Positions 1 to 64,000 of a DNA stretch of 64,000 nucleotides are shown piece after piece; position 1 is the stretch's first letter, and the number at the start of each line of letters is the position of its first letter. The position numbers and the translations under genes were made by a program. Source of the DNA: an uncultured Pelagibacteraceae bacterium (GTDB lineage Bacteria; Pseudomonadota; Alphaproteobacteria; Pelagibacterales; Pelagibacteraceae). The notes beneath the pieces were generated by a model. The model did not search any database. It was given only the letters and a program-made list of their open reading frames with translations, and was not told the origin of the DNA. The stretch covers positions 1 through 64,000 of the forward strand of contig CACHTB010000003.1 in NCBI GenBank assembly GCA_902582735.1. The letters are read 5' to 3'.

Positions 1-1250
1 TTGGCTAATTATTTTAGTTTTAGTTGCTGTTAATGCTACTTATTTTTATGATAATAATAAAAAAAATCAAATTTTTTTACTAAAAAAATCTTTTAATAAT
101 TTTTACCTCAAAAAATCTATTAAATCTATAACCTCAGTTTTAACACCTAGATATTTAAAATTTGATTATAAAGTTAAAAAAGGAGATACTTTTGAAGATA
201 TAATAGATACTTTAGATTTACCACTTACAGAAAAAAAAAAAATACTAAGCACGTTAAAAAAAAAAGAAATTAAATCTCTAAAACAAAATCAAAAATTACA
301 TTTCAAGATAGATAGAAAAGATAATGTTAAAGTAATTGAGTTTAAAATAGAAATTGACAAAAAAAATGATATTGTTTTTTTAAGAAATGCAAGCCTCAAT
401 AATTTTAGTTCAAAAAAAATTGAAAAAAATTTCAATAAAATTTTAATATTTAAAGAAGGTGTTATAGAAACTAGTTTATACAATACTGCAATTAATTTGG
501 GTATTAAGCCAAATACAATTGTAGAATTTGCGAGACTTTATGGTTTCCAAGTAGATTTTCAAAGAGATATTTGGAAAGGGGACACTTTTCAAATTATATA
601 TGAGCAGTTTGAAAACGAAGAAGGTTCGTTAATTGAAGCTGGTGATATTATATTTTCTAACTTAAACACTCAAGGTAATGATCTTAATTTATATAAATTT
701 GAATTAGAAAAGAAAGAAATTGATTATTTTGATGAAAATGGAAAAAGTATGAGAAAAACGTTAATGAAAACACCTATAAATGGTGCAAGACTTTCTTCGC
801 CATTTGGGAAAAGAAAGCATCCAATTTTAGGATTTACAAAAATGCATACAGGAACAGATTTTGCTGCCCCAACTGGCACTCCAATAATGGCGTCTGGAGA
901 TGGGGTTATAACTAGAGCTCAATGGTGTGGGGGGGGGAGGAAATTGTATTAAAATAAAACATAATTCAGTTTATCAGACTGTTTATGCACATTTATCAAA
1001 ATTTGGGAGAGGAATAAAAAAAGGTGTGAGAGTTAAACAAGGCCAAATTATTGGTTATGTAGGTTCGACAGGACTATCGACTGGTCCTCACTTACATTAC
1101 GAGGTAATAGAAAATGGAAGAAAAATCAATTCTCAAAATTTAAAATTACCATCGGGTAAAACCCTGAAGGGAAAACAAAGAAATAAGTTTGAAGTAAATA
1201 AAATTAAAATTGATGTATTAAAATCAGAACTTATTGCAGGTCTGAACTAA
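1..1250 (+). pseudogene. M23-family metallopeptidase (LysM-like/peptidase M23), 5' truncated by window edge and frameshifted at a G9 run (929-937)
   Basis: Frame open from position 2 to 952; second part 927-1250 in another frame continues the M23 motif (GGGGNCIKIKHN..VYAHLSKFG..GLSTGPHLHYEV). Confidence 0.85.
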
Positions 1251-1642
1251 TCTGCAGCTTCGATATCCTCTTCTAATACATTGTCAATAACCACTTCATC
1301 GCTTTTTTCATTTAAGTTGTTCCCGGTAGTTTTATTTGTATCTAAATTAACTATTTTTGATGCTTCTTGAGAATTTAATATTCTTGAAAAATGATCTGAA
1401 TGCTGGAGATAGTTTTCAGATAATATTTTATCTCCATTAGATAATGCTTCTCTTGCTAAGTCATTATATTTTTCAATTAGTTTTGCTGCATTTTGATTGT
1501 TTCTACCTGGATTTTTTCTTTTAAATTCAGAATTGTTATTAAACTCACCAGTTATTTTATGTCCATTACCATTTCTTTTTTTAAAGTTTCTATCGTTTGA
1601 TCTGAACCTATTTCTTCTATGATTATTTCTAAAACTATTCAT
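1247..1642 (-). CDS. DUF4167-like protein
   Basis: Asn/Arg-rich N-terminus followed by AAKLIEKYNDLAREALSNGDKILSENYLQHSDHFSRIL. Confidence 0.7.
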   Translation of the reverse strand: MNSFRNNHRRNRFRSNDRNFKKRNGNGHKITGEFNNNSEFKRKNPGRNNQNAAKLIEKYNDLAREALSNGDKILSENYLQHSDHFSRILNSQEASKIVNLDTNKTTGNNLNEKSDEVVIDNVLEEDIEAAD

Positions 1643-1644
1643 TG

Positions 1645-2487
1645 CTAGGATTTAGTGCTTACTAAACATCTATCTTTTCCAGAGAGATCTTTATAAATTT
1701 TTGTTTGATTAAAGCCATTTAAATTTAAGTATTTTTTCAATTCTTTTCCTTGTTTATGACCAATTTCCAAAAGAAGTTTACCATTATTTTTTAAAAGTAT
1801 TTTGCATTTATTTATTATCTTAAAAAATATTTCTAATCCTGAAGAACCCCCAGATAATGCTAGTTTTGGTTCATTTAATTTAACATCCTTATCTAAACTT
1901 AATAACTCACTGTTTTTTATGTAAGGAGGATTAGATATAATAAGATCATATTTATTGCCAAAGTATTTGTCAACATCGATATTAAGAAAATTTACTTTTT
2001 TTCCAACTTGATGCATTTCTGCATTTTTTTCTGCTACTTTTATAGCTTTTTTGGACTTATCAATTGCTGTAATTCTGCAGTCTGGTCTTTCTTTAATTAA
2101 TGATATTGCAATACACCCTGAACCAGTACCAATATCTAAAACGTTTTTACTTGATGATGCAGGCAGAATTTCTAAAACCTTTTCAATCATTAATTCTGTT
2201 TCTGGACGTGGTATAAGAACATTTTTATTTACGAAAAATTTATATTTCCAAAAGAATTTAAAATTTACTATATGAGCTATAGGTATATGATTTTGTCTTA
2301 AATTTATAAAATAATAAAAATTATTTATATCCGATTGATTTATTTTTGTATTCAAATTTAATAAAATTTCCTCTCTACTTAAATCAAGTGTTTTTGCTAA
2401 CAACAGTTCACAATCTAGTTTAGGCGATTTAAAGTTTTTAATTTTTAATTGGTTTGATCCTTTATTTAATATCTCTTGATAGTTCAT
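1645..2487 (-). CDS. prmC: peptide chain release factor N5-glutamine methyltransferase
   Basis: NPPY motif (IISNPPYI), DIGTGSGCIAI; adjacent to prfA. Confidence 0.93.
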   Translation of the reverse strand: MNYQEILNKGSNQLKIKNFKSPKLDCELLLAKTLDLSREEILLNLNTKINQSDINNFYYFINLRQNHIPIAHIVNFKFFWKYKFFVNKNVLIPRPETELMIEKVLEILPASSSKNVLDIGTGSGCIAISLIKERPDCRITAIDKSKKAIKVAEKNAEMHQVGKKVNFLNIDVDKYFGNKYDLIISNPPYIKNSELLSLDKDVKLNEPKLALSGGSSGLEIFFKIINKCKILLKNNGKLLLEIGHKQGKELKKYLNLNGFNQTKIYKDLSGKDRCLVSTKS

Positions 2488-2488
2488 A

Positions 2489-3559
2489 TTATAACTTATT
2501 AAGTTGTTCCTCTTGTGCTTGAATACTTAAATTTTCAATCATCTCATCAAATATTTCGCCTTCCATAAATTCTTCCAATTTATGGAGAGTTAAGTTAATT
2601 CTATGATCAGTTACTCTTCCTTGTGGAAAGTTATATGTTCTTATTCTTTCTGACCTGTCCCCAGTTCCAATTTTACTTTTTCTATCTTTAGATCTTTCTG
2701 CATCTCTTTTTTGTCTTTCTAGTTCATAAATCCTAGATCTTAAAATTTTAAGTCCCTTTTCTTTATTTCTGATTTGTGATTTTTCATCTTGCTGACTGAC
2801 AACAATTCCTGATGGTAAATGAGTTATTCGTACAGCTGAGTCAGTTGTATTTACGCTTTGTCCACCAGGGCCACTACTCCTAAAAACATCGACTCTTAAA
2901 TCTTTATCCTCTATTTTAACATCGACTTCTTCAGCCTCAGGTAACACTGCTACAGTTGCAGCAGATGTGTGTACTCTACCTTGTGTTTCTGTATCAGGAA
3001 CTCTTTGCACTCTGTGCACTCCACTTTCGTATTTTAAAGATGAATAAATATTTTTACCTTTGATAGATGCAATGACTTCTTTCAGACCTCCTGCATCACT
3101 TTTTGAAATTGAAATAATTTCTAATTGCCATTGTTTTTTATTACTTACTTTTTCATACATTTTAAAAAGGTCTCCTGCAAATAAACTAGCCTCTAATCCT
3201 CCAGTACCTGCTCTTATTTCAATCATTGCATTTTTTGCATCAGCCTCATCCTTAGGTAATAAAAAAATTTTAATTTTTTTTTCATTTAAATTGAATTTCT
3301 GTTTTAATTCAGAAAGTTCTAATTCAGCTAAATCCTTCATTTCTTTACCAGAGCTAGTATCATTAATTATGTTTTCTAGTTCAGATTTATTTTTATCAAA
3401 TTGATTGTATTCCTTTGCTTCTTTGATTATTTCATTTAAATCAGAATATTCTTTTGATTTTTCAGCAAAAGTATTTTTGTCGATTTCTCCTGAAGATAAG
3501 TCTTTTTCAAGTTTAGAATGCTTGGAAATCAATCCCTGAACTTTATCAAGAGGAATCAT
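2489..3559 (-). CDS. prfA: peptide chain release factor 1
   Basis: GGQ motif [24 protein letters not shown]. Confidence 0.96.
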
Positions 3560-3564
3560 TACTA

Positions 3565-4563
3565 TTAATCTTTTTCTTCTATTTCTTTAGCTTTTTTCTC
3601 GACCATACTGACTACTTTTGAAATAATTTCCTCGCTTTTTATTTTTTCACTCTCAACGCCATTTAAATACATCATATGATTACCCTTACCACCTCCAGTA
3701 ATTCCTATTTCAGTTTGTGCAGCTTCGCCTGGACCATTTACAACACATCCAATAATTGACAAAGTTATAGGGGTTTTTATGTGCGAAAGTTTTTCTTCTA
3801 AAATTTTTACTGTATCAATTACTTCAAATGCTTGTCTGGCACAAGATGGACATGAAATAATCCTTACACCTCTATTTCTAAGATTAAGTGATTTTAAAAT
3901 CTCATTACCTACATTTATCTCTTTTACTGGGTCATCAGAAAGTGATACTCTTATAGTATCACCGATCCCATCCAGAAGAAGTGATCCAAAACCAATTGAT
4001 GACTTAATAGTGCCAGGTAAAAAGCTGCCTGCCTCTGTTATTCCAATGTGAAGAGGGTAGTCTATTTTTTTGGATAATTGTTTGTAAGCTCCAATTGATA
4101 AAAATACATCGGATGATTTAACGCTTACTTTTAAATTGAAAAAATTCTCATTCTCTAAAATTTTAATGTTTCTGATTGCACTTTCAACAAGAGCCTCTGG
4201 ACACGGTTCTCTATACTTTTCAAGAATATCTTTTTCAAGCGATCCTGCATTCACACCGACTCTAATCGCACAACCATTATTTTGTGCAGCCTTGATAACT
4301 TCTTTAATTTTTTGTCTGTCACCTATATTTCCAGGATTAATTCTTAAACAATGTGCACCATTTTCTGCAGCCTCAATAGCTCTTTTATAATGAAAATGAA
4401 TATCTGCAACTAATGGAACTTTAACTTCTTTTATAATTTGCTTTAAAGCCTCTGTTGACTCTTTATCTGGACATGAAACCCTTACTAAGTCAGCTCCTGC
4501 GTTTTCAATTTCTTTTATTTGTTTAATAGTAGATTTGACATCTTTTGTTAAAGTATTGGTCAT
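3565..4563 (-). CDS. ispG: 4-hydroxy-3-methylbut-2-enyl diphosphate synthase; homologous sequence continues upstream in frame to 4635 without ATG/GTG/TTG
   Basis: [35 protein letters not shown] motifs; upstream in-frame [24 protein letters not shown]. Confidence 0.93.
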
Positions 4564-4613
4564 GGATTGGACTGATATTGGATTATCTCCCCCAATTTTT
4601 AAATTTCCAACAC

Positions 4614-4871
4614 TTATTTCTTTTGTTTTTCTTCTTCAGACGCGATAATAGCTATTAAACTTCCTTCTGATACTTTATCTCCGATTTTCACGTTTAATTT
4701 TTGAATTTTGCCTGAAAGTAAACTGGGTATCTCAACACTTGATTTATCACTTTCAATTGTGATCAAAGGATCATTTTTGTTTATAATGTCACCTTCATTT
4801 ACTAGGACTTCGATTACCTCAACATCTTTGAATTCTCCAATATTTGGAACTATAAGGTTTTTATCTTCCAT
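4614..4871 (-). CDS. stand-alone biotinyl/lipoyl-domain protein (85 aa)
   Basis: Lipoyl motif [11 protein letters not shown]; no E2 catalytic domain follows. Confidence 0.85.
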
Positions 4872-7800
4872 TATAATTTGGTTGGCATTGGTTTTGCCTG
4901 AGCAATTTTATATTTTTTAATTGCATCCTTGACGTATTTTGATGCAATTAATTGCTCATTAGCTAAAATGCTTAATCCATATGTAACTATATGTTCTTTA
5001 TCTACTTCAAAAAATTTTCTTAAATTTTTTCTCGTATCGCTTCTTCCAAACCCATCTGTGCCAAGTGAATAAAAGCTTTTTGATACATAAGGTCTAATTT
5101 GATCAGAATTCATCCTCATATAATCTGAAGCAGCAAGTATAGGTCCTTCGGTTTTACCAAGACACTTTTCAAGATAAGTTATTTTTTTTTCTTTATCAGG
5201 GTTCAACAAATTATATCTTTCTACCTCTAATCCATCTCTTCTAAGTTCATTAAAACTAGTAACACTCCAAATTTCACTGTCTATTTCGTAATCATTTTGA
5301 AGAATTTCTGCAGCAGAAATCATTTCTCTTAAAATAGCTCCAGAACCGAGAAGTTGAATTTTATTTTTTTTGTATTTTGAAAAATCCTTTATCCTATACA
5401 TACCTTTTAAAATTCCATCTTCACACCCTTTTGGCATTTCAGGATGAGAGTAATTTTCATTCATAGTAGTTATATAATAAAATATATTCTCATTATTCTC
5501 ATGCATTCTTTTAAGGCCTTCTCTAAATATGACTGCTAACTCATAATGAAATGTTGGGTCATATGAAACACAGTTGGGAATAGTGGAAGCCAATAAATGA
5601 CTGTGTCCATCTTGATGCTGCAAACCTTCACCAGCTAAAGTTGTTCTACCTGCTGTAGCACCAATTAAAAATCCTCTAGCCTGACTATCTCCAGCTGCCC
5701 AAGCAAAATCACCTATTCTCTGAAATCCAAACATTGAATAGAATAGATATATTGGGATCATCTCAATATCATGATTTGTGTAAGATGTTCCTGCTGCTAT
5801 CCATGAAGACATAGCACCTGCCTCATTTATACCTTCCTCTAGCACTTGACCACTTTTTTCTTCTCTGTAAGAGCTCAATTGAGCTGCGTCTTCTGGTTCA
5901 TACTTTTGGCCTTCGTGAGCATAGATACCAATTTTTTGAAAAAACCCTTCCATTCCAAACGTTCTTGCTTCATCAGGGATTATTGGAACTAATTTTTTTG
6001 CAACATGTTTATCTCTTAATAAGCTGGTTAACATTCTGACTAATGCCATTGTCGTGGACATTTCTTTTTCTCCAGTTGATTTTGTCATAGTATCAAAAAT
6101 ATTTTTTTCTGGCGTTTTAACTGGTTTAGAAAAAGTTGTTCTCTCTGGGATAAAACCTCCTAAGTCATATCTACGCTGTTTTAAGTATTTTATTTCAGGT
6201 GAATTTTCGTCAGGTTTAAAATACTCTATATTTTTAACCTGTTGATCGCTTAAAGGGACATCAAACCTATCCCTGTAATACATTAAGTCATCAACATCTA
6301 ATTTTTTTTGTTGATGTGTAGTATTTACACTTTCACCAGATTTACCCATCCCATATCCTTTTATTGTTTTTGCAATAATAACAGTTGGGCTGCCTATATT
6401 TTTTAAAGCCTTATCGTAAGCTGCATAAACTTTATGGGGATCGTGACCACCTCTGTTTAGTCTCCAAATATCTTTATCTGACATTGCAGAAACCATTTGA
6501 AAAGTCTCTGGGAATTTTCCAAAAAATTTCTCTCTAACATACAAACCATCTCTAGCCTTAAATGCCTGATATTCGCCATCAACAGTTTCATTCATTAATT
6601 TAACAAGATGACCAGATTTATCATTGGCTAATAAAGAGTCCCAATAAGATCCCCAGATAACTTTAATAACATTCCAGCCTGCACCTCTAAATATTCCTTC
6701 TAGCTCTTGGATAATTTTACCGTTTCCTCTGACTGGTCCGTCAAGTCTTTGAAGATTACAATTCACTACGAATATTAAGTTATCTAATTTTTCTCGAGCT
6801 GCTAAACCAATTGCACCTAATGACTCTGGTTCATCCATTTCACCATCACCAAGAAAAGCCCAAACTTTTCTTCCTTCGTCTTTGATTAAACCTCTATTAA
6901 TTAGATATTTCATAAAACGAGCTTGGTATATTGCTAGCATAGGCCCTAGTCCCATTGAAACAGTTGGGAATTGCCAAAAATTAGGCATTAGCCAAGGGTG
7001 AGGGTATGAAGACAGTCCACCTTTTTTAACTTCTTGTCTAAAACTGTCTAATTGTTTTTCGTTAAGTCTACCCTCTAGAAAAGCTCTTGCATACATGCCT
7101 GGTGCGCTGTGACCTTGAAAATAGATTAAGTCTCCTCCAAAATTGTCACTTTTTGCTCTCCAAAAGTGATTCATCCCGACATCATATAAGGTTGCAGCTG
7201 ATGCAAAAGTTCCTATATGGCCACCTAATTCAGGAAATTTTTTGTTAGCTCTGACAACCATTGCTGCTGCATTCCACCTAATTAATGATCTTAACCTTCT
7301 CTCAATATTTTGGTCTCCAGGAGATTTCGTTTCTTCCTCAGGAGGAATTGTATTTATATATGGAGTGCTTTGGGTGTAAGGAATTTTTGACCCCTGTCTG
7401 TATGCATGGTCAATTAGTTGCTTAATTAAAAAATTTGCTCTCTCAGATCCTTCTTGTTGAACAACAGCTGTAAGTGATTCCACCCATTCTTTCGTTTCTA
7501 CAGGATCAATATCATCTTTATTAGAGACAAACTCTATATTAGTTTTTTTTATATTCTCAATTGGCTTTGGCTCAGGTTTTTTTATTTGATTTAAATTGTC
7601 ATTGTATCGAATTGTATTTTCAGCCTCTTTAATAATTTTTTCAGTAAGTGGGGGGATTTTTTCATCTTTATTTTCAGTCCCAACTACCGACAAAATTACA
7701 TCTCCTTTTGAAACTCTATCGCCAACTTTAACAATTATATCTTTTATTGAACCCTCAATTGTTGATGGAACCTCTACACTAGATTTATCACTCTCAAGAG

Positions 7801-7909
7801 TAATTACTGAATCATTTTTTTTTAAATGATCACCTTTTTTGACAAGCACTTCTATTACTTCTACTTGATCAAAATCTCCAATATCTGGAACTAGCAATTT
7901 TAAGTTCAT
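4871..7909 (-). CDS. aceE: pyruvate dehydrogenase E1 component (AceE type) with N-terminal lipoyl domain
   Basis: N-terminal [11 protein letters not shown] lipoyl motif, then AceE-type sequence (DPVETKEWVESL.., GDGEMDEPESLGAI, RTFGMEGFF). Confidence 0.93.
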   Translation of the reverse strand: MNLKLLVPDIGDFDQVEVIEVLVKKGDHLKKNDSVITLESDKSSVEVPSTIEGSIKDIIVKVGDRVSKGDVILSVVGTENKDEKIPPLTEKIIKEAENTIRYNDNLNQIKKPEPKPIENIKKTNIEFVSNKDDIDPVETKEWVESLTAVVQQEGSERANFLIKQLIDHAYRQGSKIPYTQSTPYINTIPPEEETKSPGDQNIERRLRSLIRWNAAAMVVRANKKFPELGGHIGTFASAATLYDVGMNHFWRAKSDNFGGDLIYFQGHSAPGMYARAFLEGRLNEKQLDSFRQEVKKGGLSSYPHPWLMPNFWQFPTVSMGLGPMLAIYQARFMKYLINRGLIKDEGRKVWAFLGDGEMDEPESLGAIGLAAREKLDNLIFVVNCNLQRLDGPVRGNGKIIQELEGIFRGAGWNVIKVIWGSYWDSLLANDKSGHLVKLMNETVDGEYQAFKARDGLYVREKFFGKFPETFQMVSAMSDKDIWRLNRGGHDPHKVYAAYDKALKNIGSPTVIIAKTIKGYGMGKSGESVNTTHQQKKLDVDDLMYYRDRFDVPLSDQQVKNIEYFKPDENSPEIKYLKQRRYDLGGFIPERTTFSKPVKTPEKNIFDTMTKSTGEKEMSTTMALVRMLTSLLRDKHVAKKLVPIIPDEARTFGMEGFFQKIGIYAHEGQKYEPEDAAQLSSYREEKSGQVLEEGINEAGAMSSWIAAGTSYTNHDIEMIPIYLFYSMFGFQRIGDFAWAAGDSQARGFLIGATAGRTTLAGEGLQHQDGHSHLLASTIPNCVSYDPTFHYELAVIFREGLKRMHENNENIFYYITTMNENYSHPEMPKGCEDGILKGMYRIKDFSKYKKNKIQLLGSGAILREMISAAEILQNDYEIDSEIWSVTSFNELRRDGLEVERYNLLNPDKEKKITYLEKCLGKTEGPILAASDYMRMNSDQIRPYVSKSFYSLGTDGFGRSDTRKNLRKFFEVDKEHIVTYGLSILANEQLIASKYVKDAIKKYKIAQAKPMPTKL

Positions 7910-8029
7910 TTTGAAATATTATATATATCTTTTTTTCTAAAATAGATGATTATTTCCAAAAATAAATAATCAATATTTGAATAATCACAAATATAGATTA
8001 AAAATTAATCTAAAATACTTTAATAAGTC

Positions 8030-8106
8030 GCGCCTGTAGCTCAATTGGATAGAGCGCTTGGCTACGGACCAGGAGGTTCTGGGTTCAACTCCTAGCAGGC
8101 GCACCA
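8030..8106 (+). tRNA. tRNA-Arg (anticodon ACG), CCA encoded
   Basis: Acceptor GCGCCTG/CAGGCGC, anticodon loop CTACGGA, T arm GGTTCAACTCC, 3' CCA. Confidence 0.93.
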
Positions 8107-8125
8107 AAATTGGAAAGGAATTAAT

Positions 8126-8203
8126 TTGTCGCTTCAAAAATCAGTTATTTATTTTTTTTTAATTGTGATAGTTATTCTTTTTATAATTAGTGTATTTATT
8201 TAA
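8126..8203 (+). CDS. possible 25-aa hydrophobic peptide (LSLQKSVIYFFLIVIVILFIISVFI), TTG start
   Basis: Open frame with AAAGGAATT upstream, TAATG overlap with the downstream thioesterase start; below the ORF-track length cutoff. Confidence 0.3.
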   Translation: MSLQKSVIYFFLIVIVILFIISVFI

Positions 8204-8607
8204 TGAATAAAATTTATCACCAAATAAGTAAAAAACCTGGTTTTATGAAACATAACGGTGGTTTATTTTTCAGAGATTTAACAAAAAACAAATATCAATT
8301 TAAAACAAAAGTAAAAAAAAATCATATCAATAAAGTTGGAATTACTCACGGTGGATATATTGCATCAATAATTGATGCTGGTGCAGGTACTGCAGTATAT
8401 CGATCTGCAGGAAATAAAGTCTGTGTAACTATTTCATTAGATATTAAATATATTGGTTCCTCAAAGATTGGTGATGAAATTATAGGTGATGTTAAAATTC
8501 AAAAAGTAACTAACACATTAGTTTTTATGAATTGTGAATTGAGATCAAAAAAAAATAAAATTGCTATAGCTTCAGGAGTGTGGAAAAAATTAAATAAAAA
8601 GTTATAA
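8203..8607 (+). CDS. PaaI-family hotdog thioesterase
   Basis: HGGYIASIIDAGAGTAVY..VTISLDIKYI pattern. Confidence 0.85.
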   Translation: MNKIYHQISKKPGFMKHNGGLFFRDLTKNKYQFKTKVKKNHINKVGITHGGYIASIIDAGAGTAVYRSAGNKVCVTISLDIKYIGSSKIGDEIIGDVKIQKVTNTLVFMNCELRSKKNKIAIASGVWKKLNKKL

Positions 8608-8614
8608 AAAAGAT

Positions 8615-10570
8615 TTAAAATTTAAGCTGCTTTAGATTTTTAAACTCATTTAAAACCTTTGGATTCGCTAAAGCTTGTACATTTTTTATTTTACTTCCTT
8701 CAATTGTGTTTTTTACTGCTAATTCAACAATCTTACCATTCTTTGTTCGAGGTATATCTGAAACTTGAATTATTTTTGATGGAACATGCCGTGGTGATGC
8801 CTCGCTTCTTATTCTTTTTTTTAATCTTAAAATTATATCGTCATTTAAAGAAGAAGATTTGCTCATAACAACAAAGAGAATTATTCTTACGTCGTTATCC
8901 CATTTTTGTCCTACAACTATAGACTCTTTAACTTCTGTAAAATTTTCTATAACTGAATATATCTCAGCAGTACCTAGTCTAACCCCCCCAGGATTGAGTG
9001 TTGCGTCTGATCGACCGTAAATTATATAGCCTCCATTTTTTTTTCGCTCAGCATAATCTCCGTGATACCAAATATTTTTATATTTTGAAAAGTATGCTCT
9101 TTGATATTTTTTACCTCCTGGATCATTCCAAAATTTGTTTGGCATCGATGGAAATGGAGATTTGCACACAAGTTCACCCTTTTGATTAATAATTGATTTA
9201 CCTCTTTCTGAGAAAACATCAACATCCATACCAAGTCCATTATTTTGGATCTCCCCGCTAAAAACTGGAGAAAATATATTTCCTAAAACAAAACACGATA
9301 CAATATCCGTTCCCCCAGATATGGAAGACAAATGAACATTTTTTTTTACATTTCTATAAATATATTCAAAACCTTCAGATGATAATGGTGAACCGGTTGA
9401 ACATATTGTTTTAAGATATTTTAGTTTAAATTTAGACTTAATATTTAATTTTAATTTTTTAAGTTGATCAATAAATTTTGCACTAATTCCCAATAGTGAT
9501 ATTTTTTCTTTTTCGGCTATTTTAAATAAAAGATCTTTATTTTTATACATTGGAAAACCATCAAATAAAACAATCGAAGCTTCGCTGGCCAGTGCACTCA
9601 CAAGCCAATTCCACATCATCCATCCACAGGTAGTAAAATAAAATATGTTATCTCCTGGCTTAATTTCACAATGAAGTTTATGTTCTTTCAAATGTTGAAG
9701 TAACACTCCTCCAAGTCGGTGGCAAATACACTTTGGTTTTCCTGTTGTTCCACTTGAATATAAAATAGCTAAATCATCATTAAAATCGAACTTTTCATAC
9801 TTAAAAATTTTATTTTTTGAATGCACAATATTTTTTTTTGTAAAAATATTTACATTTTTTAAATTACTAATTTTAGTTAGTTTTTTTCCAGGGTATGAGA
9901 ATATAAGTACATATTTTATGGATTTTATCTTATGAACAATTGATGGCAATCTTTCTAAAATATTTATTTCTTTTCCATTATAATAATACCTGTCAGTTAA
10001 AATTAAAATTTTTGGTTTAATTTGTGAAAATCTCTCAATTAGCCCTGGTGTTCCAAAATCAGGTGAGCAAGATGACCAGATAGCGCCAATAGCTGCGGTT
10101 GCTAAGAAACACTCAACCGTCTCAATTTGATTTGGCATATAAGCAGCAACACGGACACCTTTTTTTATTTTATGTTTTTTAAAAAATGTAGCTAAATCTT
10201 CAACATTCTTTTTAAGGTCAATCCAAGATCTAGTTTCTTTAAAACCATTTTCGCTAATAAAAGTAATAGCTTTTTTATTATTGTTTTTTACTAGGAGATT
10301 TTCAGCAAAATTCAATTTTGAGTTTACTAAAAATTGATTTTTAGTAAATTTTTTATGAAATTTGTTTTTTAATGATTTAACCCCTTTAACTTTTGCAAAG
10401 TCCCAAATATCATTCCAGAAAGAACTTGGGTTTTGTAAACTCCATTTAAGAAGTTTTTTATAATTTTTATTACTTTTAAAATTATATTTATTATTTAAAA
10501 ATTTTTCAAAACTACGTAAGTTTGAGTTTTCTTTTTGGGATATAGTGGCTTCCCATAATATTTTCTGCAT
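8615..10570 (-). CDS. acetoacetate-CoA ligase (acetoacetyl-CoA synthetase)
   Basis: AMP-binding motif LYSSGTTGKPK; N-terminal W-x-F/WNDIWDFAK; NPGGVRLGTAEIY; length 651 aa. Confidence 0.9.
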   Translation of the reverse strand: MQKILWEATISQKENSNLRSFEKFLNNKYNFKSNKNYKKLLKWSLQNPSSFWNDIWDFAKVKGVKSLKNKFHKKFTKNQFLVNSKLNFAENLLVKNNNKKAITFISENGFKETRSWIDLKKNVEDLATFFKKHKIKKGVRVAAYMPNQIETVECFLATAAIGAIWSSCSPDFGTPGLIERFSQIKPKILILTDRYYYNGKEINILERLPSIVHKIKSIKYVLIFSYPGKKLTKISNLKNVNIFTKKNIVHSKNKIFKYEKFDFNDDLAILYSSGTTGKPKCICHRLGGVLLQHLKEHKLHCEIKPGDNIFYFTTCGWMMWNWLVSALASEASIVLFDGFPMYKNKDLLFKIAEKEKISLLGISAKFIDQLKKLKLNIKSKFKLKYLKTICSTGSPLSSEGFEYIYRNVKKNVHLSSISGGTDIVSCFVLGNIFSPVFSGEIQNNGLGMDVDVFSERGKSIINQKGELVCKSPFPSMPNKFWNDPGGKKYQRAYFSKYKNIWYHGDYAERKKNGGYIIYGRSDATLNPGGVRLGTAEIYSVIENFTEVKESIVVGQKWDNDVRIILFVVMSKSSSLNDDIILRLKKRIRSEASPRHVPSKIIQVSDIPRTKNGKIVELAVKNTIEGSKIKNVQALANPKVLNEFKNLKQLKF

Positions 10571-10733
10571 CGAAAAAAATATATTGAATTATTATTAATT
10601 GTGATAACTTTATCCAATAATTATTTAAAATGAGAACTTTTTCACCTCTGATTCGGACTAGTTTTAGACTATCTTTGTTCTTTTCAGGCAACAAAATATA
10701 GTAGGCAAACAAAAGATCATACTAAAAGTAGAA

Positions 10734-13220
10734 ATGTCAAAAAATAAAGTTACAGCAGTTCTTGGTCCAACAAATACTGGGAAAACTTTTCTAGCAATAG
10801 AAACTATGCTTTCCTTTGAGTCAGGAATGATTGGTTTCCCATTGAGATTATTAGCAAGAGAGGTCTATGACAAAATTATAAAAAAAATTGACTCATCAAA
10901 AGTAGCTCTAATAACAGGAGAGGAAAAGATTATCCCAATTAATGCAAAATATTTTCTTTGCACTGTAGAGTCAATGCCTATTGATAAAAATCTCGAGTTT
11001 GTGGGTGTAGATGAAATTCAAATGTGTAGCGATAATGAAAGGGGTCATATTTTTACAGATAGATTATTAAATCTTCGAGGAGAAAAATTAACAATGCTAA
11101 TGGGATCTAGTACAATAAAACCCATTTTACAAAAACTGACTGATGATATTGAATTTATTAATAAAGAAAGATTTTCAAAACTTTCATTCGGGGGACATAA
11201 AAAAATTTCAAGAATAGAGAGAAAAAGTGCTGTAATAGCTTTTTCAGCTGAAGAAGTTTATGCAATAGCTGAGCTCATTAGAAGACAAAAAGGTGGGGCT
11301 GCTATTGTTATGGGTTCACTAAGTCCAAAGACACGTAATGCTCAAGTTAGTTTGTATCAATCTGGGGACGTAGATTATTTAGTTGCAACTGATGCAATAG
11401 GAATGGGTATAAATATGGACTTAGATCAAGTTTTTTTTTCAAATATTAAAAAATTTGATGGTAAAAAATTGCGAAGACTTAATATTTCTGAAATAGGACA
11501 AATTGCTGGACGAGCTGGAAGATACTTAAACGATGGATCTTTTGGAATAACTGGTGAATGTAGTGAGATTAATCCTGAAGAAATTGAAGCATTAGAACAA
11601 CATAAATTTCCTGAAATACAGGAAATATTTTGGAGGAATTCAAAATTAAACTTTAGTAGTAAATTAAATTTAATTAAATCTCTTGAAGAGAAACCAGATA
11701 AAGAATGGCTTAGAAGAATTTATGAATGTGAAGATGAAAAGGCCTTAAAATATTTTTTAAAAGATGCACCTGACTTTGAAATTCTTGGGAATTCATATAA
11801 TTTAAAAATTTTATGGGAATGTTGCCAAATACCTGATTTTGTAAAGAAAACATATGGAAATCATTTAGAAATTATTAGTAAAGTTTTTAAATTTCTAACC
11901 AGTGAAAATAAAAGAATTCCAAATCAATATATGAAAGAACAGCTAGCTTCTTTAGATAAAATTGAGGGAAATGTTGACTCTATATCAAATAGAATTGCAA
12001 ATGTTAGAACATGGTCTTACGTTGCAAATAAAGCAAATTGGGTAGAAAATCAGGATTACTGGGTCGAAAGAGCAAAAAATCTTGAAGATAAACTTTCTGA
12101 TAGATTGCATGAAGAACTAACAAAAACTTTTATTGATAAAAGGGCAAGTGTGCTTGCTAGAGGGTTAAAACAAGATATCACTTTTAGCACTGAAATTATT
12201 GAGGATGAAAAAGTGATGATTAATAATCAATATATTGGGAATTTAAAAGGTTTAAAATTGCAGTTAGATTTAAAGGTTGATGCTCTAGATGCTGATATAA
12301 AATCTCTTAAAAAAGCAGCTAGACAAAATGTAAGTCCGGAAATAATCAAAAGAATAAATCAGATAATTGATACTGGATTAATAGAATTAAAAAAAGATTT
12401 TAAAATTTATTGGAAAAATAATCAAATAGCTAAATTATTACCAGGTGAAGATTATTTGAACCCAAAAGTACATCTACTTATAGACGATATGATTGAAAAT
12501 GACGAGAGAAGTAAACTTGATTTATTTATTCAAGGATGGATACAAAAAAAAATAAATACAGAATTAAAAAGCTTGGTTGATTTAAAAAATACTCAAGAAA
12601 AAAACTCAGACCTTAGAGCTTTAGCGTATCACCTATATGAAAACAATGGGGTTGTGAAGAGAGAAGATGTTTTATCTTATCTTAAAAAGCTTGATCAAAA
12701 TGAGAGGAAAAAGCTAAGAAATTTAGGAGTAAGATTTGGACGTTATCATATTTTTTTATTTAAATTATTTAAACCGAGCACAGTCTCTTTGAGAACTCTA
12801 TTGTGGAAAAATTATCATGAAAAAAATGAACAATTAGAACCTCCAACGTTTGGGTTAAACTTTTTGGAGCAAGATAAACCATCGAATAGAGAGTTTATGC
12901 TTTTATGTGGATTTGAGAAATTTGATAAGTTTTATGTAAGAATTGATATTCTAGAAAGGCTTTTTCTTATGATTTTTAATTCAAAAAATAAAAATAATGA
13001 CACAGAGATAAAACTGATACCTGACATGTTAAATTTATTAGGTTGTAATAAGGAAAATTTTACAAAACTATTAAATAAAATGAATTATAAAACTTTTGAA
13101 AAACAAAAAGGTCTTTACTTCAAGTATTTACCATCTAAAAAAGTATTTAAGAAAAAGAATGTAAATGAAAAAATTAAAGACAATCCTTTTCAAGTTTTGA
13201 AGCAACTTAATTTAGATTAA
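10734..13220 (+). CDS. SUV3-like DExH helicase
   Basis: GPTNTGKTFLAIE, VDEIQM, GQIAGRAGRY motifs. Confidence 0.88.
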   Translation: MSKNKVTAVLGPTNTGKTFLAIETMLSFESGMIGFPLRLLAREVYDKIIKKIDSSKVALITGEEKIIPINAKYFLCTVESMPIDKNLEFVGVDEIQMCSDNERGHIFTDRLLNLRGEKLTMLMGSSTIKPILQKLTDDIEFINKERFSKLSFGGHKKISRIERKSAVIAFSAEEVYAIAELIRRQKGGAAIVMGSLSPKTRNAQVSLYQSGDVDYLVATDAIGMGINMDLDQVFFSNIKKFDGKKLRRLNISEIGQIAGRAGRYLNDGSFGITGECSEINPEEIEALEQHKFPEIQEIFWRNSKLNFSSKLNLIKSLEEKPDKEWLRRIYECEDEKALKYFLKDAPDFEILGNSYNLKILWECCQIPDFVKKTYGNHLEIISKVFKFLTSENKRIPNQYMKEQLASLDKIEGNVDSISNRIANVRTWSYVANKANWVENQDYWVERAKNLEDKLSDRLHEELTKTFIDKRASVLARGLKQDITFSTEIIEDEKVMINNQYIGNLKGLKLQLDLKVDALDADIKSLKKAARQNVSPEIIKRINQIIDTGLIELKKDFKIYWKNNQIAKLLPGEDYLNPKVHLLIDDMIENDERSKLDLFIQGWIQKKINTELKSLVDLKNTQEKNSDLRALAYHLYENNGVVKREDVLSYLKKLDQNERKKLRNLGVRFGRYHIFLFKLFKPSTVSLRTLLWKNYHEKNEQLEPPTFGLNFLEQDKPSNREFMLLCGFEKFDKFYVRIDILERLFLMIFNSKNKNNDTEIKLIPDMLNLLGCNKENFTKLLNKMNYKTFEKQKGLYFKYLPSKKVFKKKNVNEKIKDNPFQVLKQLNLD

Positions 13221-13639
13221 TGTTTAACCTTTTTAAAAAAAATGAGAATTCCAAAGAAAATAATGTTTCTTTAATTGCCGTTTGCTCTTTATTAATTCAT
13301 TCAGCAAAAATTGATGAAAACTACACAGAAAAGGAAAAAAACATAATAATCAAAGCATTAATTGAAATGGGCGCAGAAGATGAAAATTTGGAGGAGATAA
13401 TTAGAGAGGCTGAAAAGAAAGAACAGGATTCAAATCAAATATTAGATTTTACAAAAAAGGTTAAAAACATAAGTGAAGACGAAAAAAAAATTATAATAGA
13501 AGCGTTGTGGAAGATTATTTACTCTGATGAAAATGCAGATGTTTATGAAACAAATCTAATGAGACGTTTATCAGGCTTGTTGTATTTAGATAATAAAGTA
13601 GTAGGTGATATCAAAGAAAAAGTTAAACAAAATCTATAA
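13220..13639 (+). CDS. TerB-like protein
   Basis: Helical acidic repeats [36 protein letters not shown]. Confidence 0.7.
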
Positions 13640-13968
13640 TGACATATCTTGTAAATGAAAAATGTATTAAGTGTAAACTGATGGATTGTGTTGAAGTTTG
13701 TCCAGTTGATTGTTTTTATGAAGGCAAAAATATGCTTGTAATTAAACCGGATGAGTGTATAGATTGTGGCGTTTGTGAGCCAGAGTGTCCAGTCGATGCT
13801 ATAGTTTCAGATACAGAGCCAGGAAGTGAAAAATGGCTTGAAATGAATACAAAGTACTCTGAAATTTGGCCAAACATAAACGAAAAAAAAGATCCCCCTA
13901 CGGATCATGAAAAATTTAAAAACGAAGATGATAAATTTGAAAAATATTTTAAAGAAAACATCCAATAA
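13639..13968 (+). CDS. fdxA: 7Fe/2[4Fe-4S]-type ferredoxin
   Basis: [37 protein letters not shown]. Confidence 0.93.
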
Positions 13969-14761
13969 GAAAACTAAAGTAAAAACAAAAAAAGTCGTTA
14001 AAAAAAAAACAAAATTAGCAAAAATAAAAAAAGTTCCAAAAATAAATAAAGTTCTTAAAAAAACTAAAACAAGTAAAATATCTAAAAATCTATCTAAGCC
14101 AAAAAAAGTTGAAAAAGCTCAGGTAAAAACTGAGGCTTTAAGGATTCCAAAAAATAATGAACAAAAGCCGGAAATTAAAAAAGTAAAAAAACAAGAGACT
14201 GAAAAAAGGGAGTATAAAGTTAAAGATTATGTAGTTTACCCGAAACATGGTGTTGGTCAGATTACTGAATTCAAAAAGATTAACATTGGTGGAATTGATG
14301 TGGAGACATATATTTTAAAATTTGAGAAAGATAAAGCTAGTGGGATGGTCCCAGTGAACAAACAATCACATTTGAGGCCACTTGCAACAATAAATCAAGT
14401 AAACAAATGTATTAGTATTTTAAAGAGTAAACCTAAAATCAAAAGATCAATGTGGAGCAGAAGGGCACAGGAGTATGAAGCAAAAATATCATCAGGTAAA
14501 ATATATGAGCTTGCCGAAGTAGTAAGAGATCTTAACAAAGGAGACGATTTGATGATAGACCAATCATATAGTGAGAGACAACTTTTTGAAAAAGCTTACG
14601 ACAGGTTACTCACAGAATTTCAAATCGTAATAGGTACTAGTCTAGAAGATACTCAAAAAAAACTTGATAAAGCTCTCAAAAGAAACTTGGAGAAACAAAT
14701 TCAAAAAGTAGAAGCCAAACCTGCATCAGAAGATATTTCACAAGAAGCTGTAGTGGAATAA
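13907..14761 (+). CDS. carD: CarD-family transcriptional regulator with Lys-rich N-terminal extension (start may be 13928)
   Basis: [20 protein letters not shown] and [16 protein letters not shown]. Confidence 0.88.
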
Positions 14762-14766
14762 AAAAA

Positions 14767-14797
14767 ACGCTTCTCACGCAAGCGCCATGAGAAGCGT
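14767..14797 (-). terminator. rho-independent terminator (10-bp perfect stem, U7 on the minus strand)
   Basis: ACGCTTCTCA...TGAGAAGCGT followed on minus strand by TTTTTTT. Confidence 0.75.
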
Positions 14798-14820
14798 AAT
14801 CAATTAAAAAGAATACTAAA

Positions 14821-14904
14821 CTATTTTCTTCTTTTCTTCTTAGCTTTTTTCTTAGCTTTTTTCTTAGTTTTCTTTTTAGCAGCTTTTTTTCTTCTTTTAG
14901 CCAT
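14821..14904 (-). CDS. 27-aa Lys/Arg/Ala-rich basic peptide MAKRRKKAAKKKTKKKAKKKAKKKRRK
   Basis: ATG..TAG ORF on minus strand with GGGAG Shine-Dalgarno-like sequence and a downstream terminator hairpin; below the ORF-track cutoff. Confidence 0.7.
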   Translation of the reverse strand: MAKRRKKAAKKKTKKKAKKKAKKKRRK

Positions 14905-15087
14905 CTTTAGCTCCCTTTTTTTTACGAATCTTTTTGATTCGTTTAGTTATTCTTTTTTTATTTTTTTTGAATAGTTATGTCAAATCTTTATTTGTTTTAA
15001 AAAAAAACTTAACTTTAGAAATTTTTTTTTAAATGTTATTTAAAAAAAGTTAAGTAAATTGCGATAAATAAACAATATAATTTTTTA

Positions 15088-16788
15088 TTAATATAAACTT
15101 TCAAATTTATTTTTAAATTTTTTAATTATTTTATATCTTTTTAACTTCATTGTTGGTGTTTGCATTCCATTTTCAATTGAAAATTTTTCTTCTGAAATAA
15201 AAAATTTTTTAATTTTTTCAACTTTTGTAAGGTTTTTATTTATTTTTTCTATTTCTTTTTGAATTTCTTCTTCATTAATATTTTTTTTTTCTTCACTAAG
15301 AACTAACATAGAGACCAAATAAGGTTTATTGTCTCCATAAACGATTGCTTGATCAATTAATTCTGAATTAACTAATTCATTTTCAATTTTTAACGGAGAA
15401 ATATTATCTCCTCCAGGTGTAACCAATATATCTTTCTTTCTGTCTGTAATCTTGAGGTAATCATTCTCAAATAAACCAATATCTCCTGTATGTAGCCAAC
15501 CGTCTTTTAACACTTTGTCTGTCTCTTCTTTATTATTCCAGTAGCCAAGCATTACATTCTCCCCTTTAACTAATATCTCACCATCTTGAGCTATTTTTAC
15601 CTCATTTCCTTTAAAAGGTGGTCCTACGGTTTCTACCCTAATATCATTAAATGGATTGCAGCTTACTACTGGAGAGGTTTCTGTTAATCCATAACCTTGT
15701 AATGTTGGTAGTCCAATTGCGTTAAGAAATATTCCGACATCTTTATCTAAAGGACCTCCACCAGAAACAAAAGCTTTCAGACTTCCTCCAAACTGAGACT
15801 TTATTTTTTTTCTAACAACAGTTTCAAGTATAAAATCAAAAAAATTATCAACTAATGTAAAATGTTGTTTATTGATTTTCTTTTTTCCAATTTGTAACAT
15901 TTTAGAAATTAATTTCTTTTTCAAACCTGTTGCTTTATTAAAAGCCGAATTAATTTTTTGATATAGGTTCTGATAAAATCTTGGAACAGCTGTCATTATA
16001 TGTGGTTTGCAATCATTCATATTTTTAATTAATTTCTCTATACTTTCGGCGTAGAATACTTTTGCACCTACACAAATTTGAACAAATTGAACTGCATGCT
16101 CGTAAGAATGTGACAATGGTAACCATGTTAAAAACCTAGAATTTTTAGAAACAATAGGTTCTAATATTTCCATTGCTCCCTCGCAATTATTAAGTATACC
16201 ACCATGACTTAATATTACGCCTTTTGGATTTCCTTGTGTCCCAGAGGTATAAATTATACATGCAGGATCTTTTCTTGAAATATCTATTTTAGATGGTGGG
16301 GTGTTAGAAGTATTATTTCCTAAATTTAAATTTTTAAAATTAAGATATTTACCTTTGTCAATTTTAAGATCTTCGAACGAAATAATTTTTTTAATTGAAG
16401 TATTATTTTTAAGTATATTTTCAATTTTAGAAAATTGATCTTGATTAGAAACAATCAAAACTTTTGGCTGGCAATCGTTAATAATATATTCATAATCTTT
16501 CTCAACATATGTAGTGTAGGCTGGAACTGTAATTGAACCTGACAACATGATCGAAAGATCGGAAATCATCCACTCTGGTCTATTTTCAGAAATTAGTAAG
16601 CATCTATCCCCCTTTTGATTAATATCACTTATCTCTTTTGAGAGTTTTAGAATGTTATTTTTTGTTTCCTCCCATGTAAAAGATCTTTGATTATTATTAA
16701 GAGGTATTAAAAAAATACTATTCTTATCTTGTAATTTGTATCTTTCGAAAAAGAGTTCTAATAAATTATTTATTTCACTTACTTTCAT
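15088..16788 (-). CDS. long-chain fatty acid-CoA ligase / AMP-dependent synthetase
   Basis: IIYTSGTQGNPKGV, LQGYGLTETSPV, GWLHTGDIG. Confidence 0.9.
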   Translation of the reverse strand: MKVSEINNLLELFFERYKLQDKNSIFLIPLNNNQRSFTWEETKNNILKLSKEISDINQKGDRCLLISENRPEWMISDLSIMLSGSITVPAYTTYVEKDYEYIINDCQPKVLIVSNQDQFSKIENILKNNTSIKKIISFEDLKIDKGKYLNFKNLNLGNNTSNTPPSKIDISRKDPACIIYTSGTQGNPKGVILSHGGILNNCEGAMEILEPIVSKNSRFLTWLPLSHSYEHAVQFVQICVGAKVFYAESIEKLIKNMNDCKPHIMTAVPRFYQNLYQKINSAFNKATGLKKKLISKMLQIGKKKINKQHFTLVDNFFDFILETVVRKKIKSQFGGSLKAFVSGGGPLDKDVGIFLNAIGLPTLQGYGLTETSPVVSCNPFNDIRVETVGPPFKGNEVKIAQDGEILVKGENVMLGYWNNKEETDKVLKDGWLHTGDIGLFENDYLKITDRKKDILVTPGGDNISPLKIENELVNSELIDQAIVYGDNKPYLVSMLVLSEEKKNINEEEIQKEIEKINKNLTKVEKIKKFFISEEKFSIENGMQTPTMKLKRYKIIKKFKNKFESLY

Positions 16789-16795
16789 AAATTTT

Positions 16796-16882
16796 TGGTG
16801 GGCAAAGAGAGAATCGAACTCTCACAGTATTGCTACTATTGGATTTTGAGTCCAACGCGTCTACCAGTTCCGCCATTCGCCC
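16796..16882 (-). tRNA. tRNA-Leu (anticodon CAA), CCA encoded
   Basis: Minus strand GGGCGAATGGCGGAACTGGTAGACGCGTTGGACTCAAAATCCAA...GAGAGTTCGATTCTCTCTTTGCCCACCA. Confidence 0.95.
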
Positions 16883-16946
16883 TCAGTCTAAAGACTGCAT
16901 TGATTTTAACAATAGTATTAAAACATTTATTATAATAAAAGAAAAT

Positions 16947-17555
16947 ATGTTTAAAGAGCTATATAGGAAATCAATTGAATTAGCTGCTCATAAAAGTTCA
17001 AAATTTTTTCTAGCTATTATATCATTTATAGAAAGTTTTATTTTTCCAATACCTCCAGATGTATTAATCATTCCAATGACAATAGCGAAAAGGTATGAAT
17101 GGTACAGAATAGCTCTAATCGCCACAATATCATCGGTACTGGGTGCATGCTTAGGATATCTAATTGGCTACATTTTTTTTAACGAAATAGGGTTAAAAAT
17201 ATTTGAATTATATGGTGTTGATAATGCATCTTTTTTAAAAGATAAGGTATCTAGTGAGGGAGGTGTCATCGCATGGATGACCTTACTTGGTATTGCGGGG
17301 TTTACGCCAATCCCTTTTAAACTATTAACTATTACTAGTGGCTTTGTGCATTTTAATATTTTTTATTTTATTATTATTTCTTTTCTAACCAGAGGATCTA
17401 GGTTTTTTTTAATAGCTTTTTTAATAGGAAATTTTGGTGCTGCCATGCGTAAAATTATTGAAAAAAAATTATTAAAAGTTTCAATAATTGCGTCTATTGT
17501 AATAATTATTTTCGCTTTATTAATATACAATTTTTTAGAAAATTTTATAGGTTAA
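16947..17555 (+). CDS. YqaA/DedA-family membrane protein
   Basis: FIESFIFPIPPDVLIIPM, GYLIGY, FTPIPFKLLTITSG; listed ORF start at 16830 lies inside the antisense tRNA so ATG 16947 preferred. Confidence 0.85.
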   Translation: MFKELYRKSIELAAHKSSKFFLAIISFIESFIFPIPPDVLIIPMTIAKRYEWYRIALIATISSVLGACLGYLIGYIFFNEIGLKIFELYGVDNASFLKDKVSSEGGVIAWMTLLGIAGFTPIPFKLLTITSGFVHFNIFYFIIISFLTRGSRFFLIAFLIGNFGAAMRKIIEKKLLKVSIIASIVIIIFALLIYNFLENFIG

Positions 17556-18031
17556 TGAATATTTTTTTAAGCAGAAAAAATTTCTATTTAGTAGTTTTAG
17601 GATATTCTATTTTAGCAATTATCTTTGCCTTATACTTAGAATATTATTTAAATTATAAGCCATGTATATTATGTCTTTATCAGAGAGTTCCTTTTATTTT
17701 AGCAATTTTTATAAGTTTTGTTGGATTTAATTTTCCAAAAAAAGATGAGGTATTGATTTTACTAATAACAACATTTGCTGTTGGTATGCTAATTTCTGGA
17801 TACCATTTTGGTATAGAAAACAATATTTTTGAAGAATTTAAGGGTTGCAGTAACAATTCTTTAAATATTACAGATAAAGCTGATTTATTAAAAAGTTTAA
17901 ATCAAACGTTACCAAGTTGTAAAGATATATCTTTTTCTTTATTTGGTATATCGCTAGCAGGATTAAACTTTTTGTCCTCTTTATTAATTCTTATTTATTC
18001 TGTAAGAACCCTTGTTTATGAAAAAAACTAA
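17555..18031 (+). CDS. dsbB: disulfide bond formation protein B
   Basis: YKPCILCLYQRVPF; four TM helices; later Cys pair. Confidence 0.87.
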   Translation: MNIFLSRKNFYLVVLGYSILAIIFALYLEYYLNYKPCILCLYQRVPFILAIFISFVGFNFPKKDEVLILLITTFAVGMLISGYHFGIENNIFEEFKGCSNNSLNITDKADLLKSLNQTLPSCKDISFSLFGISLAGLNFLSSLLILIYSVRTLVYEKN

Positions 18032-18551
18032 TTCAAAAAAAGTAGAGGAGTTCATTCGTGTAGATCATGCTGGAGAAAGAGGCGCAGTAAAGATTTATGA
18101 GGGACAACTCTTAGCTCTAAAAACAATCTGTAAAGATAGCAAGCTTGAAAAAATAATTGAAGAAATGAAAGTTCATGAACTAGAGCACAAAAATTATTTC
18201 GAAGCTGAAATAAAAAAAAGGGATATTTCACCAACAAAACTATTGCCGATCTGGGATTTATTGGGTGTGGGTTTAGGATTTGGATCAACAATTTTAGGCA
18301 GAAAAGCTGCCATGTTGTGCACAGCATCTGTTGAAGAGGTGATTGATAAACATTATAAAGATCAAATTGATCAACTTGGATCAGATGAAGAAGAGTTAAA
18401 AAATAAAATTACTAAATTTAGACAAGATGAACTTCACCATAAGGATATTGCATACGAAAAAGGTGCCACAAAAAAAGGTTTATACTCCTTATTGGACAAG
18501 ATAATTAAAACTGGTTCTAAAGTTGCAATAAAGATTTCTGAAAAAATATAA
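18012..18551 (+). CDS. coq7: demethoxyubiquinone hydroxylase
   Basis: IRVDHAGERGAVKIYEGQL, EVHELEH-type and ELHHKDIA diiron motifs. Confidence 0.93.
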   Translation: MFMKKTNSKKVEEFIRVDHAGERGAVKIYEGQLLALKTICKDSKLEKIIEEMKVHELEHKNYFEAEIKKRDISPTKLLPIWDLLGVGLGFGSTILGRKAAMLCTASVEEVIDKHYKDQIDQLGSDEEELKNKITKFRQDELHHKDIAYEKGATKKGLYSLLDKIIKTGSKVAIKISEKI

Positions 18552-19121
18552 TTAAGGCTCTAACTCTACATCCCAGTATAGATAATCCATCCAGCTTTTA
18601 TGCAAAAAGTTAGGCGGGAAATTTTTACCATTTTTATGAAGATCTTCAGTGGTTGGTTCGTACGGCCATTGAAAAAGAGACATTCCAGAACTTTTAAGAA
18701 GTCTGCCTCCTTTTTTTACATTGCATGACGAGCATGCTGTTACCACATTATTCCAATCAGTTTTTCCACCTTTAGACCTTGGTAGCAAATGATCAAAGGT
18801 TAGCTCATTTTTACTTCCACAATATTGGCAACTAAACTTATCTCTTAAAAATACGTTAAACCTTGTAAAATTTGGATTTGCTTGAGGTTTGATAAATGAT
18901 TTCAAAGCTATTACACTAGGTAATTTCATACTGTAAGAAGGACTTCTTACAGTTCGATCATAATAGCTTACAATTGAAACTCTATCTAAAAAAACAGACT
19001 TAATAGAATCTTGCCAACTCCATAATGATAATGGATAATAACTTAAAGGTCGGTAATCAGCATTTAGGACTAATGCTGGACATTTTTCTAATGATAGATT
19101 TTGATCAGAATTAAAAACCAT
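18552..19121 (-). CDS. HNH endonuclease
   Basis: CQYCGSKNELTFDHLLPRSKGGKTDWNNVVTACSSCN. Confidence 0.92.
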   Translation of the reverse strand: MVFNSDQNLSLEKCPALVLNADYRPLSYYPLSLWSWQDSIKSVFLDRVSIVSYYDRTVRSPSYSMKLPSVIALKSFIKPQANPNFTRFNVFLRDKFSCQYCGSKNELTFDHLLPRSKGGKTDWNNVVTACSSCNVKKGGRLLKSSGMSLFQWPYEPTTEDLHKNGKNFPPNFLHKSWMDYLYWDVELEP

Positions 19122-19182
19122 ACTAAAGTTTATCTTATATAAATTTTTATTTCAATCCAGGATATTTAATAAAAAATTTATA

Positions 19183-19839
19183 TTATGCTTTTAAATTTTT
19201 TTTTATAAAATTTAATGCCGCACTTGATGCTTCAATTGGGATATGATGGCCGCAATTTTCTATCATTAAAGTTTGAATATTTAATTTATTTCTAATTAAA
19301 AAGTCTTTTGCATCTAATAAGTAATTTGGAGATACTACTTCATCTAAATTTCCGTGAATAAGCATAATTTTTGGTTTTGATTTTAATCTTAATGATATAT
19401 CGTCCTTACTTATAATTTTTCCTGAAAAACCAACCACACAATTGAAACTTTCTTCGGATGTTAGTCCAATATTTAATGACATCATGCACCCTTGGCTAAA
19501 ACCAGAAATACAAATTTGAGAATTTTCAAGATTATATGTGTCTTTAATTTCTTCGATAAATTTATTTATTATATTTTCTGCTTTATGGGCTTCATTAAGA
19601 ACATAATTTTCATCGTCCTTTGATAAATCAAACCACTGGAAACCTACTGGATTGATAGGGCAGGTTTCGTGACCATCTGGACATAAGAATACTGTGTTTT
19701 TTAAAAACCTTTTCCAATTGAGAGTTAGCATACTAATATCTTTACCATCACCACCATAACCATGAAGTAAAATAACTGCATTTTTAATTTTCTCACCTTC
19801 TTCTGGTTTTACAATTGTTGTATTCAGGCAAAATGTCAT
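19183..19839 (-). CDS. alpha/beta hydrolase (phospholipase/carboxylesterase family)
   Basis: VILLHGYGGDG, ISGFSQGCMMSLN, IHGNLDEVV. Confidence 0.88.
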   Translation of the reverse strand: MTFCLNTTIVKPEEGEKIKNAVILLHGYGGDGKDISMLTLNWKRFLKNTVFLCPDGHETCPINPVGFQWFDLSKDDENYVLNEAHKAENIINKFIEEIKDTYNLENSQICISGFSQGCMMSLNIGLTSEESFNCVVGFSGKIISKDDISLRLKSKPKIMLIHGNLDEVVSPNYLLDAKDFLIRNKLNIQTLMIENCGHHIPIEASSAALNFIKKNLKA

Positions 19840-19888
19840 AGAGAATTAATTATGTTTTTTTATTTTAAAAAGAAACTACAATCAAATA

Positions 19889-20089
19889 ATGGTTTCAGAA
19901 ATTTTAGTAAAAATCGTAGCAGTCATTTTGCTCATTTCAGTAGCAGTTGTTTTGATTTTAGGGATCAAAACTTTATTTAAGGGAAATGAAGATAAAAAAT
20001 ATTCAAATAAACTTATGCAATTAAGAGTTTTACTTCAGTTCTTTGCTATCATTGTCCTGGTAGGTTTGGCTTATTTTTTTAAGAATTAA
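19889..20089 (+). CDS. twin-transmembrane HIG1-domain-like protein
   Basis: KYSNKLMQLRVLLQFFAI between two TM helices. Confidence 0.75.
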   Translation: MVSEILVKIVAVILLISVAVVLILGIKTLFKGNEDKKYSNKLMQLRVLLQFFAIIVLVGLAYFFKN

Positions 20090-20615
20090 CTATACTCTTT
20101 AACCATTCTAAAAATTGTTTATCTAAAAAGTCAATTGATCCAAGTATTCTAGATATCTCATGTCCTTCTTTATCTAATATAATAGTTGTTGGTACTCCTC
20201 TTAGTTTAAACTTTTTTGCAAGATCTCCGCTTGGGCCACTAAATATTTCTAAATTGTCTATGCCGAGTTCATCGAAAAAAATTTTAGATTTTTCATATTC
20301 CTCTTCACCAATATTAATAGGGATTATATTTATTTTTTTTAACTCAGAAATATTTTTTATATTATTCAGAGATGGCATTTCCTCCTTGCAAGGCGCACAC
20401 CAAGTTGCCCAAAAATTAATTAAACTTATATTATTCTTAAACTCTTCTAGAGTTTTTTTGTTATTAAGTGAGTCAAAAAAGTAAACTTCTTTAATTATTT
20501 TTTTTTCTTTATGAATTATCAAGTTTTTAATATCAGGTTGATCTATTGAATATGAGGTTCCAGATGATATTAAGTATAGAAAAATAGTAAAATAATAAAA
20601 ATTTTTAAATTTCAT
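20079..20615 (-). CDS. TlpA-like thioredoxin-fold protein
   Basis: NFWATWCAPCKEEMPSL, RGVPTTIILD. Confidence 0.9.
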   Translation of the reverse strand: MKFKNFYYFTIFLYLISSGTSYSIDQPDIKNLIIHKEKKIIKEVYFFDSLNNKKTLEEFKNNISLINFWATWCAPCKEEMPSLNNIKNISELKKINIIPINIGEEEYEKSKIFFDELGIDNLEIFSGPSGDLAKKFKLRGVPTTIILDKEGHEISRILGSIDFLDKQFLEWLKSIVNS

Positions 20616-20637
20616 TTAATAAGAATGATTAATTATC

Positions 20638-22035
20638 ATGACTAAAAATAAAAACAATCAGCCAATTTGGAGTTCTAGAATAAAAAAAAACTCTAATAAT
20701 CTATTCAGAAAAGTTGGCGGATCACTAGATATAGATAAAAGATTATTTAATGAAGATATATCTGCATCTATTGTTCATACAGAAATGCTTTTTAAGCAAA
20801 AAATAATAAATTTTAAAATTAAAAATAAGATTGTATGGGGTTTAAATAGAATAAAAAATGAAATTATAAAAAAAAAATTTCTCTTTGATAAAAATCTTGA
20901 GGATATTCATATGAATATTGAAAAAAGATTGTTTGATTTGATTGGTGAGGATGCTGGATTTATACATACCGCAAGATCTAGAAATGATCAGGTGATCACT
21001 GATTTTAAAATATGGTTAAAAAAATCAACCTATGAAATAACTAAAACACTTGATGCTCTTATAAGTACAATTCTGAAAGTTGCGGATAAAAATATAAAAA
21101 CCGTCATGCCTGGTTTTACTCATTTACAAAATGCTCAACCAATTTCATTTGCACATTATATGATGGCTTATGTTGAAATGTTTAAAAGAGATAAAAAAAG
21201 ATTTAAGAATAATTTAGACGCTCTAAATGAAAATCCACTTGGTGTAGCTGCTTTATCAGGAACTTCATTTAACATTGATAGAAAATTCACTACAAAAAAG
21301 CTCAACTTTTCAAAACCGACAGATAATTCTATAGATACTGTTTCTGATAGAGATTTTGTTTTAGATTTTCTCTATGCATGTTCAGCCTGTTCAATACATA
21401 TATCAAGAATTGCTGAAGAATTTATAATTTGGAACTCAGACGCCTATAATTTAATTCATTTAAACGACAAAATTGTAACTGGATCCTCAATTATGCCTCA
21501 AAAAAAAAACCCAGACCCACTCGAATATTTAAGAGGTAAGACAGGATCATCTTTTGGGAATCTTTTTTCAATGCTCACAATTTTAAAAGGGCTTCCTTTG
21601 TCTTACTTTAAAGACTTACAAGATGATAAAGAATTAGTTTTTAAATCATATGATCAGCTCAAAATATCCTTAACTCTTTTAAATGATGTATTTAAAAATT
21701 TTTCAGTTAATAAGAAAGAAATGCTTAGTCTCGCAAATAAAGGTTACCTAACAGCTACAGACCTAGCAGATTACATGGTCAGAGAATTAAACTATCCTTT
21801 TAGAAAATCCTATTTGCAAACAGCAAAAATTATTAACTTTGCAGAAAGAAATGGTAAATCTCTAAGTGATCTTACAATAAATGAAATAAACAAAGTTGAA
21901 CCAAAACTTAAAAGTGATGTTCTTAAAATATTTGATCTGAATTACTCAATAAATTCAAAAACTTCTCATGGTGGAACATCTTTTGGTAATATAAAGAAGA
22001 TGATAAGAAGATATAAAAAAAATAATGAAAAATAA
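20638..22035 (+). CDS. argH: argininosuccinate lyase
   Basis: GSSIMPQKKNPDPLE, HTARSRNDQV. Confidence 0.97.
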   Translation: MTKNKNNQPIWSSRIKKNSNNLFRKVGGSLDIDKRLFNEDISASIVHTEMLFKQKIINFKIKNKIVWGLNRIKNEIIKKKFLFDKNLEDIHMNIEKRLFDLIGEDAGFIHTARSRNDQVITDFKIWLKKSTYEITKTLDALISTILKVADKNIKTVMPGFTHLQNAQPISFAHYMMAYVEMFKRDKKRFKNNLDALNENPLGVAALSGTSFNIDRKFTTKKLNFSKPTDNSIDTVSDRDFVLDFLYACSACSIHISRIAEEFIIWNSDAYNLIHLNDKIVTGSSIMPQKKNPDPLEYLRGKTGSSFGNLFSMLTILKGLPLSYFKDLQDDKELVFKSYDQLKISLTLLNDVFKNFSVNKKEMLSLANKGYLTATDLADYMVRELNYPFRKSYLQTAKIINFAERNGKSLSDLTINEINKVEPKLKSDVLKIFDLNYSINSKTSHGGTSFGNIKKMIRRYKKNNEK

Positions 22036-22141
22036 AATAATAATAATTTTAATTTGCTTAGTAGTTCTGACAGCATGTGGTAGAAAGGGAGATCCTGAGT
22101 ATCAAGCGAATGATACTAGAACTGTCACTAATATCATCTAA
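22025..22141 (+). CDS. small lipoprotein, LptM/YifL-like (38 aa)
   Basis: MKNKIIIILICLVVLTACGRKGDPEYQ... lipobox then GRKGDPE; overlaps argH end and lysA start; argH-lptM-lysA order. Confidence 0.82.
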   Translation: MKNKIIIILICLVVLTACGRKGDPEYQANDTRTVTNII

Positions 22142-23355
22142 TGAGGTATAAAAATAATAATTATTTTATCGAAAATATAAGTCTTGATAAACTTGCAAAA
22201 AAATACTCAACACCTTTATATTGTTATTCATATAATAAATTAAGAAGTAACATTATAAATTTCTTTACACATTTTAAAAAGTTTTCTCCACTAGTTTGTT
22301 TTGCAATTAAATCAAATACAAATCTAAATTTAATTAGAGAGATAAAAAATTTTGGACTTGGTGCAGATGTGGTATCAAAAGGAGAACTTATGCTGGCGCT
22401 TAAAGCAGGGATTAACAAAAAAAAGATAGTATTTTCTGGAGTTGGAAAAACTGAGAGTGAACTCAAATTTGCAATAGAAAAAAATATATTACTGATAAAT
22501 TCTGAGTCTGAAAGTGAGATAAAAATAATTGAAAAAATAGCTAAGAAAAAAAATGTGGTTGTAAATATTGGAATTAGATTAAATCCAAATACCGATGCAA
22601 ATACCTTGAAACAAATTTCAACTGGAAAAAAAGAAAATAAATTTGGAGTGGATGAGAAAACATTTTTAAAATTAGTCTCTGTTTTAAGAATGTCAAAAAA
22701 TATCAAATTAAAATGCCTAAGTGTACATATTGGTAGTCAAATTACCGATCACAAACCATACGAAAAAATGCTTAAAGCTATTGATAAAATAATTAATAAA
22801 GCCAAATTTAATTTTGAATATATTGATTTAGGTGGCGGCATGGGTATATCATACGAAAAAGATCAAAAAAAACTTGATTATAAAAAATATAAATCAGCAA
22901 TTGAAAAATTTTTAAGAAAAAATAATTCAAAACTTATTTTTGAACCTGGTAGATCAATAATTGGAAATACAGCAATTTTGATATCTAGGGTAATATATTT
23001 AAAGGAGACTAGTAAAAAAATTTTTGTAATTTTAGATGCTGGAATGAACGATATGATGAGACCAGCTTTATATGGTGCTAAACATCAAATATTACCTGCC
23101 TTTAAATATAATAAAAAATCAAAAAAGAGTTATGAGTTCGTTGGTCCAATTTGTGAAACTACAGATAAATTCTTATCTGTAAGCAATTTTTATAAATTAA
23201 AAGAGAGAGATTTAATTTTTATAAGTGATGTAGGCGCATATGGTTCTTCTTTAAGCTCAAATTATAATATAAGGCCAAAACCAAGCGAAATATTAATAAA
23301 TAAATCCAAAATAACTATTTTAAAGAAAAGACAAAAATTAGAAGATATAATCTAA
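22141..23355 (+). CDS. lysA: diaminopimelate decarboxylase
   Basis: CFAIKSNTN, HIGSQI, GGGMGISY, GPICETTD. Confidence 0.96.
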   Translation: MRYKNNNYFIENISLDKLAKKYSTPLYCYSYNKLRSNIINFFTHFKKFSPLVCFAIKSNTNLNLIREIKNFGLGADVVSKGELMLALKAGINKKKIVFSGVGKTESELKFAIEKNILLINSESESEIKIIEKIAKKKNVVVNIGIRLNPNTDANTLKQISTGKKENKFGVDEKTFLKLVSVLRMSKNIKLKCLSVHIGSQITDHKPYEKMLKAIDKIINKAKFNFEYIDLGGGMGISYEKDQKKLDYKKYKSAIEKFLRKNNSKLIFEPGRSIIGNTAILISRVIYLKETSKKIFVILDAGMNDMMRPALYGAKHQILPAFKYNKKSKKSYEFVGPICETTDKFLSVSNFYKLKERDLIFISDVGAYGSSLSSNYNIRPKPSEILINKSKITILKKRQKLEDII

Positions 23356-23358
23356 TTT

Positions 23359-24069
23359 TTGGACAAAATGATAAGAAATACATTATTTTCATTTTTTTTC
23401 TTTACTGGAATAGTAATTATATCAATTCTCTTTCTTCCCTCTCTAATGTTTCCTCAAAAAATTGTATTATTTGGTGGCAAATTATTTGGTTATTGGTCAA
23501 GTTTTTGTCTGAAATTTTTCTTAAATACTAAAATTAATATCAAAGGAAAGGAAAATATTATTAATGATACAAAATTTTTCATTGCTTCGTCTCATCAATC
23601 AATGTTTGAAACTTTTTTTTTACAAACTATTTTCAATTCACCAAAATTCATACTTAAATATGAATTATTAAAAATACCAGTATTTGGTTGGTATTTAAGT
23701 AAAATTGGATCAATTTCTGTGAACAGAAATAAAATATCTAAAGATAATATTGGTCTCATAGATAAAATTAAAAATGCTGTAATTACTTCAGATAGACCAA
23801 TTATTATATTTCCTCAAGGAACTAGGGTATTACCAGATGAAAGAGTTCCATTTAAAAAAGGTGTTGGAAAAATTTATAGTGAATTAAATATAAAGTGTCA
23901 GCCTATAGCAATAAACTCTGGGACTGTGTGGCCAAAAAAGGGAAGTTTAATTAAAAATAAAACTATAACAATTTCAATACTAAAGGCTATTGAACCAGGA
24001 ATAGATTCTAAAGAATTCACAAACTTAATTGAAAAAAAAATATACTATGAATTAGATAATATTGATTAG
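23359..24069 (+). CDS. plsC: 1-acyl-sn-glycerol-3-phosphate acyltransferase
   Basis: SSHQSMFET, FPQGTRV. Confidence 0.9.
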   Translation: MDKMIRNTLFSFFFFTGIVIISILFLPSLMFPQKIVLFGGKLFGYWSSFCLKFFLNTKINIKGKENIINDTKFFIASSHQSMFETFFLQTIFNSPKFILKYELLKIPVFGWYLSKIGSISVNRNKISKDNIGLIDKIKNAVITSDRPIIIFPQGTRVLPDERVPFKKGVGKIYSELNIKCQPIAINSGTVWPKKGSLIKNKTITISILKAIEPGIDSKEFTNLIEKKIYYELDNID

Positions 24070-25178
24070 CCTTTCATAGGCATAACTACATAAATACTGT
24101 CAAAATCAGCTGGGTCTCTAATTAAAGCAGGAGAACCAGTATCTTTTAAATAAATCTCGATTTGATCCCCGTCTAACTGAGAAGCTACATCAATTAGATA
24201 TCTTGAATTAAAACTAATATCTAATTCGTGATCAAATTTAACAGACAAACTTTCTTTTCCATCTCCACTATTCGTATTGTTTACAGACATATCGAGCATA
24301 TTTTTCTTTAAATTAAATTTCACTCCGTCTTTTTTATCTAAAGAAACTGATGCTACTCTATCAACTGAATTAAGGAACAATTTGAGTTCTATCTCTAATT
24401 TTTTTTGGTTCTCTTTTGGTATAACCTGGATGTAATTAGGAAACTTTCCATCAATAAGTTTCGAAATTAATATACTATTGTTTAATTCAAATTTTATTTT
24501 AGATTTTATATTTGAAATTTTTACATCACCCTCAAAATCTTCTAGCAAAGAACAGAGTTGAAAAATAGTTTTTTTTGGGAGAATTGCAGGTTCAAATTCA
24601 ATTTTATTATTTAATCTAATTTTTGATACTGACATACGATGACTGTCTGTTGCAGCAGCTGTTAAATAAGCTTTGTCTTCAACTTGTGTCTGGTGGAAAA
24701 AAATCCCACTCAAATAATGCCTGGTTTCATCGTTAGATATTGAAAATTTACATTTATTTAATAACTTCAGTAAATCTTTTGAATGCATTGAAAATTCATT
24801 TTGATTAAAATTTTCATCTGTTAAGGGAAATTCAGAGGCACTTATACAATTTAAATTAAATATTGATTTTTCAGATTCAAGTTGGAGTTTACTTTCACTA
24901 GGATTTGAAAAACTTATTTTGCTTCCTGAAGATATTTTTCTTACAATATCATACATAATTGATGATGAAGTAGTTGTTTTGCCCTCTTCTAAAATCTCAA
25001 CATTAGAAATTTTATGGATAAAAATTAAATCTAAATCTGTTGCGGTGATTGTTAAATGCCCACTGTTTATTTCGAGTAGCACATTTGATAGAATTGGAAG
25101 AGTACTTCTTTTTTCAATTACACCTTGGCAATAACCTAAGGATTTTTGAAGATCTTGTTGGTTAACACTAAATTTCAT
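24066..25178 (-). CDS. dnaN: DNA polymerase III beta clamp
   Basis: Clamp architecture, TLPILSNVLLE, ATDSHRMS, C-terminal YVVMPMKG. Confidence 0.96.
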   Translation of the reverse strand: MKFSVNQQDLQKSLGYCQGVIEKRSTLPILSNVLLEINSGHLTITATDLDLIFIHKISNVEILEEGKTTTSSSIMYDIVRKISSGSKISFSNPSESKLQLESEKSIFNLNCISASEFPLTDENFNQNEFSMHSKDLLKLLNKCKFSISNDETRHYLSGIFFHQTQVEDKAYLTAAATDSHRMSVSKIRLNNKIEFEPAILPKKTIFQLCSLLEDFEGDVKISNIKSKIKFELNNSILISKLIDGKFPNYIQVIPKENQKKLEIELKLFLNSVDRVASVSLDKKDGVKFNLKKNMLDMSVNNTNSGDGKESLSVKFDHELDISFNSRYLIDVASQLDGDQIEIYLKDTGSPALIRDPADFDSIYVVMPMKG

Positions 25179-26589
25179 TATCTTGGTTATACAAAATTTT
25201 ATTTTTCAAACTGTCTATATTTATATTTAATTCATTGTCCTCTTTTCTAAGTTTTTCAATGGTCTTCACAGAATGAATAACTGTAGTGTGATCTCTATTT
25301 GAAAACGCCCTTCCAATCTCAGGTAAAGATTTTGAAGTTAACATTTTTGCAAGATATATGGCTGTTTGTCTAGGTCTTACAAGATATCTTGATCTTCTTG
25401 GTGAAAGCATTTCATTTTTACTTATTTTAAAAAACTTGCATACGATTGTTTGTATTGTATCTATTGTCACTTTGTTTTCTGATAGGTTAAGTAAATCTTT
25501 CAAAATAACTCTTACCTCAGATATATTTGGTGTTTTGTTATAAATTCTTGAAAAAGATACAATTCTATTTAAAGCACCAACTAATTCTCTAATACTAGTT
25601 CTAACTTCCATACTTATAAATTTCTGGATTTCATCATTGATATGAACTTGATTAGAGTAAAATAATTTGAGTTCTTCTGTTTTTGATTTAATTATTTTAG
25701 ATCTTAATTCATAATCAGGATTTTGAATATCTACGACCAATCCACCAGAAAATCTTGATTTAATTCTATCCTGAATTCTTGAAAGTTTATTTGGAGGTCT
25801 ATCTGCGGACACAATAATCTGTGAACCTTTATCAAACAATGCATTAAATGTGTGAAAGAACTCTTCTTGCATGGCCTCTTTTCCATTCATGAATTGAATA
25901 TCATCAATTAAAAGAATATCTGTATTTCTAAAATATTCCTTAAATTTGACCATATCATTAGATTTTATAGATTTTACAAATTGATACATAAATCTTTCAG
26001 CAGAAATAAACATAACCTTATTTTTATCCTTAAGTTCAAGACCTATAGCATTAAGTAAGTGTGTTTTTCCCATTCCAACACCTCCATATAAATATAACGG
26101 ATTATAGTGGGCGATTTCTTGAGATACCTTTTTTGATGCTTCAAAAGCTAATTTATTGCTTTGTCCAGTAATAAAATTATTAAAATTTTTATTTGGATCT
26201 ATTCTGTTATATTGAAGGTAAGAGTCTTTTATAAAAGAAATATTATTATTAATTTCATTATTATTTAAATTTTGTTTATCTTGTAAGTTATTTTTGTTTG
26301 CTAAATTTTTTTTATCATCAACCAAAAACTCTATTCTTACGATGTCTTTTTTAAAACTCTTAACTATTTGTAATATTTGGTCTAAATATCTTGAAGTTAT
26401 CCAATCTCTAATAAACCTTGTTGATACAGAAATTAGTACGTAATTTTTATATTCATCTATAAGTTCTATTTTTTTTAGCCAACTATCAAAAATATCACTA
26501 CCAAACTTATCTTTCATTACATTTTGAACAATTTTCCAATCAAGTTTTTTCTCTTCTATTGGTGAATTATTTTGTAAATTGTTTTTCAT
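25168..26589 (-). CDS. dnaA: chromosomal replication initiator DnaA
   Basis: GGVGMGKTHLLNA, LLIDDIQF, SNRDHTTVIHS. Confidence 0.98.
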   Translation of the reverse strand: MKNNLQNNSPIEEKKLDWKIVQNVMKDKFGSDIFDSWLKKIELIDEYKNYVLISVSTRFIRDWITSRYLDQILQIVKSFKKDIVRIEFLVDDKKNLANKNNLQDKQNLNNNEINNNISFIKDSYLQYNRIDPNKNFNNFITGQSNKLAFEASKKVSQEIAHYNPLYLYGGVGMGKTHLLNAIGLELKDKNKVMFISAERFMYQFVKSIKSNDMVKFKEYFRNTDILLIDDIQFMNGKEAMQEEFFHTFNALFDKGSQIIVSADRPPNKLSRIQDRIKSRFSGGLVVDIQNPDYELRSKIIKSKTEELKLFYSNQVHINDEIQKFISMEVRTSIRELVGALNRIVSFSRIYNKTPNISEVRVILKDLLNLSENKVTIDTIQTIVCKFFKISKNEMLSPRRSRYLVRPRQTAIYLAKMLTSKSLPEIGRAFSNRDHTTVIHSVKTIEKLRKEDNELNINIDSLKNKILYNQDNEI

Positions 26590-26880
26590 GGTGGGAATCT
26601 CTTAAAACTTATCTAAAATATTTATGCAATAAATTAATTTATAAATTCAAAAAAAAATAAAATTTAGAATTGTATAAATTCCAGATTGAATCATTAAATT
26701 AACAACTCAAAGTTAGTAAAATAAAATTTACTTTCTAAATAAAATTTTCTTTCTATATGTTGTGATGACGCAAAATTAAAATTTAGATGTTGTTCTTTAA
26801 TATTCAAACCACTGGTTGTAATTAGAATTAATCTAAAAATATAAATTATATATATATTTTTTATTAACTACTTAAAGTTG

Positions 26881-27141
26881 TTATAAAGAATTAATTTTTT
26901 TTGTAATTCTGGAAATATTTCTTGACGCATTTTGTTTTTTTATAACGCCAGTCTTAGAAATCTTCATTAACTCAGAATTTAGCTTTGATAAAAAGGCAAG
27001 GGCTTCTTTTTTGTCTTTTTTTTCTATTAAAACGTTCATTTTTTTTACTGCAGATCTAAATTTACTTTTTCTTGACCTGTTAACAGCCGTCTGTCTAGAT
27101 ATTCTACGAACTCTCTTAATTGCTGATTTGGTATTTGCCAT
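26881..27141 (-). CDS. rpsT: 30S ribosomal protein S20
   Basis: MANTKSAIKRVRRISRQTAVNRSRKSK. Confidence 0.96.
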   Translation of the reverse strand: MANTKSAIKRVRRISRQTAVNRSRKSKFRSAVKKMNVLIEKKDKKEALAFLSKLNSELMKISKTGVIKKQNASRNISRITKKINSL

Positions 27142-27192
27142 AAGCGCGATTGTATATATTGAGATATAAAACCGGTCAATATAATAATTTTT

Positions 27193-28056
27193 TTATTTTT
27201 GGCATTTATTACAAAAAAAACTCGATCTATTTGTAATAACTATTTTTAAAATTTTTCCACTACAAGTTATTCGGGGACATTTTAAGTTTTCTCTATTATA
27301 GACTTTAAATTCATTTTGAAATGAGCCCTTGTCACCGGAGGTATTTTTAAAATCTCTGATAGAAGACCCACCTTTAATTATTGATTTTTTTAATACTTTT
27401 TTAGATTGTTTAATAATTTTATCTATTTGCTCTTCTTTTAAAAGTTCGACTGAAATTAACGGATTTATTTTACACTCAAATAATATTTCACTGGCATAAA
27501 TATTTCCAATTCCTGAAACAAAATTTTGATCTAACAAGAAATTTTTAATATTTTTTTTTTTATTTTTAAAATATGTCTTTACATAATTAATATTGAAATT
27601 TTTTGAAAAAGGTTCGGGTCCAAATTTTTTAAATTTTTTTAATAGCTCTTTTTTAGAATTAATGAATAAAATATATCCAAATCTTCTAGGATCATTATAA
27701 ACTAATATTAAATCATTAAATCGAATTTCAACATGATTGTGTTTTTTTGGTAAATTAGGGCTATGATAAAAGCTAGTGTTAGTAAATTTTTTCTTTGAAT
27801 ATGTATTTAATAAATGAATAGTACCAGACATCCCTAGGTGAATTAAACAGAAAGAATTATCATCAAAAAAAATTATTATATATTTAGAAAATCTTCCAAT
27901 TTTTTTTATTTTTTTTCTCTCCAATTTTATTTCAAAATTTTTTGGTATTTTAAGACGTAAATTTCGGTTTTTTACCCTTACTTCATTAATAATTTTTCCT
28001 GATATTTTTTTGTTTAATGATTTTTTTATAATTTCTACTTCTGGCAATTCTGGCAT
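27193..28056 (-). CDS. mutM: formamidopyrimidine-DNA glycosylase
   Basis: MPELPEVEII, C-terminal zinc finger with CSGKILKIVITNRSSFFCNKCQK. Confidence 0.96.
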   Translation of the reverse strand: MPELPEVEIIKKSLNKKISGKIINEVRVKNRNLRLKIPKNFEIKLERKKIKKIGRFSKYIIIFFDDNSFCLIHLGMSGTIHLLNTYSKKKFTNTSFYHSPNLPKKHNHVEIRFNDLILVYNDPRRFGYILFINSKKELLKKFKKFGPEPFSKNFNINYVKTYFKNKKKNIKNFLLDQNFVSGIGNIYASEILFECKINPLISVELLKEEQIDKIIKQSKKVLKKSIIKGGSSIRDFKNTSGDKGSFQNEFKVYNRENLKCPRITCSGKILKIVITNRSSFFCNKCQK

Positions 28057-28089
28057 TAGATACTATATTAATCTAAAAATAATTTATTT

Positions 28090-28796
28090 ATGCAACAATA
28101 TCTTCAAAATAAAAAGGGACTTGTGCAAGGTGTATTTGACAAAGTTTTTGATAAATACGACCTCATGAATGATTTTATGTCCTTTGGTATTCACAGGATA
28201 TGGAAAAATGATTTAATGTTTTGGATGAACCCTGGAACAAACAAAATCTTGTTAGATGTAGCTTGTGGAACTGGAGATCTTGCAAAATTATTTCATGATA
28301 AAACTAAAAATTTAAATAATGCAATTTGTATAGATCCTAATGGGGGAATGATAAATATAGGTAAAAAGAAGCTAAGAAAATATAAAAATATTAAATGGAT
28401 TATTGGTTCAGCAGAAGACTTACCATTAGAAAATGAAACTTGTGATTATTATACAATTAGTTTTGGATTGAGAAACACTAAAAACTTAGACAAATCACTT
28501 TCTGAGGCGTATCGAGTTTTAAAGCCGGGGGGGGGCGTTTTTTGTGTTTAGAGTTTTCAAAAATACAGAATTCAAACTTAGAATTTGCTTACAAAAATTA
28601 CTCAAAGTTAATACCATATATAGGAAAATTTATTGTTGGAGACAAAAAGCCTTATGAATATTTAGTAAAAAGTATTGAAAATTTTATTAACCAAGAAGAA
28701 TTAATAGAATTACTTAAAAGTAATAATTTCCAAAATTGTAGTTATAGAAATTTATCTGGGGGTATCGTTGCAATACATTCAGGATGGAAATTATGA
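28090..28796 (+). pseudogene. ubiE: ubiquinone biosynthesis methyltransferase, frameshifted at G9 run 28527-28535
   Basis: ORF 28090-28551 (DVACGTGDLA..FGLRNTKNLDKSLSEAYRVLKPGG) continues in another frame (CLEFSKIQN..YKNYSKLIPYIGKFIVGD..). Confidence 0.92.
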
Positions 28797-30361
28797 TTAA
28801 AAAATTGTTTACTCTTTTTAAACTTGGTCGAAAACTCGCAAAATCAGATGCACTAAAAATTGCAACTAGATTTAATGAACCACCATTATTAGTAAAAGTT
28901 TTATTTAGCATTTTATCATTTTCTTTTTTGAACAATGAAAAAGTTGATAGTTCATTAAACCAAGGTGAAAGATTATCCTCGTCGCTTCAATCTATGGGAA
29001 CCACATTTATAAAATTAGGACAGTTTTTAGCAACCAGGCCTGACATAATCGGTGATGAATTATCAAAAGAATTAGAAAATCTCCAGGATAGATTGCCTCC
29101 ATTTTCACAAGAGAAAGCTAAAGAAATTATTAAAAAAGATTTAGGTGAACAAAATTTTAATTCAATAATAAATCTTAGTGAGCCAGTTGCTGCTGCTTCA
29201 ATTGCACAAGTTCATAAAGCACAAATTAATGATGGTGGAACTATAAAAGATGTCGCAATCAAAATTTTAAGACCAGATATAAAAAAAATATTTAACGAAG
29301 AAATCGATGCATTAATGTTGTTTGCTTTTTTTGTGGAGTCGTTTGTAAAAAAAACTAAAAGACTTAAGTTGGTTGAAGTTGTTTTTTTACTAAAGGAGAT
29401 AACAAATCTTGAAATGGATCTAAGGTTTGAGGCAGCAGCAGCAAATGAATATGGAGAAAATACAAAGAATGATGAGGGTTTTCTGGTTCCTAAAATATAT
29501 TGGAATTTTACTAGTGAAAATGTCATGACGCTTGATTGGGTAGATGGAGTTTCAATTAGAGAAACTGATGAACTTACAAATAGAAATATTGATGCAAAGA
29601 AAATAGCATCAGACATAATTCAACATTTTTTAAGGCACGCTGTAAGAGATGGTTTTTTTCATGCAGATATGCATCAGGGAAATATTTTTATAAATAAAAG
29701 TGGTCAGATAGTTCCTATTGATTTTGGAATAATGGGTCGGTTAGATAAAGTAAGCCAAAGATTTTTAGCAGAGATTTTATACGGTTTTATTCAAAGAGAT
29801 TATAAAAAAGTTGCAGAGGTTCATTTGGTTGCTGGACTTGTGCCAAAAAACGTTCCAGTAGATGATCTTGCTCAAGCATTAAGATCAATAGGAGAACCTA
29901 TATTTGGCCAATCTGTAAAAGATATTTCTGGTGGAAAATTACTTAAACAACTATTTGATGTGACAGAAAAATTTAATATGCAAACTCAACCTCAGCTTCT
30001 AATGTTACAAAAAACAATGGTAGTTGTTGAGGGAGTGGCAAGAAGACTTAATCCTGATACAAATATATGGGAAACATCCAAGCCTGTTCTTGAAAAATGG
30101 CTAAGAGAAACAAAGGACCCTATAAATTCATTTAATGAAACACTTAAAAATTCTGCAGAAGTAATTAAGAGATTACCTGAATTACCGCAAATTATGGATA
30201 AAGCTAATCAAGCTTTAACATTCCTAGCAAGTGGACAAATTCCACAGAACTCTAGCTCATTTAATGAGTTAAATGTAAAAAAATCAGAGATGTCTAGCTT
30301 CAGAAATCAGTCAATTATTGGTGTATTATTGCTTGTAATTGCTACTTTATTGGTATTTTAA
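28793..30361 (+). CDS. ubiB: ubiquinone biosynthesis kinase-like protein UbiB
   Basis: KLGQFLATRPDIIG, AAASIAQVHKA, FFHADMHQGNIF; ATGA-type overlap with ubiE. Confidence 0.95.
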   Translation: MIKKLFTLFKLGRKLAKSDALKIATRFNEPPLLVKVLFSILSFSFLNNEKVDSSLNQGERLSSSLQSMGTTFIKLGQFLATRPDIIGDELSKELENLQDRLPPFSQEKAKEIIKKDLGEQNFNSIINLSEPVAAASIAQVHKAQINDGGTIKDVAIKILRPDIKKIFNEEIDALMLFAFFVESFVKKTKRLKLVEVVFLLKEITNLEMDLRFEAAAANEYGENTKNDEGFLVPKIYWNFTSENVMTLDWVDGVSIRETDELTNRNIDAKKIASDIIQHFLRHAVRDGFFHADMHQGNIFINKSGQIVPIDFGIMGRLDKVSQRFLAEILYGFIQRDYKKVAEVHLVAGLVPKNVPVDDLAQALRSIGEPIFGQSVKDISGGKLLKQLFDVTEKFNMQTQPQLLMLQKTMVVVEGVARRLNPDTNIWETSKPVLEKWLRETKDPINSFNETLKNSAEVIKRLPELPQIMDKANQALTFLASGQIPQNSSSFNELNVKKSEMSSFRNQSIIGVLLLVIATLLVF

Positions 30362-30369
30362 TCTCTCGC

Positions 30370-31569
30370 ATGAATAGTTTGTTAAACAAAAAAATACTTG
30401 TTGTAATTTGTGGAGGTATTTCTGCTTATAAAAGTCTTGAATTAATTAGAGGTTTAAAAAAAAAACAAGTAGAAATAAAAACAATCATTACAAAAAGTGC
30501 CAAAGAATTCGTAACACCTTTATCGATAACATCTCTTTCTCAAGGAAAGGTATATGAAGATTTATTTAACTCAGAGAGTGAAAGTGAAATGGATCATATT
30601 TCATTATCAAGATGGGCGGATTTGATTATTGTAGTACCCGCAACAGCAAATACAATATCAAAATTGAGTAATGGATTAAGTGATGATCTTGCATCTACTG
30701 TATTATTAGCTTCAAATAAAAAGATTTTTATAGTTCCAGCTATGAATGTAAGAATGTGGGACCACCCATCAAATAAAAAAAATATAATCAAACTAAGGGA
30801 ATATGGTTATAGTTTAATAGGTCCAGAGATCGGAGATATGGCATGTGGAGAGTATGGTGAGGGAAAAATGACTGAGCCATCAGATATCCTTTTTCATATT
30901 GAAAATTACTTATCAAATATACAAAAGAATAAAAAATATAAGGCTTTAGTCACAGCAGGTCCTACCAGGGAGTATTTAGATCCAGTTAGATATTTAACAA
31001 ATAAATCAAGTGGAAAGCAAGGTTATGAAATAGCTAAAACATTTAGAGATAAAGGATTTGAAACCACACTAATATCAGGAAAAACAAACTTAAATCCCTT
31101 AGAGGATATAAAATTTATTGAAGTTGAAACTGCAGACGAAATGTTAAAAAAAACAATCGAAAACCTTCCCGTTGATGTTGCTGTTTTTTCAGCCGCTGTG
31201 TGCGATTATAAATTTAAAAAATATAATAAAGAAAAGATTAAAAAAAATTCTGAACAAGACTTTAGTATGATCAAAAATACAGATATATTATCATATGTTT
31301 CAAAACATAATTCACTACGACCAAAACTCACTGTAGGTTTTGCTGCTGAAACAGAAAATTTAGATTTAAATGCAAAAGAGAAACTAAGTAGTAAAAATTG
31401 TGATTGGATAATTGCTAATAATGTATCAGATAATGAAATAGGATTTGATACAGAATATAATGAAGTTAAAATTTTTTATAAAAATAATAAAAACGAGATA
31501 CTAAAGAAGATGAATAAATCATTAATTGCAGAAAATATAGTTGAGAGAGTTATTAAAAATCTTAATTAA
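30370..31569 (+). CDS. coaBC: bifunctional phosphopantothenoylcysteine decarboxylase/phosphopantothenate-cysteine ligase
   Basis: [46 protein letters not shown]. Confidence 0.96.
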
Positions 31570-32006
31570 TGGTCAAAATTAAGATAAAGAAACTTGACCC
31601 CATGGTCAAAATTCCACAATATAAAACCGAAGGATCGTCAGGTATGGATCTAATGGCATTTGTAAAAGAATCTTTGAAATTAAAGCCAAACAGCTCTGAA
31701 TTAATACCAACTGGAATATCTATAGCTATTCCTCAAGATACAGAGATACAAATTAGACCTCGGTCAGGTCTAGCAGCAAAATCTCAGATAAGCGTACTCA
31801 ATACACCCGGTACGATTGATAGTGACTATAGGGGAGAGTTAAAAGTTATATTATTTAATCATGGGGTGAATGATTTTATAGTTAACAATGGAGATAGAAT
31901 AGCACAAATGGTTTTAATACCAGTTCTGAAAGCTTCTTTTGAGGAAGTAGATGAGCTACCCGATACAATTAGAGGATCTGGTGGCTTTGGATCTACAGGT
32001 AAATGA
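31569..32006 (+). CDS. dut: dUTP diphosphatase
   Basis: [38 protein letters not shown]. Confidence 0.97.
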
Positions 32007-32761
32007 AAAACTTATTAAGTAAAAGAACTCTAAACAAGTATTCAAGGCAAATAGTTCTAAAAGATGTTGGAATTATTGGACAAAAAAAAATTTTTAATTC
32101 AAAAATATTAGTAGTTGGAGCAGGTGGTTTGGGTAGTCCAGTAATTGATTTATTAGCTAGAGCAGGTGTCGGTTTTTTAGGTGTCATTGAAAATGACAAA
32201 GTTGACTATAGCAATTTACATAGGCAAACTCTCTATGATTATAATGACGTGGGTAAGTACAAATCAGATGTAATAAAAAAAAAAATTAAATTAATTAATG
32301 AAAGAATAAAATTAAAAATTTTTAAAGAGAGGGCTAATGATAAAAATTTAAGCAAAATTCTACCAAAATTCGATATAATTGTTGATGGAACAGATAATTT
32401 CCCAACTAAATTTTTACTAAATAAGTATTCATTAAAATATAGAAAGAAATTAGTTATTGGAGCAATAAGTAAATTTGATGGACATATTTTTAGTTTTGAT
32501 TTTTCACAAAAAAAAATTTCTTGTCTTAACTGTTTTTACCAAGGAATGCCTTCTAATGAAATATTAAATTGTGAGGCTGAAGGTATTTTAGGACCTACTG
32601 CGAATGTAATAGGAGCATTACAAGCAAACGAAGTTTTAAAATTAATCTTAGGACTGAATGGAATTATTAAAAATAATATTTTAATAGTTGATTTATTAAA
32701 TCTTACATCCAGAAAAGTTAATTTTAAGAAGAGAAAGAATTGTCTGTGCAAAAAATTATAA
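32003..32761 (+). CDS. ThiF/MoeB/HesA-family adenylyltransferase
   Basis: [39 protein letters not shown]. Confidence 0.92.
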
Positions 32762-33195
32762 TTTTTGTTTTAACTTCTTTGATATTCATATTTCAACCAA
32801 TTAACGCAAAAGATGAATTTTTTCTTATGCTAAAGAATAAAAAAGTGAATGTGAGATATGGGCCAGGATTTGATTATCAAGTCAAATATATTTATAAAAA
32901 AATTCAACTTCCTTTAAAAGTTATTGATAAAAAAGAGAATTTTAGACGAATTATAGATCATAAAAATAATAATGGTTGGATACATGTTTCTCAACTAAGA
33001 AAAGCTAAGTCATTTATAACTCTTGAAGATAAAATAATTTTTAAAAAACCATCTAAATTTTCTAAACCTATAGCCCAAATAAAAAAAGGTAGATTACTTT
33101 TAATAAAAAAATGTGAAACTCAATGGTGTAAAATTCAAACTGGTGAATTTATTGGTTGGGTTAATGTTGAAAATATTTGGGGACCAACTAATTAA
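32740..33195 (+). CDS. SH3-domain secreted protein
   Basis: Signal-peptide-like N-terminus; VNVRYGPGFDYQVKYIYKK. Confidence 0.8.
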   Translation: MSVQKIIIFVLTSLIFIFQPINAKDEFFLMLKNKKVNVRYGPGFDYQVKYIYKKIQLPLKVIDKKENFRRIIDHKNNNGWIHVSQLRKAKSFITLEDKIIFKKPSKFSKPIAQIKKGRLLLIKKCETQWCKIQTGEFIGWVNVENIWGPTN

Positions 33196-33781
33196 AATCG
33201 CTGGATAGAGCCTTTATGGTGCTCTCTGAAATCTTTGTTGAGTGCGAATACTCTTTATGATCTATTCCTAATTCAATGCTCACATTATTACCTTTAAATT
33301 TTGAAATTTGGTTTTGATCAAATCCAAAATGTATAAATTGCACTGATGATGCTTTTCCCTCTGCAGAAGTTCTATCTACATCTATTTCGGGTTTTCCGTA
33401 AATTACGTCATTATCAATCTTAATAAATACATTTTCTTCAACACCGCCTAATTTCCCTAGAAACGTAGCTCTAATTACTGGGTTATCAATTTCAAACATT
33501 AGTGTTGAAACCAATTCTTTTCCATTTGGTATTAAGGGATTGTAAGCTGTTAACTCATCATTGAGTTGCTCATCACCACCTTTTTCTATATGTAACATTT
33601 CCTGAACTTGAGCTAACATTGTTTCATAACACTCAAAATAAAAAGTCGCGTAAGGACCAAGCTGAACTCTTCTATCTTTTTTGAATTCAACTAACTCTTT
33701 TCTCATGTGACGCCTATTTTTTTCGTACACGTCTGGAGCTAATAAGTCTGATTTCTGAATTATTCTTTGATTTTTTGGCAC
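33188..33781 (-). CDS. DUF3501-family protein
   Basis: RRVQLGPYATFYFECYETMLAQVQEML; neighbour of Fe-S protein and rubrerythrin. Confidence 0.8.
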   Translation of the reverse strand: MPKNQRIIQKSDLLAPDVYEKNRRHMRKELVEFKKDRRVQLGPYATFYFECYETMLAQVQEMLHIEKGGDEQLNDELTAYNPLIPNGKELVSTLMFEIDNPVIRATFLGKLGGVEENVFIKIDNDVIYGKPEIDVDRTSAEGKASSVQFIHFGFDQNQISKFKGNNVSIELGIDHKEYSHSTKISESTIKALSSDFN

Positions 33782-33783
33782 AG

Positions 33784-35109
33784 TTATAATCTATAACTTT
33801 TTGCCACTAGTTCTATGGGGTGTAAAGCCTCATCATTGTTAATATTTGTATCCTCAGCAAGCTGTTTAATGTGTTTTCCCGCCAATGGACAATCTGATGC
33901 CATATATTTATTATTTTTTCTTTTAACTGCGCTGACTGTATTTTTTGCAACTTTAACTGCAGTGTCGTGGGTTTGTTTCATCACTCCAAAAGTTCCTCCG
34001 TGTCCAGCACATCTCTCAACTAGATCAATTTTTACATTTGGAATTAATTTCAGCATATCTCTTGCTTTATTACCCATATTCTGAGCTCTAGCATGACATG
34101 CATGATGTACGGTAACCCCACCATCTATTTCTTGCATTCCTTTTACTAGTCCCTCTTTGTTTGCGATATCGACAACATATTCATCAATATCAAAAGTATT
34201 TTCTGATAATTTTTTAATATTTTCATCACTAGGTAAAAGAAGTGGCCATTCAAATTTAAACATTAATCCACAGCTGGCAGTCAAGGTTATTACTTTATAA
34301 CCTTTATCTATAAAACTGATTAGTTCTTTTGATACTAATTTGGCTTGTTTAATTACTTTGTCTGGATCAGCTTGTTCAAGGTAGGGCATTCCACAACAGC
34401 CAGCATAAGAATGTTCAACTTTAACATTATTATGATTTAAAACTTTTAATGCGGCTTCTCCTGTTGATTTTTTATTATAATTTACAAAACAAGTAGAATA
34501 AATTACAACTTTTCTAATTGCTTCCTCTGCTAATTTATTTTGTTTAAACTTTTTAAAATAATTTGAAAATGTTTCACTATTATACTTTGGTAATATTACT
34601 CTCTTATCAATTCCAGTAATAAATTCTAGGATGTTACGAAAAAAAGTATTTTTTATGTTTGAAATCCAGTTAATTATTCCACTGAATATAACACCGATTT
34701 TTCCATTACGGTCTATGTAAGCTAATTGTTTAGTAGTGGTAGAGATTTCACCATTTTTTCTTTGTAGCATACGATATCGAAGCATTAAATGTGGAAAATC
34801 TAAATCAAATTCATGAGGAGGGACGTAAGGACATTTAGTCATAAAACACATGTCACACAAAGTACAAGCATCTACAACTGGTTTAAATTTATCACTTGAT
34901 AAAGATGATACATCTTCATCTTCAGACTCATCAATATAATCAAATAATTTGGGGAAACTATCACATAGATTAAAACACCTTCTACAACCATGACAAATAT
35001 CAAATACTCTTCTCATCTCTTGATCCAGCTTTTGAGGATCTAAGAAATCTGGATCCTTAAAATTAAGTGGGTGCCTTATTGGTGCTTGTGTGCTGCCTTC
35101 TTTGCTCAT
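33784..35109 (-). CDS. GlpC/heterodisulfide reductase-like Fe-S protein
   Basis: CHGCRRCFNLC, CTLCDMCFMTKCPYVPPHE, CCG-domain Cys motifs. Confidence 0.88.
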   Translation of the reverse strand: MSKEGSTQAPIRHPLNFKDPDFLDPQKLDQEMRRVFDICHGCRRCFNLCDSFPKLFDYIDESEDEDVSSLSSDKFKPVVDACTLCDMCFMTKCPYVPPHEFDLDFPHLMLRYRMLQRKNGEISTTTKQLAYIDRNGKIGVIFSGIINWISNIKNTFFRNILEFITGIDKRVILPKYNSETFSNYFKKFKQNKLAEEAIRKVVIYSTCFVNYNKKSTGEAALKVLNHNNVKVEHSYAGCCGMPYLEQADPDKVIKQAKLVSKELISFIDKGYKVITLTASCGLMFKFEWPLLLPSDENIKKLSENTFDIDEYVVDIANKEGLVKGMQEIDGGVTVHHACHARAQNMGNKARDMLKLIPNVKIDLVERCAGHGGTFGVMKQTHDTAVKVAKNTVSAVKRKNNKYMASDCPLAGKHIKQLAEDTNINNDEALHPIELVAKSYRL

Positions 35110-35209
35110 GTGGTATTGTATAAAGTAATAAATTTATTATTAAATAATTTTATTACGTCTGAATTACTGATTTTTTATAGTGGACAACTAAGTGTGTCCA
35201 CTATTGAAT

Positions 35210-35626
35210 TTAAGCGATGCTCTCTAAAGTTTTTTGGAACTTACCGGCATGAGATTTTTCAGCTTTTGCTAATGTCTCAAACCAGTCAGCTATTTCATCA
35301 AAACCCTCGTCTCTAGCTGTTTTTGCCATACCAGGATACATATCTGTGTATTCATGTGTTTCTCCCTCGATAGCCGACTCTAGATTAGCTTTGGTTTCAC
35401 CAATTGGTCTACCAGTTGCTGGATCTCCAACCTCTTCTAGATATTCAAGATGCCCGTGTGCGTGACCAGTCTCACCTTCTGCTGTTGATCTAAATACTGC
35501 AGCTACGTCGTTAAAACCCTCTACGTCTGCTTTTTGAGCAAAATATAAATATCTTCTGTTAGCTTGACTTTCTCCCGCGAAAGCAGCTTTTAAGTTTTCT
35601 TCTGTTTTACTTCCCTTTAATGACAT
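35210..35626 (-). CDS. rubrerythrin
   Basis: LKAAFAGESQANRRYLYFAQKAD, TAEGETGHA. Confidence 0.95.
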   Translation of the reverse strand: MSLKGSKTEENLKAAFAGESQANRRYLYFAQKADVEGFNDVAAVFRSTAEGETGHAHGHLEYLEEVGDPATGRPIGETKANLESAIEGETHEYTDMYPGMAKTARDEGFDEIADWFETLAKAEKSHAGKFQKTLESIA

Positions 35627-35656
35627 AATTGATCTCCTTTTGAATTGTATATAATG

Positions 35657-35686
35657 ATTCTAAACTATAAGTCAACAGTTTAGAAT
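35657..35686. promoter_or_regulatory. perfect inverted repeat ATTCTAAACT-N10-AGTTTAGAAT upstream of rubrerythrin; candidate Irr/ICE-like operator
   Basis: Seen directly; shared half-site upstream of irr-like gene. Confidence 0.6.
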
Positions 35687-35733
35687 GGTTTTAATGTAAT
35701 TTTTAAAGTATTGTAATTTATGATTTTTTTTTG

Positions 35734-36153
35734 CTACTGATTATCAGTTTCAAGTTTAACTAAAACCTCAACAGATTTTATTTTTTTTCCAGGAATTGTT
35801 TTTTGAATATTAATTGGACCAACATCAGTTTGTTTTAAATCTATTAATTTTTTTTCAGCAATATCATAGAAATGATGATGATCTGCTATGTTTGTATCAA
35901 AATAACTTTGATTTGAATCTATTGGTATTTCTTTTAAATATCCTTTTTTCTCAAATGCATGAACAGTATTATAAACTGTAGCCAATGATATTTTCTCATT
36001 AGCCTCATTTTCAATTATTTTAACAAGATCGTTAATTGTAAAATGAAAAGTTTTCTCTTTATTAAATAATACTTCGCAAATTTTTATTCTTTGCTTAGTT
36101 GGTCTTAAACCAGAGTTTCTTAACTTGCTGATAAATTCTACTGTTGTAGTCAT
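35734..36153 (-). CDS. irr: Fur-family regulator, Irr-like
   Basis: LRPTKQRIKICEVLF, SLATVYNTVHAFEKKGYLKE, SYFDTNIADHHHFYD. Confidence 0.82.
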   Translation of the reverse strand: MTTTVEFISKLRNSGLRPTKQRIKICEVLFNKEKTFHFTINDLVKIIENEANEKISLATVYNTVHAFEKKGYLKEIPIDSNQSYFDTNIADHHHFYDIAEKKLIDLKQTDVGPINIQKTIPGKKIKSVEVLVKLETDNQ

Positions 36154-36168
36154 TTATAATTTATAATA

Positions 36169-36178
36169 ATTCTAAACT
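36169..36178. promoter_or_regulatory. ATTCTAAACT half-site upstream of irr-like gene / fabA
   Basis: 13-bp identity (ATTCTAAACTATA) with rubrerythrin upstream region. Confidence 0.45.
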
Positions 36179-36226
36179 ATATGTATATTATAATCAGATT
36201 AAATCAAGTATGAAGATTAAAAAAAT

Positions 36227-36727
36227 ATGAAAAAAAACTCGTTTAGTTATGATGAGTTAATTAGCTGCGCAAATGGTGAGCTTTTTGGGCCTGGAAATGC
36301 AAAATTACCATCTCCCCCGATGCTCATGTTTAACAGGATATCAGAAATTGACGAAAATAAAGGATTTTTTAAAAAAGGAGTTATTAAAGCAGAGCTTGAT
36401 ATTAAAGAGGATTTGTGGTTTTTTGATTGCCACTTTAGAGAGGATCCTGTGATGCCCGGATGTTTAGGGTTAGACGCTATGTGGCAGCTAGTCGGTTTTT
36501 ATTTAGGTTGGCTTGGAAATCCAGGTAGAGGAAGGGCTTTGGGTGTAAGTTCTGTTAAGTTTACAGGTGAAGTTTTAAAAAATGTTAAAATTGCGACATA
36601 TGAGATAGATATGAAAAGAATTTTAATTAAGGGAGAAACGACTGTCGGGCTTGCAAACGGTATATTATGTGCGGATGGTAAAAAAATATATTCAGCAGAA
36701 AACTTAAAAGTAGGCTTGTTTAAATAA
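36227..36727 (+). CDS. fabA: 3-hydroxydecanoyl-ACP dehydratase/isomerase
   Basis: [21 protein letters not shown]. Confidence 0.96.
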
Positions 36728-37938
36728 TGAAAAGAGTAGTTGTAACAGGACTTGGAGTTGTTTCATGCCTAGGTAATAACCAAGAAGAAGTTTATCAATC
36801 CTTACTTAATACAAAATCAGGAATCACATTTTCTGAAGAATATAAAGAACATAACTTAAAGAGTCATGTACATGGTAAACCAAATATTAAATTAGAAGAT
36901 TATATCGATAGAAAAGTAATTCGATTTATGGGTGCTGGGTCAGCATATAATTATGTTGCCATGAGTGAAGCAGTCAAAGATTCTGGATTGGAAGAGAATG
37001 AAGTTAGTAATATTTTAACAGGAATGGTGATGGGTTCTGGTGGTCCATCTATTGAAAATGTCATTTTAGCGTCAGATAAAACTAGAGAAAAAAATCCAAA
37101 AAAAATGGGTCCATTTATAGTACCAAGGACAATGGCAAGTACTGCTTCTGCCACTCTTGCGGTTCCATTTAAAATAAAAGGTACTAATTACACAATAAGT
37201 TCTGCATGTGCAACGAGTGGGCATTGTATTGGTAATGCAATGGAACTTATACAGTTAGGCAAACAAAATATTATTTTTGCTGGCGGTAGCGACGAAGTTC
37301 ACTTTGCTATGACAGCTATGTTTGATGCAATGACTGCATTATCCTCAAAATATAACGATACTCCTGAAAAAGCTTCAAGACCTTATGATAAAACAAGAGA
37401 CGGTTTTGTCATTGCTGGGGGCGGAGGAGTTCTTGTTTTAGAAGAATACGAACATGCAAAAGCAAGAGGCGCTAAAATATATGCAGAGCTAACTGGTTAT
37501 GGCGCAACATCAGATGGGTATGATATGGTTGCACCATCTGGTGAAGGAGCAGTAAGATGTATGAAAATGGCTCTTTCAACTTCAAAAAATAAGATTGACT
37601 ATATAAATACTCATGGAACATCGACTCCTGTCGGTGATATTACAGAGTTAAAAGCAGTAGGTGAAGCTTTTACAGATTACAAACCTAAGATAAGTTCAAC
37701 CAAATCTTTATCTGGTCACTCATTAGGAGCAACCTCTGTTCACGAAGCAATTTACAGTTTGATAATGATGAAAAATAATTTTATTTCAGCTTCAGCAAAT
37801 ATTTTAGAAATGGATGACGAGGCAAAAAATTATCCAATTATTACACAAGTAGAAAAAGATGCAAATTTAAACGCTATTATGTCAAATAGTTTTGGATTTG
37901 GCGGAACTAATGCAACATTAGTTTTCGAGAAAGTTTGA
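36727..37938 (+). CDS. fabB: beta-ketoacyl-ACP synthase I
   Basis: [36 protein letters not shown]. Confidence 0.96.
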
Positions 37939-37942
37939 TTCT

Positions 37943-38728
37943 ATGAGTTTAATGAAAAACAAAAAAGGATTGATAATGGGTGTTGCAAATGAGAGGTCCA
38001 TTGCTTGGGGTATTTCACAAAAACTATCTGAAGCGGGAGCAGAGCTTGCATTTACGTATCTAGGTGATGCTTTGAAAAAAAGGGTAATACCTTTAGCAGA
38101 AAAACTAAATTCTAATGTGACTTTTAGTTGTGATGTAGAGAAAAAAGAGGATGTAGTTAAATTATTTGAAGATGTAAAATCTAATTGGGGTGAGATTGAT
38201 TTTGTTGTTCACGCAATAGCATTTTCGGATAAATCTGAGCTTACTGGAGAATATTTAAATACAACAAGAGAGAACTTTCAAAGAAGTATGCTTATCTCAT
38301 GCTTCTCATTTACAGAAGTTGCTAGAGAAGCATCAAAGATAATGAAGCCCAACAGTAGCATGATCACATTAAGCTACGAGGCAAATAAAGCTATTCCTAA
38401 TTATAATGTTATGGGAGTTTGCAAAGCAGCGCTAGAATCTAGTGTAAAATACCTAGCAAGAGATTTAGGTACTAAACAGATAAGAGTTAACGCAATTAGT
38501 GCAGGACCTATTAAAACATTAGCTGCATCAGCAATTGGTGATGCAAAATTCTTATATAAATGGAATGAAGACCATTCATTTCTTAAAAGAAACGTGGATA
38601 TTCATGATGTAGGAAATTCTGCATTATACTTACTAAGTGATCTAGCAGGTGGTGTTACTGGTGAAATTCATTATGTAGATGCTGGGTACAATAAAGTAGG
38701 TATGCCAGATCCCAAAAATATTTCTTAA
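37943..38728 (+). CDS. fabI: enoyl-ACP reductase
   Basis: GVANERSIAWGI, YNVMGVCKAALE, VDAGYNKVGM. Confidence 0.96.
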   Translation: MSLMKNKKGLIMGVANERSIAWGISQKLSEAGAELAFTYLGDALKKRVIPLAEKLNSNVTFSCDVEKKEDVVKLFEDVKSNWGEIDFVVHAIAFSDKSELTGEYLNTTRENFQRSMLISCFSFTEVAREASKIMKPNSSMITLSYEANKAIPNYNVMGVCKAALESSVKYLARDLGTKQIRVNAISAGPIKTLAASAIGDAKFLYKWNEDHSFLKRNVDIHDVGNSALYLLSDLAGGVTGEIHYVDAGYNKVGMPDPKNIS

Positions 38729-38760
38729 AATTTAGTTAAATTTAGTTAAACTTTTTAGGG

Positions 38761-38771
38761 GCGTTCTGTTG
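38761..38771 (+). repeat. left 11-bp direct repeat (putative att core)
   Basis: GCGTTCTGTTG identical to 42149-42159. Confidence 0.7.
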
Positions 38772-38816
38772 TCCGACCCAAATGAGTTTATATCAGAAAA
38801 TATAGGTTTTTGGAAA

Positions 38817-38838
38817 GGTACATAGTAGGGTACATAGT
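38817..38838 (+). repeat. two GGTACATAGT repeats, 12-bp period (putative arm-type sites)
   Basis: GGTACATAGT at 38817-38826 and 38829-38838. Confidence 0.6.
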
Positions 38839-38842
38839 TAAA

Positions 38843-39406
38843 CTATGATTTCTTTGTGATGACTTTGTAATTGGGGTTTTTAGTTCTGTTGGGAAATACT
38901 TTATTGTGAATTTCTAATAAATGGTCGTCTGACATATTTTGGTAATGTTGGTTAATCATCTGAACTGAAGTATTTGAGTGAAGAGCGACTATATTGGCAT
39001 CTACACCTTTTCTTCTTCTGTCTGAAATAAATGAATGTCTATAAACATAGATTGGTCTATTTTGACCATCTTTAACAAACAAATCTAAATCATCTGAAAT
39101 TCTTTCAAAATTTTTTCTAATTCTATCAAATAACTTATCTCTATTTTCAACTCTTGGAAAAAACAGATAATCAAGTTCATTAGTATTTAGGTGTCTGTTC
39201 ATAACTCTCGGATAAACATCATCTCTATACCAATCTGCCACCGTCATTGTGTGTCTATCTTTTTTAGTCTGTAACAATGTAATCTTCATTACAGGAGTTT
39301 TAGTAGTCGGGTCATTTATCCAACCAACATTATTTCTTCTTACTCTTAATAGTTCTAAACCTGGTCTAAAACCACCCGCTTCACAAATAGATAATAAGTC
39401 TGCCAC
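38843..39406 (-). pseudogene. tyrosine recombinase/integrase, C-terminal catalytic domain only
   Basis: FRPGLELLRVRRNNV, YVYRHSFISDRRRKGVD, HYQNMSDDHL; in-frame homologous-looking sequence upstream (IWSLLQKSFYKIYDE) stops at TAG with no N-terminal domain. Confidence 0.8.
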
Positions 39407-39645
39407 TTCATCATAAATCTTATAAAAAGATTTCTGAAGTAGTGACCAAATCTACTCGTAAGAAATTTCCTCAATCGTGGGTTTTTAATATCTTAAAAAG
39501 AGAAAGTACAATTCCACCTAATGAGGAAATCGTAAGACACAATATCTGTAATGTAGAACTTCAACCTAATATCTGTGATGTTTAATTGTTTTATCAAATT
39601 GACTATTTAATAAAATTATCTACTTTACAAATATAAACTATCTTT

Positions 39646-40653
39646 ATGTATAAAAAAATTAATATTTATATTCATCCCGGTTATGGAAAAACTGGAACTA
39701 CATATTTACAAGAAAACATTTTTGACAAAATAAATTTTGTAAATCTTGGAAAACCACACAATCACAAAAACGAATTAGTTAATAAATTAATTTCATTACA
39801 ATATAAAATCTTCCAACCAAAATACTCATTTCAAAAATTATATCCTATGAATTACTCATATTCAGTGAGAAATTATGTAAGTATTTTAAAAAGTATTATT
39901 GATAAAACTGATAATACAAATTTTATGTTTTCTGATGAGTGTCTTTTTAATCATAATAATTATTTTGGATATTTTAATATATATTTGTTAAAAGAAATTT
40001 TAGATTCCCTTAATAATTATTTTGATATAAATATTAAATTTATTATATCTATTAGAAGTCAGCATCAATATTTAATTTCCAGTTTCGCTTATGATAATTA
40101 TAGAATGAAAAAAAACTTTGGATCATTCAATAATTTTTTAGATAAAATATTTAGTGACGAAGACCTTTCTGAAATTTATCAATATGATTTACAAATAAAA
40201 AAAATAAAAAAAATCTTTAATTCAGAAGTCTTAATACTGCCCTTAGAAGAATTAGAAAAAAATCATGAAAATTATATCAACCGGGTGATAAATTTTCTGG
40301 GTATTGTGAAGGAGGTAGAGTTAAATACATTTAATAATAATCCAATAAATAAAAATTCTGAATTAGTTAATAATAATAAAGTTTATTATACCCGGTCTTA
40401 TGATTTTAGAGGTGTCTTATATGAACATTTTTCGAACATACATCTGTCATTAAAGAAATACAAACTTTATCAAAAAAACTTCAAATATCTTAAATTTTTA
40501 AAAGAGTTAATAAAACCTGTTACTAAAAAGTCTGGAAAAATTCTATTAAATGAAAATCAAAAAAGAAAAATACAACAACACTTTAAACAATCTAACCAAA
40601 ATACAGAAAAAATTACTAATTTGAATTTAAAATTTTATGATTATTATGATTAA
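39646..40653 (+). CDS. sulfotransferase-like protein
   Basis: P-loop-like HPGYGKTGTTYLQ near N-terminus; RSQHQYLISSFAYDNYR; EELEKNHENYINRVINFLGI. Confidence 0.72.
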   Translation: MYKKINIYIHPGYGKTGTTYLQENIFDKINFVNLGKPHNHKNELVNKLISLQYKIFQPKYSFQKLYPMNYSYSVRNYVSILKSIIDKTDNTNFMFSDECLFNHNNYFGYFNIYLLKEILDSLNNYFDINIKFIISIRSQHQYLISSFAYDNYRMKKNFGSFNNFLDKIFSDEDLSEIYQYDLQIKKIKKIFNSEVLILPLEELEKNHENYINRVINFLGIVKEVELNTFNNNPINKNSELVNNNKVYYTRSYDFRGVLYEHFSNIHLSLKKYKLYQKNFKYLKFLKELIKPVTKKSGKILLNENQKRKIQQHFKQSNQNTEKITNLNLKFYDYYD

Positions 40654-40684
40654 ATATTTAAAATATTTATCTTGTGTCAAAGAA

Positions 40685-40852
40685 CTAAACCCTACTCTCT
40701 ACATATCGTCTAATCAAGTTTTCAACTATATTTGACATTTTTCTCATATCTTTATCAGCGACGAGTTTAAATCTATCAATCGTATGTTTGTTAATAGTGT
40801 AATTAACTCTTTTCTTGTGTTGTTTAATTTTATCTGATTGTACTGACCACAT
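40685..40852 (-). CDS. ribbon-helix-helix-like small protein (55 aa)
   Basis: MWSVQSDKIKQHKKRVNYTINKHTIDRFKLVADKDMRKMSNIVENLIRRYVESRV; AAGGAG 8 nt upstream of ATG. Confidence 0.65.
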   Translation of the reverse strand: MWSVQSDKIKQHKKRVNYTINKHTIDRFKLVADKDMRKMSNIVENLIRRYVESRV

Positions 40853-40857
40853 TGGTA

Positions 40858-41112
40858 TTACTCCTTGATTTCGTATTTTATTTTAAGTTCATTAATTAAG
40901 TCTGATAAGAATTTACCTGTTTCTCTAATATTATAACTATCACCACTTTTACCTGAAATTTGTTTGATAAAATCTAATGTTCTATCTTTCATCATATAAA
41001 GACGATTTGATTGTAACATATTAAATAACTCATCTTCTGCTTGTTATGTGTCATAATAATTCTTCAAATTTTCTTTAGAAATTTGTTGAACAGATTGTTG
41101 TATTAAGTTCAT
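40858..41112 (-). pseudogene. small ORF of 85 codons interrupted by in-frame TAA (41044-41046)
   Basis: MNLIQQSVQQISKENLKNYYDT*QAEDELFNMLQSNRLYMMKDRTLDFIKQISGKSGDSYNIRETGKFLSDLINELKIKYEIKE. Confidence 0.55.
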
Positions 41113-41254
41113 TTCTTTTCTCTTTGAAACTTGGTTATCAATTCATTCTTATATTTGGTCACTAATTCATCTAGTTCTTTAGTAAGTGCTATTTTACCAA
41201 AGGTATCTCTAGTGGATTTTATCTTGTTCCAGATATTGTTATTTTGTGTTCCAT
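41109..41254 (-). pseudogene. small ORF with probable -1 frameshift in an A4 run (41242-41245)
   Basis: Start MEHK.. (SD AAGGA) in one frame; downstream frame NNNIWNKIKSTRDTFGKIALTKELDELVTKYKNELITKFQREKK* overlaps next ATG as ATGA. Confidence 0.45.
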
Positions 41255-41264
41255 ATTTATTTCC

Positions 41265-41687
41265 TTAAATTACGACTAATTTTTCTGGTACATAATTTGA
41301 ATGATGACCTTTTAAAGAATAAATCACATTAGCGATTTCACTATTCGCCTTTTCATTAAACAGGATAAATCTGTCGCCAAGTTTTCTGAAATAATCTGAC
41401 ATTAACTTTAGTACATAGTTTCTGTCATACTTTTTCGGTATTCTTAATATGATATGACTATGAGTATTGTTTCTTACTCTTTCAATATTACAGATAAACA
41501 TAACTCTCTTATCTGGATATTTCTGAAAGTATCTGAACAACTTTTTATTAACAAATGAGTTCAGTAAATTCAGTTTCTTTATTAGTTCTTCATTAGATAT
41601 ATTTTGGTAAGTATTAGCAACTACTACTAGGTCTTTATCTAATCTCTTATCTTTTAATATTTCTTTTATTAAGTCTTGTTTAAACAT
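41265..41687 (-). CDS. small HUH-endonuclease-like (Rep- or Y1-transposase-like) protein
   Basis: HxH motif NTHSHIILRIPKKY and downstream YxxK motif NVIYSLKGHHSN. Confidence 0.5.
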   Translation of the reverse strand: MFKQDLIKEILKDKRLDKDLVVVANTYQNISNEELIKKLNLLNSFVNKKLFRYFQKYPDKRVMFICNIERVRNNTHSHIILRIPKKYDRNYVLKLMSDYFRKLGDRFILFNEKANSEIANVIYSLKGHHSNYVPEKLVVI

Positions 41688-41739
41688 AGTTATACGAACC
41701 TCATAAAGAACACTTTACAAGTTATCTCTTTTCTGTTTC

Positions 41740-41768
41740 CTTAGAATTGCCGTTAGCGATTTCCTAAG
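41740..41768. promoter_or_regulatory. stem-loop upstream of the HUH-like gene
   Basis: CTTAG-AATTGC-CGTTA-GCGATT-TC-CTAAG. Confidence 0.4.
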
Positions 41769-41840
41769 TTTTTTATTTGAACCGATATATTGTTGTCTTT
41801 AATCACAACGCTATACGCTTTTTTTAATCATTTCTAAAAA

Positions 41841-41870
41841 AGTACTTATCTATACTTATTTATACTTATG
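41841..41870 (+). repeat. three tandem 10-bp iteron-like repeats (AGTACTTATC/TATACTTATT/TATACTTATG)
   Basis: Seen directly, exact 10-bp period, upstream of the HUH-like gene. Confidence 0.6.
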
Positions 41871-42064
41871 ATGTTTTTCACATACGCCACGACTTTAAAC
41901 TCATTATTATTCTAATTGTTCTTAAGTCATAGAAGTGTGTATATTTAAGTATTTAGACAAATAGACATTCACTCGTAAAATTTTTTAGACCTCTCCAGCG
42001 TCTTTAAAATGAGTTATTTGAAATTTAAGAGATTACTTAAAATGTTAATAAATTTTCTAGTCTA

Positions 42065-42097
42065 GGTACATAGTCAGGTACATAGTTAGTACATAGT
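42065..42097 (+). repeat. three (G/A)GTACATAGT repeats (putative arm-type sites)
   Basis: 42065-42074, 42077-42086, 42088-42097; same sequence and spacing as at the left end. Confidence 0.6.
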
Positions 42098-42118
42098 AAA
42101 ATAATTTTTGAAAAGTGA

Positions 42119-42142
42119 AGTGGTACAACGAATTGTACCACT
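42119..42142. repeat. perfect 10-bp inverted repeat AGTGGTACAA-CGAA-TTGTACCACT
   Basis: Seen directly, inside right end of element. Confidence 0.75.
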
Positions 42143-42148
42143 CCTAGA

Positions 42149-42159
42149 GCGTTCTGTTG
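42149..42159 (+). repeat. right 11-bp direct repeat (putative att core)
   Basis: GCGTTCTGTTG identical to 38761-38771. Confidence 0.7.
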
Positions 42160-42186
42160 CCAGGTGCCCCGGACCTCGAATTTTGA

Positions 42187-44259
42187 TTAAATTGCTGCCT
42201 GTTTAATTGAAAGTTTAACTTTTCCTCTATCAAATCCAATGACTTTAACTTTAACCTGATCACCTTCTTTAACAACATCAGTTACTTTAGCCACTCTCTT
42301 CTCAGCAAGTTCTGAAATATGAACAAGTCCATCTTGTTTACCTAAGAAATTAACAAATGCACCAAACTCCATAATTTTCATAACTTTTCCATTATAAATT
42401 TTATTTAATTCAGCTTTTGCAGTTAGATCTTTAATCATCTGCATCGCTTTGCTCCTAGACGCTTCATCTGGTGCTGCAACTGTTACCTCGCCTTCATCGT
42501 TGATATCAACTTTAGCACCTGATACTTCAACAATTTCTCTAATGGTTGCTCCACCTTTTCCAATAACAGTTGCAATATCTTTTTTATCTACAGATATTTT
42601 CTCCATTTTTGGAGTGTGTTTTCCTACATCATCTCTTGATTTAGAAAGTGCTTTATTCATCTCCCCTAAAATGTGAATTCTTCCATCTTTAGCTTGTTTT
42701 AAAGCCTGCTCCATTATCTCAAATGTAATACCAGTAATTTTGATATCCATTTGAAGAGAAGTAATTCCGTCTTTTGTTCCAGCAACTTTAAAGTCCATAT
42801 CTCCTAGATGATCTTCATCTCCTAAAATGTCAGATAAAACACTAAAATCATCCCCTTCTTTGATTAATCCCATTGCAATCCCAGCAACAGGTTCTTTTAT
42901 AGGAACACCAGCATCCATTAATGCTAATGATGCTCCACAAACAGTTGCCATTGAAGAAGAACCATTAGACTCTGTAATCTCAGAAACTATTCTAAAAGTA
43001 TATGGGAAGATTTCCTTTGATGGTAATGATGAATTTATTGCTCTCCAAGCAAGTTTTCCATGTCCAATTTCTCTTCTTCCTGTACCAATCCTTCCAGTTT
43101 CTCCAACTGAAAAGGGTGGAAAGTTGTAATGAAGCATGAATCTTTCTTTTTGCAATCCATCTAAACTTTCAATTTTTTGTTCATCATCAGATGTACCAAG
43201 GGTAGTTGTAACAATTGCTTGTGTTTCTCCTCTTGTAAACAATGCAGATCCATGAACTCTTGGAAGAATTCCCACTTCACACATTATTGGTCTAACATCA
43301 GCTAAACCTCTTCCATCAATACGATTTTTATTTTTTAATATGTCAGTTCTAACGATTGTTTTTTCAAGATTTTTAAGCTGTGAATTTACATCTAAGTCTG
43401 TATAATTTTCATTTTCTTCATACAGTTGTTTAGCTTTATCAGTTATTTCCGAAATCATATTTGATCTTTCCTGCTTATCTCTAATTGAAAACGCCTTCGT
43501 AAGATCTGCTGTAAATTCATCTTTTAGTTTTCTCTTAACTTCAGAAAGATCTTTCTTCTCAACAACCCATTGCTCTTTTCTACATTCTTTGGCTAAATCC
43601 TCTATCATTTGAATAACTGGCACAAAGCCTTCGTGACCAAATTTTACAGCATTTAACATTTCTTCCTCTGTTAAACCATTTGCCTCTGACTCTACCATTA
43701 AAACCGCATCTTTAGTTCCTGCTACAACTAGATCTAATTTTGAATTTTTGAGTTCAACTTTCGATGGATTTAAAACATATTTTCCATCTATAAAACCAAC
43801 TCTAGATGCCCCAACAGGTCCTAAAAATGGCATGCCTGAGATTGCTAGAGCTGCTGATGAAGCAATAATTGATAAAATATCTGCTTCATTTTCTTTGTCA
43901 TAAGAAATTACAGTTGGAAGCACTTGTACTTCATTTTTGAATTCATCTGGAAACAAAGGTCTAATCGGTCTATCAATTAATCTTGAGATTAATGTTTCGC
44001 TCTCTGTTGGCCTTGCTTCTCTTTTAAAATACCCACCAGGAATTTTTCCTGCTGCATAATATTTTTCTTGATAGTTTACTGATAAAGGAAAGTAATCTAC
44101 ATCTGGATTAACTTTTTTTGCTCCAACAGCTGTCGCTAATACAACTGTTTCACCACATTGTGCAATAATTGCACCATCTGCTTGTCTTGCTATTTTTCCT
44201 GTTTCTAAACTTATCTTTTTTCCTGCTACTTCTAATTCCTTCTTTACTACCTTAAACAT
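42187..44259 (-). CDS. pnp: polyribonucleotide nucleotidyltransferase
   Basis: Two RNase PH domains, KH ([11 protein letters not shown]) and S1 domains. Confidence 0.98.
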
Positions 44260-44269
44260 TATTCCCTAC

Positions 44270-44521
44270 TTACTTCCTTAGATTTAGTTTTGATATTACT
44301 TCCTTATAAGACTCGATTTTATTTTTCTTTAAATAGTCCAATAGTTTCTTCCTTCTATTAACAGCTCTCAATAAACCTACTGATGAGTGTTTATCTTTCT
44401 TAAACTGTTTAATATGTTTTGATAGGTTCTCAATTTTATCTGTCAATTGAGCAACCTGAACTTCAGATGACCCTGTATCTTTGTCATGGATCGCTAGTTC
44501 TTTTGCTTTTTTTGCCATCAT
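44270..44521 (-). CDS. rpsO: 30S ribosomal protein S15
   Basis: DTGSSEVQVAQLTDKIENL, GLLRAVNRRKKLLDYL. Confidence 0.97.
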   Translation of the reverse strand: MMAKKAKELAIHDKDTGSSEVQVAQLTDKIENLSKHIKQFKKDKHSSVGLLRAVNRRKKLLDYLKKNKIESYKEVISKLNLRK

Positions 44522-44528
44522 ATTATCC

Positions 44529-44891
44529 TTATTTATTTGTTTGTTTTATTAAGTTTTCAATTTTTTCAGCATAATCAAACGAATCATCTTTCACAAAATA
44601 GAGTTTTGGTAAAAACTTCATAACTATTTTCTTTGAAAGTACTTTTCTAATTACAAATGAAAATTCTTTTAATTTTGCAACTACATCATCAGCCTCTCTA
44701 CCACCTAAAGGCATTACAAATATTTTTGCAGTTTTTAAATCTGGAGACATTCTAACTTCAGTAACTGTAATTTCTTTTGTTGATATAGGAAGTTTTGCTT
44801 CATCTCTTATAAATAACATGCCCAAAGCCTGTTTTATCATCTCGCCAACTCTTAATTGTCTTTGTGTTATTGGTTTACCCAAACTAGTCAT
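44529..44891 (-). CDS. rbfA: ribosome-binding factor A
   Basis: RQLRVGEMIKQAL, TVTEVRMSPDLKTAKIFVMP. Confidence 0.95.
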   Translation of the reverse strand: MTSLGKPITQRQLRVGEMIKQALGMLFIRDEAKLPISTKEITVTEVRMSPDLKTAKIFVMPLGGREADDVVAKLKEFSFVIRKVLSKKIVMKFLPKLYFVKDDSFDYAEKIENLIKQTNK

Positions 44892-47113
44892 TAAATTGTT
44901 CTCTCAGTTACTGTTGAATTATATACTTCAATGATATCTTTTTTTTGGAAGTCAACAAAATCTTTCAGAGTAATTCCACACTCTAGACCTGCAGAAACCT
45001 GTTTAGTTTGATTTTTTTCTCTAAATATTGAGCCGATTTTACCATTAAATATAATTGCTCCATCTCGTATTACTCTTGCACTCGAATCTTGTGTAATCTC
45101 ACCGTCTATAACTTTAGAACCTGCAACTTTTCCAACTTTTGAAACTTTAAATATTTCAAGTATTTCTGCGGTTCCAATGATTTTTTCATCAACTTCGGGA
45201 GTTAATAAACCTGACATCTTACTCTTTATAAAATCTAATACCTCATAAATGATGTTGTAAGATGAAATAACAATTTTTTCTTGCTCAGCTCTTTTCTTTG
45301 CCTCTTTACTTGGTTTAACATTAAATGCTATCAAAACAGCATTTGAAGCTTTTGCTAAAGTTACATCTGTTTCAGTTACCATCCCAATATCTGACAATAA
45401 AATCTTAGGTTTTACTTCATCGTGTTTTATTTGATTAATTGCATTTTTAATCGCCTCAGACGATCCATGAACATCAGATTTTACAATGATATTTAATTCC
45501 TCTGATGCAGTATCTTTAAATGCAGAGTCTTGTGTTACAAAAGTTAATGAGTTTTTACCGTCCTTAGTTTCTTGAATTCTAGCATCACACAGAGATTTTG
45601 CCTCTTTTTCACTCTCTAAAACTATAAAATCATCTCCTGCTTTTGCTGCACCATTTATACCTAGAATTTCAACTGGTGTAGCTGGTTCTGCTTGTTCTAT
45701 ATTTATTCCTTGGTCATTAATAATTGCTCTTACCTTTCCCCATTTTAAACCACTTACAAAAAAATCACCTTTTTTTAAAGTTCCAGCAGTAACGATAACA
45801 TTTGCAATAGGACCTCTCCCAATATCAATTTTAGATTCTAAAACAATTCCTTTAGCTTCTGTTTCAAAATCAGTTTTTAAATCTAAAAGCTCGGCTTGTA
45901 AGATAATACTCTCAACTAATTTATCTAAATTCTGCTTTGTCTTGGTTGAAATCTCAACCATCAATGTATCTCCAGATAGGTCTTCGGCAATTAATTCATA
46001 TTCTAATAATTGATTCTTAATTTTTTGTGGGTCAGCCTCTGGCAAATCACATTTGTTTATTGCAACAACAATTGGGACTTTTGCTGCTTTTGCATGTTTT
46101 ATGGATTCTATTGTTTGAGGTTTCACTCCATCGTCTGCTGCTACAACAAGAATAACTAAATCGGTTAACTTTGATCCTCTTGCCCTCATTTCTGTGAAGG
46201 CTGCGTGGCCAGGCGTATCTATAAAAGTAATTTTATTAGACTGATGTATAATTTGGTAGGCACCAATATGTTGAGTAATTCCACCAAACTCTCCTGATAC
46301 TACATTCGCTTTTCTTAAAACATCAAGAACTGACGTTTTTCCATGATCCACATGTCCCATTACAGTAACAATTGGAGCTCTACTTTTTAAATTCTCGGCT
46401 TTAACTTCTTTTATTTTTTCAATTATTTCCTCTGCCTTTTCTTCTCTAATTGGATTATGTCCAAATTCTTTTACTAAATATTCAGCAGTATCAGAGTCAA
46501 TTGTATGGTTTATAGTTACAGTAACTCCCATACCTAATAAATGTTTTAAAATATTGCTCGACTGTTCAGCCATTCTATTTGCAAGTTCTCGAATTGTAAC
46601 AACTTCAGGTATTTTAACGTCTCTTTTGACTGGTTTTAAACTGTCCTTATTGTCTTCTTGATTTAACAGTCTATTCTCTTTTTGTTTTGCTCTTTTTAAT
46701 GATGCTAAGCTTCTTCCTTTTCCTGTAAAGTCTTCATTACTAAGTGCTCTGGATACTGTTAATTTTAATTCTCTTCTTTTTGAAGTTCCTTTTCCAGTTT
46801 TTGTATCTTTACTTAAGGTTGTTTCTCCTTTTAATCTTCTTGTTGCTCTTTGCTCTGCAAGCTTTCGTCTTTCAAAATCTGAACTAGGAGAAGTAGTTGG
46901 TTTAGAAAAAGTATTATTTCTGGGTACAAAAGGTGCACTCCCTTTAGGTCTTTCATTTGATGAATTTGGTCTCGAGTAGTTTGATTTAGTTCCAAATCTA
47001 GGTTTTTTTTCAATAACAACAGTATTTTTTGACTGCGATTTAGCTTGCTCTATGCTGTTTATAGTTTTTTTTGAACTTCCTGAAATTGATAACTTTAATT
47101 TTTTCTTTTCCAT
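44891..47113 (-). CDS. infB: translation initiation factor IF-2
   Basis: [31 protein letters not shown]. Confidence 0.98.
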
Positions 47114-47123
47114 CTTTCATCTC

Positions 47124-48677
47124 TCAATCTTTATAAACTTTGTCGCGAGCAGACATAATTAAACTATCTGCCTCTTGTTTTGATAAAGCAAAATCCTCTA
47201 AATATCCTTTGATTTTTACCCTCTCACCTTTAACAACATCATAACCGCCTGTAAGCTCATCAGATGCTAAATCTGCAAAGTCAGTTAACGTTAAAATATT
47301 TTGTTCACCTAATGTAACTAACATGCCTGGCGTTAAACCCTCATGATTAATAAGTTCATTTTCTAGACCCAGATCTTTTACTCTTTTTGCAATTTCCTCT
47401 TGGTCTTTTTGATAAAACTCTTTTGCTCTATCAATAAGTTCTTTTGCTGTATCTTCTTCGATACCCTCAATTTTTGTTAAGGCCTCAGGTTCACTATCCT
47501 TAATATCATCAATTGTTGAAAATCCTTCGGCTACCAGTAGTTGACCCAATGTCTCGTCTAGTTCTAAATTTTTCACAAAATTATCAGTTTTTTCTTTAAA
47601 TTCTATTTGTCTTCTCTCTGAGTCCTCTTGATCTGTCATTATGTTAATCTCATAGTTCAGAAGTTTAGTAGCCAATCGAACATTTTGACCTCTTCTACCT
47701 ATAGCTTTACTTAAATTTTCTTCAGTAAGGATCACGTCTAATTTCTTTGCATCATTATCAACATTAACTCTTTGTACTTCAGCTGGTGATAGCGCATTTG
47801 CTACGACTACTGCTGGGTCCTCTGACCAATTTACAATATCAATTTTCTCACCTTGAAGTTCATTTACAACTGCTTGAACTCTACTACCTCTCATTCCCAC
47901 GCAAGCACCAACGGGATCTAATGAAGTATCAATTGCTCTAACGCAAATTTTTGCTCTACTTCCTGGATCTCTAGAAGAAGATTTTATCTCAATAAGTCCA
48001 TCGTAAATCTCTGGAACTTCTTGGATAAATAATTTTTCCATAAATTTTGGATGTGCTCTAGATAAAAATATCTGTTGTCCTCTTGGCTCTCTTCTTACAT
48101 CTAAGCAGTAAGCTTTAATTCTATCTCCTGCCTTAATATTTTCTCTAGGTATTAATTCATTTTTTTGGATTATTGCTTCTGTTCTGCCAAGATCTACGAT
48201 TATGTTTCCGAATTCTAATCTTTTAACAATTCCACTTAATATTGTATCCTTTTTGTCTATAAAATCGTTAAATTGTCTTTCTCTCTCTGCCTCTCTAACA
48301 TTAAAGCTTATTACTTGTTTTGCAGTTTGTGCAGCAATTCTTCCAAAATCAAATGATGGCAGAGGTTGCAAAACTTCATCACCAACTTTTTTGTCTTTAT
48401 TCTTTTCATTAAGCTTAATTGCATCATCTAAACTAATCTCTAAATTTGAGTTCTCTGGGCTATCAACAATTTGTAGTTTTCTAAAAATTCCTATGTCACC
48501 GTTGTCGCGATTTATCTCTACTTTTATCTCATTTTCAGATCCAAATTTTGATTTTGCAGCCTTTGCAATACCATTTTCCATTGAGTCAATTATCAACTCT
48601 TTATCAATTGATTTTTCTAAAGCTACTGCTTCAGCAATTCGTAATAACTCAAGTTTATCTGCTCTTCTGTTTAACAT
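47124..48677 (-). CDS. nusA: transcription termination/antitermination factor NusA
   Basis: S1/KH layout; DPVGACVGMRGSRVQAVVNEL, IGRRGQNVRLA. Confidence 0.97.
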   Translation of the reverse strand: MLNRRADKLELLRIAEAVALEKSIDKELIIDSMENGIAKAAKSKFGSENEIKVEINRDNGDIGIFRKLQIVDSPENSNLEISLDDAIKLNEKNKDKKVGDEVLQPLPSFDFGRIAAQTAKQVISFNVREAERERQFNDFIDKKDTILSGIVKRLEFGNIIVDLGRTEAIIQKNELIPRENIKAGDRIKAYCLDVRREPRGQQIFLSRAHPKFMEKLFIQEVPEIYDGLIEIKSSSRDPGSRAKICVRAIDTSLDPVGACVGMRGSRVQAVVNELQGEKIDIVNWSEDPAVVVANALSPAEVQRVNVDNDAKKLDVILTEENLSKAIGRRGQNVRLATKLLNYEINIMTDQEDSERRQIEFKEKTDNFVKNLELDETLGQLLVAEGFSTIDDIKDSEPEALTKIEGIEEDTAKELIDRAKEFYQKDQEEIAKRVKDLGLENELINHEGLTPGMLVTLGEQNILTLTDFADLASDELTGGYDVVKGERVKIKGYLEDFALSKQEADSLIMSARDKVYKD

Positions 48678-48695
48678 TTAAGTTTTCTCCAAAAA

Positions 48696-48717
48696 AAAAT
48701 GGGCCGAGGCCCATTTT
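48696..48717 (-). terminator. rho-independent terminator downstream of metK
   Basis: Minus strand AAAATGGGCC-TC-GGCCCATTTT followed by T run. Confidence 0.88.
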
Positions 48718-48773
48718 GAAATTTCAATAATGTATACGGAATATATTTGCTTTTTTTAAATATTCAACTTTAT

Positions 48774-49943
48774 TTAACTATTAAATATGTTTGATTTATC
48801 AGTTTTTTCCCATGAAAATGATCCATCTGATTCTGGCTCTCTCCCAAAATGACCATATGCTGCAGTTTTTTGATAAATAGGTTTATTTAAACTCAACATT
48901 TCTCTAATTCCTCTAGGACTTAAATCAAAATTTTCTCTTATTAACTTTTCAACATGTCTGTTTTGTTCTTCATCATTAGTGAAAAGATTAACATAAATAG
49001 AAAGTGGTTTGGAGACACCAATAGCGTACGCAAGCTGTATCAAACATCTATCAGAAATTTTTGATGCAACTATATTTTTTGCTAAATATCTAGAAGCATA
49101 AGCTGCTGATCTATCAACTTTTGTAGGATCTTTTCCTGAAAATGCTCCACCACCATGAGGAGCAGCACCACCATAAGTATCAACTATAATTTTTCTCCCA
49201 GTCAATCCAGCATCTCCATCTGGTCCACCAATAACAAAATTTCCTGTTGGATTTACATAAATTTCATCCTCGCTAAGATCTGATAATAAGTTTTTAGGTA
49301 TAGATTTTTCAATGTAAGGTTTAACTAATTCTCTAACATCTGCTTGGTTTACATCTGCAGAATGTTGTGTTGATATTACTACTGATTTAACAGCTGCGGG
49401 TTTACCCTCTTTATACTCTATTGTTATTTGACTTTTTGAATCAGGTTCTATGTTTTTTAATTTCCCTGATTTTCTATCTTCAGCCATTAGTCTTAATATT
49501 TTATGTGAATAGTGAATAGGAGCTGGCATTAAAACGTCTGTTTCATCACATGCATAGCCGAACATGATACCTTGATCTCCGGCACCTTCATCCTTATTTC
49601 CAGATGCATCAACACCCATTGCAATATCTGCAGATTGCGAATGCAAATGACTCTCAATTTTTGTAGCTTCTTTGTAAGAGAAACCATCTTGATCATATCC
49701 AATATCTTTAATGCAATCTCTGACTTTTGAAATCAATTCATCTTTTTTGATTTCTGGACCTCTAACCTCACCTGCCAAAACAACTTTATTAGTTGTCGTT
49801 AATGTTTCACACGCTACTCTAGATTGGGGTTCGTTAGCTAAATAATTATCTACTACCATATCTGAAATTCTATCTGATACTTTATCTGGATGACCTTCTG
49901 ATACAGACTCGCTAGTGAAAAGGAAATTTTTAAGATTATTCAT
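48774..49943 (-). CDS. metK: S-adenosylmethionine synthetase
   Basis: [28 protein letters not shown]. Confidence 0.98.
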
Positions 49944-51483
49944 GATCCAATCTTCTAATAGATAATATTAAAAAAATATAGATAAAAATTAATACAAAAT
50001 ACATTTTATTTCCATATTTAGAAAAAAGTGTAACTTTATGCTTAATTTCGTTAGTATAAATAGAACCAGTTTCCTCTAAATCAATTAATGATTTAATTTT
50101 ACCGGTTGGATTGATAATTGCAGAAATACCATTGTTTGCTGATCTTATTAGTGTTTTGCCTTGCTCAATAGATCTAAACCTAGAGTGAGCATAGTGTTGG
50201 TATGGGCCTATTGAATTTCCAAACCAACCATCCTCGGAAATATTAATTATTAAATCATAATCTAAATTATTATTGAATGTCCCTGCATAAATTATTTCAT
50301 AACAAATTGTAGCTAATAGTTTTAAATTAATATCTTCAATGTTTAAAATTGCTTTTTTATCTTTTCCTTTAGTGTAAGATTGATAATTATTGGTTAAACT
50401 TTTAAGCCCTATAAAAGACAGAACATTCTCTAGAGGTAAAAACTCACCAAATGGAACTAATTTCCTCTTATCGTAATAATCGATTACATTCGATTGATTA
50501 TCAATAACTGCAATGGAGTTAAAATACTCAGTTTTACCGTTTAAATTCACCTTCCTATTTAAACCTAGCAAAATAAAATGATACTTATCAAAATTTTTAC
50601 TAAAAATTTCTTTGTATGAACTAATATTACTCATGTTTGTCAAAGGTAAAACACCTTCTGGCCAGATAAAAATTGTCTTTTTTCCAAAATATCTTTGTGG
50701 ATCACTCAGATTGACCAAATTTTTAATTATTGAATATTCATCTACATTCGATGAATAAAATCTTTCTAAAGATACTTTGGTAGAAATAGTAACAATATTT
50801 ATATTATTTTTATCACTTTTTATACTCAGATTATTTAAGCTGACATATCCATAAATCAAATTAGATATGACTAAAATTCCAACAATAAAAATACAATAAA
50901 TATTTTTTTTTGACTTTTTGATAAACCATATAGCTGGTATTGTAAACAAAGTGATACATAGCAGATTAAATCCATACATTCCCGCTAAAGAGTTGATTTG
51001 AATAAACTCTGTTTGATCAGAAAAACTATAAGCTATTAAGTTCCATGGGAAACCAGAAAGTACAATTCCACGAATATATTCAATAATACTTAAAACAAGT
51101 GAAAATATAAGAACTGAAGAAATAATTTTTTTTTGACTTAGAAAAAATTTTATTATCAAGGTTGCAATACCAAAAAAGATTGAGATGAATGCTGGAATAC
51201 AAACAATTGATATTGGTATTAAAAATTTAAAATTATTATCAAATGTAAGAGAAATTGATATCCAATATAAACTGCAAATAAAATATCCAAACCCAAAAAA
51301 CCATCCGTAAAGAAAAAAAATTAATTTGGATTTATTTGAATTCTTAGCTTCAACTAAAAATAAAAATAAAAATGTAAAAGATATAAAATTTATAAAAAAA
51401 AAATTATATGGAGGTAAACTAAATGATGAAACACCACCAAGTAAAAATAAAATTAAAAAATTTAGTTTTTCAGATTTTGTCAA
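49936..51483 (-). CDS. lnt: apolipoprotein N-acyltransferase
   Basis: Polytopic N-terminus, nitrilase-like domain ([27 protein letters not shown]). Confidence 0.93.
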
Positions 51484-51487
51484 AAGT

Positions 51488-51934
51488 TTAACTTATTGAG
51501 TTTAATATTTTATTTTCTTCTTTATTCATTATTTTGAAATCTTTTATTTTTTTATGATCAAAACCTAGAAGATGCAAAAATCCATGGATAAAAGTCATTT
51601 CTAAAATAAAATTTTTTTTATTTGGAAAAATATATTGATAACTGATAATTATATCTCCAAGATAAATTTCTTTTTTTTTTAATTCTTTTTTTAAATCTGT
51701 TTTTAAAAACGAAGGAAATGACAATACATCTGTATGATTATTTTTTTTTCTAAATTTATAATTTAGTTTTTTAATATTTGTATTATTTGAGAGTAATAAA
51801 GTAAAATTTACTTTTTTATTAGAGTAAAAATATTTTTTTGGAAATCGCCTTAAGATTTTGTCAAAAAATAATTGTGGTTTATTTAAACTCTTTTTCCATT
51901 TCTTATGATCAACGAGTACATTTACACTAATCAT
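51488..51934 (-). CDS. ybeY: endoribonuclease YbeY
   Basis: TDVLSFPS, HGFLHLLGFDH. Confidence 0.94.
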   Translation of the reverse strand: MISVNVLVDHKKWKKSLNKPQLFFDKILRRFPKKYFYSNKKVNFTLLLSNNTNIKKLNYKFRKKNNHTDVLSFPSFLKTDLKKELKKKEIYLGDIIISYQYIFPNKKNFILEMTFIHGFLHLLGFDHKKIKDFKIMNKEENKILNSIS

Positions 51935-52937
51935 TATTTATATCAGAATAAGCCTTAACTATTTTAGATACTAAAGGGTGTCTGACAACATCTGAATGAT
52001 CAAAATCTATAATTGATATTTCACTTAAATTACCTAATATTTTTTTTGATCTATTCAAACCTGATAAATTTTTATTTGGAAGATCTATTTGAGATGGATC
52101 TCCATTTATTACAATCTTTGAATTTTCTCCAATTCTAGTTAAAAACATTTTTATTTGAGTATCAGTTGCATTTTGAGCTTCATCCAAAATTGCAAATGAA
52201 TTTTTTAGAGTTCTACCTCTCATAAAGGCTAAAGGTGCAATCTCTATATCTCCAATTTCTATTTTTTTTTGTATTTTTTCAAAATCTAAAAGATCATAAA
52301 GAGAGTCATACAATGGCCTTAGGTACGGATCTACTTTTTCTCTCATGTCACCAGGCAAAAAACCTAGTCTTTCTCCTGCTTCCACCGCGGGTCTTGATAA
52401 AATTATTCTCTCAATTTTCTTTTCCAAGAGCATAGTAAGGCCAACAGCTACAGCTAAAAAGGTTTTACCTGTGCCCGCAGGTCCTGCTGAAATAACTATA
52501 TCGCTCTCCCTTAACGCTCTAACATAGTTTTTTTGTTTTTCTGATCTAGGAATTACAGATTTTTTTGGTGTCTTAATAATATATTCAATATTTTTATTCG
52601 TATTGTTATTATTATTTTCTTTAATCATAAATTTATTAACCGATGAAATTATATCTTTTTTTTCAATATTTTCATTTGTAATAAATTGATTAGTTAAAAA
52701 CTGAATAGCATTTTTTACTAAATTATTTTTTTTTGGATCGCTTTTTATAAGAATTGAGTTTCCTCTTGAATAAATGCTGGTATTTGTTAACTTTTCTAAC
52801 TCTTTTAAGTTGTTATTAAATTCTCCAACAACACCTAATAGCAGATCATTATCTTGGAAAACTATACTCAGCGAATTATTATCTGAATAAACAAATTTAA
52901 GCTCTGTTTTAAAATTATTTTGTTTAAGATTTTTCAA
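51927..52937 (-). CDS. phoH: PhoH-family ATPase
   Basis: SAGPAGTGKTFLAVA, RPAVEAGERLGFLPGD, LDEAQNAT. Confidence 0.95.
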   Translation of the reverse strand: MKNLKQNNFKTELKFVYSDNNSLSIVFQDNDLLLGVVGEFNNNLKELEKLTNTSIYSRGNSILIKSDPKKNNLVKNAIQFLTNQFITNENIEKKDIISSVNKFMIKENNNNNTNKNIEYIIKTPKKSVIPRSEKQKNYVRALRESDIVISAGPAGTGKTFLAVAVGLTMLLEKKIERIILSRPAVEAGERLGFLPGDMREKVDPYLRPLYDSLYDLLDFEKIQKKIEIGDIEIAPLAFMRGRTLKNSFAILDEAQNATDTQIKMFLTRIGENSKIVINGDPSQIDLPNKNLSGLNRSKKILGNLSEISIIDFDHSDVVRHPLVSKIVKAYSDINND

Positions 52938-52938
52938 A

Positions 52939-54270
52939 TTAAGCTGCTACCATTTTTTTATCTAATTTTCCAAATAAACTGTTCTGATTAGAGTTTTCTA
53001 TTTTAACTTCTACCAACTTTCCTATAATGTCTTCTGATCCATCAAAGATAACTGAGGATAAATATTTATTTCTTCCAAAATATTTTTTTTGATTTTCTAA
53101 CTTATTTTCAACTAGAACTTCAATAGATTGTTTTTCCAAAGATTTATTAATTTGTATTTGATTATTGAATAATTTTTTTTGAATAATAATTAGTCTTTCT
53201 TTACAAATATCATTGTCAATTAACTCATAATTTGAGGCTGTTGTGCCTGGTCTTGGGCTAAAAATAAAAGAGAAAGAATTTATAAAATTTACTTTATCTA
53301 GCAATTTAAGAGTATCATTGAAATCATTTTCAGTTTCACCAGGATAACCAATTATAAAATCACTCGAGAATTTAATTTCATTATTAATATTTATTAATTT
53401 TTCATAAACTTTTAAATAGTCTTCAACTTTGTGCTTTCTATTCATCAAATGTAATATTTTATCTGAACCACTTTGAATTGGTAAATGTACAAATGGCATT
53501 AACTTTTTACTTGAAGAATAACAATCTATTAGGTCATCAGTCATGTCTCTTGGATGTGATGTTGTATATCTTACTCTTTTTAATTCAGAATACTGATCTA
53601 ATTTTTTTATCAAGTCAGAAATTCTGTACTCTTTGCCATTTTCAGAATAAGAGTATGCATTTACATTCTGACCTAATAGAGTAATTTCTCTAACACCATT
53701 TTTAATCAGCTCCTCGGATTCCTTTATTATTTGTTCAAAAGGCCTAGAATACTCCGGACCTCTAGTGTAAGGGACTACACAAAAATGACAAAACTTATCA
53801 CATCCCTCTTGGATTGTTAAGAAAGCTGAAATTTTACTATTGTCGTTTTTAATATCACCAAAATAATTAAACTTTGTTACGGTATCAAAATCCGTTTCAT
53901 CTATTTTTTTTTTTTTATACTGATTTAAAATTAAATCATTGATTTTATGATAAGCCTGAGGACCAATGACTATATCTATATAAGGTTCTCGTTTTAACAT
54001 TTCCTCATTCTCAGCTTGAGCAACACACCCAGCAACTACTACAATTGGTTTTTTTTTTCCTTTAAAACTTTTTTTAACTCTACCTATTTCATGGTAGACC
54101 TTCTCTTTTGCTTTATCTCGAATATGGCAAGTGTTTAATATATAACAATCAACATCGTTTTGATCTTCATTTCTAATATATCCAATATTTTTAATAGTGT
54201 CGTAGATTCGATTGGAGTCATATTCATTCATCTGACAACCAAAAGTTTTGATAAAAACTTTTTTTTGCAT
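52939..54270 (-). CDS. miaB: tRNA-2-methylthio-N6-dimethylallyladenosine synthase
   Basis: FIKTFGCQMNEYDS, GCDKFCHFCVVPYTRG. Confidence 0.97.
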   Translation of the reverse strand: MQKKVFIKTFGCQMNEYDSNRIYDTIKNIGYIRNEDQNDVDCYILNTCHIRDKAKEKVYHEIGRVKKSFKGKKKPIVVVAGCVAQAENEEMLKREPYIDIVIGPQAYHKINDLILNQYKKKKIDETDFDTVTKFNYFGDIKNDNSKISAFLTIQEGCDKFCHFCVVPYTRGPEYSRPFEQIIKESEELIKNGVREITLLGQNVNAYSYSENGKEYRISDLIKKLDQYSELKRVRYTTSHPRDMTDDLIDCYSSSKKLMPFVHLPIQSGSDKILHLMNRKHKVEDYLKVYEKLININNEIKFSSDFIIGYPGETENDFNDTLKLLDKVNFINSFSFIFSPRPGTTASNYELIDNDICKERLIIIQKKLFNNQIQINKSLEKQSIEVLVENKLENQKKYFGRNKYLSSVIFDGSEDIIGKLVEVKIENSNQNSLFGKLDKKMVAA

Positions 54271-54680
54271 TATTTATTTTTCTTGATACCGTAAAGTTCT
54301 AGTTTGTGATCAACTAATTCATAACCATATTTTTCAGCTACTTTTTTTTGCAATTTCTCAATCTCATCGTCAACAAATTCAATTATTTCACCTGTTTTGA
54401 TGTCAATTAAATGATCATGGTGACTTTCACTAAGTTGCTCATATCTTGCTTTTCCACCTTTAAAATCATGCTTTGCAACTATGCCTGCCTCTTCAAATAA
54501 TTTAACGGTTCTATAGACTGTAGCTATACTTATTTTTGAATCAATTTCTGAGACCCTGTTATAAAGCTCGTCAACATCTGGGTGATCTTGAGATTCACTC
54601 ATAACTTTTGCAATTATGCGTCTTTGATCTGTTAATTTTACACCTTTTGAAATACATTTTTGTTCTATTGTTTCAGACAT
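54270..54680 (-). CDS. fur: Fur-family transcriptional regulator
   Basis: GVKLTDQRRIIAKVM, ISIATVYRTVKLFEEAGIV, HHDHLIDIKTGEIIEF. Confidence 0.92.
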   Translation of the reverse strand: MSETIEQKCISKGVKLTDQRRIIAKVMSESQDHPDVDELYNRVSEIDSKISIATVYRTVKLFEEAGIVAKHDFKGGKARYEQLSESHHDHLIDIKTGEIIEFVDDEIEKLQKKVAEKYGYELVDHKLELYGIKKNK

Positions 54681-54687
54681 ACCTTAT

Positions 54688-55068
54688 TTAACTCGAATAA
54701 ATTGGATTTATCAAATCTTTTGTTAGCTTATCTTCGTTATCTAATTCAATTAAGTTTTTATAGTCATTTATGTTTTTTATATCCTTTGAAGTAAATCCTA
54801 CTAATTCAATTTTACTAGCTAGGGATAAGGCTTTAGCAATTGAGATTGAAGTTCTTAAACTTGAAAATTTTCCTGGTCCTTTATTAATATATATTTTTTT
54901 TAATTGATTAATATTTGTATCTTTTTCACTCAAGAATTTATTTAATAGAATCACTATTTTATCAAAATTTTCTCTACTGTTTGAATGCTCAGTAGTATAA
55001 GATTTATTATCTTTGATGATTGAAAAAAAAATTTTATTACTTGCAGCGTCAATTACTAAATTAGTCAT
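54688..55068 (-). CDS. tsaB: short TsaB-like protein
   Basis: LVIDAASNKIFFSI, INKGPGKFSSLRTSISIAKALS; only 126 aa. Confidence 0.82.
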   Translation of the reverse strand: MTNLVIDAASNKIFFSIIKDNKSYTTEHSNSRENFDKIVILLNKFLSEKDTNINQLKKIYINKGPGKFSSLRTSISIAKALSLASKIELVGFTSKDIKNINDYKNLIELDNEDKLTKDLINPIYSS

Positions 55069-56071
55069 AATTAATTTATTACTATTGCAAACAAACCTAT
55101 ATGCAACCGAAAAAAAATACGAGAAAAATGAAAAAGGAATTTTGTCGCTTATGTATCATAGATTTGAAGAAAATAAGTATCCATCAACTAATATTAAGAT
55201 GGCTGTATTCAAAAAACATATGGAGATAATAAAAAAAAATAATTTTGAATTTTTTGATCCAAAAGATTTTGAGAAAGAATTTTATAATGTGAAAATTAAT
55301 AAAAAAATCCTTATTACAATAGATGATGCTTTTTTATCTTTCTATAAAAATGCTTGGCCTTTTCTGAAAGATAATCAAATTCCTTTTATTTTGTTTACAT
55401 CCACTGAAACTATAGGGAGTAATGGTTACATGACTATGGAACAATTAAAAGAAGTTGAAACCTATAGCTTTGCATATTTAGGAAATCATTCTCACTCTCA
55501 TGAATATATGGTAGAATTTGATTTTGAAAAATTCACAAAAGATATAAACAAATCTATTGATATTTTTAATACCCAATTTAATTATAATCCAATTTTTTTT
55601 TCATATCCTTTTGGTGAATATAGTTTAGAGCAAAAAAAATTTATTTCATCAAAGTTTAAATTTGCATTTGGCCAACACTCAGGCGTTATTGATCTTAATA
55701 AAGATCCATATGAATTACCAAGATTCCCAATAAATGAAAAGTATGGTGATCTTAAAAGATTTAAGTTTTTAATAAATTTACTTCCACTTCAGTACAATAA
55801 ACTCTCTCCAGAAGATAAACTGATTACCTACAATAACCCTCCAGAGATGACTGTTGAATTTTTTAAAGAACAAAAAAATTTAGGACAAATAAATTGTTTT
55901 TCTGATGAAGGAGGTTCTTGGGATAATACAAATATAAATTTGATAGAAAATAAGCTTAAAATTTACTTTAGAGAAAAATTTAATTTTAGAAGAGGAAGAA
56001 TTAACTGTTCCTTAAACGATATAGATGGCTGGAGATGGTTTGGTAGCCAATTTTCAGTAGATTTAAATTAA
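55013..56071 (+). CDS. polysaccharide deacetylase family protein
   Basis: LMYHRFEEN, ITIDDAFLSFYKNAWPFL, LGNHSHSHEYM, SYPFGEYS; start uncertain. Confidence 0.88.
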   Translation: MMIEKKILLLAASITKLVIINLLLLQTNLYATEKKYEKNEKGILSLMYHRFEENKYPSTNIKMAVFKKHMEIIKKNNFEFFDPKDFEKEFYNVKINKKILITIDDAFLSFYKNAWPFLKDNQIPFILFTSTETIGSNGYMTMEQLKEVETYSFAYLGNHSHSHEYMVEFDFEKFTKDINKSIDIFNTQFNYNPIFFSYPFGEYSLEQKKFISSKFKFAFGQHSGVIDLNKDPYELPRFPINEKYGDLKRFKFLINLLPLQYNKLSPEDKLITYNNPPEMTVEFFKEQKNLGQINCFSDEGGSWDNTNINLIENKLKIYFREKFNFRRGRINCSLNDIDGWRWFGSQFSVDLN

Positions 56072-57202
56072 GTTTTTCAATTTTTTTGTTGTTGGCAAAA
56101 TTTTGACATCGTCAAATTCGGTAAGAGAATTCTGCTGAATAATTTTTTTTAATATTTTTGTATATTCAATGCCAGTTTCAGCATATTTATCCAAATAATT
56201 TACAAGCAGAAGGCTATTTAGTTTTCCTTCATTATCTCTTTGAATTGCTCTTTCAAGTCTAAATTCTTTATATCCCGAATGTGTATTTAAATTTCTTTGA
56301 TACGCCTTCACAGACGCCTTTAAGACTTTAAACTTTGCAACCTTATGCTTTGAATCTCCATCTGCTCCAGTTGGTTTAATTCCTTCACCAGACCAAGTCC
56401 ATTGTCCAAAAAGTGCATTTCCCTCTTGTGCAAATCTTGATGTACCCCATCCTGTCTCTTTAGCTGCTTGAGCGATTGCTAATGAAACTGGTATTTCATC
56501 CATTCTTATTTTTAGCGTTGAAAAATCGTAACCTTTGACACCATATTGCTTAAATTTTTTTGATAGCCACTCTTTCTCTGTTTTTGAATTATTATTTTTA
56601 TTTAAGATAGCGAAAAGCTTTTTCCTATCTAAACGAATTTTTGTGTTCTCCTCAATTATCAAAGGAAGTACAATTTGTATGAATAAATTCTTTCTCTTTT
56701 TTGTATTTTCTATTTTTTTCATTTCTTTGGGTAAATGATCAATAGAATTTCCAATGTTTACTACTTTTGTTTCTTTAACATTTTGAAGATTATATTTTGT
56801 ATCCTTAAATAATTGCTCGATAGTAGATGCACTTAATCTGGAAGTATTTAAATTATTTTCATCAGAATTAAATACGTCTATGTCGTCAAATACGTTTTCC
56901 AAGTTTGTTTCTTCGTCAACGTTTTCTTTTTTAAATATTTCTTTATTATTAAGTATTAAATCAAAATTTTTTTTTGATATATTCGACACTTCTATATTGG
57001 CTCTGAAGTTTTCATCCATAAAATCAGTCATCACAGGTAAACCAAAAAAAATCAAAATAACAATACCACTCGCTAAGGAAAACTTAGATAAACTCTTGTA
57101 ATCTTTTTTAAAAAAAGTTTTTTTATTTTTCTTTTTAAGACTTTTTAATTTAATTGAGTTTGGTTTTATGAAAATTGTTTCATTTCTATTTTTTTTGGGC
57201 AT
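56063..57202 (-). CDS. Bax-like glucosaminidase
   Basis: PVSLAIAQAAKETGWGTSRFAQEGNALFGQWTW. Confidence 0.88.
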   Translation of the reverse strand: MPKKNRNETIFIKPNSIKLKSLKKKNKKTFFKKDYKSLSKFSLASGIVILIFFGLPVMTDFMDENFRANIEVSNISKKNFDLILNNKEIFKKENVDEETNLENVFDDIDVFNSDENNLNTSRLSASTIEQLFKDTKYNLQNVKETKVVNIGNSIDHLPKEMKKIENTKKRKNLFIQIVLPLIIEENTKIRLDRKKLFAILNKNNNSKTEKEWLSKKFKQYGVKGYDFSTLKIRMDEIPVSLAIAQAAKETGWGTSRFAQEGNALFGQWTWSGEGIKPTGADGDSKHKVAKFKVLKASVKAYQRNLNTHSGYKEFRLERAIQRDNEGKLNSLLLVNYLDKYAETGIEYTKILKKIIQQNSLTEFDDVKILPTTKKLKNLI

Positions 57203-57241
57203 AAATTAAGTATAATGATTATATAAAAATAGATTATTATT

Positions 57242-57787
57242 TTAAACTGCTAAAACTTCTTTAACTTCAGGAATGTAATGTGTGAGTAAATTTTGAACTC
57301 CTTGTTTTAACGTCATAGTTGAAGATGGGCAGCCCGAGCAACTTCCTTGTAATTCTACTTTGACTTTGCCATCTATAAATTCTTTAAATTTTATATCTCC
57401 ACCATCTTTTGCAACTGCAGGTCTAACTTTTGTTTCTAAAATGCGAATTATTTTTTTTTCAATTTCATTTAAATTTTCATCCGTTTTATTATTTTGACCT
57501 AATTTATCATGGATGCACTTATTCCCTTCAGCATAATACTCATTTATATAAGATATAATTATATGCTGCATATCATCCCAATTATTTTCATCTATCTTGT
57601 TAACTGATAAAAAATCTTCACCTAAAAAAATACCAGTTACACCGTTTATGGAGAGAATATTTCTTAACAAAGTATTTTTTGTATCTTCTTTATTAACTAT
57701 CTCTAAAGGTCCGTCATTTGAAACTGGACGCCCTGGTATGAACTTCAGCGAGTTAGGATTAGGTGTTTTTTGAGTTTGTACAAACAT
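57242..57787 (-). CDS. nfuA: NifU-family Fe-S scaffold protein (Nfu)
   Basis: MFVQTQKTPNPNSLKFIPG; VELQGSCSGCPSSTMTLKQGVQNLL. Confidence 0.95.
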   Translation of the reverse strand: MFVQTQKTPNPNSLKFIPGRPVSNDGPLEIVNKEDTKNTLLRNILSINGVTGIFLGEDFLSVNKIDENNWDDMQHIIISYINEYYAEGNKCIHDKLGQNNKTDENLNEIEKKIIRILETKVRPAVAKDGGDIKFKEFIDGKVKVELQGSCSGCPSSTMTLKQGVQNLLTHYIPEVKEVLAV

Positions 57788-57824
57788 TATTACAATATAA
57801 TAACTAAAATAATATTTTAAATAG

Positions 57825-58826
57825 TTAAAAACCGATTATTTTCTTCATCTCTCTAACTTTATTTTCAGCCATATCATTTGCTTTTTCTGCTCCGGCTAAT
57901 AAAATTTTGTCTAGATAATCAGGATCATTTAATAATTTATTTATTTCATTTGCTATTGGAGAAATTTTATCAATTAGTTGTTCAGAAAGACTTGTTTTAA
58001 ACTCAGAAAAATTTTTGCCACCAAACTCCTTCAAAGTACTATTAATATTTTGATCTTTTAAACTTGAGTATATTCCAAGTAAATTTTCCGCCTCAGGTCT
58101 ATTTTCTAATTCTTCAACAATATTAGGTATAGGATGTGGATCTGTTTTTGCTTTTTTGATTTTATTAATTATTAAATCTTTACTGTCTTTCAGATTTATT
58201 CTACTTAAATCTGATACATCTGATTTACTCATTTTTTTTGAACCATCCTTTAAACTCATAATTCTGGAAAATTGTTTTTGTATTAATGGTTCAGGAGGAA
58301 CTAGGAAATCTTCAACATTATAATCGTTATTGAATTTTTGGGCAATATCGCGACAAAGTTCTAAATGTTGCTTTTGATCATCACCAACTGGTACATGTGT
58401 TGCATCATACAACATAATATCTGCAGCCATAAGAATAGGATAGATGTAAAGACCGACGCTCGCTTTCTCCTTATCTTTTCCTGCTTTTTCCTTAAACTGT
58501 GTCATCCTATTAACCCAGCCCATTCTGGCAATACAACTCAATATCCAAGAACCCTCTGAGTGTGCGGGAACTAAAGATTGGTTGAATAAAATACTTTTAT
58601 TTGGATTAAGTCCACTTGCAATGAAAGTTGCAGTTGTTTCTCTAATATTATTTTTAAGTTCTTTTGGATTCTGTTTTAAAGTAATTGCGTGCAAGTCAAC
58701 AACACAGTATATGCAATTATTTTCTTTTTCATTCTGCAGTTCTACAAAATTTTTTATTGCTCCTAAATAATTTCCTAAATGCAGATTTCCTGTTGGCTGG
58801 ACTCCTGAAAAAATTTTTTTAACCAT
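57825..58826 (-). CDS. trpS: tryptophanyl-tRNA synthetase
   Basis: [26 protein letters not shown]. Confidence 0.97.
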
Positions 58827-58830
58827 AAAG

Positions 58831-60360
58831 TTAATGTTTTATTTTAATATCTGATAATTTGAAAGCTTTAGTGACTATAGATATTAAAATATACATTACA
58901 AAAGTTATAATTACTAAAATAATAATACATAAAAATTTATAATTATTCTCATAAGTCAGAAATTCAGAAAAAAATTTAATTAAATATAAAAATATACTCA
59001 AAGTGATAAAATTAGAAAAAAGTATTTTTAGCATTGAAAAATAAAAATTACTTGAAAAGTTAAAATAGTTTTTATTGATGACTATAATCATTAAAATTAT
59101 ACCATTTAACCAAGAAGATATTGTTGTTGCAATTGGAATAATTATAAACCCCATTTTTTTAAAGAAAATCACACTAATAAAAATATTAACCACTACTGAT
59201 AACACAGATATTTTAAATGGAGTATTAGTATCATTTCTAGCAAACAAAAAACTGGAAAATATCTTGATCAATGAAAATGCAGGTAATCCAAGAGAGAAAT
59301 AAAATAACGCTTTAGCCGAATTTTTTACACTTTCAATATCAAATGATCCGTATCCAAATAATGATGAAGTTATTTCCTCTGAGGCAAAAATCAAAGCAAA
59401 TGATGCTGGCAAACTTAAAAATAAACTTAATTCTAAAGCTTTATTTTGTATTTCTGAAATTTTTAATTTATCTTCTGTTTGAACATATTTGCTTAAATTT
59501 GGAAGTATGACTGTACCTATTGCTATCCCTGCTATTGCAAGATTAATTTGATAAATTCTATCTGCATAATATAAATATGACACTGCACTTGCTTGAAATG
59601 AGGCAATAATAGTACCAACTAAAATATTTATTTGAGTTACGCCTGAAGCGAAAATGCTTGGCAAGAGCTTTTTAAAGAATAATTTTATATTATCATTTAA
59701 TTTAATTTTTAAATTAAAATTGGGTAAATAAAATTTTCTTACAAAAAAAATAAGAAATATAAACTGTACTAAACCAGCAACAGATACAGAGTATGATAGA
59801 TAATAAACTAATGTGTCTCCAAACTTATTTGCAAAGATTAAACACAGTATTAATAGGACATTTAAAATTATTGGCGCAGCTGCTGCAGCTGCAAATTTGT
59901 TATGAGAGTTTAAAATTGCCGATAAAAAAGAAGCAAGGCAAATAAAAAGTAAAAAAGGAAAAGTAAGTCTTGTTAAATTTATAGCTAATTGCATTTTTTC
60001 GTTATCATCACTGAAACCAGGTGCTATAATTTTTACAAATCCTGGCATAAAAATTTCAATCAAAATGGTAGTAAGTAAAAGAAAGAAAACTAGTAAATTA
60101 AAAACTGAATTAGCAAACTCTTTGGCTTTATCCTTTCCTTTGATAAGTTCAGCAGAGTAAGATGGAACAAAAGCTGCATTAAATGTTCCTTCAGAAAATA
60201 ACCTTCTAAAAGTGTTTGGAATCCTGAATGCTACAAAAAAAGCATCAGCTAATGGCCCAGAACCTAGATACAGGGCTATAAAAAAATCTCTGACATAACC
60301 AAGTACTCTACTTATCAAAACAAAAAAACTAAATGTGCCAGTTGACTTAATTATGTTCAT
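58831..60360 (-). CDS. murJ: lipid II flippase MurJ
   Basis: [47 protein letters not shown]. Confidence 0.96.
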
Positions 60361-60410
60361 AAATCATATTAGTCTTAATTTAGATCTAATTGTATATTTA
60401 AATATCCAAA

Positions 60411-62699
60411 ATGAAGAAAGTTAAAATAGAACATTATTCTGATAAAGAAGCTCTTGATTTTCATACCAATGAAAAATCAGGAAAAATTGAAATAAATTCA
60501 TCGAAGCCGATGACTACTAAAAGAGATTTGGCTCTCGCTTATTCTCCAGGAGTTGCTGCTCCAGTTAAAGCCATCGCAGAAAATCCTGACCTTGCTTATG
60601 AATATACCACTAAAGGTAATTTAGTTGCAGTAATTAGTAATGGCTCTGCAATCCTTGGTCTTGGTAATTTAGGAGCTGTTGCATCAAAACCCGTAATGGA
60701 AGGAAAAGCAGTTTTATTTAAAAGATTTGCGGATATTGATTCTATAGATTTAGAAATAGAATCAAACGATACTAACGAAATTATAAATTCAATTAAGAAT
60801 TTTTCAAAAAGTTTTGGAGGTATTAACTTAGAAGATATCGCTGCTCCAGACTGCTTCGTCATAGAAGAAAAACTAAAAGAAATTTTAGATATTCCTGTTT
60901 TTCATGATGATCAACATGGCACTGCAATTATTACAACTGCAGCACTAATTAATGCAGTAGACATTGCAAAAAAGAATTTAAAAAAAATTAAAATTGTAAT
61001 CAATGGAGCGGGTGCTGCAGCTATGGCTTGTGCTAACTTATTTAAAAGCTCAGGTGTTCCTCAAAAAAATATTACTATGTTAGATAGAAAAGGAGTGATT
61101 TACAGAGGGAGAGAGAGTCTAAATCAATGGAAATCAGCTCATGCAGTTGATACAAAAAATAGGACATTGTCTGAAGCTATTGATGGCGCAGATGTTTTTT
61201 TAGGATTATCTGCTGCAGGCGCTCTTAAAAAAGAGATGGTTAAAAGAATGGCAAAAAACCCGATAATTTTTGCGTGCGCTAACCCAGATCCAGAAATTAC
61301 TCCAGAACAAGTGGAAGAAGTTAGAAAAGATGCAATAATTGCTACAGGTAGATCAGATTATCCCAACCAAGTAAACAACTTAATCGGATTTCCATATATA
61401 TTTAGAGGGGCATTAGATGTAAGAGCGAAGACGATTAATGAGGAAATGAAAACTGCTGCAGCAGACGCAATTGCAAAACTTGCAAGAGAAATTGTGCCTG
61501 AGGAGGTGGCTGCTGCAATGGGAGGTGAAACACCTTCTTATGGAAAAGAATATATTATACCCTCTACATTTGATCCACGTTTAATTAGTGTTATTCCAGT
61601 TGCAGTAGCAAGAGCTGCGATGTCAAGTGAAGTTGCTAGAAAAAATATTGAAAATTTTGATATATATTCCGAGCAACTTAAACAAAGATTGGATCCATCT
61701 GTAACTATTATGCAAGGAATTAACTCAAAAATTAAAAAAAATAAAAAAAGAGTTGTATTTGCAGATGGGGAAGATGAAAATACACTTAAAGCTGCAATAG
61801 CTTTTAAAAATAGTAATCTAGGAACACCTATCATCGTTGCAAAAGAAAAAGTTGTCAAAGAGAGGTTAAAAGAAATTGGTTATGGGGAAAATTTTGATAT
61901 TGAAATTGTGAATTCAACTAAAAAAGACAAAAGAGAAAAATATGTAAACTATTTATTTAAAAAATTGCAAAGAGAAGAAGGATTACTAGAGCGAGATTGT
62001 GATCGGATGGTAAGAAATGATAGAGTAATATGGGGATCTTGTATGGTAGCATGTGGAGATGCAGATGCAATGGTAACTGGAAATACAAGAAGATATGCAC
62101 AGTCTCTTGAAAAAATTAAAAAAGTTGTTGAACCAAGGCCTGGTGAAATAATGTTTGGGTTAAATATGGTTGTAAATAAAGGGAAAACTGTGTTTATTGG
62201 AGATACTAGCGTACATGAATATCCAACATCTGAACAATTGGCTAAAATAGCGATTTCAGCTGCAAGAGTAGTAAGACTTTTTGGTTTCGATCCTAAAGTT
62301 GCCTTCCTCTCTCATTCAACTTTTGGACAACCATTAACTAGCAGAACAAAACACATCAGAGATGCTGTTGAAATTTTAAAAAATAAAGAAGTTGATTTTA
62401 AATTTGATGGAGACATGCAGCCAGATGTAGCTTTAAATAATGAGTATGCGGATCTTTATCCTTTTTCAGAAATTGTTGGTAAGGCGAATATATTAATTAT
62501 GCCAGGACAGCATAGTGCAACTATTTCTCATAAAATGATGAAGTCTTTAGGTGGTGCTAAGGTGATTGGTCCTTTGTTAATTGGTTTGGGACAACCAATT
62601 GAAATTGCTCCACTAAGATCCTCTACTTCTGACATATTAAATTTAGCCTCTGTTGCAGCGTATTCTGCAGGAGTAATTAATTATAAAAAACCAAATTAA
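60411..62699 (+). CDS. maeB: NADP-dependent malic enzyme with phosphotransacetylase-like C-terminal domain
   Basis: AYSPGVAAPVKAI, FHDDQHGTAII; C-terminal PTA-like region. Confidence 0.96.
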   Translation: MKKVKIEHYSDKEALDFHTNEKSGKIEINSSKPMTTKRDLALAYSPGVAAPVKAIAENPDLAYEYTTKGNLVAVISNGSAILGLGNLGAVASKPVMEGKAVLFKRFADIDSIDLEIESNDTNEIINSIKNFSKSFGGINLEDIAAPDCFVIEEKLKEILDIPVFHDDQHGTAIITTAALINAVDIAKKNLKKIKIVINGAGAAAMACANLFKSSGVPQKNITMLDRKGVIYRGRESLNQWKSAHAVDTKNRTLSEAIDGADVFLGLSAAGALKKEMVKRMAKNPIIFACANPDPEITPEQVEEVRKDAIIATGRSDYPNQVNNLIGFPYIFRGALDVRAKTINEEMKTAAADAIAKLAREIVPEEVAAAMGGETPSYGKEYIIPSTFDPRLISVIPVAVARAAMSSEVARKNIENFDIYSEQLKQRLDPSVTIMQGINSKIKKNKKRVVFADGEDENTLKAAIAFKNSNLGTPIIVAKEKVVKERLKEIGYGENFDIEIVNSTKKDKREKYVNYLFKKLQREEGLLERDCDRMVRNDRVIWGSCMVACGDADAMVTGNTRRYAQSLEKIKKVVEPRPGEIMFGLNMVVNKGKTVFIGDTSVHEYPTSEQLAKIAISAARVVRLFGFDPKVAFLSHSTFGQPLTSRTKHIRDAVEILKNKEVDFKFDGDMQPDVALNNEYADLYPFSEIVGKANILIMPGQHSATISHKMMKSLGGAKVIGPLLIGLGQPIEIAPLRSSTSDILNLASVAAYSAGVINYKKPN

Positions 62700-63289
62700 T
62701 TTTTAATTATTCTAAGATCTTCTACAAGTAATATACTTGAAATTACATCTTCGACATCGAGAATTTGTTTTGCTTCATTAATAACTTCTGCTCTTTCTTC
62801 GTCATTTTCAGCAATACCATAAATATAAATTTTTTTTTTATGAGTATCTATATTGTAATTAGCAGACTTTATTTTTTTACTAGCAATCATAGCTGTACGT
62901 AATTGTGAAGTAATCAAAAGATCTTTTGCAGATTGTTGAAAGTTAAACTTCTCTTTTATCTTAAGATCATTTTTAACCGATCTTGCACCTTTTATTTCCC
63001 AAGCTAATTTTGTTATTTTTAATTTTTCTTCAGTTGTTTCAACCTTGCCAGTTATGAATATTCTTCCATCTATAACTTTTGGCTTAACAGATAAAAAGTA
63101 CTTTCCATCCATATTTATAATTTTAGCACTCAAATTTTTTTGCATTATATTATCATCTATCTGAGTTCCTATAGTTCTTGGATCTGTTGCAATTGATACT
63201 CCGGTACCAAGAACACCAGTTGAAGAAGCACCCACACATCCGTTTAAAATTATTAATAATGTTAATAGATAAAATTTATTTTTTATCAT
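62696..63289 (-). CDS. BON-domain lipoprotein
   Basis: Lipobox LLIILNGC; two BON-like repeats (VIDGRIFITGKVETTEEK..). Confidence 0.85.
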   Translation of the reverse strand: MIKNKFYLLTLLIILNGCVGASSTGVLGTGVSIATDPRTIGTQIDDNIMQKNLSAKIINMDGKYFLSVKPKVIDGRIFITGKVETTEEKLKITKLAWEIKGARSVKNDLKIKEKFNFQQSAKDLLITSQLRTAMIASKKIKSANYNIDTHKKKIYIYGIAENDEERAEVINEAKQILDVEDVISSILLVEDLRIIKN

Positions 63290-64000
63290 TCTTAATTTCT
63301 AAGCAGTAATTATATATAATTTTTTTTTGAAAGTTTTTTTTACTACAAATTAACTTCACTACATTTTTAATTGTTTTAGTTTTTAATAATTTTTTAATTT
63401 CTTTTTTATCTGATTCTTCTAATTCAATTAACTTTTTTTGAATATTTTTATTCTCGGAAATTATTACTGTTACTTCTCCTTTTTTCGATATACTCAAATT
63501 ATCCAATTTATCGGAAGTAATTCTTATATACTCCTCATGAAACTTGGTAATTTCTCTACAAATTAATATATCTCTTTTTGGAAAATGAAATTTTAAATCA
63601 TTAATAATTTTATAGAGTTTGTTTGGTGATATAAAAAATACAACTGTAAATCCAAAACTAGATGCTTTTTCCAGATTTAATTTAAGATCATTTTTTTTTT
63701 CAGGCAAAAACCCAAGAAATAAATATCGATCTGAAAAACCGCATATAGAAATACCTGCACTAACTGATGATGCTCCGGGTATTGGAAAGATATCGATTGA
63801 ATGATCTATACATTCTTTAATAAGTAATTGTCCTGGATCTGATATTGCAGGAGTTCCTGCGTCAGATATCAAACAGATAATTTTGTCTTGTTTAAGCTTT
63901 TCTATTATTTCTTTTATTTTTTCTCTCTCGTTGAATTTATGATAAGAAATGAGATGTTTTTTTATGTTAAAATGATTTAACAATTTTTTTGAAACTCTTG
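63276..64000 (-). CDS. rsmI: 16S rRNA 2'-O-ribose methyltransferase RsmI, partial (5' end beyond window)
   Basis: LISDAGTPAISDPG, PIPGASSVSAGISICGF; frame open to window end (RVSKKLLNHFNI). Confidence 0.93.
   Translation of the reverse strand, partial: RVSKKLLNHFNIKKHLISYHKFNEREKIKEIIEKLKQDKIICLISDAGTPAISDPGQLLIKECIDHSIDIFPIPGASSVSAGISICGFSDRYLFLGFLPEKKNDLKLNLEKASSFGFTVVFFISPNKLYKIINDLKFHFPKRDILICREITKFHEEYIRITSDKLDNLSISKKGEVTVIISENKNIQKKLIELEESDKKEIKKLLKTKTIKNVVKLICSKKNFQKKIIYNYCLEIKNDKK

What the first reader, a model, noticed from the sequence alone, without database searches (positions are those of the whole stretch)
41265..41687. Minimal HUH-endonuclease-like protein heading the element's operon
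The 140-aa protein has NTHSHIILRIPKKY (HxH) and, about 45 residues later, NVIYSLKGHH (YxxK), the two hallmarks of Rep/relaxase/Y1-transposase HUH nucleases. Around HSHIILRIPKKY it also resembles the Y1 transposase pattern HxHLLxxIPPKY. An HUH nuclease together with a tyrosine integrase in 3.4 kb would suggest a tiny replicating integrative element or phage satellite. Motif reading is direct; function is inference.
Basis: partly seen in the sequence, partly recalled or inferred. Interest (0 to 1): 0.6.

Follow-up and report, generated by a model that had tools for sequence, protein, structure and literature searches.

The report
HUH replication protein in decayed element
A small DNA-nicking protein of the kind that starts rolling-circle replication is real here, but it sits in a broken, shrunken copy of a roughly 9-kb mobile element that inserts at the tmRNA gene end in SAR11 ocean bacteria.

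Summary
The ORF is real (41265-41687, minus strand, 140 aa). Its HxH (H76, H78) and Tyr (Y123) motifs are conserved in all seven family members found (window included), all in Pelagibacteraceae/SAR11-type genomes; Y+3 is Lys or Arg. The two lineages are only about 20-33% identical. A profile of these proteins aligns in register with plasmid Rep_1 (pUB110-type) proteins. A modest-confidence AlphaFold model has the HUH strand/helix order and picks up HUH nucleases, including the SIRV1 ORF119 protein. So "HUH nuclease, Rep-like" is well supported; nicking and replication are inferred.

The "tiny 3.4-kb replicating element" is not supported. The window holds an internally deleted copy: its integrase lacks the N-terminal half, its serine recombinase is a C-terminal stub meeting it at the same junction, and other operon genes are broken or absent. 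Intact relatives are about 8-9.4 kb. The best-delimited one lies in the 3' end of the tmRNA gene and also encodes a T4 gp45-type sliding clamp. The window copy used a second copy of that tmRNA-end hairpin beside pnp, with an intact empty site in relatives. No relative was found in phage, plasmid or IMG/VR viral collections, so satellite status has no direct support.

The parts
41265..41687 (-). HUH-nuclease-like gene (140 aa; HxH at residues 76-78, Tyr123, Lys126), first gene of the element's operon
   Evidence: model
41740..41768 (-). Hairpin upstream of the operon with loop GCTAACGGCAATT; same hairpin with changed, still-pairing stem in L021/L049 and L022; candidate nick origin or leader (inference)
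41109..41264 (-). Remnant of a small operon ORF (about 51 codons open, no standard start in frame)
   Evidence: positional counterpart of the 53-aa ORF of L002
40858..41064 (-). Remnant of the conserved 121-127-aa operon gene, interrupted by an in-frame TAA near 41044
   Evidence: 60% identity to L021 aa 60-127
40685..40852 (-). Ribbon-helix-helix (Arc-like) regulator, intact, 55 aa
   Evidence: phrog_3180 E 9e-11; RHH_5 below cut-off; 40% identity to the L021 RHH
39646..40653 (+). Sulfotransferase-like gene in the slot that holds small exported/lipoprotein genes in relatives (cargo)
   Evidence: Sulfotransfer_1 E 4.8e-4, below cut-off; slot comparison
39397..39585 (+). C-terminal stub of a serine recombinase (resolvase type)
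   Evidence: 60% identity to L021 aa 191-220; 39% to L023 aa 180-236
39397..39421 (.). Junction of an internal deletion (about 4.5 kb by comparison with L021) joining the two recombinase stubs
   Evidence: coordinates
38843..39421 (-). C-terminal catalytic half of the tyrosine integrase; N-terminal 215-238 residues missing
   Evidence: 37-39% identity to the L021 and L022 integrases, E about 1e-39
38817..38838 (.). Left tandem GGTACATAGT repeats (integrase arm-type sites, inferred)
   Evidence: D2
42065..42097 (.). Right tandem GGTACATAGT-type repeats (integrase arm-type sites, inferred)
   Evidence: D2, D17
38761..38771 (.). Left attachment core GCGTTCTGTTG
42149..42159 (.). Right attachment core GCGTTCTGTTG, continuing into the host half CCAGGTGCCCC of the 25-nt hairpin
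   Evidence: intact empty site in L033 and L039

Best explanation
The gene encodes a minimal HUH-superfamily endonuclease of the Rep type (HxH first, single catalytic Tyr C-terminal to it). It belongs to a family of integrative elements in SAR11-type bacteria. In an intact element (about 8-9.4 kb) the tyrosine integrase inserts and excises the element; in the best-delimited case it does so at the 3' end of the tmRNA gene. After excision the HUH protein would nick a hairpin upstream of its operon, join covalently to the 5' end and start rolling-circle replication of the circle, with the small RHH protein next to it as a likely copy or transcription regulator. Shown: the motif conservation, the conserved operon, the integration site and the empty site. 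Inferred: nicking, the origin and replication. The copy in this window is most likely an immobile remnant that has kept the HUH and RHH reading frames but lost working recombinases.
For: Seven members (window plus six): both His and the Tyr invariant, Y+3 always K/R. Every one of six members scanned has a weak Rep_1 or REP_ORF2-G2P Pfam hit, below cut-offs (best 0.0011). hhalign of the family against eight plasmid Rep_1 proteins: score 31.4, E 6.4e-4, 74 columns, HSH on HMH; the window lineage alone scores 36.8, E 7.5e-5; shuffled-Rep decoys reach at most 21.8 in 100. AlphaFold model of the window protein: strand-helix-strand-strand(HxH)-helix-helix(Tyr123); Foldseek PDB hits include SIRV1 ORF119, many parvovirus Rep/NS1 nuclease domains and an S. 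tokodaii transposase. Conserved operon HUH - small ORFs - 121/127-aa gene - RHH in two lineages. Operon-head hairpin with compensating stem changes. Att cores and empty site. tmRNA as target: Rfam RF01849 E 3.6e-65. Internal deletion.
Against: Model confidence is modest (pLDDT 63.7), PDB matches are not below E 1e-3, and non-HUH ferredoxin-like folds are in the same list. The second model (L048, pLDDT 57) gave no HUH hit. Three relatives have YxxR rather than YxxK. Lineage 2 alone does not score against Rep_1 (16.2, E 0.16), and a single-sequence Rep comparison is weak. One of 200 query-shuffled decoys gave an anomalous 135.6 over 23 columns, unexplained. The hairpin was not found upstream of the lineage-2 operons. 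No nick site is known.
Confidence: 0.68

Rival explanations
1. The HUH protein is a Y1-type single-strand transposase or a REP-associated transposase that moves single strands, and the integrase is a neighbour by chance.
For: HSHIILRIPKKY resembles the Y1 pattern, and one S. tokodaii transposase is in the Foldseek list (rank 38).
Against: No Y1_Tnp Pfam hit at E<=1 for any of six members. K/R at Y+3, not the Gln-containing Tyr helix of Y1 enzymes (own knowledge). The element is bounded by tyrosine-integrase att cores and arm repeats. The gene always sits in the same operon.
Confidence: 0.08
2. It is a small relaxase (mobilization protein) that nicks an oriT so that the excised element is transferred by a helper conjugation system.
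For: HUH nucleases include relaxases, and small integrative mobilizable elements exist (e.g. PMC5704250, abstract seen).
Against: In classical relaxases the Tyr lies N-terminal to the HUH motif (own knowledge); here it is C-terminal. Pfam points to Rep families. No mobilization or conjugation gene was recognised in the elements read.
Confidence: 0.06
3. The whole element family is a set of phage satellites of T4-like SAR11 phages: the gp45-type clamp recruits the helper's polymerase to the element and rolling-circle concatemers are packaged in helper capsids, as for PICMIs. (This overlaps with the best explanation; it adds a helper phage.)
For: The intact L021 element has a full gp45-type clamp (phrog_223 E 1.5e-41; gp45-slide_C above cut-off), with homologues at under 60% identity in 742 phage records including Pelagibacter phage Mosig. 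Element size and gene-poor content resemble PICMIs (PMC10803314).
Against: No relative in IMG/VR, phage or plasmid collections. The counterpart ORF in L022 is 131 aa without a clamp hit, and lineage-2 elements lack it. No terminase or capsid gene seen.
Confidence: 0.25
4. The protein no longer cuts DNA: in this window it is a leftover or a repressor/DNA-binding remnant kept by chance after the element decayed. (Concerns the window copy only.)
For: Neighbouring element genes are truncated, interrupted or missing, and the window protein is 17 residues shorter than its closest relatives.
Against: All motif residues and the open frame are kept while neighbours broke.
Confidence: 0.3

Closest known systems
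Rep_1 (PF01446) plasmid initiators of the pUB110/pC194 type
   Same: HxH motif preceded by a strand-turn in register (window KRVMFICNIERVRNNTHSHIILRIP, pUB110 NLVGFMRATEVTINNKDNSYNQHMHVLVCVEP); most frequent weak Pfam hit
   Different: 140-167 aa against 307-414 aa; below Pfam's cut-off; no similarity by tblastn in the plasmid collection
REP_ORF2-G2P (PF23343)
   Same: weak hit spanning the HxH region for the window protein and L051
   Different: below cut-off (14.7 against 27.8 bits)
ORF119 of Sulfolobus islandicus rod-shaped virus 1 (PDB 2x3g)
   Same: minimal-size protein of the HUH class (own knowledge), third in the Foldseek PDB list (prob 0.91)
   Different: E 0.018, 18% identity; an archaeal linear virus, not an integrative element
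PICMI satellites of Vibrionaceae (PMC10803314)
   Same: small marine integrative elements with an integrase, few genes and, there, rolling-circle-like concatemers
   Different: PICMIs use AlpA and a primase and integrate next to fis; no HUH Rep or gp45 clamp was named in the passages read; ours has no shown helper
Tycheposons
   Same: tyrosine-recombinase elements of streamlined marine bacteria at RNA-gene targets with variable cargo
   Different: described as 4-200 kb with tRNA targets (as cited in PMC10872708); no marker genes were compared here

Membership tests
HUH endonuclease superfamily | Conserved HxH (HUH) metal-binding pair on a strand | tested here: met
   H-x-H in 7/7 members; in a strand (residues 74-82) in the model
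HUH endonuclease superfamily | Conserved catalytic Tyr on a helix (with K at +3 in Rep-type) | tested here: met
   Tyr 7/7; K at +3 in four, R in three; Tyr123 in helix 114-126
HUH endonuclease superfamily | RRM/ferredoxin-like fold with His and Tyr in one pocket | tested here: inconclusive
   Right order of strands and helices, HUH nucleases among Foldseek hits, but pLDDT 63.7, E>1e-3, and no coordinates to measure the pocket; second model uninformative
HUH endonuclease superfamily | Metal-dependent ssDNA cleavage with covalent 5'-phosphotyrosine | not testable with these tools
   needs purified protein
Rep_1 (PF01446) | Score above the Pfam gathering cut-off | tested here: not met
   17.2 bits against 33.2
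Rep_1 (PF01446) | Profile similarity through the HUH region | tested here: met
   hhalign E 6.4e-4 for the family, 7.5e-5 for the window lineage; lineage 2 alone not significant
Y1 transposase (Y1_Tnp) | Y1_Tnp profile match | tested here: not met
   no hit at E<=1
Relaxase (MOB families) | Tyr N-terminal to the HUH motif | tested here: not met
   the only invariant Tyr is C-terminal to HxH
Integrative element | Integrase, att cores at both ends and an empty site in relatives | tested here: met
   cores at 38761 and 42149; intact hairpin site in L033 and L039; integrase truncated in the window copy
Phage satellite | Packaging into helper particles or presence in viral sequence sets | tested here: inconclusive
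   no relatives in IMG/VR, phage or plasmid collections, but the pattern scans are not exhaustive and packaging cannot be tested here

The most novel reading that the evidence does not exclude
SAR11 bacteria carry a previously undescribed family of integrative elements that pair a minimal HUH rolling-circle initiator with a phage-type (gp45) sliding clamp, so that an infecting T4-like phage's polymerase would be loaded on the element's own rolling circle, and that use the 3' end of the two-piece tmRNA gene and its dispersed copies as integration sites.
Probability: 0.2. Interest if true: 0.72.

Novelty: new variant of a known kind. Interest (0 to 1): 0.45.

Why it matters
SAR11 is among the most abundant bacterial groups of the ocean surface, and its streamlined genomes are thought to carry few mobile elements (own knowledge). 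A recognisable element family with its own HUH replication protein, two recombinases and, in one intact copy, a phage-type sliding clamp gives a concrete handle on how such elements move and whether they parasitise pelagiphages. The HUH family is small (140-167 aa), far from described families, and could serve as a minimal HUH enzyme to study.

Tried and rejected
Sequence look-ups of the HUH protein in PDB sequences, phages, plasmids and viral contigs: no relative. Most hits near E 0.01 in genome searches are probably chance: of those opened, L024 and L057 are unrelated genes. PHROGs gave nothing usable for the HUH protein. Second AlphaFold job and its fold search: uninformative. hhalign against a single microvirus Rep: no meaningful match. 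Y1 transposase and relaxase readings rejected as above. Charybdis elements (PMC12324425), found in the paper search, concern archaeal hosts and lack replication hallmarks; not this. I first took the att-site hairpin for a tRNA end; Rfam shows it is the tmRNA 3' end.

Full report
Observation. The ORF is at 41265-41687 on the minus strand, 140 aa from ATG. The HxH is H76-S-H78 and the YxxK is Y123-S-L-K126. On its own, a motif pair in one small ORF could be chance, so the test is conservation.

Homologues. A search of 397 genomes of the same family with the single protein found three clear relatives. A profile search of a same-sized draw found six genomes in all, the window's own included (G000, G310, G059, G199, G149, G356), and a scan of 84,980 species genomes added one more contig (AG-422-F10, L049). 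The named ones are uncultured Pelagibacteraceae genomes and alphaproteobacterium SCGC AAA028-C07; G310, in the window's genus, has a contig of the same length as the AH-324-N03 record, which places the window in Pelagibacteraceae (SAR11). They form two lineages: window/L048/L049/L050, and L051/L053/G356. Across all seven, the invariant columns include both His, the Tyr and a basic residue three after it (K in four, R in three), although the window shares 44% identity with its own lineage and the lineages share only about 20-33%. The second lineage reads IHTHSIIRIPRF...ATRYMTKHYH or LLHSHMILRVPKF...ATRYSSKEF, which repeats both motifs in a different sequence context.

Family. Pfam's Rep_1 (best E 0.0011, 4 of 6 members) or REP_ORF2-G2P (0.036, 2 of 6) is the only replication-type match, always below cut-offs. 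I built an alignment of eight plasmid Rep proteins of the pUB110 type (L073-L080) and compared profiles: score 31.4, E 6.4e-4 over 74 columns, with HSH on HMH. The window lineage alone gives 36.8, E 7.5e-5; lineage 2 alone is not significant (16.2). Column-shuffled Rep decoys reached 21.8 at most in 100; shuffled queries reached 22.8 at most in 200, apart from one anomalous value of 135.6 over 23 columns that I cannot explain. The AlphaFold model from five sequences has mean pLDDT 63.7 with strand 20-28, helix 32-49, strands 63-71 and 74-82 (HxH), helix 89-102, helix 114-126 (Tyr123). Foldseek in PDB lists SIRV1 ORF119 (2x3g), AAV, MVM and B19 nuclease domains and an S. tokodaii transposase at E 0.018-0.08, mixed with designed ferredoxin folds and other proteins; viral-library hits reach E 1.9e-4 but are unnamed. 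A second model (L048) was too poor to use. Together this supports an HUH fold of the Rep type; catalytic activity is not shown.

The element. Elements in L021 (G310), L022 (G059) and L049 share the operon ORF-A (240-269 aa) - HUH - small ORFs - 127/133-aa ORF - RHH, then small exported or lipoprotein ORFs and a serine recombinase on the other strand; L021 and L022 (L049's contig ends near the serine recombinase) go on to a 229/263-aa gene, small ORFs, a 251/260-aa gene, a clamp or clamp-position ORF, and a tyrosine integrase. In L021 the clamp is T4 gp45-like (phrog_223 1.5e-41; gp45-slide_C above cut-off). Elements of the second lineage (L023, L069, L070) sit beside tRNA-Leu(CAA), share the HUH - 121-aa - RHH operon, the small exported proteins and the serine recombinase, have another tyrosine integrase, and lack the clamp.

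Integration site. Window cores GCGTTCTGTTG at 38761 and 42149 split a 25-nt hairpin GGGGCGTTCTGTTGCCAGGTGCCCC that is intact beside pnp in relatives L033 and L039, with no element. The same sequence is the 3' end of the tmRNA gene: in L021, Rfam alpha_tmRNA covers 7995-8294 (E 3.6e-65), and the L021 element lies between the tmRNA copy and a partial copy AACAGAACGCCCC near 17692, about 9.4 kb. Tandem arm repeats flank both ends in the window (GGTACATAGT) and in L021 (TTCAACGAAGTT). The window genome has its tmRNA elsewhere (C11; L045), with the hairpin intact.

Decay. The window integrase aligns only from residue 215/238 onward (38885-39421) and the serine recombinase only from about residue 180 (39397-39585); the two stubs meet at about 39.4 kb, so most simply one internal deletion, about 4.5 kb by L021 coordinates, removed everything between. 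The 127-aa gene has an in-frame TAA, the small ORF before it has no start in frame, and ORF-A is absent; HUH and RHH remain open. A sulfotransferase-like gene occupies the cargo slot. The 3.4-kb copy therefore probably cannot excise on its own.

Mechanism. Proposed for intact elements: excision by the tyrosine integrase, nicking by the HUH protein, rolling-circle copying, reintegration. A hairpin with loop GCTMACGGYAATT lies upstream of the operon in L021/L049, L022 and the window, with compensating stem changes (ACTTTAA/TTAAAGT to ACTTCAA/TTGAAGT; CTTAG/CTAAG in the window). The window hairpin is weak on its own (11 of 200 shuffles fold as well). It is my best candidate for the nick origin, but it could equally be a transcript leader, and it was not found in lineage 2.

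Comparison and novelty. By function it most resembles RCR plasmid modules (HUH Rep beside an RHH protein, as in CopG-type systems; own knowledge), and by size and habitat PICMI satellites (PMC10803314). No relatives of the element proteins queried turned up in phage, plasmid or IMG/VR sets, except distant phage clamps, so satellite status is open. I found no paper describing these elements in the library searched, which lacks most subscription journals. I rate it a new variant of a known kind.

Noticed in passing
L021 15637-16377 (G310): T4 gp45-type sliding clamp in an intact SAR11 integrative element, about 28% identical to clamps of T4-like marine phages; the counterpart ORF in L022 (12701-13096) is only 131 aa with no clamp hit.
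   Followed up: partly
L033 1921-1945; L039; L042; L044; L046; G000:C11:33781: The 25-nt tmRNA 3'-end hairpin GGGGCGTTCTGTTGCCAGGTGCCCC recurs outside tmRNA next to other genes in some SAR11 genomes (exact 21-mer in 19 of 41 genomes, usually one copy, up to four), possibly footprints of such elements.
   Followed up: partly
L023 9455-9901, L069 6180-6626, L070 11051-11497: A 148-aa lipoprotein is identical or nearly so in elements of different SAR11 genera, while the HUH gene of the same elements (L051 against L053) is only 44% identical: module exchange or very recent transfer.
   Followed up: no
window 39646-40653: Sulfotransferase-like gene inside the element remnant, in the position of the exported/lipoprotein genes of relatives; looks like swapped cargo.
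   Followed up: no
L021 14006-14153: Two 38-nt repeats with an inner inverted repeat (CTGACGCTTATAGTGTCAG) 110 bp apart, upstream of the 88-, 87- and 251-aa genes; could be binding sites.
   Followed up: no
L021 8750-8876, L022 6195-6320, L049 940-1068: About 100 nt conserved ahead of ORF-A with three consecutive hairpins (z about -3 in L021 and L049, -1.2 in L022); leader RNA or origin.
   Followed up: partly
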